From Anaeramoeba flamelloides (taxonomy: Eukaryota > Metamonada > Anaeramoebidae), in contig JANTQA010000047.1 of the NCBI GenBank assembly GCA_027625915.1, positions 20,212,001-20,276,000 on the forward strand: 64,000 nucleotides of DNA. Reading direction: 5' to 3'. Each line of letters opens with the position of its first letter. Position 1 is the stretch's first letter. A program made the translations under genes and the position numbers. A model generated the notes under the pieces. That model was not told the DNA's origin, did no database searches, and worked only from the letters and a program-made list of their open reading frames with translations. Below are positions 1 to 64,000 of the stretch, piece after piece.

Positions 1-235
1 GATAGGTTGATTTTTGTTATTCCCTTTGAAATGAAATGTTTTAGAAATAGAGGTAACCAATCTAACTACAAACCTTTGCAAATATGCAAATTGTCTTAAG
101 GGACTAGTCGCTATTATATTTTTTTTGACCAATTTCTAAATAAGGAATCGGTACCTACCAATATGTTTAATATTGAAAATAAACAGGGACTTTCAAATCT
201 TAGTAATTTGTAAAAAATGTTCTCAATCTCATTTA

Positions 236-747
236 AGGATAAGTCGAATTTTATGGTTAGTGAATACTATTTTTCCTCCTAGTAACATATTTATAGACTC
301 AAAAGAAACTTGATCTAAGGGATCATGTTAACTTGAAAAATTTAGGTTTTTTTTTGGAAAATTTTGAGTTGGGCAAAAAACAATTTTCCTTCATCAAATC
401 CAAATTATTCTCAACAAATTTTGAAGAAAAAAATTTCATTAGGAAAATGCCACTCCACTTTCCTTTCAAGTATGTTAGAGTGTAGCGAGAGAGTATAAAT
501 ATACTTGAAAAGAAAGTGGAGTGGAATTTTCTAAATATCAAAAAAAATAGCTTTTTAGTTTTACCTTCTTTTGTTTAGTAAATTCAAAAAGTTTTTGGAT
601 CAATAAATGATTTTCCAGCAAAATCTAAAAAATCCCAAAAATTGCAATATTTGGACTTTTCCTCAATTCATTGTCTTTTAAAGCTTTTTTTCTGTTTATA
701 GTATTTTATTTCAACCCTCACAGAGTATATAATTCGAATAGTCCATA
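236..747. repeat. Probable nested insertion inside MITE-B copy 1
   Basis: This DNA is absent from the other MITE-B copies. Its edges carry imperfect inverted ends (GGATAAGTCGAATT on the left, AATTCGAATAGTCC on the right). It holds a strong hairpin but no convincing reading frame. The boundaries are approximate and the family is unknown. Confidence 0.35.
440..533. repeat. Near-perfect hairpin with about 33-bp arms
   Basis: The left arm contains CACTCCACTTTC and CTTTCAAGTAT. The right arm, near 500-533, is its reverse complement with few mismatches. The loop is about 28 bases. It could be the core of the nested element or a fossil of a smaller foldback. Confidence 0.6.
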
Positions 748-783
748 AATTTAGGTAAAAAAATTTAATATAGATTAGTTCCA

Positions 784-1540
784 TAAGGGATTAGCGTCTA
801 CCAAGGAGAAGCCCACGATCAAAGTATGTTGTTATTGTGTTCTAACCACATTAGTGCTACTTGGTTCAAATGTCTCTAAAAAATGCATTAGTCAAGTAGT
901 AATATTTATTGATCTCAACAATTAAAAATGATCTATTTATTAGGAAAAAACCCAACAATTTCAGAATAAAATCTGCATTTCGCCATAAATTTAAATGTTG
1001 AATTATCAATATTAAGAACTCCAAAGTTACAAAATATCTTTCTTAAATTTCTCTCGAAATGTAGATTAGTTGCGAAAAAATTCTATTTTTTAAAAAAATT
1101 ATAATTAACCAATATATTTTTTTGACCTATAATTTCGTATATTGGAAATTGATTGATACCACAATTAGCTTTATCAAAAGCAAACAAAACATATCAGTCT
1201 TAGTTCTTTTTATGTTGATGAATATTGAGTTAATCTTTGAAATTCAAAAAATATATAATAGTTACTTTTGGAAGTTCTAAATCTGAACTATTAACTACCA
1301 GAATAACTCTATTTTGGGATTTTATTAGTTTTAGATTTGGAAAAGAAAAAAATTCTTTTAAAATGAAACTTTTTAATAGTGATCCTTAGTAAAAAATATA
1401 AAAATTTATTGTGCAATAAGATTTAGAAAACATTTTTTTCTAGTCACAGAAACTAGTTGAGCAAAGGTGCACTAATATCATTTACACCCAATTGCAACAT
1501 ACTTTGATTATAGATATTCTATGGTGACGCTAATACCTTA
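784..1540. repeat. Inverted-repeat element, about 760 bp
   Basis: The left end reads TAAGGGATTAGCGTC and the right end reads GACGCTAATACCTTA. The similarity continues inward for roughly 95 bp on each side, including CAACATACTTTGAT on the right and its complement on the left. The interior (900-1440) is AT-rich with no convincing reading frame. I infer a non-autonomous DNA element; its left end abuts the right end of MITE-B copy 1. Confidence 0.55.
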
Positions 1541-1584
1541 ACACCTTTTTGTTCCAATCTGATTTAAATTGTAAAAGAAAGGTT

Positions 1585-1930
1585 GGTCAAAATATTCTAC
1601 AATTTGGATCAAAAAATCATTTTAAGTCATAGATTCTGATGAAAAATTCCCAAAGAAAATTTTTAGATATATAAACTCGAACACCCTTAACTAAGAAACA
1701 TGAGAATGAAAAAGAAAAAAAAACGCAATTTTTCTTACCTAAAAAAAGATAACTATCGTTTCAAACATTCTCAACAAACACTCTAAATTTAAATAATTAC
1801 ATTGCCTATGGGTTTTGGCTATTATGTTGCCAGAGTTGTTCCATGATCTTCAAAGAAACCAGAACAATTCCTACAAAGGGGTTGTGGTATTTTTTGGTTT
1901 TGGTTTTGGTTCTGATTCTCATGGTTTTTT
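1585..1930 (+). repeat. Dispersed repeat R1, copy a
   Basis: This stretch shares order and sequence with 43420-44960 and 56680-57960: TATTCTACAATTTGGATCAA, then AAACTCGAACACCCTTA, TTTCAAACATTCTCAACAAA, and GCCTATGGGTTTTGG. It is diverged and apparently 5'-shortened. No coding potential was recognised. The class of element is unknown. Confidence 0.5.
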
Positions 1931-2589
1931 CTATTTTGACAAGAATTCAAGTCACCAATACTACTTTTCAGGATATAATTAACTATGTTTGATTTTTAAA
2001 TAGAAATCTTCATTAGCAAATATCACAAACATATAGTTGACTTTTCGTTTTACAATTTTTTTTTAGATTAAAATCTTTTCTCTCTAAGGTAATTGTTGCA
2101 TTCATGATAAATTGGGTTGATTTTGTGTGAGATTGTGAATTAAACTATCTAATCTGAATTAAATTTGGGGAAATTAATCAATTTTTTGTTAATTTTTAAA
2201 GTTCATATATATATAATAATAAAGTAAATGTCATAATAAATGGCCAAATTTTGTTTTATTTTATTTTATTTTTACTTTTTTTTATTTTATTTTTAGAAGA
2301 AAAAAAAATATCCCTAATGTATAGAACTGAATATTACAATAATCTTTTTTTTATTATAATAGATAATTCAATTTATAAAAATATTTATTTTGAAAATTTG
2401 ATTTTTAATGGGATAATGATTATGAAATGAAGTTTATATGTCAGGACAAAAAGAAAAATGATCTTTCTTTTTACTAAATACAGATTTAAGATGAATCCTA
2501 TTGAATAAAAAATAGTTTGTAAGGCTTTCATCAAAATTTTTGACGAACAAGAAAATAACAAAGAATAATCCAAATTTTTTTCTATATTT

Positions 2590-2880
2590 TTCAATTTTGA
2601 AATCTTTTGTTTTTTTTATTTTTGAAAAATTTTATGAAAAATGTACTCTATTTTTTAAAGATTGTTTTTGCAATTTGATCTTTTATTTTTTGGTATTTCT
2701 TTTTAAATAATCGAACTTTAAGAAACTAATACTATATTTATTTAGGGTTTATTACCAGTTTCTTTGATCGGTTGATCTGTAGGTCTTCTATAACAAAAAA
2801 AGATGCTTTTTATTTTAAAACTAAAATTAGATTTTTTTGTACCCTATATTTTGACTACAGTATTTTTTTCATTTTGTTAA
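2590..2880. repeat. One arm of the long foldback family seen at 18170-18790
   Basis: It shares TAAGAAACTAATACTATATT, CCAGTTTCTTTGATC, GTCTTCTATAACAAAAAAAG and TTTTGACTACAGTA with both arms of the 18-kb element, but I found no opposing arm nearby. It is probably a solo or truncated copy. The remaining DNA to about 3450 is AT-rich with nothing recognised. Confidence 0.5.
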
Positions 2881-3454
2881 TTGCCAAAACAGTAAATCAT
2901 TATTTTTTTCTACAACCCACAAATCTAAAATTATTATTAAACACCTAACAGTCTATTAACCTTAAATTCTTCAATTCAGATTTCTGAAAAAAAAAAAACT
3001 AAATTGTCAAAAATTGTCATTTCTACAACTCTTAAAACCCAAACTAAATACAAGATCGTTCAGATAAGAACCAAATTAACAAGTAACTATCTCTGACTCA
3101 AGGTAATCTGTTTTCAAATTTCAGGCATTGTAAACCTTAAAGTGCTTTGATCAATGAAGAAAAGTTTAATTATTTAAACCCTAACATACAATCGTGACAT
3201 ATGTACTAATTGTTGGTTCAATTTGTTTTTATTGATATTTGAATTCTCAATTGAACAAATTTTGTCGTTATTTTGGGGATTGATCTTTTTCGAAAAGAGT
3301 TTTATCAGAATTCGATTGAAATGAGTTAGTCTCTATTTTAAAAAGGAAATATGAAATTAGAAATGAAAAAAATTTTTACCATTTATAATTACCATACCAG
3401 TATCGTGGTTTTTTTAAAAAGTCTTACAAAAAATAACTTTGATTTTACTTTTCC

Positions 3455-4330
3455 CTAACCATTGTGAAAAAAATTTGGGTCATTAAAAAAAATTGGGTCA
3501 CTCAAAAATTTATTTTCTTTTTTTAAATAATAAATATTAGCAAAATGATTTTTGATCAAAGTAAAATTTTATGAACAAATCTTACATTTAATAAAAACCA
3601 AAGTCACTATCAATAATAATTTTCAAATGCAATATTAAATTGTTGCATTTTAACCTTTTAGAATTACTGTGGAACTCCAAAAATACAAAAATTGAATTTT
3701 AATTGTAAACTTTACTAAAAATGTTGATTTTTTTTTATTAGATTACATTCCAAGATCAAGTTAATCATTGTTTAGGAAAACGAAAAATTAATAACCATTT
3801 TAAATTAAGGTTTGTCGTTGGGGATTTTAAGAATTTAAATGGTTTCTGAAATCATGATATTTCGGTATTTTGAAGTTTTGATTGTAAACATTAGTGAAAA
3901 TCAACCTCTTTCGAAAAAACAGCTTTTTTGGAAGATTTTATTATTCAATTTGATTTAAAAGGATATTCAAGATTAACCGTGATAGATTTGCGTTTATTAA
4001 CAATGATAAATATCTTATTGAATTAATAGATTTTAATATTTCCTATTAAATAGTTCTCTTATTTTTAGTAAAGTTGACAATTAAAAATAAATTTTTGTTT
4101 TTTAGAGTTCCATAGTAATTCTAAAAGCTCAAAATGCAACAATTTAATTTTACCTTTGAAAATTATTCTTGATAGTGATTTGGTTTTTATTAAATGTAAG
4201 ATTTGTTCATAAAATTTTACTTTGATCAAAAATCATTTTGCTAATATTTATTATTTAAAAAACGAAAATAAATTTTTGACTGACCAAATTTTTTTTAATG
4301 ACCCAAATTATTTTCACAATGATAATGATA
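3455..4330. repeat. Long inverted-repeat (foldback) element
   Basis: The left arm (about 3455-3720) and right arm (about 4070-4330) are reverse complements over roughly 260 bp. Shared landmarks include TTGATCAAAGTAAAATTTTA, ATGAACAAATCTTACATTTA and TTAGAATTACTGTGGAACTC. The outer ends read CATTGTGAAAA. The spacer of about 350 bp carries no recognisable gene. The arm-to-spacer ratio suggests a foldback or MITE-type DNA transposon derivative. Confidence 0.7.
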
Positions 4331-4748
4331 GTTTTGAGAAAAGTTGAGAAAATAGTGTAAATAAAATTCTTCAAACGGTAAAAAAGTTGGCAAAATAAGA
4401 TGATTTTTCGTTTTTTTTTTTTTCATTTATAGTAACAATATTGGGACTGAAAAAACAAAAATAACCCCTATTGTTTTGTTTATTTTGCAAACTGACTCAA
4501 TAAAAGAAAAATTTTGAGTAAAGAAATGGGAAATTATCAAAAAGTAAAACGGAATGCAAAATCTTAAAATAATTTTGGGTTTCTATAAGATGGATGATCA
4601 AAGGCACATAGAATTTGAGTTGGAGGTTGGGTTCGTTAAGGTTCAGATTCGAGATCCGTTGAGACAAATTAGAAAAAAAGAAAAATCAAATAAAAAAAAA
4701 AGTTAGTCTGTGTTTTTATCATTTTTCTATCTTTTTTCTTGTTTTTGA

Positions 4749-7700
4749 ATGATGAAAATCTTATTTTTAGCTCTAATTTTTGTATCTTTTACGTATGGAG
4801 AGGTTCTTTGGCATTACCACATCGATGATTCGGTCTATCACCATGTGAAGTTAATGAATTATGATCATACAGTTGTAAGTACAGAGTTCAACCCACCACC
4901 ATCAGCACAATACTTTAACGACAGATCTGGTACACCACTCTGGTTTATTAGCGCAAAAGACCACGGAGATTTTTCACATGATGTAGGTTTTAATCTACTT
5001 TTCTTTTCTTTTCTTGTATTTTCTAGGTATTTTTTAATAGAAAATTGTTTCAGTTCCTATTCATTAACTTGAATTTTCTTCAAACCTGAGGTGTGGCTTA
5101 CTCACTAAAAACTACATCCCGAAAGTACTCTTCTTTTCGGTGAACTAAGAACCCTTAATAAAAGTAAAATTTCAGTAGGAAAATTAAAATGAAATTAATT
5201 TCAAGATCGAAAAAATCTCCATCTCTTCGAATTCAAAAGTTTGTAAAAAACAAAAAATCAGGTCTTTTCCTCGTTTTATATTCTCGGTTGACTAAACTGC
5301 TTCGATTTGAAAGAAATATTTTTTTTTCCAGACAAAATCGGTTTAATTAGATTTATTTCATTTTGTTGCTGTTCTTTAACACTCTTTACTTTTGAAAAAG
5401 CAAGGATTTTGTACCATTCGTGAGAAAAATAATGACACATTTGAGAAATTAAAGAAAAAGAAAAACTATATTTAGATCTCAAAAAAGTATTGGTTGAATA
5501 TCCACACTTCGAAACTAGCACAATTAAATTCACAATTAGAATTGGTAACGATTAAAATTGAAAATTGAGTGTTTCTAATACTGGTATTTGACTAATAAAT
5601 GGGATCAAACTTGAGCTGGTTTTCTTTTTTCTTTATTTCTTTCTTTTCCATCATATTTGAGAAACCCATTAGATTCCATTTCAAAATAAAAAGCATTCAG
5701 ATCCAAATAGCTTTTGGAAATAAGTATTTGTCTAACTAAAATAAATAGGGTATTAGTTTAAATTGTGTGAATGTAAATTGGAATCAAATTTCAGTTGTTT
5801 ATCGTTTTTTTAATGTTGTAGTGTTACTTTTATTTCCTGTTGAGAGAAAAATGTTTGACACAGAAAAATAGTTGGACACAATTTTTAATTGGGAACATTA
5901 GTAAAATCGAAAATCAAATCCTATTGATAACTAGGTGAATTTTATATAAATCCAGGTTTAAAGGTGTTACAAGTTCATTAATCTGTGGTTTGTGAAGAAT
6001 ACTCATTTGAATGGTTGATAACTAAAGTAGATCATGTTTTTTTTAACAAAAATCCAAGTTGTTGTAAAGTTTACTATTAATTCTGAAAATTGTAATTTTT
6101 AAACTTGATTTAGATTATAAGAGATAAGGTTTTTAAAAAAGTAGAATTACATTAATCGTTATTCTAATAAGTAGATTATTGTTATTTTCATTAGTTATTT
6201 CACAAACAATTGAAATTAAAAATCATTTTCAGTAATGTTCCCAATTAAAATTGCTGTCCAACTATTTTTCTCTGTACTACATTTTTCTCTCAACAGTTAG
6301 ATTATAAGAGATAAGGTTTTGAAAAGGTAGAGTTACATTAATCCTTATTCTAATAAGTAGATTATTGTTATTTTCTTTAGTTATTTCAAAACACTATCCA
6401 ACCAATCAAAAAACAAGAATATAAAATATTCATTGTCCGAATTCATAGCAAACCTCCTTAAAACTCTAATTTTTTTTTTTCAAATAAGTAGCTCTAAGCT
6501 AAAGTTCAAAAATAGGGGCAGATTTTTCATCCTAAAAAAATTTGTTTAATTGTTTTTTAATTTAATTAATAATGTATTTTGCTAAAGTGTTTCGAGATAA
6601 TAACCAAAAAAGATTAATAAATAAAAATATAGTTTAATCACTTTATTTTTTTGAAAGGCAAATTAAAAAAGAAAAAAATATTAAAAAAAAAAGTTTGCCC
6701 CTAATTTTGAAATTTGGTTTACTTTAGGTTTTCAAACAATTAGACTGGTATTTTATCAATACTCCCACTTTAATGAACTTTATGGCAGGTTTATTACTTA
6801 GTTCATAAATAATTTTATAAAGTTCGAAAACGGATTTGATTTAAAAATAAAAAAAGAAATTTCATAACAATTTACCTAATAATAACAATTAATAATGATG
6901 TCTAGACTTATTTTCAAATTCAGGGATTTTTTTCAATACTGTTCATTGTAAAATAAAAAGATCAAAATTTTTCATTCAGCTTTTCAAAAAAAACATATTC
7001 CTCAAGGATTCAAACAAATTATCAAAGTCCCCACTTCTCAAGAGTAAGTTAATAATTTAAACATGTTTGCAAAATTAAAAATTTGAAATGTTACACGATC
7101 AAAAAACAGTTTTTTGGAAAGCTAAATTAAAATTTTGTTCAATTTATTTTGCAACAAATAGTACTATACATAAACTCCAATTCAAAATTTGAATTATTGA
7201 AAAAATTGAACCTGAAAGAAATTTATAATGTTACCATAGAATACTTTTTGACCAATATTTGACAAGATGTCATTAGCAATAAAGGAGATCAAAAATAAAC
7301 AACCTCAAATCACACACACGCTAAAATTCATTTGGATCAAAAGACCTTAAGAAGTTTCTCATATCAATTATTTTTAACTTGTTTATTATTTCCTCTTCTT
7401 TTTTGCATTTCTTTATTTTTTTATATACTCCCTTATTGATCTTTCTTTCATTCTTTAGAAAACAGAAATCAAGTTTTAAATACTTCTAATGACTGTGTAT
7501 ATTTCATACGGTCGTTTTATTCGATTTTACAAATTTATTCACTTCAAAATTCGATCATTAATCCATTAAATTATTCTTTCATTTAACCCTTAACAATAAA
7601 ATCCAATTCAAAATTTTTAATACATTAAAAGTTAATTTTTGAAAAAAAAAAAAAAAATCTTATTTAATTAATTCTAGAAAAAATACCAAATTAGAACCCA

Positions 7701-9411
7701 TTCACCAATTGAAATGTTAAGCAATTACTTATAAATTACAATAATCTTGAAATAAAAAAAATAAAAAATTATCAATACTAATAAATTATCGATGTGTTAA
7801 AAATTTTGGAGAGACCAAAACAAAAAAACGTATTGATAAATTTTTTGAAATTTCACCAACAGTTATTGATCGAATAAAAGGTTAGTGACCATCAACTAAT
7901 TTTATTTGAGTTTATCTTTTGAAGAATTCAACTTTCACCTATATTCAATCTGTTTGAAAAAAATTATTGATCTTATAAACAAATTAGATAATTCAAAAAA
8001 TGAAATCAAAATAAAAAACTAAAAGAAGAAAAAATGATTTTAATATTTTACAAAAAAACAAAATTTATTTCCAATTAGAATGAAATTGTATGATTATTTT
8101 GATTCTATTAAACTGTTTTGACTGTGTGTAAAAATTGTGGTATTTTCATTTCTAAAAAAAAAAATATATTGGAAAAAAAAAAAAAAAGCAAAATTTGCAA
8201 AAATGTGAAAAAAATAATTTCAATTTTGGAAAATTTTCAAAATTATAATTTTATTTTTTAATATCAATTCAAACCCTTTAAATAAGTGTAATTCACCCAT
8301 TCCAACTGGGCCCCTTTGATTGGATCATAGTTTTCTCTGAATTTTATTTTATTTTTTAATCTTGATTAAATAAATCCGTTATTTCCCCCCTTTAAAGGCG
8401 ACAGGATCATTGTTTGGAAATAAATTAGCGCTCGCTGGATTTTATAAAGATATTTCCAATTCAACGCATGTATATGCAAACCTCGAGGTGTACACCATTC
8501 AAGGTGACAGCACAACTGCGCCAACACCAGATTGGACTTGGAAGCTAGAAGGTGCAACAACGTTTCTCGGTTACCATTCTGTCAAGATGACCATGAACGA
8601 CGAAGAAGTCTTTCTGTTTGTCACCAAGATGGACAGCTTCTCCCCTCAGATGGTCTATCACGCGCAGATCTATATTTTCGATGCTGCAACTGGCGAGATT
8701 AAATTCCAGTATGACGCGCCATCTGGGACCGCTACAAATGATATCGAAATCTCGCTTGGCGGAGAAATTGCAATGTTCAATGACGAGGAGCAGTTTATTG
8801 TAGTTGATGTCAGGCAAAACAAGATCATGTGGCAAGAGGATTTTGAAGAAGGTGATATAAACCCATTTAGTGTCTCCAAGGACGGAAGAGTCATTGCTCA
8901 TGGTACAAGCCAATTAAATGTTCTGACTCGAGTTGGCAATAACTACAAGCTTGCATACACTGTCCGCAACGAAAGTGAATTGCTATGCGCCACAGCCGTT
9001 TCGGCAGACTCGGAAGTCGTAGTGGCAGTTTGGTTAAATAAGGCATATAACCAAAAACGGATCGAAGTCTATACCTCATGGAGCCCAATACCAATCCATA
9101 CGCATACACTCCCAGTGCACAAAGGAAAATTCGAAGACTGGGTTGTAGATGTCAAGTTAACCGATGACGGGCAATATGCACTGATCGGTTCATGGGGACA
9201 ATCAAATAGCACAGCACCAACAGTCATTTTAATTGAAAGAGGCGCAGGCATTGTTTATACCTATACAACACCAGGCTCTGTTTTTGATATTGATATCATA
9301 GACGACCCAGAAAACGGTACCGTATACTTTTGCAGTGCAGGTAAAGAAGTCCATGCTAATGAATGGGGCATGGGTGGAGATGTTTATTGCTTCTTGCACC
9401 AGAAAAAGTAA
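4749..9411 (+). CDS. Secreted beta-propeller-like protein (two exons)
   Basis: The coding sequence joins 4749-4982 and 8398-9411, giving 415 residues. The intron starts GTAGGT and ends TTTAAAG after a C-rich pyrimidine run; both junctions are phase 0, so the frame runs SHD to ATGSLFG. Residues 1-17 form a clear signal peptide (MMKILFLALIFVSFTYG), then EVLW begins the mature protein, so it is probably secreted or lumenal. The body is rich in short beta strands with repeats such as AATGEIKF, NKIMWQ and DDGQYALIGSWG, typical of WD40 or PQQ-like propellers. N-glycosylation sequons (NST, NES, NGT) occur. No catalytic motif is visible, so the role is unknown. Exon 2 is much richer in G and C than its surroundings, which could reflect high expression or transfer. 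The two adjacent ATG codons leave the exact start ambiguous by one residue. Confidence 0.8.
5837..6296. repeat. Inverted-repeat element with about 65-bp ends
   Basis: The left end starts CTGTTGAGAGAAAAATG and continues to AATTGGGAACATTA. The right end is its reverse complement, ending ACATTTTTCTCTCAACAG. The interior has no coding capacity. It is inferred to be a MITE lying in the intron of the propeller gene. Confidence 0.7.
6111..6384 (+). repeat. Direct repeat of about 90 bp spanning the end of the inverted-repeat element
   Basis: The stretch beginning TAGATTATAAGAGATAAGG occurs at about 6111-6199 inside the element and again at about 6298-6384 immediately after its right end. Both copies include TTATTCTAATAAGTAGATTA. 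The arrangement suggests a local duplication or insertion into a related copy. Confidence 0.65.
6498..6727. repeat. MITE family D, copy 1
   Basis: The ends are inverted: CTAAAGTTCAAAAATAGGGGC on the left (minus its first base in the core) and GCCCCTAATTTTGAAATTTG on the right. A second copy lies at 35570-35795 with the same interior (AGATTAATAAATAAAAATAT). About 230 bp, non-coding. Confidence 0.65.
6948..7165. repeat. Dispersed repeat R3, copy 1
   Basis: It matches 33035-33260: AAAATAAAAAGATCAAAATT, a middle segment of similar length, then GTTCAATTTATTTTGCAACA followed by AATAGTA. The two ends are partly complementary (AGCTTTTCAAAAAA and TTTTTTGGAAAGCT), so it is probably another small inverted-repeat element. 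Confidence 0.55.
8303..8325 (-). repeat. Solo transposon-end-like motif
   Basis: Read on the minus strand this is close to CAATCAAAGGGGCCCAGTTG, like the ends of the element at 50166-50690 and the motif at 47683. No partner end was found nearby. Confidence 0.3.
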
Positions 9412-10628
9412 TTCGAACCAATCCTTCTTATACATCAACCAAAACTATTTTTCTAAAAATGTTGACTCACTTTAGAATTTTATTAGAAATGGTTTTGGAG
9501 TGGTTTTTATTCTATATTCTCTTATCAATGAAGAATGTTTTTAAATTTTAAAGATCAAGAATCTTTTTTACTTATTTTAGTCAAAATTTTATTTTATTGG
9601 ATTTTCAATTTTTTTTAATTTTTCGTTTTCATTTCTTCTTGTTTTTTTTTTTTTTTTTTTTTTTTTTTCTTGATTGATCACTTTTTTTTTGTTTTTTTTT
9701 CTTTTCGTTTTTTTTTTTTGGAAAAGATCAAAGTTGAAAAAGAAAATTAGATCTTTAAAAAGACCAATTTACAATTATTAAAATTGATACTATGGTAATT
9801 TCTTTTCAAATGAATTTAATAATTAGCAAAAAAATCTATTTGAAAAACTTTTTTCATAAAAGATCAGTAATAAAAAATACATAATTCCCATTTCTAAAAA
9901 TAAACTCTTTTTCAAAAATTGTGACTCACCTGAAAAAATAAATTAAAAAAAAAATTATCCTTTAGTATTCAAGAACAATTAATAACTCAATATGATTTGT
10001 AATTCACTTTTAAGTCATTCTAAATCTATCAAAAGCCTGATATATTAAAAATTAAAAAAAATAAAACCAAAAACTAAAAAAAAGTGAGTCACAATTTTTG
10101 AAAAGAGCATTACCGATTTTTTATTACTGAACTTTCACTGAAAAAAAGTTGAACAACAATATTTTTTATGAATAATTAAATCCATTTTCAAAGACATTAC
10201 AGAGTCGAAATTTTCTTAGTGATTATTTGTCTTTTCGAAGATCTCTTTTTTTTTTCCATATCATCTTTTTAAAAAAAAAAAAAAAAAAAAAATCAAAAAA
10301 AAAAAAGCAAAAAAAAAATTTTTCAAAAAAAAAGAAAAAGAAAAACAAAAGAAAAACAAAAATTTGATAAAGCAAAACTAAAATTTGAAAAATTAGAAAA
10401 AATGATTCTGATCCAAAAATTTGAAAATATTTTTTGTTAAGAATACTGGAATAAACCCTCAAAAAAACTCCCATTAACATCATAAAGTGAGTCAAAATTT
10501 ATGAAAAATAGTTTAGTTGATTATTTTTATTTTTTTGGTTTTTAAAATATCAGGTTAATATAAGTTTTTATAATTTAAAAAAAGAATTGTGAATAAAATT
10601 TAATAAGTAATTGTTCGAGAATATCAAC

Positions 10629-10664
<36 letters not shown>

Positions 10665-11845
10665 CAATTAATTATATAGGCTTCGTTAGGTTTTTTGAAA
10701 TTAGGCTTACTTTTTTCACTTTTTAAGAATTATTTTTGATAAAATTCTTGTTTTTATTTCGACCTAATCTAAAAATAAACTTAATTCCAAAATTTTAGAC
10801 ACAGTTTAAACAGTGGAAAGAACATCATTACGACACTTTACCTTCGATTTGGGAATTATTTGATTTTACAAACTATTTCATTTTTTCATCTTTTTTATTT
10901 TAGTTTTCCTTTCCTTTTTTCCAGTTACATAATCTGTTTTCCTTTAATCTGGAATTTTTTTTTCAATGATTGATAGAAGGTTAGTGTTGAGTTTTTTAAA
11001 TTTAGAAAAATCACATTCTTTGATTGAAGGTATCTTATCATTTGATCGATCAAAAATTCTTGGTGAAAGATCAACAAATGTACCATTACAATTTTTTATT
11101 CTGCTCATTTCATTATTTTGGACAGACCTGATTTTTTTTTTTTGGTTTATATTTTTTTTCTTTTATTGTTATGAAAATGATTACTTAGAAAAAAATTAAT
11201 ACCAGGTAACTTTGATGGGAATTTATATTTCGTTTCAAAAATATCATAAATTGGGTTTTTTTTGCCTATTTTTGATTTTTGGTCTGTCCAAATTTTCGGA
11301 ATGGGGTTTATTTTCAATACAAGATTGTTTTTTTTTTTTTTGATGGTATATTTAACCACTTTGGAAATATTCACTTTTTTGACCTTCGTTATATCCCTTA
11401 GAACCCCAAGTCTACTAATTGCATTCGAAGCAAAATATTTAATTTGAATAGTTATCAAAGGAATTTAAGATAGAGAATTTATAAAAAATTATCTTTGAAT
11501 CAAAAATTTATAATTAAAAATTGTGTAGTTACATATAAAAAAAAATAACTTGAAATTTTTTTATTTTGGGAAATTTTTCTTGGTTATTGTAATTTTATTC
11601 TTTTTCATTCAAAATTTTGTCTAAAAAAATTCGTTTTTGTTTTTTTTTTTTAAAAAGTTTGTCTAAAAATCAATAAATTCTTCCTTTTAATGATTGAAAC
11701 CCATCAAACTGAACGGGAAATTATTTGGGTTCCTTTTAACCCCAAAATTTCCGAAAATACCTAATTAAATAATTTATTCAATATAAAAAATTTTTTGAAA
11801 TCACATAGAAAAGTTGTTTCATCTTTTGATTAATATCCAATAGCA

Positions 11846-11847
<2 letters not shown>
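9412..11847. other. Gene-free AT-rich stretch after the propeller gene
   Basis: It holds a long poly-T run (about 9642-9670), an inverted repeat at about 9890-10115 whose arms carry TTCAAAAATTGTGACTCAC and its complement, the dispersed repeat at 10215-10515 and a (TA)n tract at about 10631-10661. The open frames here are low complexity and not credible genes. Confidence 0.7.
10215..10515 (+). repeat. Dispersed repeat R2, copy 1
   Basis: It matches 35865-36145 along its length: TTAGAAAAAATGATTCTGAT, CAAAAATTTGAA, AGGAATAAACCCTCAAAA and CTCCCATTAAC appear in the same order. The first half is A-rich low complexity. It is non-coding and the element class is unknown. Confidence 0.6.
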
Positions 11848-11876
<29 letters not shown>

Positions 11877-13214
11877 AGGTAATACAAATTTTCGTTTCAA
11901 AAAAGCGAAAGATCTAAAACAACATGTTTTTTCACTTTTTTTATATATATTTTTTGTTTCATTCGTTGTTTCGTTTTTTGTTTTTTGAAAAAGTCCTCGA
12001 ATTCTTTTGAAATCACACTTTTCGTTTCTAGGATGTGAAAAAACGGAAACGAAAAAACTTAAAAACATGTAAGAAAAATATTTAAAACACATAAGAATGT
12101 AATTACTTTAAAATCGTTAGAAAAAAAGGTAAATATTGTCTTTCTCTCTCTTTTTTTTAAAGTATGTTACTATGTTATCCAATTCAATCTTCAAATAACT
12201 TCTTTGTGATTTTTCAACAATTACCCCCTCTCAATAATATTTTTTATTGATCACAAAAAAAATATTAAAAATTAAAAAATTATTAACTAAAAAATTTTTT
12301 TTTTCACTATTACTAATTCAGAAAAGATGATAAGTAATTTTTTTCCTGTTATGAATTCTAGTTCAATTTATGGACAAAGCAATTCGTAAAATTTTTTTTT
12401 TGATACTATAAAATCAATTTTACCCCTATTTTTAACATCATACATCATCACATTTATTATTTTTAACCGGTTATTTCACAAGGAATCCTTTCCTAGATTT
12501 TGTAAAAGAATGTTTTCATTTTTTATTATTTACTTTTTTACAAAATAACTTACAAACAATTCCTTTCGTTGGTTTATTGTCTAAAACCACTACTTTCTAC
12601 CTTTTTTTTAAAAAAATATTTGTTGAAATGATGGAAATACGTTCACCGAATATGTTAAAAGAAGTATAAGTTCTATCACTATTAAATTACTTTTAATAAT
12701 TATTATCTTGTTTCTTTCTAAATTTTACAAATTCTATTATAATCATAATTTACTTTAACATAAAAAATAGAAATTGATGAACCAACAAAGATTAAATTAC
12801 AAAACCCAATTTGTGTGTGATAAATTTGAGAAAAAATCATTTATATTTAATTGATTTTTATTTTTGTACTTTTCTTTTTTATTTTTTTTGTGATCGATCA
12901 TAAATTTTAGTTTTTAAAAAATATTGAATTTCATCAAAAAAATTTTAATTTGAAATTTTTTGTTAATTTCTTTTTGGTAACAATCCATAAAAAATATAAA
13001 CAATTAAATATTCTTTCTATTATTTTAAACACTTTTATATTTTATTTATTGATTATTTTTTAGTTCAATTATGAAGAATTTTTGAGATGTATTAATAGAA
13101 AAAACTCTTTAGTCTATGTGGAAAAAACACATGGAATTAGCCCATTTTTATTTTTTATTTTTCCTTTTAACAAAAATTTACTAAATACATACATACATAT
13201 ATATATATATACCT

Positions 13215-13222
<8 letters not shown>
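11848..13222 (+). repeat. Tandem duplication, unit A
   Basis: This unit and the next (13223-14975) align over most of their length: CTCGAATTCTTTTGAAATCA, TTATTGATCACAAAAAAAAT, GTGATCGATCATAAATTTTA and ATTTTTCCTTTTAACAAAA occur in both in the same order. Each unit starts with a (TA)n tract followed by CACAGGT and ends at the next (TA)n tract. Divergence is high, so the duplication is old. No gene is supported. Confidence 0.7.
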
Positions 13223-13252
<30 letters not shown>

Positions 13253-14950
13253 AGGTCATACGTGTTTTCGTTTATAAACAGCCAAAGATTTAAAAAATCG
13301 CGTTTTTTCGATTTTTTTGTAGGTTTTTTCGTTTCATATGCTGTTTTCGTTTTTTTTTTTTTGAAAAAGTCCTCGAATTCTTTTGAAATCATGTTTTTCG
13401 TTTCTGAGATATGAAAAAACGCAATTGAAAAAACTTAAAAACAACGAAAAAACAAATTCAACACAGGAAGTATGCAATAACTTTAAAAGAGTTTTTAAAA
13501 ATGTGAATTCGTGATTTCCCATTTAAGTAGGAGTTTTTGGTTTTAAAACATAATGGAAATGGTTTTATTTTCTATTTTTAATATGCCAAAAACACACAAA
13601 GTAAATAATAGTATAAAAATCTTAAAAAGTGTAAACTTTTTAACAATCAGAAAAGAATTATTTTTTTTTAAATGACTATTTGAGTTGAAAAATAGTTCAA
13701 AATATAACTATCTTTCATCAATTAACATTCCTAATATTATTTTTTTTTATTGATCACAAAAAAAATATGAAAAATTATTTACTTAAAAAATTTTTTTCCT
13801 AATTTCAAATTTGGAAAATGTGATTACTAATTTTTTTCATCATATGACTTCCCCTTTAACTTATGAGCAATACAATTATATGAATTTTTTTTTTTTTTTT
13901 TTTGAGATTTTAACACCCGTTTTAACCTAATTTTTTTTAACATAACCCATACCCGTATTAATTGTTTCTAAAAAGTTATTTCCTTAGTATCCTTTATTAA
14001 TTTTTATATTCACATTAATTTCATTTTTTATTATTTCTTTTTTTACAAAATTCTTTTCAAACATTTTCTTTTGTTGCTTTTTTATCTAAAATTACTAATT
14101 CACAATTTTAAAAAATATTTTTGAGTTAAATGATGGAAACAAATTCAAAGCGCGTGGTAACATACAGTCAGTTCCACTTTTAAGGTACAAACTTTCAACT
14201 AAATTTCAGGCACAAAAAAAATCTCAAATTAAGGAACAAAATTCAGATTCTAGTAAAATAAATTGTAAAAAAAAAAAATTACAAATTTTGTGCCTTAATT
14301 TGAGAATTTTTTGTGCCTTAAATTTAGTTGAAAGTTTGTGTCTTAAAAGTGGAACTGACTGTAAGTATTAACTCTTTTTCTTTATTAAATTACTTTTAGG
14401 AATAATAATATTATTTCTTTATTCAATTTGGATATTACATTCTAATATTTATTTAATTCAATATAACAAAGGGGAATTTATGAACCCAGAAAAATAAATT
14501 TAAAACACTCAATCCGTGTCAATAGAAGGCTTAAATTAATGTATCTGGTAAATTTGATTTACAATCATTAGAATTTAATTGATTTTTTTTTTTGTTTATA
14601 TTTTTTTTTTGTGATCGATCATAAATTTTATATCTAAATAATATCTCATGACATCAAATTATATTAAATTTCATGATTGTTTTTTGGTAATTTCTTGTTT
14701 GATAACAAGTCAAAATAAATACATACAATAAATTATTCTTTCAATTATTTCAATTATTTTTATATTTAATTTATTGATTTTTTTGTTTCCAGTTATTGTG
14801 GTATTTTTTGAGATATACTAAAATAAATAAATCAATCAACAGTAAACATGAATTTTCGAAAAAAATCTTTAAACTAGGGTGTCGAAACGGAACAAATTTT
14901 ACCTCTTTGGAATTTTTCCTTTTAACAAAATTTTCCTACATATACATACA

Positions 14951-14975
<25 letters not shown>
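13223..14975 (+). repeat. Tandem duplication, unit B
   Basis: This is the diverged second copy of unit A, longer mainly because it carries the 197-bp MITE at 14165-14361. Unit A lacks the MITE at the matching place (around 12655-12675), so unit A keeps the pre-insertion state. It begins at TATCACAGGTCATACG and ends in a TACATACATA/(TA)n tract like that of unit A. No gene is supported. Confidence 0.7.
14165..14361. mobile_element. Tc1/mariner-type MITE family A, copy 1
   Basis: A 197-bp near-palindrome that starts CAGTCAGTTCCACTTTTAAG and ends with its complement, flanked by TA on both sides. CAGT ends plus a TA target duplication are typical of Tc1/mariner elements. No transposase is encoded. 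It lies within unit B of the tandem duplication. Confidence 0.85.
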
Positions 14976-14988
<13 letters not shown>

Positions 14989-14989
<1 letters not shown>

Positions 14990-15180
14990 CAGAGAAACGA
15001 ATTTTACGCTTCGCTCACGCGTGCGCAAACGCGTTTCATGAAATCAAAAAAATCGTCATACCTGTGATATATATATATATATATAGGTATATCATATCAG
15101 AGAAACGAATTTTACGCGTCGCTCACGCGTGCGCAAACGCGTTTCATGACATCAACAAAATCGTAATACCTGTGATATAT
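14989..15180 (+). repeat. GC-rich 106-bp repeat, two units, between (TA)n tracts
   Basis: Two units begin near 14989 and 15095. Each contains CAGAGAAACGAATTTTACGC, then CGCTCACGCGTGCGCAAACG, CGTTTCATGA and an ATACCTGTGATATATA end. They differ at only a few positions. The GC-rich core is conspicuous in this AT-rich DNA and holds nested palindromes (ACGCGT, TGCGCA). Function is unknown. Confidence 0.75.
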
Positions 15181-16223
15181 ATATATTTGATTCTAAATAA
15201 TATAAAAATAAAAAAAAAATTAAAATTAAAATTTAAAAAAAAATAATATTTTTTTTCATTGTAAAATTTGGAAATTTTTTCAACAAGAATTTTTTTTATA
15301 TTTAAATGATTTGGACAATAGTTTTATTCAGATTAATAATTGATTATTTTTTTAATTTTTACTATTTTATAATTTATACCTATTTAAAATCTAGAAATAA
15401 AATAAACAATATTATTGAATAAGAGACCACATATGTCAGAACTTATTTTCCAAGATCTGGATTAATAAAGATTGAAAAAATCAAATTTTCACAAATATTT
15501 TTTTCAAATTTTGACCAATAACAACATTCAATTTTTTTTTTGGTTTCGAAGATTATTTTATTATCTTTTCATAATATTTAAAAGTAATTTTCATTTTTGT
15601 TTTAAATTTGTGGATGATTACTTTATCTAATAAAAAAGTTTTTACCTGTATAAGTTTAATCTAATTAATGAAATTATTTTGTAATTTTTTTGTTTGTTTG
15701 TTCAAGTATTACATCTTGTTTAAATAAAAGTTTATGAAAATTATTCATATTAAACTTTTTATTTTAGCCCAAAGAAATTAATTTCATTTTTCTCTTGATT
15801 TAATATTTATTAATTTTTTTTCTAAAAACGAATTACAATTTCTCAGTTTTTATTAAATATTTTTTTTATTTATTTTTTTGATTATAAAAATAATAACATT
15901 ACTTGATTGTAATTTTTAATAATATAAATTGTATTGAGTTTTTAAGTAATATTATTATCATAAAATTTTTCATTTAAAATATTAAAAACAAAATAAATCT
16001 TTAAAAGAAGGGTAAAAATGAATTATTATTATTTTTTTTTTTCCAAATACAAAAAAAAAAAACAATACAAAACATAACTACTATATCTTTGAACTGTTTT
16101 TTGTTTTTATTATAATTTAAATCTGGATTAAAGACGAATAAGATAATAAATATATTAGTACATCAATGTCATTTTAAATCTGTTATTATAAACTTGATGA
16201 AATTTAGGCAAAGTGAGGGTGCT

Positions 16224-16260
<37 letters not shown>

Positions 16261-17098
16261 TTGTTCTACCTAATAGTTTTTTAAGTGTACTTGAACTATC
16301 CATTCAGTAAAATTTAAATTTTGTTTGAGCCAAAGTTGCCCAAACAATTTTTTTTTCTAATATCAATTATTATTTGTAATTTAATGTTTAATAATAAATA
16401 GGAAATAAATAGAATAATTAACATCAAAGGGTTTTTGTTATTATTTCTAAAGTAAAACTTATAAATCAATATATTTTCTTTAAAAATTTTAAAACTCAAA
16501 TTCTTTGTCACCTATTGAGAAAAACAATAATGCAAATTTTGATATTCAATTGAAGATCTTCAAAAAATTCCAATAGAAATCAAAATTGTTTCTCTACAAT
16601 TATTTTTACTGTAAAAATAGCTAAAAAATAATACATTTTTACCAAGTGACTATCGATCTTGCAATAAAAAAAAAAATATAATGAATTATTTTTTAAAAGA
16701 GAATTAAAAAAAAAGTAAAAAAATGATATCAAATTTGAAATTCTTAAAAATTAATTTTTTCTTCTAATCCACATAGACGATACATTGATTCAAATTCTCT
16801 ATGCAAATTTAATTGGTACAGACTGGCCACCTTTAACTGTAAAATTTTTGACAGATAAATCTTTAATGAATTAAGTAAAATCTTTGATTTTTCAAAATTA
16901 TTTTGAATTCTTGTAAAGTATGGTTAGCTTTTCTTGAGTTTTCTAGATATTTGGGAAATCAATATATTTGAAAGGTAAAACAGAAAAAAAATAAAACTAC
17001 ATTAGTTTTTTTCAGAATTTAAAAGAATTTAGTAAAATCTATGATTTTACTCTGGTTCTTTTGTACCCAGGAAAAGAGTTGTTAAGTTATTTTTTACT

Positions 17099-17280
17099 TT
17101 AAGGGACTAATCTCAATTAAATTTTTTTACCTAAATTTAAGAGAGATTGAGAAAATTTTTTATCAATTACTTAGATTTCAAAACCCTGTTTATTTTCAAT
17201 ATTAAACATATTTCTAGATAAGGAATCCTTATTTTGAAATTGGTCAAAAAAAAAAAAAAAAATAGAGACGTATACCTTAA
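17099..17280. mobile_element. MITE family B, copy 2
   Basis: The most complete copy, about 182 bp. It starts TTAAGGGACTAATCTC and ends AGAGACGTATACCTTAA. Its interior (TTTATTTTCAATATTAAACA, GATAAGGAATCCTTATT) is shared with copies near 96, 28395 and 57052. The TTAA edges could be a target duplication; I cannot assign a superfamily. Confidence 0.7.
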
Positions 17281-17340
17281 GAAATTAAAATACAATTTAT
17301 ATAATTTTTGGATTATTTTTTAAAGTTAAAAAAATCAGCT

Positions 17341-17415
17341 GTTAGATTTTCCAGAATTTACAAGAATTAAGTACAATCTTCGATTTTTCTCAATTCTCTT
17401 GAATTTTGGAAAACC
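17341..17415. repeat. Small hairpin repeat
   Basis: It carries AGATTTTCCAGAATTTACAA and, on the other arm, TTGAATTTTGGAAAA. A cleaner copy is at 51745-51821, and related pieces lie near 19080-19140. Confidence 0.5.
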
Positions 17416-18169
17416 GCCTTTATTTTTACTTGAGTTTTCTTTTAAATTCTGGAAAATCTAGAAACTCTACCGAAATTGATGGCACTCTACATCACTTTAA
17501 GACACTTTAATAATTTCTATATTTTTGTTCAGATATTTTAATAAGGAATAATAATTTTCTTTAGCATTAACTAAGGATAAAAGAAATAATTATTCTTTAT
17601 TTCGAATACTATCTAATCAAATATTTTACCCACAAAAGAATTATAAAGGGTAAATCATTTTCACTTCATTTTCAATCTTTTTCTCTCAAGAGATCGAAAA
17701 GAAGAAGTAAATTGCAATTTTTGTCTTGGATTGAAAAAGAAAAATCTGGAAAAGGGAAGTTATAATTCAGAGTAAATGAAAATCCAAAAAATTCAAGTGA
17801 ATGATATATTTTTCTAATTTAAAATTCAAATGACAGTATCATTTTTTTTGAATAATAAGTATTTTTTTAATATAAATTATTTTATTTTATTTAGGGGATT
17901 GTATAAAAAATAAAAAAATATCTTTCATCTATTTCTCAGTTAAAAGCTTATTACCAAACAGTGATGAAAAAATGTTTGAAAAAAGCCTATAGTCAGCCTT
18001 TCAAAATATAATAATGTGCTTTTTTTCCTTCTTATTTCAATGAAACATCAAATTCATTGACCATTGTTATACCCAAGATCATAGCAATTTTGAATATAAA
18101 CTCATTGATATTTTTAAAATAAAATTTAAAATTAGGAAATACAATTTGTTTTCTATTTCTTGTAATTTG

Positions 18170-18790
18170 ATAATTTTTGAAAATTTATTGTTTTTTTGAA
18201 ATTAAAATTTTCCAAAAATATATTCTTTTTTTTTGAGATCAATTTTCGAATTTGAACCTTTATTTTATGTTTTTCTTTTTAAATTAATAGAAATTTAAGA
18301 AACCAATATCATATTTATTTCAGGGTTATTGCCAGTTTCTATGAGTTGATCTATCTATAAGTCTTCTATAACAAAAAAAGCCACTTTATATTTGGGAACA
18401 ATAGATTGAACTTTTGGGCATGTATTATTTTATAGCAGTAAACATAAAAATATCACTTTTGTTAATGTTTATAATTTCTACGTTTTAAATATGTGTTTAC
18501 TGTAGTCAAAATAACCCGTGCAAAAAAATATAATGCGTGTTTCAAAATAAAAAGCGTGTTTTTTTTTGTTATAGAAGACCTATACATTAAACAATCAAAG
18601 AAACTGATAATAAAGCCTAAAAAAATATGGTATTGGTTTCTTAAAGTTCTATTATTTGGAAATAAATTCTAAAAATGAAGGATCAAATTGCAAAATTTAT
18701 CTTAAAAAATAGAGTTAAATTTTTAAGAAAATTTTAATCATAAAAAAAACAAAAAATTTCAAAAAAATTGAGAATATTATTGAAAATTTT
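18170..18790. repeat. Long foldback element with about 220-bp arms
   Basis: The left arm (to about 18440) and right arm (from about 18500) are reverse complements: TAAGAAACCAATATCATATT, GTCTTCTATAACAAAAAAAG and TTGACTACAGTAAAC-type motifs appear in both. The short centre has no reading frame. A solo arm of the same family lies at 2590-2880. Confidence 0.65.
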
Positions 18791-20119
18791 CAACTATTTG
18801 ATTGAATAATTTAAATTTTACTCAAAATAACCAGACCTTTACTTTCAAAATTGATTTGAATTTAAGCATACTATTTGTTAGTAGATTGGATGTTGCCTTG
18901 GTACAAGAAGAAAAAAAAGCACGGATAATATTTTGAAACACGGATTTATAATTGTTGTGCACGATTTATTTTGATCACTGTAGAAATCTTCCATTTTATT
19001 AAATTTTCTAGTTATTCCATAAATCAATAGATTTTACAAATAACACAGAAAACATCAAGAGGCTCTACAGTTAGGTTTTTCAAGAATAAAAAGAATTAAT
19101 CTTGAATTTCTCAATTTTTTTTTATATACTGGAAAAGCTAGGAAATCTACGGCACTTTTTGTTAGTAATTTTTTAATGTTTGAAATAAAAAGAAAATACA
19201 GTTTTTTTCTTCTTTGGAAATCTGGAAAAAAAAAGTTCGATTTGCTTGATTTTTAAGTTTATTCAGAGAATTGATTTTACGAATACAAACTCAATACTAA
19301 AAAACCTAGTTACTCAACGGTTCTCAAACATAATTATCAACACAATTTATTGATATTTAGATTTAACTTTATAATTTTTAAATATTCTTGAACTTTCCAA
19401 AGAGGAACTATTGGTTATTAACTTTACTCTGCATTTTTTTTAGATTTCCTTATCATTTTTAGGTGTCTATTTGCTAATTACTATTTCCATTATCTTTTTT
19501 TGAGAAATTTTAAATTTTTTGATCTGCTGTTATTTGGATTACAATGGGATTGCTTTTCAGTTCATTTTCAATTTCCTTTCTTTGAATATATAGTTTTCAA
19601 ATTCCAATCTACTTCTTTGAATCTCTATTTGCACAAGAATAATATCAAAAAGGAAGAAAAAAATATTATCCCATTTCAAATTCGATTACCAGTATTTCCA
19701 AAACCCAGAATTTCTCATTTCTTATTTGGTTTCACATTCCTTTTTTGGATTGAAATTCTGGTTTGACTATATTATCATTTTATTATTGTAAATTCTTCTT
19801 GGAAAATGTTGATGATTAATTTGGAAAAATTTTGTTGTTTTTTAAAAATCCAAACATCAATGGAGCTGAAATCTTCTAGGTTAAAGGTTAAAGTTAAATA
19901 ACTCATAAAATTATTGATTAATTCTAATTGATTTTAACGTTATTATTTTTACATATTTACTTGTTTTTTAGGGTTAAAAATAAGTTTTCTCTTTTTATAA
20001 TTATCTTTTATTCTTTTTAGAATTTTTTTTTGATCATTTAACTTTTTTGAAACAAATTCCAAAATAATTCTTATTGAGTAACTGGTTTGATTTTTGAGTT
20101 TTCTCAATATTTGAATTCA

Positions 20120-21680
20120 AAAAAATGTTTTTTTTTGACTCTATACAACACTCGTTAATATATCAATCTATTAAAAAATTTATCAAAAATGAAACAATTA
20201 AAAATTGGCTCTTGAGATATTACAAAAAAGAAGGAATTGGAGTTTATCAAGGAGATCCCTTATCACCAATTCTCTTCGCATTTATATCTCATTTCCTACT
20301 AGAAAAGTTAAAAACTTTAGCTGTTCATGTTCAAATGTAGGCAGATGATCTTATTCTTATTATGAAAGGGCCATTAATCTCTCTAAAAATTAATTTAGAA
20401 AGGATTTTTGAAATAATAAAAAGATTCGGGATGAACCCACATAATAAAAAAAACCAAATATAAAAAAAGAATTAAAAGATATTTTTTTATCTTGGGATTT
20501 GGTTAGAAAAAAAACACACATCTTGAATATAATTTCAAAAAAAGTAGAAAAGTCCTTGGAAACACTTAATCGATTGTTTCAACAAAATAAACTCAACAAT
20601 GGAGTCAAAATAACTTCTTTCAAAGCTCTCATTTTAAGTCAACTTTATTATGGTCTTGAAATATTTGACTTGAAACAAAATGATTTTGAAAGAATTGATA
20701 GATTTATCAATAAATCAGTCACAAATTTCTTACAAATTAATATCCATTCACCTCGATTAATTTATAAAACTGAAGCAAAAAATTGATCTCGCTAGATTAA
20801 AAGTATACCGAAGAAAATATAAATTGATAGAAAAATTAGATTTCTTAAATTTAAAAAAATTAAAAAACAATACTAAATTTTCGAAAATTGGAAAATGAAA
20901 ATATTAATTGGCACACTAAGGGATTAAAATTATTAGATTTAGAATTAAAAGTTTTTCGATTAACCGAATTGGAAAATTCACCTAGTTGGAAAGTTCAACA
21001 ATATCTAAAAATTATAAAACAACAAAATTGCAATTTCAAATAACAAAAATATTTAAACTGGAAAGCTTCAAAAACAATTCTAAAATTTCGAAATTTTACT
21101 AATTGTTTAAATAGGTACTCTTATGTAACAAGTAAAAATAAAAATAAAAATTGTGATTTATGTAAAGAAAAGTTAAATATTGATATCATTGAAGATTTCG
21201 ATCATTTTTTATGGGACTGTCCGGCCTATAAAATAAATCGAAAAATCTGGATATATGAATTTTTGAAAAATAAAAAAATTAATAATATCAGAGATATTAT
21301 TAATAAAAAAGAATTCATCATATATATTATCATTAGTAAGTGATAATAAAATTTGTGATTCTTTAACAAAATTTCTAATAAAAAATTTAGAAATTAGGGC
21401 ACACAGGAGAAAAGCAATTTTCTCTCTTCAAAAAAAAAAAAAAAAAAAAAAATAACCAACAATTTTTACACCTAAAAAATATCAGATAAAATCAAGATCA
21501 AAAAATTTAATATATTTTATTTCTGTAATAACAATACTAAAAAGACAAAATGAATTATTATCAAGAACCAATAAATTGTTGTTAATGATTTTATAAATTT
21601 AAATAGTTTTATGAAGATTGGGTTTAATAAAGATATTTGAAAATAAATTTGGCCCCACTTTTTTGGAAATAGTTTCATAA
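20120..21680 (+). mobile_element. Decayed, 5'-truncated LINE (non-LTR retrotransposon)
   Basis: The first readable block (20125-20340) is the reverse transcriptase palm: FDSIQHSLIYQSI, then GVYQGDPLSPILFAF. In the YADD catalytic motif the Tyr codon is now TAG, followed by ADDLILIM. The next block (20499-20786) matches the thumb region that follows in LINEs (NLF-QQNKL, SQLYYGLEIF). A downstream frame carries a C-terminal zinc knuckle: CDLCKEK, then DHFLWDCPAY. Several frame changes and stops separate the blocks and no 5' half, endonuclease or ORF1 is present. A poly-A run at about 21430-21451 is followed by an AT-rich tail similar to 51150-51330. Clade is not assigned. Confidence 0.8.
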
Positions 21681-21763
21681 TATCAAAATTTGAAAAATAA
21701 TTTTTAAATGAATTAATAAAAATAAAAGGGGAAAATAATCTTTTTTACAAAAAAATTTAATTT

Positions 21764-21960
21764 TTATTCATTAACTTTATCAATATAATATTTTAATGAA
21801 GAATTAATATTTAACTCATAACACTGAATAATATCTTTAAATTCCTTTTTAATTATTTTAATTTTAAAAGAATTCAATTTTATTTTACCAGTATATAAAA
21901 ATTCAAATAAGATTTTGAGAGCATGTATTGATTTACCAGAATAATCCCTAATTGCTGTTA

Positions 21961-22027
<67 letters not shown>

Positions 22028-25000
22028 TTCAAGGTTGAAAGATAAAAAGAAATTTTTATATAAATTACTTGAAGCTTGTAAAATAAATTTATGAATTTGA
22101 ATCTTTTGATTATTTTGAAGAATAATTACCAAATCTTTGGAATGGTTTTGAGTATATAAAGAAGATAAAGAAGATCTTAAAGTTGGTAAGGGGTTTAAAA
22201 ATATTGAATTTGGGAATTTTTTTTGTATTAATTGATAATTTGATAATTTTTTTTGATAATAAATTGATTTAAAAAATTGAAAAATTAATTTTTGAGGATA
22301 TTTATTTAACTTTTCGGTAATTTGATTAATATTAATATTTAATCTATTTTCAAGGAATAATTTATTATTATTAATATTTTTTAAATCAATTTGATGATTT
22401 TGAGAAAATTGTTGATTTTTAAAATATGATTTAAAATCAGATAAATAATAATTAAAATTATATTTTTTTTAAAGCAAGGTTTTTTTTATAAAAGAATTGT
22501 ATTGGTTGATATCTTTCATCAAGACATTTTATTGAATCAATGATATTTTTTGAATTGCTATCATTCAAATCAACATTATTGAAGATAAATAATTTTATTA
22601 ATTTTCTTAAATAATTTCTCGAAGTGAAATTATCAAAAAACTCAGTTAAATGTTTAGAATATTCATCTAATAAGTAAGTACCCGAAGGTTTGATCATATT
22701 AAAATAATTGTTCAATGGTCTTTTTGGCTTGGCTAAATAATAGAAAGGGGAATAACCCTCGTTATTTAATATATTAAGATTTGCACCCTTGTTAATTAAA
22801 TACTGGAATGTATTAAAATTTTGAAAGGAATGTTTACATAAGTAATGTATAATCGTATTACCATTTGAATCAATTGCATTAATATTTAAGCCCAATTGTA
22901 AAAGGAATTGAATATTTTGCAAAGAGGGCATTTGGGCGTTATTACATAAATAGTGCAATACATTTCTATTTTTGTTATCCAACAATTGATTTATTGGGAC
23001 GTCAATATTTTGAATAAAAAAATCAATGCCCTGCATGGTTATTTTATTATTTAAACAATATAAATGGAATGGCGTCACAGCATTAATATCTTTTTTATTA
23101 AGATCAACATTATTGTACTTAAAGTATTCTAATATTCGGATATCAATTTCATTTGATTTAGTTAGACAATAATAGTGACAAATATTTTGCCTCTTTTTTT
23201 TATCTAAATGAGTAAGATTATAATTATAATTTTTGATTAAGAATTTTATCCCTTCCAATTGTGGATAATTTAAGCAATAATAATTTAAAAAATTTTCTTC
23301 TTCATTCTTAATTATTTTTGTCTTTTTGCTATTACGTTGTTTGAAATTCTTATTTTTATTTTTATAATCATTAATATTAAAATTAAAATTAATATTTTTA
23401 AAAATGCTTAAAAATATTTTTTGCAAGTAATTTAATAATTCATAATTTAAATTATCATTTTCAATCAAATATTGTATTGGATTTTTCTTTGATTTATCCT
23501 TTTTTTTGATATTTATTCCCCTTTTCAGAAATATTTCAAAAATTTCAAGACTGATCTTGAAAGACTTGTGCCTATTTTTACATAAATAAAAGAATGGTGT
23601 TCTCATTTTCTTATCTTTAATATGGATATCAACATTAGTATTGTTTAAAAACAATAAAATAGCAGATGCCGTTTTAAATTTGGATTTGCATAAATAATGG
23701 AAAGGAGTAAAGCATTTAGTACTTTCAACAAGATTGACCTTGAGATTTTTAAATTCTGTGAAAAAATATTTGATTATTTCAGTTTTCGGATGCCTAAAGC
23801 AAAGAAAATGAAAGGCTGAATAATTCTCTTCATCTACTGAATTAATGTCAATTTTGTTTTTTGTTTGTAAAAAGGTTTTGATAATTTTCAATGAGGGGAA
23901 CTTTTGCCAGCATAATGATAAAAATGGTTGCACTTCAAAAGAGCTCTGGCTCAGAATTTGTTGTTCCATCATTGATTTCATTCGGACGTAATTTTGCATA
24001 TCTGGGGATTTATATTTCTTAAAATCATCTTCATTATTGAATTCAATTATTTCATTTGTGCTCTTCATATATTTGAAAAATAATTTATAGATCTCAATCG
24101 AAATGTCCCCATTGCTTCCACGTATAACCTCCAATGGCGTCACCCCTTGCTTATCAGCCATTGACAGAATCTTTGGTCCCTGCTCGCAATGCTTAATAAA
24201 CATTTTGATCACTTCCGCCGTCGGGTTGCCCTGGCATAGCATTAAAAATGCAGTTCTGCCTTTATAATCCTTTTTATTTATGTCCACACCTTCGTTGATA
24301 ATAAATTGTAACAATTTAAAAGTGGGTCTTCCCTGTTCACATAAATGATGAAAGGGGGTCTTTGAAACACTATCATTTTGATCGAAATTGAACCCCATTT
24401 CTAAAAACGTTTTTATTTATTGAATCCTTGGCGCCCTCTCTTGAAGTAAAAAATGAAAGCCATTTCTTCCTCCAAGATCTTTACTATCAAAGTCGGTACC
24501 ATAATGCATCAATTTATGAAGAAAATAAAATTTAGGTTTTAATTTGCAAATGGAATGGAAAAATGTTTTTTGATACCAATCCCTCTGATTAATATTCTGA
24601 ATATGTTGTAAGCAATATTTGAACAGATTTTTGGAAGGGTTGCATAAGCATATTAATGAGATTCCCTTGTGACTGTTTTTATAAATTATATTTTTTGGAT
24701 AATTACTTTTATAATTTTCGCTGCCAAAGCTCCGAGGTGAGATCAATTGATTTTTTTTATTATCAAAAAACCAAATAGGAAATATTTTTTTATGTGCTTT
24801 TTTCCAACAAGAAAAACAATAATATTGATCATCAGTGCTAGTTGAAGAAATACAAGAAATCTCAGCATCCTTATAATTACATGCCGTGCATTTTGGTAAA
24901 ACTTTAATATTTTTCGTTAAAGTATATGGATAATTTTCAAATATTAATTTATAATTTTTTTTCTTTTCTAATTCCCTTTTTTTTTTCTTTTCCATTTTCT

Positions 25001-27358
25001 GTAATATCTTTTCTTCTTTTTGTTTCATTCTTATTAATTTTTCAGCTTCTTTTTGCTTTTGAATTCGCTCTTTTTTAATTCTGATACATAATTCTTTATG
25101 ATATTTCCAATTTTCTTTTTGACATTCTCTTGAGCAATAAAAAACCATTTTACATCCTGTGCATCTTGATAAATTTGTTTTTTTAAAGCAATTATTACAA
25201 TAGATTTTTTTTTTATTATTAAAATCAAATAATTTATCAATAATTTGATAAAATTTTGATTTTTTATTAAATTGATAATATTCTTGAATATTTTTTAATT
25301 CATAATAAAGATTTTTTAAATCTATTTTGTTGTTGGTGGTGGTGTTGTTGTTGTTGTTGTTGTTGTTGTTTCTCTTGTTGTTGTTTTTGTTGTTGTTTTT
25401 GTTGTTGTTGTTGTTGTCCTTGTCGTTATTTTCATTGTTTTTATTATTATTATTCTTGATTAATTTTTCAATAATTTGTTCAATATCAAATCCATACAAG
25501 TATTTAATAATAATTTGCATTGCTAATTTAGATTTATCATTAATATCAAGTTTGTTAAAATTATTAACAGTTAAAAACATTGATTTAAAGGTATTACTTC
25601 TTGTAAATAATATGAATTTATGTGATTTTATTGAATTATTATTATTTAATTTAATAGTAAAATTTTTCGTATTATCATATTTTGTAAAAGCATTTCTAAT
25701 GTCATTTTTTAAATTCTTTTTTTCAAAATTTTTTATGTTTAATATTCTTGTAATTTTTTTAATAATAGCTAAATTGGCAAGAGTGCTGATTTGCCCAGTA
25801 TATATCCATAATAAAAAATTATTAATATTTGAATTAGTAAATTTCGTATTTTTTAATCTGTTATTGATTGCTTTGATTGATAGCCCAGTTCTCCATAGTA
25901 AAATATCTTGATGACATTTAATATTATGAATTTTGCTATCAGTCAATTCTTTATTTTTCCATATATTATAGAAATCGTATTCCAAGGGATCAATGTGAAA
26001 TATTATAAAATTTGAAAAGTGGTACCCACATTTAAAAAGTTTGCATTTTTTACCTTCTTCGATCATTGGCTTTTCCAATTGGTAAGGCGGTAAAGGCACA
26101 GTGCCATTCATATTCGGTGGTGTTGTTAAATACATATAGTTGCCAAACCCAATATATAGCCCGCCTTCTGTAACAGCCATCGAATATTGCGCACCAGAAC
26201 TGATGGCAACAGCATTGTATTCTTGAATAAAATCACATACAGTCAGTTTCACTTTTAAGACACAAACTTTCTACGAAATTTAAGGCACAATAAAAATCTC
26301 AAATTAAGGTACCAAATTCAAATTCTAGTAAAAATAATTTGTGAAAATTAAAATTCCAAAAAATTGTGCTTTAATTTGAGATTTTTTTGTGCCTTAAATT
26401 TCGTTGAAAGTTTGTACCTTAAAAGTGAAACTGACTGTAATGCAAACTTTACTTTTTGAAAATCATGACCATTTTGATCTTTCATCCCACTATACCAGAC
26501 GCTCCCATTCTCCAAGAGAATGAAACTGGCAAAATGTGAACTTGTAATGTCTTTGATCCCTTGTGCGCCCATGCTTGTGAGATGCGAAATTGGAATTTCT
26601 CTCAATGTCAAGCCCGCTTGTTGCAGAAAACGCACTGTAGCCTAAGCCCAATTGGCCATATTCATTGTTCCCCCACCCTATCAATTTCCTTCCTTTTTTG
26701 GTAATCAAGAAATTTGTCCAACCATAACTAGAAGCAAAGATTTTGTCGACATCGGTATAAATTAGTCGTGGTAGCAATTGATCTTGTCCATTTGTGTTAA
26801 CCCCAACTGCCTTTTGTTGGTTACAACCCCACCCATAGAGATCGCCATTGCTCAAGAGCACAAATGGAGTGAAATATCCACACTTTGGTGTCAACGATCC
26901 TTAGTGGTGTTTGTGATTTTCCTTGGCCTTCTTTTTCTTTTTGGCTTACTTTTGCTCTCAAAAGCTTTTCAAAGAATTCAATTTTTTTTGGTTGAAAATA
27001 GGCTTCTGTATCGCCATGCCCAAGCTGCCCATTTTGAGATCCAAACGCTTTGTCTAAGGTCCACGAATACAAAGATCCTGAAAAGCCAAGTGCTAAATAG
27101 AATGTTGCTCCAGATGCAATCTTTTTAATTTTTTCTATTTTGACTTTTGTTGGTGAAGTTTCTTTTTGATTAATTTGATACAGATTGCAGTCATAATCGA
27201 GATGAATAGAACTAAAATCTGCAAGCGCATAATCTTTTATATCAAGCTATGGTAATATTTTTGGTTGGGTTGGTAAAACTAACCCTTCGTGTGTATCTTT
27301 TTTTAAAATACCTCCAATGTTGTTTTGATAGTTTCCGAAAAAAAAACAATTACTCATT
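21764..27358 (-). pseudogene. Decaying RCC1-BTB-MYND-ankyrin-BTB gene
   Basis: One very long host gene is readable from an ATG at about 27355 (MSNCFFFGNYQ) to a stop at 21764. In order it shows RCC1-type repeats (GSLYSWTLDKAFGSQNGQLG, GDLYGWGCN, LIGWGNNEYGQLGLG), two degenerate BTB regions, a 60-residue Asn-rich tract, a MYND zinc finger (CNNCFKKTNLSRCTGC, YCSRECQKENWKYHKELC), a second Cys-rich motif (CTACNYKDAEISC), about 15 ankyrin repeats (TPFHHLC type) and a C-terminal BTB domain with a second poly-Asn tract. It is broken: an in-frame TAG near 27250 where LP-LDIKDY should continue, frame changes near 26890, 26630 and at an A8 run near 22455, an in-frame TAA at 24417-24419 inside an ankyrin repeat, and the MITE at 26240-26437. 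Homopolymer miscalls could explain some frame changes but not the MITE or the stops. When intact it was probably a ubiquitin-ligase adaptor or scaffold; that role is inference. Confidence 0.75.
26240..26437. mobile_element. MITE family A, copy 2, inside the RCC1-BTB-MYND gene
   Basis: A 198-bp copy starting CAGTCAGTTTCACTTTTAAG and ending with its complement, flanked by TA (26238-26239 and 26438-26439). Removing the element and one TA joins KVKFAL to CDFIQEYNAV with no frame change, so the insertion site was coding. The arms are still close to identical, suggesting a fairly recent insertion. Confidence 0.9.
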
Positions 27359-30300
27359 GTTGAAAAGAAAAAATAATAATTGAATTGTCTGATTTAAATT
27401 AAGAATGGTGTTCTTACAAGAATTTTATTTGAACCAAAACATTGAAAAATCAGACGGGTCAATTATTTTTTGAAATATTAAACTGTTTTGGTTTGTGGAA
27501 TTAGGTTGAGTAAAAAAAGTTGATTGAATTTCTACAAATATATTTCAATAAGCAGAGTATCTTTAATTTTGGTTCATTTTTTGAGTCAAATTCTAAAATG
27601 TTGTTTAAAAAAATATGTTTTTTTTTTTTTTTTTAAATACTGTAAGCTGGAGTGAACCTTTATTTTTTTGTCTATCAAATAAATGTTAGGTTCACTGATC
27701 AGATTAGTTGGTTTTTCAGAGAGTAACTTTTGTTAATAAACCTTAATCGGGTAGTTAATAAATCGAACAAAATTTTATTCTGTCAGATCTGATAATAAGA
27801 TCAAATGTCAATCTTTTTTTCGTTTTGAGTTTTTCGAAAGGTTGGTATAATGTTGATCAAAAATCGAATTAAATAAGATTCAAATTGTGAAAGCAAAGAG
27901 ATTTTTCTCGATTTTAGCAATTGTTGAAGTAAACAAACAAAACTATCCTATTGTAAAAAAAAAGTTCACAAAACATTTTTTTTGAAAAACATATTTCCAA
28001 AATGGGTTTGATTTTCTAATTCATTGGACAAAATAAAAAATTGATTAGGTTTTATTTTTATCTTGAAAAAAAATTATATTTCTTCTTTTTTTTTCTGTAT
28101 AAAGAGGGACACACCACTACCTTGAGAACATTCGAGTTGTTTGTTTCTTTCTAATATTGTTTCAAAATTTAAAGGAAAAAAAATTTTTTTCCACTTTCAA
28201 TCTAAAAAAGATTTTTAGAAATTAGGGATCATTTCAAATTTTCCAATTCTTAAAGAAACTTCAATGACTAATTTACCTTTTATAATTGGGGACTTTCGTG
28301 AGTTAGTTTAATTTTTGGGAGGTGATTTTTTTTTGGGAAAGTGAACTGAAAATTTTGATCTTTTTATTATGAAATTAACAATAGATTTAATTTTCCTTCA
28401 GGTTTTAGTCTCTATTATTTTTTGATTGAACAATTTCTAAATAAGGATTCTTTCTCTAGAAATAAGTTTAATATTGAAAATAAAAAGGTTTTTTCAAATC
28501 TAAGTTATTGTCAAAAAATTTTAAACACCTCTATTAAATTTAGGTAAAAAAATTTAAAAGAGGCTTGTCCCTTAAATATTTTTTTCTTGAACGAAATCAT
28601 TTCCTTTCAGAACAGAAGAGTCAAAATAAGAAACTATATTTATTGTACAATTAAAATTGGTGTATGACAGTAATTTGTGTTTGAAAAAGAAATTTTGTCT
28701 GGAATTAAAAAAATCCAACAAAACAATTTTAAATCTAGATTTTGCAAGTACCAATCAACTACAAAACAACAATCTCATTAGATTTTATTTGATATTGATG
28801 TTTGTAGTATCAGTGTTTTTAAAAAATTGTATACCAAATAAAATTTTTTTGGAAAATAGTTTTGTCTGTGATTGCTAATGGAATTATCTATATTTAGAAT
28901 TGTTAAAATTGAAAAGCCTAATAATTTATTAAGCCCAAGGAAATTTTGATATTTTTTAAAATCTATTTATTTCTCCCTTTCTATCTACATCTTCATCCTA
29001 TTTCTCATATTCGTATTCAACCACGTTCCCCCCCCTCTTCAACTTGATAATCTTATCACAAATAATTTTTGAACTTTTTTAATTCATTAAGAGAAATATT
29101 TTTGTAAATATGGCAAATTAATTGTTGAAATCTAAAAGAATATCTATCTAAAAAATTAATACTAAGAAAATTAGAATTCTATTAGGATTTTCATTATAGA
29201 ACTTAAAGACAAAATTTGATTTTTTTTTAGTTCCATTGTAGTATTAATGATGATACAAATAATTATTTAAAAACATAAATACTAATCAATATTGTTTTAA
29301 TGAATTTAATAACAAAATAAAACTAATCTAATTTTACTATTTTTATATTTTGTTTTTATTATTTTCATTTTATTTTCTGTATTAATTTATAAATGTAATA
29401 AGATATTAATTTGATTTATTTTTCAAAACAACATAATATTCGATTGGTATAAAGAAATAATTTTTTACAGGTAAAAACAATTCAAAAATTTATTAATAGA
29501 AATAATATTTAAATATTCAACTCAGTACAAAAAATATTGGTATTTAAATAATCTCTAATTCCATTCTAAATACACTATTTTTTTTTTCATTTTGATTGGA
29601 ATATCATATTTTTTTCATAACGAAAATTAAAAGAAAAACGACTATATATAACTTTTCTCATTAGTTTTTTTTTTTTATTATTATTTTGATTTGGTTCAAT
29701 AACAGTTAAATTTTTTTTATTTATCTTTATATTTAGATTTAAAATTCAAATTTCAATTATTCATTGAAAAGTACTTGGAAAAAAATTTTTTCTTTTTTTT
29801 TTTTTTTTTTATTGTTGAAGAAGTGTAAATTACACTCTGCATATCCTTTTACTTAAATTCCCTTTCAGGAATTTAAGCGTAAAATCATAGATTCCACGAT
29901 GATTATTTAATGAAAATAGTTTCAAACTGTTTCTTTTAAATAAATTCATTAAGATTTTTTTTTATTTTTAATTTGTTATAAAATATTAATCTATCTTTTT
30001 CATAGGAAGGATAGACCTATAAAAAATGATCAATATTTTCAATAATTTCTTGTTTTAATAAAGAGATCTAAATATTTGAACAACTATAGATCAAATGAAA
30101 TAGGTTACTTTATAAGTTTTTTAGAACTTTATAGATGGTTTGAATCTATAAAGTGCAAAGGTTTTAAGAATAAGATTTTGTTTTACTAAATTGAGTTGCT
30201 TTTTTTGATTTTTTTTTGTTTTTTTGAAATTTTCCCAAATCTTCTTTTCGAAAAATCCCAGTACAAGATACCGACTCGAAAGCAAAAACCCAGTCCAGGT

Positions 30301-30901
30301 AACAAAATCGACAGATTGTACGAAAAGTCCAATTTGGTTCACTTTGGTTGGTTTCAGATCGCATTCGTTGGATTCAGTTCTCTACAGTTGCATAAGTCCA
30401 GCTCAATTCATTTTAGATCTGATCAGTACAAGTTTGGTTGGGTTAGTCATGACCAAGTCCACTAATTCTTATAATGGTTTTTTATTCCATGAACCTCTCC
30501 AAGGACCTAAAAAAAAACAAAAAGAGAAGGAACCCAAACAACTTAAAAAGGGAAATTTAGGAAAGGAAAAAAGTATAAAAAAAAATAAAAAAAATTTTTT
30601 TTATGGTCTCCTTAACAATAACTTAAAAAGATCTAAATATTAAAAATGAATTTTCCTTTTTTATTATCATTTATTATACAAAAAAAAAAATATTTTTAGT
30701 TTTCATTAATCTTCATGGAAAATATTTATTAATTGAAAAAAATAGACTAAATATTAATATTTGTAAAATTCTGAAAAAAAAACAAAAAAAAGGGATTAAT
30801 ATTTAGCTTTAAAAAAATCTTCAATTAATAAAGGTAAATAAACTAAAAAAGAAAAAAAAAATTGAAAAAGAAAAAAAAATTAATAATAATTTCAATAATT
30901 G
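27359..30901. other. Gene-free stretch upstream of the RCC1 pseudogene
   Basis: It is AT-rich and includes MITE-B copy 3 (28395-28576). A region at about 30240-30480 is less AT-rich, but its two overlapping open frames (about 140 and 89 codons) show no recognisable domain and begin in neighbouring low-complexity DNA, so I do not call a gene. The promoter of the minus-strand gene, if still used, would lie just above 27358. Confidence 0.55.
28395..28576. mobile_element. MITE family B, copy 3 (reverse orientation)
   Basis: It reads as the reverse complement of the 17.1-kb copy: TTTAGTCTCTATTATTTTTT at the left, ATTTAGGTAAAAAAATTT and CTTGTCCCTTAA at the right. About 180 bp, non-coding. Confidence 0.65.
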
Positions 30902-32929
30902 TTATTTTAATTTATTATCATCAATTTCAATTTTTATGAATCCAAAATCACGAATAATTTTATTTTGAAAATTTCTTTGTAAACGAAGATAACTGTTATT
31001 AGAATAAATCTTTTTTTCAATTAAATTTCGATCTTTTTGATCAAATACTTTCTTGTATTGTTGTAATTTTCTAATTTCCTTTTTCCTTAAGCCAATATAA
31101 TATAAAATTAAATATAATAAATCCTTCAAATCTAGGGGTTTTAACGAAGAATAAAGAAATAATAAATTTTTGTTTGATAATTTTGGAATAAAGATATCGC
31201 AAATAGCTAATTGGCAAAAGGCTATCAAAGTTTCTTGATTTATATGTTTGGCAAAGGATAATAAATCTGCACAATGCTGGCAATTTTTAAATTGAATTTT
31301 ATTTGTTTTTAAGAAAGTTGCCAAATCTGAAAATAAGCAAGCTTTATAACCGATATCGATCTCAAGAACAAGAACATTATGAGATTTTCTCTTTTTTTCA
31401 TTTTTCTTCGTATTATTATGGATTCTTATTAACTGTTCCTTGATCACTTTTTGAAAATATTGCGTTCTTGCAATGAATAAGGATTTATTGGCAAGGACTT
31501 TTACCGGCTTTTTCTTATTATATTTGATCATTAAAATTAGATCATAATATTTATTCTTTTTCGTTTTTGTTTCAAAGCATTCAAATAATTTAATATAGTC
31601 TTTTTCAATTAATTTTTGGATGATTTTGTGATTCTTTTTTTTGATGGTGTTTGTATTTGTTGTGTGTAAATTTTCATTTAAACACTCACATATTTTTAAT
31701 AAATTGTTGTCCTTAAATTGATCAGCCAAATCTTTTAATTCATATAAGGCATCTGCTTCTATTGTCAAAATTGTTTCTAATTGCTCGCAATAGAGATATT
31801 TAAGATATAAAACAAAAGCAGAAAAGCTTAATGCTTTCATTTGATATTTGCCATCTCCCAAATATTTGATCCCAAGTTTCTTTTCAAGTTTTTTTGTATT
31901 AATTTTCTTATTTAGGATTTTTTGGAAAATCGCACTTCTTCCTCTTAAAACTATTTCTTGTGCATTTATTATATGTCTATATTCTAAGAAATCCTGTTTC
32001 TCTTTTCCTTTCTTTTTTCTTTCTTTTTTAATTTCTTTTTCTTTTTTAATTTCTTTTTCTTTTTTAATTTCTTTTTCTTTTTTAATTTCTTTTTTAATTT
32101 CTTTTTCGTTTTCTTTTTTTATTTCTTTTTCATTTTCAAAACTTTCGTCATCACCGTCGTCGTAGTTGGTGTTGTCTTCATCGCTTCTACTTTTTTTTTT
32201 AAACCAAATAAAATGAATATCTGAACCATAAATTTTGGGGTTTTCTTTTTCTAATTCGTCTTTTGGATCGATAGATAATAAACTCAGAATTTCTTTTGAG
32301 TAATTTGCTGACACTGTTGTAAACTGAACAGGCTTAAGGGTTTCTATTTTAAGTTTTTGAAAAAACCCAGATTTTTTTTTATTTAATGAGTTGGGATTGA
32401 GAGCTACTCGAATTGCTTCAGTAAAAACAGATTTCAAATTCCTTGATGTTAAAGCAGAATTCTCAAGATACTTTACAGCTCCAATATCTTTTGCCAGGTG
32501 GAGCCCTTGTTCATAAGTAATTGGTGTTTCTCCTCTTTCTTGCAGTTTTTTAATTGTATCTTGGTCGCGTCTAAGATCTAATTTGTTCCCGATTAAAAGA
32601 AAAGGTGTTTCAGGACAATGGTGCGAGATTTCAGGTTCCCATTTGCTTTTCACGTTTTCAAAAGAGGATGGGCGAGTTATATCAAAACAAATTAAAAACA
32701 CACTTGTGTCTGGATACGACAAAGGCCTTAGTCTCTCATGATCTTCAGACCCATTAGAATCCCACAGATTGACGTTGATTGGTTCTCCATCAATCATCAC
32801 ATTGGCTGAAGAGTTATCAAAGATAGTTGGGATGTATTCAGTTGGAAAGGCATTGTTTGTGTAACAAATTAACATAGAAGTTTTTCCAACAGCCCCATCT
32901 CCAACAACAACAAGTTTGATTCTCCTCAT
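30902..32929 (-). CDS. Rho-family GTPase fused to BTB domains (RhoBTB-like)
   Basis: An intronless frame of 675 residues, counted from the ATG at 32929. The frame is open a little further upstream but without an earlier ATG. Residues 1-180 align with Rac1 without a gap up to switch II: P-loop GDGAVGKTS (10-18), switch I with Thr35 (EYIPTIFDN), then WDSNGSED where Rac has WDTAGQED. Thus Ala59 is Asn and the catalytic Gln61 is Ser. The base-binding GNKLDLR and ENSAL motifs follow. A Lys/Glu repeat (about 268-312) interrupts the first BTB region (about 236-420); a second BTB is at about 460-580, and a helical C-terminus at 580-675 has no CAAX prenylation box. By analogy with RhoBTB proteins it is likely a Cullin-3 adaptor that no longer hydrolyses GTP efficiently; both points are inference. 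Confidence 0.85.
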
Positions 32930-33034
32930 TTTTCTAAAAAATGGAATAGACAGGAAATATTTTGGGTGAAAAACTTGAAAACGAAACCTCCTCAAATAAA
33001 AATTTGTGGTTTATTTTTCCTCTTTTTATTGTTA

Positions 33035-33260
33035 ATTACAAAATAAAAAGATCAAAATTTTTATTCAACTTTGCAAAAAAAATAATATCCCAAGAATTAA
33101 TACAAAACATGAAAGTCATCAATTCTAAAAAGTCAAACTCAAAATTCAGGTTCTATTCTGGAATTGAAAAAACTTTTGATTTTTCCTGATTTTGAAAAAT
33201 CTTTTTTTTGAAAAGCTGAACAAAAATATTGTTCGATTTATTTTGCAACAAATAGTAGAA
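33035..33260. repeat. Dispersed repeat R3, copy 2
   Basis: It matches 6948-7165 over its ends (AAAATAAAAAGATCAAAATT; TTTATTTTGCAACAAATAGTA) and carries the same partly complementary inner ends. Confidence 0.55.
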
Positions 33261-34643
33261 TTAATTTGTTATTTTTATAAAGACAACGAATGTTTGTCTG
33301 AGTTTCTTTTTTTGAAAGGTCTTATCATTAAAGTATGGAAAGTTTTTTTGAACCCAAATAAAAATTTGTTGTTTTTTAATTTTCAATTTTTAGTGTTTCT
33401 TCATTCGGCAATAATTTTTCTTATCTTTGAAATATTCCAAAACTAAAGCAATACTTGAAGAGGTATGTTGTTATAATTGTTGTTGGATGAGAGTTTTGGA
33501 ATTATTTATATTGTCTCTTTTTGAAAATTAAGTAATTTCTTTTTTTTTATTTGTCAAAAATTACTTTTTGATTTTTAAAAAAGTTTTTTAATTGACAAAT
33601 AAATTTTAAGGGTCGAGTCATTACTGTGAAATTTTTTATTCTGAAAAGGAAAAAAACTTTTTAGTAATTTTATGAGCACCTAACACCAATCAAAAACCAG
33701 CCACCCTATGATGTACGATCGATCTCCAAAAATCAACAACCAAAAATGAGGACATTTTTAGAATAAAGCGCCAAATATCGACACTCAATTTCCAAGTAGA
33801 ATCATTGTGAATTACAATTTTGAAAACAACTATGTCAGTTTTAAAGTGCCTCTCTTTCGCGCTTTTTGAGATCTCAGTGATTTTTTTTTTCTTTTTTTTC
33901 ATTTTTCAAATGAAATATTTTTATTGATTATATATGACCGAATCCATACTTGGTCAAATTAAGAGGGTTACTAAATAACCACAAATTAGAATAAATCGAA
34001 TTAAATTGATTGCGAAATTCAAGAAAGCAATTTGTCTTAAATTAAAGAAATTTACTCATTTGGAAATAGAAAATGAGAAAAGATGAATTTTTTTTTTTTT
34101 AAATTTTGATTTTATGAAATTGAGAACTCTTTTAAACTTATTTTTCTTCTTTGAATTTTTTATGAAAGATGATCCAATGGATTTTTTTTTTGTTATTTGA
34201 ATTTTTTCCACCAAAAGAGTGACTATTTCACAATACACTTTTTGGTCTCGGGTCACCCCTTGAGTATGGTGCATATTCACGGTAAATGAATAGACCTTTA
34301 AAATCAAAAATTGTAATTAAATAAAAGACTCAAAATTAATTCTAAGGAGATGAAATTGACTTAGTATATAAAAAAGAATCCTTTCAGAAATCTAAGAATA
34401 CAAATTATTGGAAACTTTTTGAGATTGGCGAATGGGATTATTTTTATAAAAAAATCCCTTTAATTAATATTTTGAAGAACTAATATTCCTGTTATTTTTA
34501 TTCTTATAATTCTAGTATTCGTATTTGGGAAAACAAAATGAAATATAAAAATTTTTTCAAAATTGGTTCATTATTAAATAATTTCAAAAAAAATTGAATT
34601 TGGGAACGAAAAATAGAATTTTTAAGGTTTACAATTGGGGAAA

Positions 34644-34680
<37 letters not shown>

Positions 34681-35064
34681 TTTTAAGAGTTCCCAAAATT
34701 ATTCTTTTAGCATGAGAACAAAAATGATCTGAATTTAAGGCTACTTTTGAAGGAAAGTTTTATGAAATAAAATATTAAATTTGAATGAATGTCCCTAGAT
34801 TTTTATCGAATCATCATTTAAATAATGAATCGAAGTTACCAGGAAATTTTAAGGTAATTTACCTAGAAAATTATTCGAATTAATAATTGTTAAAAGTAAA
34901 TCCAAAAATTATTATATAAATATGAAAAATATATGAAAATTAAAAGAAATTTTATTGAAATTTCAAAGAAGATATTTATTTTTTTGATTGGATTCTTGAA
35001 AAGAAAAATTATTCAAATAGTGTGGAAAAAACGAAAAAGAAAAAAAAAGTAATAGAAATGTAAT

Positions 35065-35259
35065 AGAGCAAGTTCCACTTTAAAGAGACAACCTTTGAAA
35101 AAAAAATTAAGTCGCAAAAAAATCTCAAATTAAAGTACAAATTTCGGATTCTAATCAAATAATTTGTGTACATAAAATTCCAAAAAATGTGTTTTAATTT
35201 GAGATTTTTTTGTCTATTAGATCTTAGTTCTCTGTTTGTGTAATAAAAATTGAACTGGT
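35065..35259. mobile_element. MITE family A, copy 3 (degraded)
   Basis: It is recognisable by AGTTCCACTTTAAAGAGACA, AAAAAAATCTCAAATTAAAG and TTTTAATTTGAGATTTTTTT. Both ends have decayed (the right ends TTGAACTGGTC). It is the oldest-looking copy of the family here. Confidence 0.65.
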
Positions 35260-35569
35260 CTTAATAAAAAAGTTTTAAGAAAAAAACATCGAACTGTATT
35301 CTTATGCCATTATTCCCAAAATTTTTTGCTTATTGAAATGATCAAATTAATTTAGACATGGTATTTATTTTACTACTTTTATTTTGAAATTTAATAGCCC
35401 CTTTTCAATTTTTCTTGTTGTTAGAAAAAGAAATAATAAACTAAAAAGACCAGTAATTAAACCTAATTCCAATATTATAAATATACCAAGCCCCGCAAAA
35501 AAATATACACATAATACAAGTAAATAAAAATAAAAATTAATGAAAATCTATTAAAAAGATTTTTCGGGT

Positions 35570-35795
35570 TAAACTAAATTTCAAAAATAGGTGCAGATTT
35601 TTCATCTGAAAAAAATTGTTTAAGGGTTTTTTTTTTTTTAATTATAACGTATTTTACTAAAGTTTTTAGAGACAATAACCAATATAGATTAATAAATAAA
35701 AATATAGTGTAATCATTTTATTATTTAAAAGACAAATGAAAAAAGAAAATAATAATAAAATAAAATTTTGCCCCCAATTTTGAAATTTGACTTAC
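35570..35795. repeat. MITE family D, copy 2
   Basis: It matches 6498-6727, with inverted ends AATTTCAAAAATAGGTGCAG and TTTGCCCCCAATTTTGAAAT. About 226 bp, non-coding. Confidence 0.65.
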
Positions 35796-35864
35796 ATAAA
35801 CGAAGGTTAACTACAAGATCAATATTTTCAGATAATTAAACATGCCATTGTTAAAATACATTAT

Positions 35865-36145
35865 CTTGTCTCATTTTTCATAGTGATTTTTTCTCTTTTC
35901 AAAGATATTTTTTTTTTCAGAGGATCTTTTTTTAAAAAAAAAGTAAAACAAAAACAAAAGAAAAACCAAAATTTTTACAAAAAGAAAAAGAAAACCAAAA
36001 AAAAAAACTAAAATTTGCAAAATTAGAAAAAATGATTCTGATTCAAAAATTTGAACATAATTTTTTGAGAAGAACACAGGAATAAACCCTCAAAACAACT
36101 CCCATTAACCTTATAAATTGAATCAAAATTTTTGAAATCTAGTTT
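35865..36145 (+). repeat. Dispersed repeat R2, copy 2
   Basis: It matches 10215-10515 in the same orientation (TTAGAAAAAATGATTCTGAT, AGGAATAAACCCTCAAAA, CTCCCATTAAC). Confidence 0.6.
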
Positions 36146-37101
36146 ATAATATTGATAAATATAAATAAATATCGAAAAATTTTTGACTTCATTTTCCTTA
36201 CCACAAATCTTTTTTAATCATTTTGAATGGAGCGTTCTTTTGGCTTAAATACAGAGAAACTTTATAAAATTAGTTTTCCTTCAAAATATTCATAGTCTCG
36301 GGTTGTTTAAAAAGTTGAGAACCAAGATTAAAAAAATGGAAATTGAACTAAAAATTTAATTAAAGAAATTTGAATTTTCAATATCTAAAATATCCCCCTT
36401 AACAAATACATTCTATTAGTTGGTTAATTCTGATCTTGGTAACATCTTGAAAATTACATTTGCTTCACTTTGTAAATTTGAGACAAATAAGATGCAAGAG
36501 TTTTATTACTGCACATTACTTTCTTTTTTTACAATTTAATATGTCTTCCTTACACTTCCAGTCAATTGTTTTTTATTTGATTATTTGGATCAATTTTTGG
36601 TAACTGAAACATTAATTACTCTTTGAGTTGGCATTTCAAGTAAGTTTGATTCTATTAAGGTGTAACAAAAACTCAAACTTGAGCAAGGATATTTTTTAAT
36701 AAAAAAATACTTGAAAAAACTTGTAGATATCTACATCAAGAAGTTAAAATTGTATTAGAATTAATAAAAAAATAATCAATTATGAGGTACAAAAATTGAA
36801 ACAAATATAATTAATATCAATAAAATTTTTGGGGTGAGAATTTTTATTAAGAACTTATAAATTAATCATTGTTTATCGAGCTGGTATGTAGGGTAAATTT
36901 TTCTAAGAATTGTATAAAGTTTATTTAATTGGAATTCTAAAGGTAGTAAATATTTTCATTAATCAAATTTAATTAATAAAATCTGGAAATTTAGAAAAAT
37001 GGAAATATATAAATTCTTATTCAACTCAAAAAAAATAACTTTTATGCTTACAAAAAAAAAAAAAAATACAACTCTGAAATAAAATAGTTTTATTTGATTT
37101 A

Positions 37102-37295
37102 CAGTCAGTTCCACTTTTAAGACATAAACTTTCAACCAAATTTAAGCTACAAAAAAAACTCCAATTAAGGCACTAAAATTTGTATTTTTTTTTTTACAAT
37201 TTATTTTACTAGAATCTGAATTTTATCCCTAATCTGAGATTTTTTTATGAGCCTTAGATTCCGTAGCAGTTTGTGCCTTAAAGTGAAATGGACTG
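37102..37295. mobile_element. MITE family A, copy 4
   Basis: It starts CAGTCAGTTCCACTTTTAAG and ends AAAGTGAAATGGACTG with TA on each side. Several internal differences make it moderately old. Confidence 0.8.
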
Positions 37296-38512
37296 TATTA
37301 GAACAATTTTTTTCCTTTAATTCTTTTTAGATAATTAAAATTATACAAATAATTTAAATGATATTTGGGTCATTGTTTTTAAAATAACTCTAAATATTGT
37401 TAAATGATAGAGAAATTGGTAATCTGCAAGAAAATTGTTCAGTATAATATTATGCAATCTTTTTTATTGTTAAACATAAATTTATTTAAATAATATAAAT
37501 GAAAAATGTAAATTACAATAATCCAATTTCCAAATTTACATTTTCTAATTATTTCATGTTTTTTTTTTTTTTTTTTTTACTTTTTGGCTCTATAAACAAA
37601 AAGACATTCACAAATAATGATTATTCAAACAAATATACACAAATATCTTGAGAGAAATACCACAAATCAATATTTAACTCTTTTTCAAACTGTCTAAAAA
37701 ATGTTTAAACAATAATTTGGTATAACTTTAAAATTTAACTAATTTAATTTGTAATTGCCTCAAAAAAATAACAATTAATTTAGTTTTACTGTTTAGAATC
37801 TACAAGATTTACTCTAAATAACACTTGTGGGTTAATAACCCTATTTGGGTTTGAAAAAACATCAATAATTTTTTTGAATTTATATACTCCCTTAAAATAA
37901 AAACATTTATTCTTTTTCAAAAATTTATAAAATTTGATAAAATTGATGATGACAATTTTTACAAAAAAAAAAAAATTTGAATCAAATCAAGTTTTTTGGT
38001 TTAAAAATGTTTTAAAATAATTTTTTTAAATTAAGTGTTCTCTTAAAAATGAAAGAAAAATTTTGATTTTCAATATTTTTTTTTGTGATTTTCATTTTTA
38101 TTATTGATCAATATAATGAGTTTCATTAATGTTATGAAAACATATAAATATCAAAAAAAGAAAAATCATAATAAAAAAAAAATTATTTTTGATGATAATA
38201 AGAAAAGTTTTCATTGAATCTTAAAACTTTTATCAGAGTATAAAGGATCTTTAAAAAAGTTTAAAAGAGCTTTAAACAGGTTTAAAGATTCTTAAAATTT
38301 ATTTATAAGATTTTTAAATGGTCACAAAAGAAAGGAAAAAAATCAAGATAAGTTCCAAAAGGAAAAAAAAAGATCCACGGGTCGAATGGGCCATCTATAA
38401 TACATTTAAACTAGAGTCAATCGACTAGTAAATAAAAAAATTTTTTTTGATCAGTATTGTACTATTGAGATCAGTACCATTACTTTGATATCTGTAAAAG
38501 GGATTCTTGTTA

Positions 38513-41500
38513 TTAGTTTTTTCTTTTTTTTTTACTCTGTTTTTGTTTTTTTTTGTATTCATATAAATATTCTTGAATATCACCACAAGACATTTCATAG
38601 GCATTTATTTTTTTGGGATTGCTTATCAGTAAAGGATCCGCTTTACCATATTCAATTAGAACTTTAACTGCATTTAAGTGTCCTATTTCAACGGCTTTAT
38701 GTAAAGGATTGCCTACATATTTATCTTGAATTGTTAAATCTGCTTCATAATCTATCAACAGCTTTATAAGTTTTAATTCTCTTTCCCTTAATTGTGGCCA
38801 TCCTGTAATATGTAATATTGGAGTTAGATCCATATCATCTTTTTTATTTGGATCAGCTCCCCTTTCCAAAAGTAAGTTTACTATTTCATATTTTTTTGTA
38901 AAAATGGCTTCAAAAAGAGGAGTTTCTTCTATTCCAGAGCTATCCGGGTGTATTCCAGCATCCAATAGTCTAGTTATAACTTTTAAGTTGGAACTTCCTT
39001 CAACGCCACAGGCTATAAACAAAGCCGTAAAGTCATATTTATCTACCAACTCAAGATTTGCACCATTATCTATTAATATATTAACTATATCTAGATTACA
39101 TGTAGTACAAGCAACATTTAAAGGGGTAAATCCTAGGTGATTTTGTTTATTGATATCAACTTTATTACTAATTAATTGTTTGATCGTTTCTATATCTTCC
39201 AAACGGATAGATAATATTAATTTATCTATCGTTTCAAGATTAGTTTTAGCTAAGAGGAGTTTATATATTTTGAAATCATTTTCAGGTCTATAATATTTCC
39301 TAATACACTCTATGGGTAGTTCATGTTGTCCATTGCGCAAATTGGGGTTAGCATTTTTCCTTAATAGTAGGTCAAGCAAATCTAACTTTCCTTCTTTTGC
39401 TGCAAAATGTAATGGTGATTGTTGATGCTTATTCAATAGATTTGGATCAGCACCATGATCTAGTAAAAGGTTTGTTAGCTCAAGATCTAATCCATTGTGT
39501 CCATAATCCATACAGCTTATGTGTAGTGGTGTATATCGCCTAATTCTACGGTTAGGATCTGCTCCTTTTTTTAATAACAATTCAACGATTTTAAATTTTC
39601 GACGATCAACGGCTAACCACAAATAGGTATAATTTTCATCGGCAAAACCATAGTTTATTATTTCATCAAAATTAATTATTCCAATATTAATTATTATTTG
39701 GGCAGTTTTCAAATTATCTGCTTCAATTGACGTAGCAAGTAATATTTCATGATGTTGCATAAGTTCTTTTTTGTTTAGCCAACTTGTTAAATATTCCAAA
39801 TTGATTCTTAACCACTTTTCAAATAACTTTCGAAAGGAATAACTATTTTTATAATAATATCTAAAAAAATCATCTGTCTTGTCTTCCAAAACAAGATCCA
39901 TTTTAGTTTCCAAATAACTATAAATCCCATGTTCCATAAATAAGTCATGTTCAAAGTTAACTTCATTTTTACTATTCGTGATGACAATTCCTTCTTGCTT
40001 TAGAGATTCAAGTACTCGCTTTGGAATCCTGGTTGGTTCTATATAGGTTTTATCTTCTTGTCTGCTTTTAAGTATACTAATTCTTTTCCACACCTGAACT
40101 CTTTGGCTGTGTAGGGATTCGTCTTTTCCTTCAATTGTTTTAACTATTAAAAAATTTTTAATTTTGTATTGATGTTTTGACTTTGGAATATTTGAGATCT
40201 CAATGTGACTGATAATATTAATAAACGTCTTCAAAAAAAACAGATTTTGACAAGTTCTCATTATTGTGAAGCTTTCAGTCACTCCCTTAAGTTCTTTATT
40301 AAAAGTCTTCATAAGCAATTTTTTGGTTATGAGGGGTACTTTAATAATTGTGATTTTTATTTTTGGAAGCAAATTCTTTTTCAGTGTTTCAATTTCTTCT
40401 TGAGTACATGTCATCAATAAAGGAATTTTTGCGTTTTTTAAGATTTCAAAAAATTTGATAAGTGTGCCTTGGTTTTGACAACCAACAACTTTCTCGATTC
40501 CGTCTATGCAAACTAATTTTAGTTCTCTGAAATTTGCTACTATTGTTTCAGGCTTTTGATCCAATTGTTGAAAATAGCTTACGTTGCGCAAAGAGCTTTT
40601 CTTAAATTCTTCAGCTTTCAATACTAAGATAGGTTTTGCTGTCTCTTTCTTTTCTACAAACATCTTCATTAAGCCAGATTTACCAACCCCCTTTTCTCCT
40701 GAAATCACAATTGCAGATGAATGCTTCAAAGATTCTTCAATTTTTTGTAATAAGTCTTCTCTTGGGAACTGGTTTTCACCAATCTTATTTTTTATGTTCC
40801 TTAAACAATTTCGACTTTCTCCTAATAATCTTTGATTAGATATGCCTTTCGAGTAAATGGTATTAAGTGTTTCCTGAAAAGATTCATCTGTAATCGATCG
40901 ACCTTTTTTAGCGCTGATCCAATCACAAAAGTGATAAAATAATAATTCTTCGATAGTAGAACTATATTGAACAAGTTCATTTTCTAATATCTTACCTAGA
41001 TTCTCTTTATAGCTTATTAAGTCTGATTCTCCTAAGTGCAGTTCAAAAATCCTTAAAAAGTCTTTTATATTCTCTTCAAATTGCAATTCTATTTGTTTAT
41101 TATCACCCTTATCTTCCTTCTTATGTTTGGAGTGTGATTTTATATGTTTAAAAATGCGTTCTCGAAAGTCTAATTTGGATCTAGGTATTGGACATTTTTT
41201 TTTTCCATCAATAAAGTCATCTGTGAATCTTTTTTTTTGATCATCAAAAATCGGATGTAAAATAACAGGTAACTTGCTATTGGAAAATAACTGGAATCGG
41301 CTTTGTTTTGGACTAGATTTTGTAATATTCATCCAATCATCAAAATAAGCACAAAAGGCAACCTTTGTATTAGTGTGTATAACTTTTTTCGGTGCAAAGT
41401 CATTCACGCAGTATTCGTTCGGTTTATTGGAATATTTAATTTGGCGATAAACTACACAGTTTTCAAGATCCAAAATAAAATCATCAAACTTTTCTATTTG

Positions 41501-41818
41501 TGATGTTTCTGTTTTTAATTCAAAATGTTTATTATTTAATGTCAGATCTAGTGCTTCATTTAAAAGAATCATAGCTTGATAGTGTATTCCCGGAGTTGTG
41601 TAAACAAGTGTTTGCCCAACCTTCGGGTAGGTTCTGCTCTTGAAAGGCGATTGAATTTCTTTAGTTAATAAATTATTTTGATTCTCATTGTCACCAACAG
41701 AATTTCCAATTATGGTATTATTAGTATTAATTTTGTTGTTGTTATTTTGATTGCTATTACTCTTTGTATTTTGATTGTTTAAATCATTATTGGTATTGTT
41801 ATCCTCATTACTATCCAA
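38513..41818 (-). CDS. Nuclease-like domain / STAND P-loop NTPase / ankyrin-repeat protein
   Basis: A single open frame of about 1,101 codons, intact throughout. Residues 1-60 are Asn-rich. Residues 75-200 resemble the PD-(D/E)XK nuclease domain of Cap4/DUF4297 proteins: GIHYQ at 77-81, FDDFIL at 111-116 and YRQIKYS at 124-130, giving an acidic residue plus a QxK motif. A P-loop NTPase follows, with Walker A GEKGVGKS (374-381), Walker B LVCIDGIE (435-442) and an arginine- and helix-rich region to about 700. About nine ankyrin repeats occupy 728-1080 (TPLHISC, SPLHFAAKEGKLDLL, TPLFEAIF). Effector, STAND switch and repeat sensor is the layout of bacterial antiviral STAND (Avs-like) proteins and of NLRs. 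The frame has no ATG before Met83; it opens upstream through ACAG, so a short 5' exon is probably missing from this call. Nuclease assignment is by motif only. Base composition is less AT-rich than neighbours. Confidence 0.75.
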   Translation of the reverse strand: MDSNEDNNTNNDLNNQNTKSNSNQNNNNKINTNNTIIGNSVGDNENQNNLLTKEIQSPFKSRTYPKVGQTLVYTTPGIHYQAMILLNEALDLTLNNKHFELKTETSQIEKFDDFILDLENCVVYRQIKYSNKPNEYCVNDFAPKKVIHTNTKVAFCAYFDDWMNITKSSPKQSRFQLFSNSKLPVILHPIFDDQKKRFTDDFIDGKKKCPIPRSKLDFRERIFKHIKSHSKHKKEDKGDNKQIELQFEENIKDFLRIFELHLGESDLISYKENLGKILENELVQYSSTIEELLFYHFCDWISAKKGRSITDESFQETLNTIYSKGISNQRLLGESRNCLRNIKNKIGENQFPREDLLQKIEESLKHSSAIVISGEKGVGKSGLMKMFVEKKETAKPILVLKAEEFKKSSLRNVSYFQQLDQKPETIVANFRELKLVCIDGIEKVVGCQNQGTLIKFFEILKNAKIPLLMTCTQEEIETLKKNLLPKIKITIIKVPLITKKLLMKTFNKELKGVTESFTIMRTCQNLFFLKTFINIISHIEISNIPKSKHQYKIKNFLIVKTIEGKDESLHSQRVQVWKRISILKSRQEDKTYIEPTRIPKRVLESLKQEGIVITNSKNEVNFEHDLFMEHGIYSYLETKMDLVLEDKTDDFFRYYYKNSYSFRKLFEKWLRINLEYLTSWLNKKELMQHHEILLATSIEADNLKTAQIIINIGIINFDEIINYGFADENYTYLWLAVDRRKFKIVELLLKKGADPNRRIRRYTPLHISCMDYGHNGLDLELTNLLLDHGADPNLLNKHQQSPLHFAAKEGKLDLLDLLLRKNANPNLRNGQHELPIECIRKYYRPENDFKIYKLLLAKTNLETIDKLILSIRLEDIETIKQLISNKVDINKQNHLGFTPLNVACTTCNLDIVNILIDNGANLELVDKYDFTALFIACGVEGSSNLKVITRLLDAGIHPDSSGIEETPLFEAIFTKKYEIVNLLLERGADPNKKDDMDLTPILHITGWPQLRERELKLIKLLIDYEADLTIQDKYVGNPLHKAVEIGHLNAVKVLIEYGKADPLLISNPKKINAYEMSCGDIQEYLYEYKKKQKQSKKKRKN

Positions 41819-42741
41819 TTGAATTTTAGACCTAGCTGTAATTTTGATTCAATTTTTGTGTTTTGGGTTTATTGAATTTTGTTTTTTTGTTTTTAATTTT
41901 GTTTGTTTTTTGTTGAAGATTATTTTAGAAAGGGGTAGAAAAAAAAAGAAATTAAATGTTGTCTTGGGCAGATCCTTTTTTTGTTTTTTTTTTATTTTTT
42001 GTTATTTCTTATTCTCTTTTTTTTACAAACAAACGGATTTATTTTTTTTTTTACTTCTTTTCATTTTTCTTCTCAACCAAATATCCTTTTAAAGTTTAAA
42101 AAAAATTATTGAGAAAGTTAAAATTATGATCAAAAATATCTGTAATTTTACAATTTTAACTTTATTTGGTTAGTTTTAAATCTTTATGAATTTATTATTC
42201 TTGAAAAAATTGAAGTTTGTATGAATTCTAAAAATATGTACGTTACTTTTTGGGAAAGGATGAGAAAAAATGACAAATTTCACTTTTCTGATTCAAAAAG
42301 CTATTATAAAAGAAAACTGTTATTGTGCTGAATCTTTCATTTTGCCTTTATTTAGTTATTTATATTTCTATTAATTAATATTTCTTTTCATTTTCAGGTT
42401 GCTGTGATTCTTCCAATTAAAAATTTTGTTTCACTTTTTTTCCACAACAGTTCCTTCTTTTCCTAAATCCTTAAAAAGTAATTCTATAAAATATTTCGAT
42501 ATTTTTTTCATTAAATTCGCAAAAAATCGAAAACCATCAATTAAATAACTAATTAAATCCTCTACTTGAAAAAGTATTTGATCAAAAACCTCACTAAGTC
42601 TCAGAATTGAGAATTTTTTTAATATTTAGAATCATTTTTCCCGTTTTTTTAAAATTTTTCATTTTTTTTCAAACGTTTACCAAACCCCAAATACTTAACA
42701 ATTAAAAAAACACAAACCAAAAACACAACTACCAAAAAATA
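41819..42741. promoter_or_regulatory. Shared 5' region between two divergent genes
   Basis: The STAND-ankyrin gene reads left from here and the RCC1-BTB gene reads right, so this stretch of about 920 bp must contain both promoters and probably the missing first exon of the STAND gene. A splice acceptor-like TTACAG lies on the minus strand just above 41838. I could not identify a core promoter motif. Confidence 0.45.
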
Positions 42742-45700
42742 ATGACCAAAACCCCAACCAAAATATTTTATTCTTCTCGTGAAGACATCAGTATAAAAAG
42801 TTTGTTCAATCAAAATGAAAGCCAACTTCCATACTGGACTCCACTTTCTAAAATCAAAAATGCAAACCAAGTTAGAAAAATTGTTGCTGGCACAGGAAAA
42901 CATTGCTTGATTTGGAAAGGAAGCAACAATTTAGAATTTTACCAAACAAACCAAGAAGAACCAAAATGCTTTACAATTGAAAATGAAGAGATCCAAGATA
43001 TTCAATCAGGACATCGGACTTATTTGATTTTAACCAAATCTGGCAAGGTTTTTTCTCTTGCTAAAAATAAAAATTGTTATTATTGTGAGATTCCTTTATC
43101 CGATCCTGAGTCAAGTACTTTTGGAAAAATAAGGGAAGTTCTTTTTTTCAACAAGAAAGAAAACAATCGAAAAGTTAAATCCCTGGCAATGATATCTTTG
43201 TCCAATTATTTTCTTTGTAAAGATGGAAAACTTTATGGGAATGGTTATAACAGGGGTAAAATGATTTTCTTTTATTTTTTTTTTTTGATCGGGATCAATT
43301 TGATTTGAGTTTTTCTTCTTTGTTTTTTTTGTTAGCTACTTTTCCTTCCAATTATAAAGGAAAAGTTGAAAAAGAATCAAAAGGAAGTATTCTTGAAAGA
43401 ATTTATTTTTTTTAAATTCTTTTAAGGACTAAGTTGGCAATTGATGAAATTGTCTCAAAACTTTTTGGTACAATCCCATTTAAAATTACGAAATGGTGTT
43501 AGTGAATATAAGCTCCATCCAAAAATGTGGGGCAAAAAAATATCCATCAATATAAGAATAAATTCTTTATTCAGTTATTAAACTCAAAACTTTAGACAAA
43601 AAAAAACGAAGCCATTAATAATAATAAAACTCTTGATTAAAATTTGTGTTTATTGATCAAAGTTCGAAGAATAAAAAATAAAAATAAAAAAAAAAAAATT
43701 GCACCTAATTTTTGGAAACATATCCAAAATTAGTAATGTCTATTTAACAATCTTAAGTTCGATCTTTTTTTAAATTTTTTTTTTTGATAATGTGTAAAAT
43801 CATACTTCAATATATTTTTGATTTGATCTTTAGATTTTTTGTTTTTCATTTGATCATTAACTTTTTGTTTTTCCCATTAACTTTTTTTGTGTTTTTTTTT
43901 TTTTTTCTTTTTTAAAACATTTAAAAAAAGCAAACTGAATGAAAAAAAAAAAAAAAAAACCTTTTTATTTTTCTTTTTTTTTGTTTATCTCACCTCTTTA
44001 ATTGAAGTGTACAACTGTTCTGAGCAATTTTTCCACCAAAGTCCATCGAAGTCAACTCAATTGTTTAGAATCAAAAGAATTTTTGGTTGATTTCTTATCA
44101 CATCTCTTCTGAACTTTGTTAAATTTTGGACAATAATAATAACAAAGTAAAAATGAAAAAAATGAAGAATTCGAAAAAATAACGAAATGAGAAATTTGAC
44201 TCTATTATTTTTTCAAAATTAAAAATTTTGCAAAATAATTTTGGTTCAAAAAAAATATTTAGAATCCATTAATAAAACTTCAAAATACAAGAAATTAAGT
44301 ATGATATGCTAAAAAACATATTATTGTTGTACATTTTGTATAATTAAATTAATATTAAGAAATAATTATTGAAATAAAAAATGCCCTATATTATTGGAAA
44401 TAGCTTATTCTAAATTTGGATCAAAAAATCTTTTTTCGTCATTTTTTTTTTAAATAAGAAAAATAAACAAAAAAAAATAGATACGTAAACTCGAACACCC
44501 TTATTAAGAAACTTTAAAAAGGAAATCAAAAAATAATAACTATTTTCTAACTTGAAAAATAAAGATCATTTCAAACAGTCTTAATAAACAACTCAAACTT
44601 TCAAAGAAAAAGTGCCTATGAGTTTTGATCTTTGCGTTGCTTGAATGGTCACATTGGCTTCGAAAATCAGAATAATTTTAACAAAGGAATTGTGGTTTTC
44701 TCTTTATTGTTTTGGGTTTTGTTTTTATGTTTTTTTCTTGTATTGATCTTACCATCAACTCTTTGGTGGGTTTTATATATGATCTGTTTGACTGTCGAAT
44801 AGAACCACGATTATGAATACTCAAAATACATGGTTCATTTTTCTACTTCACTTTTTTTTATTTGTTTTGTTTCTCTAAAAAAATTGAATTGTTTGTTTCA
44901 AATACAAATTAAGATTGGGGTTGCTGCGACTGCGAGAAGGGTTTTGAGGAATATTTCATTTTATTTATTGGAAAAAAATATGCAAAAACGAGTTATGAAT
45001 TGTATTTTTTTAAAAAAAAATATCTGTTCAAAAAAGAAAAAATGATCTATCTTTTTTGGAAATGAGGATCTTGGAAGAATTCCATACAATTCCGATACAT
45101 TGTCAGGACTTTTATCAAATTTGTCTTAAATTTGAAAATAACTAAGAATTATTCATCTATTATTTTCAATTTTATCCATTTTTGCCTTTTAAGTGAAAGT
45201 GTAAAACCCTCTTAACTTGGAATTTAAACCAAAAAATAAATCTTATAAAATTCTCAATAAGGCCGAATGTTTTCATTTTTCACCTAAATTGAAATTTTCT
45301 CAAAAAGTTGATTTTTCCCAACCTTCTTATTTTTTTTTTGATACAGATTACAGAAATCACAGAAATCACAGAAATGAGACTAGCCAAAATTCTGAAAAAT
45401 AAAATCATTTTTTGCTTCTTATATCTGACCGATTAAATATTTGTGAGATTTGCCAACCACCAAACCATCTTTGAAAACATACTTTATATTAAATTTTCAA
45501 TTGCAAATATAGTGGCAAAAAGACTCTCTTTGAAAGTCTATTTTTATGATTCTTTTTTTCTTTAGGGGTCGATTTAAATGAAAAAAACTCAAACAATCTT
45601 TTTTTTTTCAACTCTTTTCCGAAATTCAAAACCTCCAAAAAGGGAATCTTGGAGACGGAACTTCAAACTATGCAAAAAACCTTCCAGTTTTGATTTTCAA

Positions 45701-46934
45701 AGATTTAACAAGAGTATTTGGGGGAGTTAGTGGATTTTGTTTCTTTTTAACAACCAAAAACAACGAATTATATGCGTGTGGTGAAAACGAAGGAGGTTCT
45801 TTAGGAATTGGGAATTATTCAACTAATCTAAAGTCTCCTGTCCAAGTTCCAAACTGGAAAGCTGACGATATATTGGATCTCCAAACCAACAGTGGGTTTT
45901 CAATATTGATAACCAAAGAAGGGAAAGCCTATGGTTGTGGCTCTTCTGAGTATATTGGATTTGCTCAAGGAAAATCAACCTTTACTGAAATTGAAGAACT
46001 TAAAAACCACAAAGTGACCCAATATTGTGGAGGTGACAGATTTTCATTGGTCCTAACAAATGAAAATGAATTATTTGGATGGGGGTTTGAACCAGATTTT
46101 CATCCTACCAATCAATATGGAATGATGACATGGATAACAAAACCTGAAAAATTGGATTTACCCAAATTTTATCAAAATAACCCTTCAATAAAACTCAAGA
46201 TTACTGGTGGAATGGAAACTATTTTTTTATATCCTTCTTTTGACAACAATAATTGTCTGATTCAAGATTTTCAAAAATTATTTGAAACCAAAATATTTTG
46301 TGATTCAAAATTAAAACTAAATCAAAATTTTGAATTGCCAATTCACAAAACAATTGTTGAATCAAGAACAAGATTACAAATATCAACAATAGAAGATTTA
46401 TTAAACAAAAAATGCTTTTCAAAAGAACAAATACTTGTCTTTGTTAAATGGATTGATTTTGATCAAATATCAAATCAAGAAACACTCAAACAAATTTTCA
46501 ATTCTTTGAATCTTTCATTCCCTCCAAAAAATTCATTTCAAAAAGATTTGCATCGTTTATATAAAGATGAAGATTCCAAAGATTTTACTCTTTTAATAAA
46601 AAACAACAATGACAATGAAGAAGAAGATGATGATGATGATAAATATGAAGAAATTGTTGTTCACAAAATTGTATTAATTGCCCGAAGTGGATTATTTCGA
46701 GCAATGTTTCAAAATGTCACCCAAGAATTAAACAGTGTCAAAGATTATTCTGGCAAAACGATTGACAGTATTGAAATATCAATCAAATATTTGTATACAG
46801 ATAAAATTGAAATAACTGCTGATCATGACCCTTTATTGGTTCTTGAAGAATTAGAAGATTCAATTGAATATTATCAATTAAATGAAAATTCAAATATTCT
46901 CAACCAATTAAATGAAATCAAAAATAAACTTTAG
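42742..46934 (+). CDS. RCC1-repeat and BTB-domain protein (two exons)
   Basis: The coding sequence joins 42742-43255 and 45643-46934, giving 601 residues. The intron starts GGGTAAAATG and ends CCAAAAAG; joining restores an RCC1 blade, LYGNGYNRGNLGDGTSN, which supports both junctions. RCC1-type repeats cover about 1-365 (SGHRTYLILTKSGKVFSL, NNELYACGENEGGSLGIGN, KAYGCGSSEY, NELFGWGFEPDF). A degenerate BTB lies at about 377-462 (FCDSKLKL, LPIHKTIVESRTRLQ) and a second BTB at about 485-590 (DFTLLIKN, VVHKIVLIARSGLFRAMF, YSGKTIDSIEISIKYLYT), interrupted by an acidic run. It is probably a cytoplasmic adaptor, with BTB binding Cullin-3 or self-associating; no substrate is evident. It is the intact relative of the N-terminal part of the decaying gene at 21764-27358. 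Confidence 0.85.
43256..45642 (+). other. 2.4-kb intron of the RCC1-BTB gene, mostly repeats
   Basis: The intron contains dispersed repeat R1 copy b (43420-44960) which is itself split by about 890 bp (43516-44405). Within that insert, CCAAAAATGTGGGGCAA near 43514 and TTGCACCTAATTTTTGG near 43700 form inverted ends of a smaller element. None of the open frames in the intron is credible. Confidence 0.6.
43420..44960 (+). repeat. Dispersed repeat R1, copy b
   Basis: It matches 56680-57960 at both edges: AAGGACTAAG then AAAATTGTCTCAAAA-like text, and later CCCTTATTAAGAAAC, AATAAAGATCATTTCAAACA and TTGCTTGAAT. It carries an extra segment of about 890 bp (43516-44405) absent from the other copies. 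Confidence 0.5.
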
Positions 46935-47623
46935 ATTTTTTTAAACTTCGTATTGTTTTCAAATATTTTCTTCAATTTTGTATAAGATAAAAAGAAATAA
47001 CAAAATAAAAATATACAATAACTATTTGTTATTTTGAGAATCATTTTTATGAAGTTTTAATCATTTATTTTTTTTTTTAAATTTATTCTTCTGATTTTTT
47101 ATTTTTTTAAAAAAATATATTTAAATATGATGAACTATTTTAAAGTTTGATTATTTAAAATTGTGAAAAAATGATGGATCCTTAAATTTCAATTCTCTAC
47201 AAGTTTTAAAAGATCTTTTTATATGAAAATTAATAGAAATTTATTCAAAGAATTAAAATTTTGAAGTAATTTTTTAAAAATATGTTCCATTAGAGGTGTA
47301 ATATTTTTGATTTCTTCGAAAGAGTCAGTAAACCTCTTTGAAGTCTTTTCTGAAATGAAATCCATTGTAATCAAATTTGAAAATGTTAATAAAATGTCTT
47401 TTAAATAATTTTTTTTACAAATAAATGATTATTAATTTTCAGAATTGAATAGCATTCTAAAATTTTTGAGAAAATTGAGTTTGAAGATCCATCATTTTTT
47501 CTTCAAATTTGTAAAAAATAAAAGGGAAAAATAGTAATCTCTGTATTGTTGAATTTTCTAATTTTCTTCATTCATAAACTCTCAAATTATTAAAATTTTT
47601 CTTCTTTTCATATAATTTATTCA

Positions 47624-47624
47624 A

Positions 47625-47671
<47 letters not shown>
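47624..47671. repeat. (CA)n-(TA)n microsatellite
   Basis: About eight CA units run directly into about fifteen TA units. A transposon-end-like motif, CAGTCAAAGGGACCCAGTTG, starts 12 bases after it at 47683. Confidence 0.9.
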
Positions 47672-47678
<7 letters not shown>

Positions 47679-47682
47679 TTTT

Positions 47683-47705
47683 CAGTCAAAGGGACCCAGT
47701 TGTGA
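47683..47705 (+). repeat. Solo transposon-end-like motif
   Basis: CAGTCAAAGGGACCCAGTTG matches the left end of the element at 50166-50690 (CAGTCAAAGGGTCCCAGTTT). I found no complementary end within the next kilobase. Confidence 0.35.
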
Positions 47706-49329
47706 TGTATAATATCTGTTTTTTAAAGCTTTGTATTGATATTAGAAGAAAAAATATATTTTGGAAATTTTCAGAATTGAAATCATTTTTTCACATTATT
47801 GCACATTTTGATTTTTTGTTGATTTTTTTTTGTTCCATAATTAAGTTGTAAATTTTTTTAATTGTAAGATCAATAGTCACTTCTTAGAAATGTGTTATTC
47901 ATTTATTTATTGTGAGAAAGGAGTAATCAAAGAAAATTTACTAAATAAAAAAGATAAGAAGAAAAATAATTATAAGATTAAAGTAAAAAAATATTATATC
48001 ATTCACTTGACCAATTTAAAAATTATACACGTTCTGAAACAGGAGGAGTAAAAATCCGATAGAAAGATTATTAATAATAAGATTTCACAAACTGTGATTA
48101 ATAAATTGGTATTCCACGACTCCGAAAAGTGGTAAAAATGTGTTATTCTAAGGTTATTGAAACCATGAAAATGATTGTTGAGTTATCATATTGTTTTACA
48201 TTGAAATTTACTAAAGATCTTTGATCTTGATATTTGAATAATAAAATATGAAAAATTTGTAGTTCGTTTTCATTTCCTTTTATAAATAAAGACTATAAAT
48301 CTCAACACATTTCGTTTAGGTTCTATATTTATAAAAAAATGATCTGGAAAATGAAGTGAAAATTGATTTCCTATTTATTATTCAAATACCAGTAGAAGAT
48401 CAAAAAAAACACTCTTGTTTTTCTCAATGTGTCCCAAAGAATTTGAGTATTTCAATTTTTAAAGAAAATCAATTGTTTATTTAGTTTTCTTTCAAACGGG
48501 TATCAGCCGTTCATAGAGGGGTTGAATTCTACTTATTTCTTATTTTCACTTCAAAGGTCAATTATATAAAATATATGATATTTGAAAAAAATGTTGTGCG
48601 ACATTAACTGTTACAAAGTTTATATATTTATATAATTCTATTTTGTTCAAAGGGCGGTTTGAAAATAAACAATTATTGATTTTTTTGTCTATTCGTACAA
48701 AAAAATACAATTAATTTACATTTTGTTCTTTTTGTTTAACAAAACTCAAATTTGATATATATATCTCCTTAATTTTGTGTTTTCAAAAAATATGAAAAAA
48801 AATATTACCTTAACATTTGAAAGAATTTTGGTTCAATTTTCAAGAAAAACTTGAATTCAAGAAATTATTTTAATGTTTTGATTGTTTATTTACAAAAATA
48901 AATTATATAATTATTAAATACTTTTCTATAACATTATCTTTTTTTTATTTAATAGATAAAAAGGCTTTTTTTTTTAAAAATATTAATTCTTTTTTTAAGA
49001 AAATTCTTAGTAAATAATTTTCTAGAACTGCAGATAAGAAAGATATTAGAACTCTTAAAAGTTTAAGATAACATTGTGGTTTTTGTGGAAAGATTTAGAG
49101 AATTCCTTGTATTATTAGGCAAAGTTTGGAAATTATCTGATCTTCATATTTCCAATTCTAACAAAAGGAATTAAGAAGTATTTTATTAATAAATATGTCT
49201 GAAAATATGATATTTAAAGTTATTTAATAGTGGTTTGAACAATTTTTATTTACGGCGTTGTTTAGTTGATAAAATTGAGATTCGTCAATGTCTCAATTTA
49301 AAACCAATTGAACATCACAAGAGAAAATC

Positions 49330-49665
49330 TGAATGTTGTAAAAAATCGAGTTTTTACAATTTTAAAGATAAATATAGAGTTCCATTCATTTATACAAATT
49401 TTGGTAATAGTAAATATAATATCTGATTATCTTAATAGACTAATAATAATTTTAATAAAAAAATCGTTTGGAAAACAACAATCTTTCAAATTTAAAAAAA
49501 AAAAATTCAAACAAAGTATTGGTATTTACCAAACGATTTTATATTTGAAACGCCTTTGAGATCAAAAATCAAAACGGATATTTTGTTTACTATTACCAAT
49601 TTTGGATAAATACATGGAACTCTTTATTTATCTCTAAAATTGAAAAAATTCTATATATTACAACA
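49330..49665. repeat. Foldback element with about 85-bp arms
   Basis: The left arm (GAATGTTGTAAAAA, GATAAATATAGAGTTCCAT, TTTTGGTAATAGTAAA) and right arm are reverse complements. A second, inner pair (AAAATCGTTTGG and CCAAACGATTTT) is nested inside. Non-coding. Confidence 0.65.
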
Positions 49666-50165
49666 TTCCTTATTTACAATTGTGATATATTTTGGTACAA
49701 GGAAGCAAAATATGTGTTCAATAAAAATTTAAAAAAAAGTTCTTGATGATTTGGGAAAAGTTTGGAAAAATAATAAATTCCATTTCTTTATTGAAAACAA
49801 TGACTATTTACAAACACTTTCTTTTTCTCTTTTCGAAAGAAAAGCAACATCATTTTTAAAATAAAAATTTAATTTGTACTAATTTTTCTTGAAAAAAAGA
49901 GAAAAGAGACCATTAATAAGAAGTTTTGGAAAGCTGAAAAAAATAAATGTTGATTTTAAAAAAAAAAAAAGAAAAAAAAAACATTTTTTTTTTACTATGT
50001 AAAGTCAAGAAATGTTAGAGGAATGTTCAAAATACTTCATAGTCAAGAACACTAATAGATGTATGCAGATTTTTAAGTTTGGTTGTTTTCGGGGATTCGT
50101 TGACAAACGGAAAATAAAAGGATAGACAGATCTCATTGAATGGGTGGACGATCTAAACTCTTTTT

Positions 50166-50307
50166 CAGTCAAAGGGTCCCAGTTTTATTGAAGAAATGGA
50201 AGACATTCTATGAGTTTAATTCATTACTCTTATCAAACTAAAATTTTCATTTTTTAGATCAAAATCATTTTTTCTCATTTTGTAAAATTGTTTGTTTTTT
50301 GCTTTTT

Positions 50308-50342
<35 letters not shown>

Positions 50343-50690
50343 TAACTTTGAAAAAAAAAATGTTTGAAAAACCAAATAAACATTAAGAAAAGTTAAGCTT
50401 TGTATGTTCTTTTAAAATCCATACATTTACAAGTAAAAAATCTTATTATCAATGATTTTAATTTCCTAAAGAAATTGAGAATTTTGCACGAGACTTTCCA
50501 ATGAATGGGGCCCAAAAATTTTTTAACATTTTTTTTTTTTTGAAATTTATGGTTTGTTCGGGGGTTTCTTTTATAATTATGGGCTCTTATAAGAAGTTTA
50601 TTATTTCTGGTATTTCTAAACAATTGTATATTTGGTTGATTCTTAAAAATAAAGTGACTTTTTCATTTTTGGCTGGGCCCCTTTGAGTGA
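50166..50690. repeat. Inverted-end element, about 525 bp
   Basis: The left end is CAGTCAAAGGGTCCCAG and the right end is CTGGGCCCCTTTGAGTGA, complementary over about 17 bp. The interior shows no domain. Similar solo ends occur at 8303 and 47683. Confidence 0.5.
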
Positions 50691-51149
50691 AATGGAGTTT
50701 AGTTTGTCTCTGTAAAATTTAAAACAGGTTTTGTCTCCGATGATGAAAATTCAAAATTTAACTTCAATTTTTCCACTATTTACATTGGGGGAATGAGATC
50801 CTTTGAAGAGTAAGTTTCTTCAAAGCGCCATTAAAAAACGTCAAATATCTTGTTTTGGTTAAATTTGTTTGTTTTTTTTTTGTTTTGATGAGGTAGATCC
50901 CGAGTTGAAAAATGAAACAACATCTCTTATTGTTTCATTTGTTCAATAATCACCTTTTATAATTCTCAAATCTGGTTCTCCTTCTAGACTCAAAATATGA
51001 TATTGTTCTGGTTCTAAGTGGATATTCATTCTAGTTCTTTGAACTTATCAATATCATCTTATATCACTTCGAACAATATCATATTTCTCGTTCTTCCAGA
51101 ACAAACTCTTAACATAACAAGGAGATTATTTCCAAATCAAAACAATAAA

Positions 51150-51330
51150 TATAGATATCTGGAATTTTAATATCTTTAATTTATGTATTACGATACTAAG
51201 AAACAAATTAAATTATTATCAAGAATAAATCAATAAATGGTAATTAATTATTTTGGATATTTAAATACCTATTTAAAGATTGGGTTTAATGTTTATATTT
51301 TAAAATTAATGTGCCCGGCTTTATTGAAAA
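51150..51330 (+). repeat. LINE 3' tail remnant
   Basis: It shares AATTATTATCAAGAA, CAATAAATGGT-like text and AAGATTGGGTTTAAT with the tail at 21500-21680 in the same order. No reverse transcriptase sequence precedes it, so it is a severely 5'-truncated copy. Confidence 0.5.
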
Positions 51331-51744
51331 TGGTTTTATTATATTTAGAATTTGAATACGTTTTGAATAATGATTTTAAAGTCAATGTTAAATTATTTTC
51401 AACAATTCTAGATAAGAAACCATACAAAAAAATTATTCTTAGATAAAAATAAACAGTAACTCTTCAACGTGACTAATCAAAATGTGAAAAAGTATTGCTC
51501 ATGTCTGGAAGTTCTCATCAAAGCTCTTCGGGTTTGAAAACTTAAGGTAATAAAGAAAAAAATAATAAAAATAAAGTGAAAACAAAAAATGCTTAAAATA
51601 GTAAAAAATAGATAAATTCAGGCACCTCGTGCCCCACTCTGAGAATCATGGAATGCCAATTATTAATCACGGAATGTGGAATTTATATCTATGGAATCAA
51701 TAATCGTTCTATCGGGTTTTTACTCCTCCTTTCAGGGGGCTTGT

Positions 51745-51821
51745 CTAGGTTTTCCAGAATTCGAAATAATTTAGTAAAATCAAGGATTTTACTCAATTCT
51801 TTCAAATCCTGGAAAACCTAA
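51745..51821. repeat. Small palindromic hairpin repeat
   Basis: CTAGGTTTTCCAGAATTCG on the left and CAAATCCTGGAAAACCTA on the right pair across TAAAATCAAGGATTTTA. A diverged copy is at 17341-17415. Confidence 0.6.
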
Positions 51822-52340
51822 CGACACGGATAGTTTCTATTTAGTCATGAAAATGATATTATTATTTTTTATACATCTTTTAATTAATTTTCTTCTTCTC
51901 TTTTTTTTTAATGGATAAATTTTCAAAAATTACTCCTTTCTCTGAATAAATTAATAAATAAAATTATGGTATTTTCGATTTTCCAATATTTTAGGGAATA
52001 TTTGATAGATCCGATCCATTCATAAAACCAAAGTTAAAATAAAAAAAAAATCTAGTAAATTAAAGGCAAAAAAAAAAAGTAATGAAGGCGTATGTGTAAA
52101 AATAAAATAAAATAAAAAAAATAAGAAATTAACATAAAACAATTGTTTGGGGATGGAGAATAGCAAAATTTATTTATTTATTTATTCTGTTTTTTCTATA
52201 TTAAAAGAGAAAGAACTAATGAATTAAGATCAAATTTCATCACCAATCCAAATTCAGTACACTACAGTACAGCACAAGAAAAATCAAAGAATGGGTTCTG
52301 AATCAGATGAATGATTATTTAAAGAAAAGAATTGATTTTC

Positions 52341-54171
52341 TTATTTTTTAGATAAAGGAGTCATTGCTTCTTTGTAAACTTCAGCTACAACGTCTTTGTC
52401 AATAGGGAAAGGTGCAATTGAAAGGAGTGTTGACATTGGTGGTGTTTTATAAACTGATTCGACTAATTTTGGAATATCTTTTTCTGTGAATCCTAAATCC
52501 TTAATTTTTTCTGTAATACCGATACTCATCAACCATTTTTCTAAAATACAAGCAGCTTTTTCAGCTTCTTCAGGTTTACCTTCCAAAGTTTGATCAAAAG
52601 GCAACAAAAACTTGGCCATGATTTTTGGTAATGCGGCATATGTTCGTTTCAAAACTGAAGGTTGTAAAACAGCTAGACCTAAACCGTGTGGGATTTTTGG
52701 ATCAAATGCGGCCAATGAATGTTCTAAGGAATGGGTCATATGAAGAAGACCATTATCAAAAGAAATACCTGCAATACATGCTGCGTAATGAAGCCAATAA
52801 CGAGCAGTTTTGTTCTCAGGTTCTTTAAGAGCAATAGGAAGATATTTGTGGACGAGATGTGAAACTCTTATTGCTAAATCATAAGAAAATGGTGACCTTG
52901 TAACAGTTGAACAGGCTTCCATAGCATGGTTGAGTGCATCAACACCAGTATAAACTATAGAAATGAGTAAATGTATTATTATTTTGGTTATATATAATTA
53001 TATATAATAAAAAATAAAAAAATCAGCAAATCAAAAAAACAAAAAAATAAAAAATAAAAATAATTCAAGTTTTACGAGTAAGTCCTTTAGGGATTGAAAG
53101 TAATAAATTTGGATCATTAATAGCATGGGTTGGGTATATAGCTTCAGTTACGAAAATTGGTTTCATTGGTGGATTAAATTCAAGATCTGAAACAACAGCA
53201 AATTGATCAATTTCAGTTCCCTTTTGATAGTAATAAAATAAAAACAAAACAAAAAAAATGATGTTTTTGTTAAGGAATAATTCGAGACAATAAGAATGAA
53301 AATCGAAGAAAAAATTATATTTACAGTTCCAGCAGTGGTGTTGATAACAAAAAGTGGGACACGTTCTTCAGCAAGTGGTGAAAATTCGCCATTATAGAAG
53401 TCTTCCATTGTTTTTTTAGGGAATTCAAGGAGAACACTGATAACCTCTATTCGTTTTTAAAAAGAGAAATCACATTATTTCAAGTTAATAAAAAAAAAAA
53501 AAAAATAAAATAAAGAAATTAATTAAAAGAATTCAAGGTGCACACTAAAACCAATGAGTGGATCAGAAAAAAAAAAGCAAGATTATATGATTCCGCTCAT
53601 AAAATCAAGAAATTTTTGAGAAAAATAAATTTTTTTCATTTTTTATTCTTCCTTTAATTGGTTTTAGTACAAAATAAAAGTCTAATAAAACAAAGAATTA
53701 GAAAATAAAAAAATCATACTTGCAGTGTCTGTAGGAGAACCGCCACCAATACTAATTAAATATTGTGGTTTGTCTTCTCTAAATAATTCAAGAGCTTCAT
53801 TAACCATTTTTTTACTTGGATTTGTTTTGACTATTTTAAAAAGGGAGTATTTAATAAATTTTTTAAAAAAAATTTAAAAGGAAAATAAAAATCAGAGAAA
53901 AAAAAAAAAGCAAAATACCTTTGTCATAAAGAAGGACTTTGATATTTAATTCATCCAAAGCAGGCTTGACAACATCCCAAGCACCACAGGATTTATAACT
54001 AGATTTTCCTGTAATAACACCAACTGTGGTGATTTTGTAACCCTTTTGTAATTTTGCAAAATCTTCTTTGAATGTGTTAATGGCTCCACAACCAAATTTG
54101 ACACAAGTGTGTCCTCTTATTGTGCACACTGTGTTGATATCAAACAATTCATCGTCAATGATATTGGTCAT
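52341..54171 (-). CDS. Iron-containing alcohol dehydrogenase (five exons)
   Basis: On the minus strand the exons are 54171-53919, 53830-53720, 53446-53325, 53220-53076 and 52954-52341, giving 414 residues; all four introns (88, 273, 104 and 121 bp) are GT-AG and every join restores family sequence. The NAD(P)-binding GGGSPTD is at 113-119, followed by NTTAGT/GTEIDQF across an intron. The metal ligands expected for the Fe-ADH family are present: Asp216 and His220 in GVDALNHAMEAC, His285 in THSLEHSL and His300 in KIPHGLGL. Length is normal for the family (about 380-420). It should interconvert an aldehyde and an alcohol with NAD(P)H, in an anaerobe probably to re-oxidise cofactor during fermentation; substrate is unknown. 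No clear targeting peptide is seen, so cytosolic location is the default. Confidence 0.93.
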
Positions 54172-56679
54172 ATTTGAGAAACAGAAGTTTATTTAGCTAA
54201 AAAGAATTTAAAAAAAAATGAAAGATCTCTTGGAAGATCTACTTTTGTTATGAAACACTTTTTCGAAAATAATTTGAATCAGTTTCAAAATTACCATTGA
54301 ACTCAGCTTCCTTTCACTTGAATTTGCCATTACTAAAAAGGAAAGGGGATAAAACATTTGAATTTTTGTTCCAATTTACCCAGAAACTGCAGAAAGAATA
54401 ATTTTGAGAAGTGTATGTATTAATTCGTTGTTCGTTGTCGCTTTGTGAAAACAGCGATTATGAGTGAACATTTTGTAAAAATTATTTCCATCTGTCAGTT
54501 ATTAAAGCCTTTGCAACAAAAAAAAAACGGTTTAAAAAATTTTCCAACAAGAGAGTTGTCTTTGGATTTTTGAAAATGTGTTTTCCAATTTTCAACCCGT
54601 TGAGTTCTCCACAAAATAATATATGTAAAAATCTTAAATTTGCAACAATCTTAAATTTGCAAAACGACTTTAGTGTTGCTACAATCACTTGGCGCAAATC
54701 AAGAACCGATATTTGAAAAGAAAGAATCGAATTCCCCTTTAAAATCTAATTTGTAAATCAATTATTTTTATTTGGTTGGAGGCAAGCATTTTGAAAGAAT
54801 ATTCAGTTATAAAGAGGACTTATTAGATCACTCACTTTTCATTCATTTGCTTTTTTTCCAATTTTTTTTCATTCGTGAAAATGTTCCAATTGTTTGTGTC
54901 TAACTTTTTAATTGTCGATAAAAAATTTATTTTTTATTATTTTTAAAAAATAACACAAACTAAAACAAGAAAGGGTGTTTCCTTGATTGCAATTTTCTTT
55001 TCAAGGAGTTAAATTCTCTAAAATTTTCTCCTTTTTAAATACATCACAAGTTGAAAACAATAACCATAAAAAAGATGAAGAATTAAACAAATGATTTTAG
55101 GGTTGATTAACTAATTGACTCTGTTGAGATTTTAAAATACCTTCTTCGAAATCAACGACTTTTTTTATAACAATTTTCGAAAAACTTGAATCTTCCATAT
55201 ATATTTTGTCCATTTAGAAGCACTTTTCACAATAATATTTAACAACACTCTTCCAAAGGTTCCAAAAAAAAAACCTCCCTCGCTTTTTAAGAACACCTTT
55301 AGGTTTTTGTCCCTACTGTTTTACTTGTTGTTGGATTCTTTGGAAAAAAGTGAAAATTGTCCATTAATCACAGGTAACGCATATCTGGAATTCGACCAAG
55401 TGCTTTGTTTTTTTGCCAAAGTTACCCTGTTTTTTTAAGAATTAATAACTTTTGGATGTATGTAAGGTTTGAGAAATTGGAAAATAATTTTTTTAGGATC
55501 GTAATATCATCCTCCAATCCCACAAACCTTTTTACAGATTTGTGATTGTGATTGATAGCGAATATTTGAGTTTGTCACTGGAATCAAACTGTTCTGTTTG
55601 ATTTTGGTTTGTTCCATTTAGTTGGATAAATTTTTGGATCAGAATTTTCGACAGTTAAATATTTGAAAATAAAACTTTTGCAAAAGGTGAAAAGATTTTT
55701 TTTGAGATAGGATTTACCATTTCATTGGTGGTTTGAATCTGCAACTACTAAAAATGGTTATTAAAAATTTAGCAGATTTTTTAAATGTTATTTTGATTAA
55801 ATATATGCTTGTTTTCATTCAATGTGATACCTTTCTCAGACAAAAAGGATCAGAAATCCTGACCATTCTGTTAGGTGAACTTTGTATCATTTTATTGTTT
55901 TTAAAAAAGAAGGATAGTAATTTGGTGAAGAAAGGTAAAGTGACAATAGAAAATACTTTTTTCCAAATTCCAACAAACTCCAACATCTCAAATGGTTTAT
56001 TAAATGAAATAGGTAGTTACCTAAAACACCAAATATAATTACCAGTTTCTTGAATATTTGGGGGTATACTAGAAAAGTATCATAGTTACTGGAAACATTC
56101 ACAATTTTAATCAAAAAAACTTGAAAATTCATCAATCATTTTTGAGCTTGTCTAAAACCTTAATAAATAAAAATACTCAAAATTTGGGACTGTTCCTAAC
56201 TCTCAATTTTTTCAATTTTGTGAATTTTTCATTCCTTCTACAAATATATCTAGCAACAAAAAAAATGTTACTTGGAATTTGTTTCTTTTTAAAAAGTCGG
56301 AACACAAATTGTGTCGACTTGTAATTTTTCATTCACATTCTATCATAAAAAAATACTTGAAAGATCAACAGCCAACTATTTTATTTTTTGCCTAATGTTA
56401 ATAGTGTTCTTTTTTTCTCAAAGCTTCAATTAATCCTGTTAATAACAATTGTTTATCAACATTAAGAAATCAGTTCAAAATTTGGAAAACTTGTATTTTT
56501 TCAACTGGTTTAAATTTTTTAACGTTTTTTTTTGTACTCTTTTTCAACCAGAATGAGGTCTAAAAACCGAATTCTCGGATCAAATCATAGTTACTCAATC
56601 TGTTGTTTAACAATTGGGTAGTTTAGGTTTTTATTTTTATAAGAAACTCAAAAAACTTTTTTACATTTTTTCACCAAAG
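54172..56679. other. Gene-free stretch upstream of the alcohol dehydrogenase
   Basis: It contains the presumed dehydrogenase promoter just above 54171. The open frame at 55733-56038 has no recognisable domain and ordinary AT-rich composition, so I do not call it a gene. No repeat was recognised with confidence here. Confidence 0.5.
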
Positions 56680-57051
56680 TAGAAGAAATTAAGGACTAAG
56701 ATAACAATTTACAAAATTGTCTCAAAAGATTATGATCCAATCCCCATTAAAATTATGAAGGGGGGTTAATAAATATTCTCCAATTTGTGAACAAATTTGC
56801 CTTTTTTTGTCATTTTGGTGAGGGGTAAATCAACAAAAAAAAAAAAACAGATCCTATAAACCCGAAGACCCTTATTAAGAAACGTAAAAATGAAATGGTC
56901 AAATAATCACGATTTTTGAGCTTGAAAAATAAAGATCATTTCAAACATTCTTGATAAACAAACTCTAACTTTTGAAGGTTGTGTGTTTATGCGTTTTGAT
57001 CATTAAGTTGCTTGGATTTTCAATAGTAACTACAAATCAGAACAATTCCTA

Positions 57052-57707
57052 TTAAGGGACTAGTCTGTATTAAAATTTTTGACCTAACTTTAATAGGGAT
57101 TGAGAAAATTTTTTACCAATTAGTTAGATTTGAAAACCCTGTTTATTTTCATATTAAACTTATATCTAGACAAGGAATCCTTATTTAGAAATTGGTCAAA
57201 AAAAAAATAATAGAGATTACAATGGTGTAAATAACCCGTTCAGACAACATTTAACCCATTACTAAAATTTAACTCGTGTTTTTTTTCAGACTTGGTTATT
57301 GGAAGACCAGAAATCACTTATAGATTCTTGGTTCAGATCCAAATTGACTCTAGAGGTTAGATCTTTGATTAACGTAAATGGCACAATTATATTAAATGCT
57401 TTTGTTCCAAAAATTTCATGATATTTACAAAATTTGTGAGATTAAATGATTTGTTTTTTTTATAAAAATTCAAAAAATGAAATTATGCTCCTTTTTTTGT
57501 CAAAAAATTACATTTTAATCTTCCCATATCTTCATAATTCTTTTTTAAAATTTATTAAAAGAACCCAATTTCTTGTTTTTATACTGTTGTCATCCCATTG
57601 GGTTGTTTCTTTTTTTTCTAGAGCCAGCCAATATTTTTTGCATGAGTTAAATTTTAGTAATGGGTTAAAATAAAAAACACGGGTTAGTTACACCACTGTA
57701 GTCCCGT
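57052..57707. mobile_element. MITE family B, copy 4, interrupted by a TA-type element
   Basis: It starts TTAAGGGACTAGTCTG and runs through GACAAGGAATCCTTATT to ATAGAGAT at 57217, then resumes at TAGTCCC after the inserted element at 57220-57698. Taken together the two parts match the 17.1-kb copy. Confidence 0.75.
57220..57698. mobile_element. Second Tc1/mariner-like inverted-repeat element (family C)
   Basis: The left end is CAATGGTGTAAATAACCCG and the right end is CGGGTTAGTTACACCACTG, with inner matches at AACCCATTACTAAAATTTAA. TA flanks both sides (57218-57219 and 57699-57700). Length is 479 bp and there is no transposase. Confidence 0.8.
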
Positions 57708-57960
57708 AGTGAATGTGTTTTTCTCTTTGTTTTTTTGATCTTGATTCTTTTTTCTTGGATTGAAGCTTCGTTCTCATAGAGATTTTGGGGATATTGTTTA
57801 CCCTATTTTATACATTTGAAAGAATCTACATTTCTGAATACTCAGAACCCTTTTTTCATTTTATTATACCCCCCCCCCTTTTTGTTTCCCTAGAAAAACT
57901 GAATTGTCCATTTCAATATCAAATTGGATTGGAGTAGTTATGGTAAAGGCTTTATGGAAT

Positions 57961-59173
57961 TTTACCTTCATTGATTAATATCAAAAAAAAAAAAATGTTA
58001 ATAAGACACTGCAACACAAGTGTAAAATTTTTTTTTGAAAATTTTTCAAAAATCAAAAATTTTTTAAGAGTGAAAAATCATTTCACAATATACCCCCTAA
58101 AGGAAATATGAAATCTATTTTCTAATATCTTCAAAAATAGGGTTTTTATTCACAAAAAGTGAAAAAAAATCATATTTTTTTCCTATTAAAATTACTAGAA
58201 AAAAAATGATTTTTTTGATTTTTTATATATATTTTTTTTCATTAATTTTTTTTTTAGTGGATAATAATTCCCCAAAAAAGATATATGTTTTATACAGTTA
58301 TATTTAGTGATATGTTTTTTAAAAATTTAACATTGATTAACATATTATTAGGAAATATAAAAATTATTTTTTTTAAAAAAAAAAAAATGAAATTTAAAAA
58401 AAAAAAAAATTTAGTAAATATTTGACTTTCTGAATATAAAGTGAGGAAAAAAAATCATTTTTTTTTTACTAAACAGGATGTTTATTGTGATTTGATATTT
58501 TTGTACCTAATTGGAAGAATTTTTTTTTTTTTTTTTTGAACTTTTCTAATAAAATTTAGATTTTTTGATTTTTTTTGTTTTTAAGCTCCTTCTAACTTTT
58601 TTCACATAGACATTTTGATGGTCGCCCCAACGGGACAGAATAACTGGAATATTGATTAAAAAAAAATGCCAAAAAAAAATTAAAAAAAACCTAAAATAAA
58701 CTGAATTGGCATCGATTGAAATTTTGTTGAAAAAAATCTACTTTTTTTGGGCAGCCGGTACCCCTATTAATTTATAATTCTCAAAATTTCCAATTATTCC
58801 TAAAAATTACTCAAAATTACTCAAAATATCATAAAAAAACATTTTAAAATTATTTTTACTAAAAATTTATTGAATTTTTGAATTAAATGAAGAAAAATAG
58901 TAATACTGAAAATTGTGAGTAATATATATATATATATATATATAAATTAAAATATTAAAATAATAATAAATTGAACGATTAAATTAAATTGTTTTCATGA
59001 TGTGGTTGGAGGAAGAGAAGTTTGGATTTGGCACTGGTTTGATGATCTTATAATTGCTGTATGGGCTTTTGATCATTTTTTGGGGTGTATTATTAATATA
59101 TAAATTATGTCTTTCATATATTAATAATTTAATTTAATTGTTAAATTGGTTATTATTTAAACATAAAATTTAA

Positions 59174-59209
<36 letters not shown>

Positions 59210-59329
59210 AATTTGTTTTTGAATTCAAAAAGTAAAAAAAAGCTTGATAAAAATTGATAAAAATCTAATTTAAAAATTAAAAAAAGTAAAAAGAAAGAAA
59301 AAGAAAAAGAAAAGAAAAAATTAATTAAT
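57961..59329. other. Homopolymer-rich stretch with TA tracts
   Basis: Long A and T runs dominate 57980-58600. A short inverted repeat at about 58945-59160 (AAATTGAACGATTAAATTAA and its complement) is bounded by (TA)n tracts at 58921-58944 and 59175-59206. No gene is seen. Confidence 0.6.
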
Positions 59330-62300
59330 ATTTAAGAAACGTGGCAAATGTGGAATAAACCACCTATTTTGTATAAATTTGATTTTTTTTAATAATTCAA
59401 AATCTGAATCATTATTAAAATTATAAAAATTATCAGCTATAATTGATATTTTTATTTGTTTGCCAATTTCGTTTGTTTTATCCTGTGAAGATTCATCATT
59501 ACAACTTTTAAGAACAATAATAAGAATGAGAAGAAGAATAAATAAATTGAAATATAATCCATTTTAATTAAAGAGTAAATATCCAAGAGAATAGTTAAAA
59601 ACTTACAAATACTCTAATAATTTTTTGATCCATGTGAAGATTTATTTTGAAAACACGTGGGTCAATCTGGTTTTTGCACTTCAATTATTTGCCTCTTTAA
59701 AACGTTTTCTTTTGTTTCTTTGGACTCTATATCAATTTCTACAAGGTCTTGTGTCGCTTGATTGTTGTTTGATTGATTTTCTGAAATATCATTTTCTTTT
59801 TTCTATCTCCATTTTTTTAGTACTGTTTGAAGTGTTCTCTCTTTCTTGGTCATTTTCTTTATATAAAGAATCACTCCATGTATCCGGAATAAAATTGATA
59901 ATATTCCTAAAATCATCTGGTTGAATTAAATAAAATTTTCTTGGATTTTCAAAATAAAAAAAAATCTTTTTGTTGATTTCCGCTTTTATTTTTTTTGTAC
60001 TAATAAGAACGTACCCTTTGAACTATTTTGAATAATTTCACGAATAAATAAATACTCATTATCAAATGTATAAACAAAATTCCCCACTTTAAAAAGATGT
60101 GAATTGAATGTTATTTCTTTTAATCCCACAAAATTATTAAAATTAAAATTAAAAAAAATTAAAAATACTAAATAATTCTTTTGAAATTTTGAAATTATAT
60201 TTGTTTTTTTTCTTCAAGATTCAATTTTTTTTTTTGAATTCTCATTTATTTTTCTAAAAATTTCTCGCTCAATGAAGAATTTCAAAAGTGTGAAGCCCCT
60301 TTTTTTTGATTTGATATTTTTTAATTTTGAAGTGTTGATGATATCTCTCTAATGCTAAAAAAAAAATGTAAAAAAGAGAACCATTTTCTCTAATACTTTG
60401 TGGAAGATGTCTTAGATAGTGTAAGTTAGGATGTTTTAATATATTACACAATTTATTTTTATTTTTCTGCTGAATTGAATTATTTATTAAATCAATGTCA
60501 ATTTGAGATTTTTTTTATAATTAGATATGTTTTTTAAATGAATTTTCTTTTTTTTGATGTATTGATTTTTTTAGATATTATTAATTTTTTTACCAATTCG
60601 CCGAAAGCGTTTAAATTTCTGTTCTTCTCTTTTTTTTTTATTCACCGCTTTTGTTTTTTTCTTCTTCTTTTTTCAATATAATATTTCATTGAAATATTTT
60701 TTGATCCTTTTCTTTCGAATATCAGTGATTTGTTTCATATTAATATCATGATCTTTTGTATCTAAATTTGGTTTTAATTTGAAATAATCGATTAATTCAA
60801 TATGTTTAATTCGAAACCGAATACAAAAATCCTCTAATTCTAATTCATCATTCTTACATCGAGAAGGTAAATATAAATTAGATACAATTGAATTAAATAG
60901 ATCTAACCATTCAAATATAATTAAATTTTCTTTTGAATTTTTTTATACAAAGACCCAAAACCATTGAAAGTTCTAAACACTCAATTGCGGTTAAATCTTT
61001 TGGCTTATTGAAAGAATTTAATGGTAAATTAATAAATTTAATATACGTATTTAACGAATCGAGTTTTTTTGAAATTGTACTTATTTGACTATTTAAACGC
61101 GGTTTAATTGAATATAAACCATCTTTAAAAAGCCCCTCTAATAATAAATGGGCCCAGCAGATTGAAAATCTAGAAAAATCACAAGAATCAAATCCAAAAA
61201 AATGTAGCCAAAAATTACAATTCTGGTGGAGAACACCTGTTTTTCTTTTTCTATCTTCAAAATCTATAATTGTTTTTTGATAATCCCCAGATCTGAAAAA
61301 TTGTAGTATGTACTCTTTTTGAATTGTTTTAATTTGCATTGGATCACGTAAAACTGTTTTAACATCAAAATCGAAAAAAATTGAATCTTGGGATTTATTA
61401 TCAGAATTAAAAGTGGAAAAAGAATAATTATCATGTTTCAAATTCGATTTAGTCGTGGATTTTAATACTGGATTAATTTTAGAATTAGAACTACAGTCAG
61501 TTTCACTTTTAAGGTACAAACTTTCAACGAAATTTAAGGCACAAAAAAATCTCAAATTAAGGCACAAAATTTGGAATTTTTTTTTTTACAATTTATATTT
61601 ACTAGAATTTGAATTTTGTGCCTTAATTTGAGATTTTTTTTGTGCCTTAAATTTCGTTGAAAGTTTGTGTCTTAAAAGTGAAACTGACTGTAGTGTTTGA
61701 ATCAGAATTAGAGATAGAATCAGTATTTGGACTTTTATCTAAATCATTACTTGGATTTTCGAAAGTTAACTTTTTACCCAAATTAAAAAATATATTTTTT
61801 TTATTAAGATTACATGATCGGCACATTGTTATACCACTTGAACTTAATTTCCCGGCTGCTTTTTGCTGTTCAACCGAATCCCCGATAATTTGATGAAAGA
61901 TAATTTTTATTTTATGTTTGTATAAACAATTCATTTTAGATAATTGAAAAATTTCTTTAACAAATGGTAATGGAGCAGTTAAATTATAAATCGGGACATT
62001 TTTGGGAATATTCATCAATAAAAAAATAGTTTTATCTTTCAACCGTGAACCGGTTTCAAAATTCTCAACAACGAGATAAACAGCTTTAACAGATTTTTTT
62101 CTTGATGAATCATACGCTTGATCATCAATATAAATACTCAAGATGAATGGAGTTTCATCTTCTTGAAATATAATGTTTTTTTTCTTGATTGATTTAATAT
62201 CGAAAATAGATGAGGGTTTAAAATTTTTATCATAAACACTTGTGTTTGAATTAATCGGTTTTTTTTTAAGAATTTTTTTTTTAAATCGGATTCTAAGATT

Positions 62301-63590
62301 AAATTGAGCCAAAAAAAAAAAAAATACTAATGTAAGGGATTTTTGTTTCTATTTCAATTAATTTATTTGTTGGGTCGACGACAAGCCAATTTGATTTATG
62401 TGTTTGAATTATATTAGGAGAGAGTTTTTTAAAAAAATACTTTTTATAATTATAACTACTTTTATTTAATTTGATCATTAAAAATTTCTCTAAAAGTATG
62501 GATAATTCTCTTTCATATTTTCTAGTTACGTTGTGTTTTTTGTTTAAATGAAAGAGATATTCCTGGAATTCATTTATTTTTAATTGTTTGTTTGTGACAA
62601 ATTGAATAGGGATAGCTTGGTTTTGAATATTTTTTTATAATTTTCTAAATCAAAGATAAATGGGAATTTATTTTTAAAATAACTTTTATCTTCAAAATTT
62701 ATTTTTTTATCACTTTTCGTTTCAGAACATTCTGATTCCAAATTAAGATTTTTAGAAAAATCATTTTCAGTAAATGTATAATTAAAATCTTTATGGGAAA
62801 CATTGTTAACTGATATATTCTTTATTTTTAAATCCAATTGATCTATTTCATCAGATATCTCATATTCTGAAGATTTTTACTCTTAAAGAGTCAATTAACT
62901 GAATTTTTCTCTGTTCTTTGATATTTATTTCAGATTTATGTGGTTCCCAATCTGAAGAAGTTAATGTTTCAGGTTATGATTGATCATTATCTGATGATAA
63001 AGTTAGAACTTCAACAACATTTTCCGTTATATTTTGAGACATATCAAGAGTGTTATCTGAAAAATGTTCTAACATTTCTGTTTTTCGATGATTTCCAAAA
63101 GAATTATTGTTTTCAAAACCCCCGATTCCAAAATAATCATCAATTTCGTTCTCTGAATTATTTAACTCAGAATTATTTTCTAATCTGATTATTTTTCGAT
63201 TTTTATTACGTTCAAAGTTTTTTATTTTATCAGCATGAAAGTCACACAGAATTTTATATTTTTTTGTTGTATTTATATATTCACTTCCTAAATAAGTTTC
63301 TTTTACAAATCCACCATTGCAAAATATTCTTTTGCATTTTTTAGTATCACTATAACAACATGAAGTACATTTGATTTCTCTTAAACAAACATCATGAATA
63401 AAAAAAGATTGTTTCGTGGATTTTTTAAATTTTTCTTTTTATATATATTTGATACTATTAAATTTATTTGAATTGGTTAAACCAAATTTTTTTTTAAGTC
63501 TACCTTTAATTTCAATTAATGTGGATTGTTTTTCGTTTATACAATTTTATAAACAACATTCTTTATTATCACAAGACATTATATCTGTTT
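59330..63590 (-). mobile_element. Decayed DNA transposon with CMC/Plavaka (tnp2)-like transposase
   Basis: Minus-strand coding blocks follow each other from an ATG near 63577 (MSCDNKECCL, a Cys-rich N-terminus with CTSCCYSDTKKC) to a stop near 59332 (FIPHLPRFLNIN). The central block (61647-62312) reads SIYIDDQAYDSSRKKS, FLLMNIPKNV, LPFVKEIFQLSK, IIGDSVEQQKAAGKLSSSG then CRSC, like the tnp2/Plavaka motif of a GDN/S stretch ending in a CxxC. The next (60911-61567) reads FDSCDFSRFSICWAHLLLEG then TAIECLELSMVLGL. After a frame change the sequence continues IIFEWLDLFNSIVSNLYLP and later VGNFVYTFDNEYLFIREI, a typical C-terminal module. Several in-frame stops (two in the N-terminal block), at least three frame changes and a MITE insertion make it inactive. 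I could not define terminal inverted repeats. Confidence 0.65.
61494..61690. mobile_element. MITE family A, copy 5, inside the transposase
   Basis: A 197-bp copy starting CAGTCAGTTTCACTTTTAAG and ending with its complement, flanked by TA on both sides. Removing it and one TA joins SNSDSNT to SSNSKINPV without a frame change, so the two blocks were one reading frame when it landed. Confidence 0.9.
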
Positions 63591-63697
63591 AAAATTTCAA
63601 AAGAAAAAAATAGAATTAAATAAAAAGAAAAAGAAAATTAGTGGGTTAGTAAAATGGGTTAATTGTGTGTGATTAGAAATATATATATATATATATA

Positions 63698-63894
63698 GCC
63701 AGTTTCACTTTTAAGACACAAACTTTCAACGAAATTTATGGCACAAAAAAAATCTCAAATTAAGGCACAAAATTTTGTATTCTAGTAAAATAAATTGCAA
63801 AAATTAAAAATTCCAAATTATGTGCTTTAATTTGAGATTTTTTTTGTACCTTAAATTTCGTTGAAAGTTTGTGCCTTAAAAGTGAAACTGACTG
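63698..63894. mobile_element. MITE family A, copy 6
   Basis: The left end (GCCAGTTTCACTTTTAAG) has lost a few bases next to a (TA)n tract at 63679-63697. The right end reads CTTAAAAGTGAAACTGACTG then TA. The interior matches the other copies. Confidence 0.85.
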
Positions 63895-64000
63895 TAAAAG
63901 AAAAGATTTGTTTCAAATACACACCTTTTAGGATTATTTTTTTGGTTTTCTCTTGGATTAATTTCACCCATTTCTAGTATAAATACATTTCTAGATCCAA

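Follow-up and report, generated by a model that had tools for sequence, protein, structure and literature searches.

A protein encoded in the genome of the protist Anaeramoeba flamelloides joins, in this order and within a single intact frame, an N-terminal domain with the YQ, ExxDD and QxK motifs of Cap4/DUF4297-type nucleases, an Avs4-like STAND NTPase with Walker A and B boxes and an HD pair, and an ankyrin repeat array. The domain assignments were checked against family libraries, shuffles, the reversed sequence and real ORFs, and exceed chance. On balance, the protein appears to be a eukaryotic Avs/NLR-like receptor in which a nuclease would serve as effector, the STAND module as switch and the ankyrin array as sensor. 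Confidence in this reading is slightly tempered because the profile match of the N-terminal domain needs HMMER filters to be switched off and because Cap4 itself is a weak match.

Locus, reading frame and predicted start

The window analyzed is a stretch of 64,000 nucleotides (C48:20212001-20276000) of the 254-Mb, 76-contig A. flamelloides assembly; on contig C48, the gene lies near 20.25 Mb. The neighbouring ORFs are eukaryotic in type and comprise an RCC1/BTB protein, a Ras-domain protein, a BTB-MYND protein and an ankyrin ORF; the RCC1/BTB gene is seemingly split by introns, as judged from its broken reading frames. These ORFs also include a fragment of an iron alcohol dehydrogenase. The G+C content of the gene is low and matches that of its surroundings. 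The chromosome-scale contig and the eukaryotic-type neighbours mark it as a eukaryotic nuclear gene, and it looks to be part of the apparent nuclear genome of the protist. The bacterial nature of the STAND relatives found would agree with contamination, or with DNA that was recently inserted from a bacterium or virus and has no function in the host. Such an origin is very improbable given the position of the gene at 20.25 Mb of its contig, the nature of its neighbours, its base composition, and an identity to bacterial STANDs of only about 20-28% over longer matches (short stretches reach up to 42%). No close bacterial relative was found.

Among the best-scored candidates in the host genome, the nuclease-STAND part matched its own locus only, and the same locus alone was retrieved with the Avs4 family, which also gave weak signals, all below its cut-off, in 3 of the 14 control genomes. 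Ankyrin genes, in turn, are common in this host: a search with the whole protein, in which 42 of 3465 candidates were scored, gave 55 matches, namely, the gene itself and 54 others, all of which begin at query residue 664 or later.

The first-pass annotation had described one intact 3.3-kb frame with three parts, and this description holds, with 1101 codons open on the minus strand (Table 1). The frame extends only 10 codons upstream of the listed TTG start, and its earliest in-frame ATG corresponds to residue 83, within the nuclease-like domain. The true start therefore probably lies in a short upstream exon, as predicted from the sequence. Thirteen candidate joins were found, eight of which have a common donor, all eight starting at ATG 42064; the predicted splice would join MKRT to RSKIQ.

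Table 1. Features of the gene and its product, with positions in the window
Feature	Position	Strand	Basis or remark
Nuclease-STAND-ankyrin protein frame	38513..41818	-	Unbroken, 1101 codons from TTG
Predicted first coding exon	42055..42064	-	ATG 42064..42062; inferred
Predicted 219-base intron GTAAAA...TTACAG	41836..42054	-	Inferred
Asn-rich low-complexity N-terminus, residues 1-45	41684..41818	-	Read from translation
Cap4/DUF4297-type nuclease-like domain, residues ~76-183	41270..41593	-	Profile matches
GIHYQ motif, residues 77-81	41576..41590	-	Counterpart of family YQ
IEKFDDF, residues 108-114 (E109, D112, D113)	41477..41497	-	Family ExxDD
YRQIKYS, residues 124-130 (Q126, K128)	41429..41449	-	Family QxK
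SRFQLFSN	41279..41302	-	Aligned with FxLxTN stretch of family
Helical linker, residues ~236-334	40817..41113	-	Predicted helices; block pLDDT 59-81, one block 48
STAND NTPase of Avs4-like type, including winged-helix part; residues 335-680	39779..40816	-	Profiles, structure matches
Walker A GEKGVGKS, residues 374-381 (K380)	40676..40699	-	
Walker B LVCIDGIEK, residues 435-443 (D439, E442)	40490..40516	-	
FEHDL with conserved HD pair, residues 622-626 (H624, D625)	39941..39955	-	
Ankyrin repeat array, residues 728-1067	38618..39637	-	Pfam and repeat model
Basic C-terminal tail KKKQKQSKKKRKN	38516..38554	-	Read from sequence

The nuclease-like N-terminus

The N-terminal region matches, at the level of sequence profiles, a Cap4/DUF4297-type nuclease-like domain. 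General searches with this region were negative. Pfam reported no nuclease family up to an E value of 10, and its own PF14130 (Cap4_nuclease) model did not match the domain. Nothing useful was obtained from PHROGs (best E value 0.1), the best match in a sequence search of the PDB was a PPR protein with an E value of 0.21, and a plasmid tblastn with the N-terminus alone retrieved five Rhizobium records (best E value 0.01). Scans of viral contigs with the single protein gave no useful result.

A dedicated bacterial profile was drawn from 27 places matching PF14130 that were gathered from prokaryote genomes, one in a set of 10 genomes, 8 in a set of 299, and 18 in a set of 395 for which a looser limit was used. 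The resulting Cap4/DUF4297-type profile consists of 21 sequences, namely, 20 of these places and L095, which is a plasmid protein. The places omitted were L087, for which no readable frame with the motif was found, and L107, L108, L110, L111, L113, and L114, which match other parts of the model only. With the exception of L085, L092, and L095, the frames of the profile members were mostly located by the motif pattern, which biases the profile toward motif-bearing sequences.

An initial profile of 9 sequences gave 7.4 bits for the domain, a score reached by 2 of 2000 shuffles. With the 21-sequence profile, residues 67-240 scored 27.6 bits, and none of 5000 shuffles scored as high (maximum of 13.0); two alternative cuts scored 23.6 and 27.4 bits, again unmatched by any of 5000 shuffles each. 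Seven control stretches, taken from other nuclease types and from the STAND and ankyrin parts of the protein itself, stayed at or below 4.8 bits, one of them having no reported score, and the profile members scored between 12.1 and 88.0 bits when left out one at a time. Against a background of 2164 ORFs, from which known Cap4-type loci were excluded and which contains the frame of the window four times, the frame scored 20.4 bits versus 10.1 for the next different ORF. These scores are from HMMER with its filters off; with the default filters, nothing is reported, this protein included. HHalign gave 73.3% in one run and 75.6% in another, the latter compared to a maximum of 3.4% for 400 shuffles.

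Two other effector types were rejected for this domain. The Mrr-like effector, as present in Avs4, gave 1.8 bits, compared to more than 20 bits in 49 of 69 bacterial STAND relatives, and 0.5% in HHalign. The STGG nuclease-like group, suggested by a resemblance aligned by eye, gave -5.4 bits, below the best shuffles, and 0.1% in HHalign.

A profile prepared without this protein retrieved, among solved structures, chains of AbpA, LmuA, ABC-three-component, and DUF4297 proteins with E values from 9e-12 to 3.8e-5, but reached Cap4 chains only at E values of 0.03-0.39, beside an unrelated protein at 0.27. The domain is therefore likely to be of the wider Cap4/DUF4297 kind rather than Cap4 itself. 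The YQ, ExxDD, and QxK motifs are common to this protein and to the Cap4/DUF4297-type nucleases (PF14130; AbpA 8zue, LmuA 9ux7, DUF4297 9c1m, Cap4 6vm6 and 7yib), but the domain studied here shares its polypeptide with an Avs4-like STAND and an ankyrin array, and it is missed by the Pfam model.

Parallels to the family are also seen at the level of individual residues. By eye, 9 of the 14 columns that are invariant in five bacterial relatives are kept, among them Y, Q, E, D, D, Q, and K. When sequences from a phage collection are aligned as well, in 10 rows, the residues Q81, E109, D113, and K128 show no variation. The conserved E, D, D, Q, and K are presumably the active-site residues, judging from what is known of PD-(D/E)XK nucleases. 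As to the first-pass annotation, which had proposed a PD-(D/E)XK-like N-terminus with a pattern similar to that of Cap4/DUF4297 nucleases, the GIHYQ, FDDFIL-type, and YRQIKYS motifs on which it relied were all located (Table 1) and the profile supports the family assignment, whereas the fold predictions were of low confidence in both attempts: AlphaFold gave a pLDDT below 50 over most of the domain when family rows were omitted and a mean of 42.5 with nine rows. For this low-confidence model, neither Foldseek (best E value 3.9) nor VIA returned a structural match of note. These predictions, together with the silence of Pfam on nuclease families and the loss of the profile match under default filters, would suit a domain that is catalytically dead or no nuclease at all, in which case the protein would be an ankyrin-repeat STAND that signals or acts as a scaffold. 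The conservation of the columns mentioned above, including the whole putative active-site set, and the profile, ORF-background, and HHalign matches make such a scenario unlikely.

The STAND ATPase and its bacterial relatives

Family searches identify the central region as a STAND ATPase whose nearest bacterial counterpart, by sequence, is Avs4. The NCBIfam Avs4 model (NF041815) matched with an E value of 4.8e-28, although this match of 97 bits, versus a cut-off of 1500, covers only positions 169-511 of a profile of 1579. The PADLOC Avs4 model matched with an E value of 2.9e-21, and the best PDB sequence match of the NTPase was also Avs4 (E value 3.6e-10). PADLOC reported no Avs2 or Avs3 model for the protein at E values up to 5. 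The region combines a P-loop NTPase carrying Walker A and B motifs with a subsequent winged-helix-type region, as expected for a STAND, and the P-loop NTPase of STAND type proposed in the first-pass annotation is thus borne out. A kinesin or generic AAA NTPase, which had been named there as the contrary case, was rejected since family, PDB, and structure matches all lead to STAND proteins.

The protein is not Avs4 proper. Both have in common the STAND NTPase with its winged-helix region and a nuclease-type effector at the N-terminus, but the effector of Avs4 (AVAST type 4, NF041815; PDB 8dgf) is Mrr-like and that of the present protein Cap4/DUF4297-like, and the sensor here is an ankyrin array. 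It is also shorter, with 1101 codons, whereas the majority of the bacterial relatives that are uncut have roughly 1490-1650. Avs2 and Avs3 have the order Cap4-type nuclease, STAND, and repeats, and hence a similar domain order, but the STAND studied here is Avs4-like and the sensor ankyrin. The STGG proteins (for example, L001 and L002, on Hymenobacter and Azospirillum plasmids, respectively) also possess an Avs4-like STAND behind an N-terminal domain in which the motifs follow a similar order, but the profile of their N-termini gives no match to this protein, and they have no ankyrin repeats. With the eukaryotic NLRs (NLRP3, NOD2, NLRC4, and Apaf-1), the predicted model shares the NACHT-type STAND fold, but the effector is nuclease-like, the sensor is ankyrin, and the nearest sequence is Avs4.

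In total, 69 bacterial STAND relatives were compared; the Rhizobium L013 and Pseudomonas L014 plasmid loci were omitted, since selection of the longest ORF had picked the wrong gene. According to profiles, their N-termini are of Mrr type in 49 cases and of STGG type in 11, and the remaining 9 are other or unreadable. One of these nine has a trypsin-like domain, just below the Pfam cut-off. In the bacterial protein L115, a Cap4-like domain is followed by a NACHT domain. The occurrence of Mrr, STGG, trypsin-like, and Cap4-like N-termini on STAND proteins indicates that effectors have been swapped around STAND cores. The Cap4-type profile gave none of the relatives more than 10 bits, and none matched the ankyrin repeat model; about 9 of the 69 are incomplete, being cut or frame-broken, so that their C-termini are unusable for the ankyrin test. 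The combination of a Cap4-type domain, an Avs4-like STAND, and ankyrin repeats was hence unseen among the bacterial proteins examined. A scan of Bacteroidota with the nuclease-STAND part gave matches in 2 of 395 genomes at an E value of 1e-6 or below, one of them being the centre genome itself.

The tree of the NTPase, a check that the first-pass annotation had proposed, does not place this STAND firmly in one of the groups of its relatives. A tree of 66 rows, built after the exclusion of four short or cut ones, shows it on a long branch, of length 3.15, that lies outside the Avs4 clade of 53 rows. Removal of three further, long-branched rows moves it into the STGG group, at 97/86, but alternative topologies with Avs4 (p-AU 0.472) or with Hym and Hal (p-AU 0.403) are not rejected in that tree. 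Since the relatives come from bacteria, in collections that contain no other eukaryotes, a bacterial ancestry of the STAND, which the first-pass annotation had regarded as possible, is plausible; the gene may thus have been acquired from bacteria.

The ankyrin array and candidate functions

The number of about nine ankyrin repeats given in the first-pass annotation is a fair count, as residues 728 to 1067 contain seven strong units and a weak one, the stretch at about 830-895 being degenerate. Pfam Ank_2 matched with an E value of 1.7e-43, and the repeat model was built from the repeats of this protein. Bacterial ankyrin proteins score about equally (60.2 bits) to the best ankyrin protein of the host (68.5 bits), and the array could therefore stem from either source. 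A scan of Pseudomonadota with nearly the whole protein, in which at most 2 candidates were scored per genome, matched 131 of 398 genomes at an E value of 1e-5 or below, but was swamped by ankyrin, since among the matches listed all start at query residue 629 or later; it is uninformative for the nuclease or STAND. The frame ends in a basic tail, KKKQKQSKKKRKN, which by consensus we take to resemble a nuclear localisation signal, making such a signal possible.

By analogy, an Avs/NLR-like receptor of this anatomy may work as follows. In the resting state, the ADP-bound STAND would keep the N-terminal nuclease inactive. Binding of a ligand by the ankyrin array would cause the replacement of ADP by ATP and the oligomerisation of the STAND modules. 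The ligand may be foreign, such as a viral protein, or may be a protein of the host in altered form. The oligomer would bring the Cap4-type nuclease domains together, DNA would be cut, possibly in the nucleus, and either the cell would die or the invader would be destroyed. Avs nuclease effectors kill the cell upon recognition of terminase or portal (PMC12931631), and according to a review, herpesvirus portal proteins can trigger an Avs (PMC11249213), so that a eukaryotic viral ligand is plausible. A narrower version, in which a self-contained NLR with a nuclease effector senses a viral structural protein and kills by direct DNA cutting, without caspases, gasdermins, or TIR signalling, is tentative.

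The same anatomy would fit a nuclease-STAND switch in the host's own biology, such as in programmed cell death, DNA elimination, or transposon control, where the ankyrin array would read a host protein. The presence of Apaf-1 and CED-4 among the structural matches of the STAND, the single copy found in the genome, and a basic C-terminal tail that would suit a nuclear role all agree with this alternative. It is nevertheless regarded as rather unlikely, given that the nearest sequence relative of known role is the antiphage Avs4 and that several solved proteins of the nuclease type bear defence names.

In the open-licence literature, consulted mostly as titles and abstract openings, no eukaryotic Avs4-like nuclease-STAND-ankyrin protein was described. 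Should its function be confirmed, the protein may be a eukaryotic cousin of the bacterial Avs immune proteins. By joining an Avs4-type STAND to a nuclease effector in a eukaryote, it represents an intermediate type. For cell-intrinsic defence in protists it provides one concrete candidate, and it illustrates the exchange of effector and sensor around a single STAND core.

Other ORFs of the window

A gap of 18 bases separates an ankyrin ORF from a BTB-MYND ORF on the same strand; the two may represent a single gene that is interrupted by an intron or a stop. A further ORF carries a Ras-family domain at its beginning and is unusually long.

Coordinates of the ORFs of the window and of the bacterial STAND proteins and loci
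Feature	Location	Strand	Codons
Ankyrin ORF	window 22458-24398	minus	
BTB-MYND ORF	window 24417-26252	minus	
Ras-domain ORF	window 30902-32995	minus	697
'STGG' group	L001 5194-10233; L002 4206-9413; nine others		
Avs4-like STANDs, Campylobacterota	L057 398-4975; L067; L072; L076		
Cap4-like/NACHT protein	L115	minus	1887
Haliscomenobacter plasmid gene row	L016 2706-10173		

N-terminal domains of bacterial STAND proteins

The long bacterial proteins of the 'STGG' group have a start of the 'STGG-GT' type and combine an Avs4-like STAND with D-D and Q-K motifs; they are annotated, where an annotation is present, as hypothetical or ATP-binding proteins. The four Campylobacterota STANDs possess hydrophobic, membrane-like N-termini that replace the nuclease. 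Another bacterial protein, from a genome sampled from the phylum of a Flavobacterium, carries a NACHT domain after its Cap4-like nuclease domain.

Gene row on a Haliscomenobacter plasmid

Consecutive genes on this plasmid encode a nucleotidyltransferase, a SLATT protein, an unnamed product, and a fusion of a trypsin-like domain, which scored slightly below the Pfam cut-off, to an Avs4-like STAND. This row may constitute a composite defence locus.
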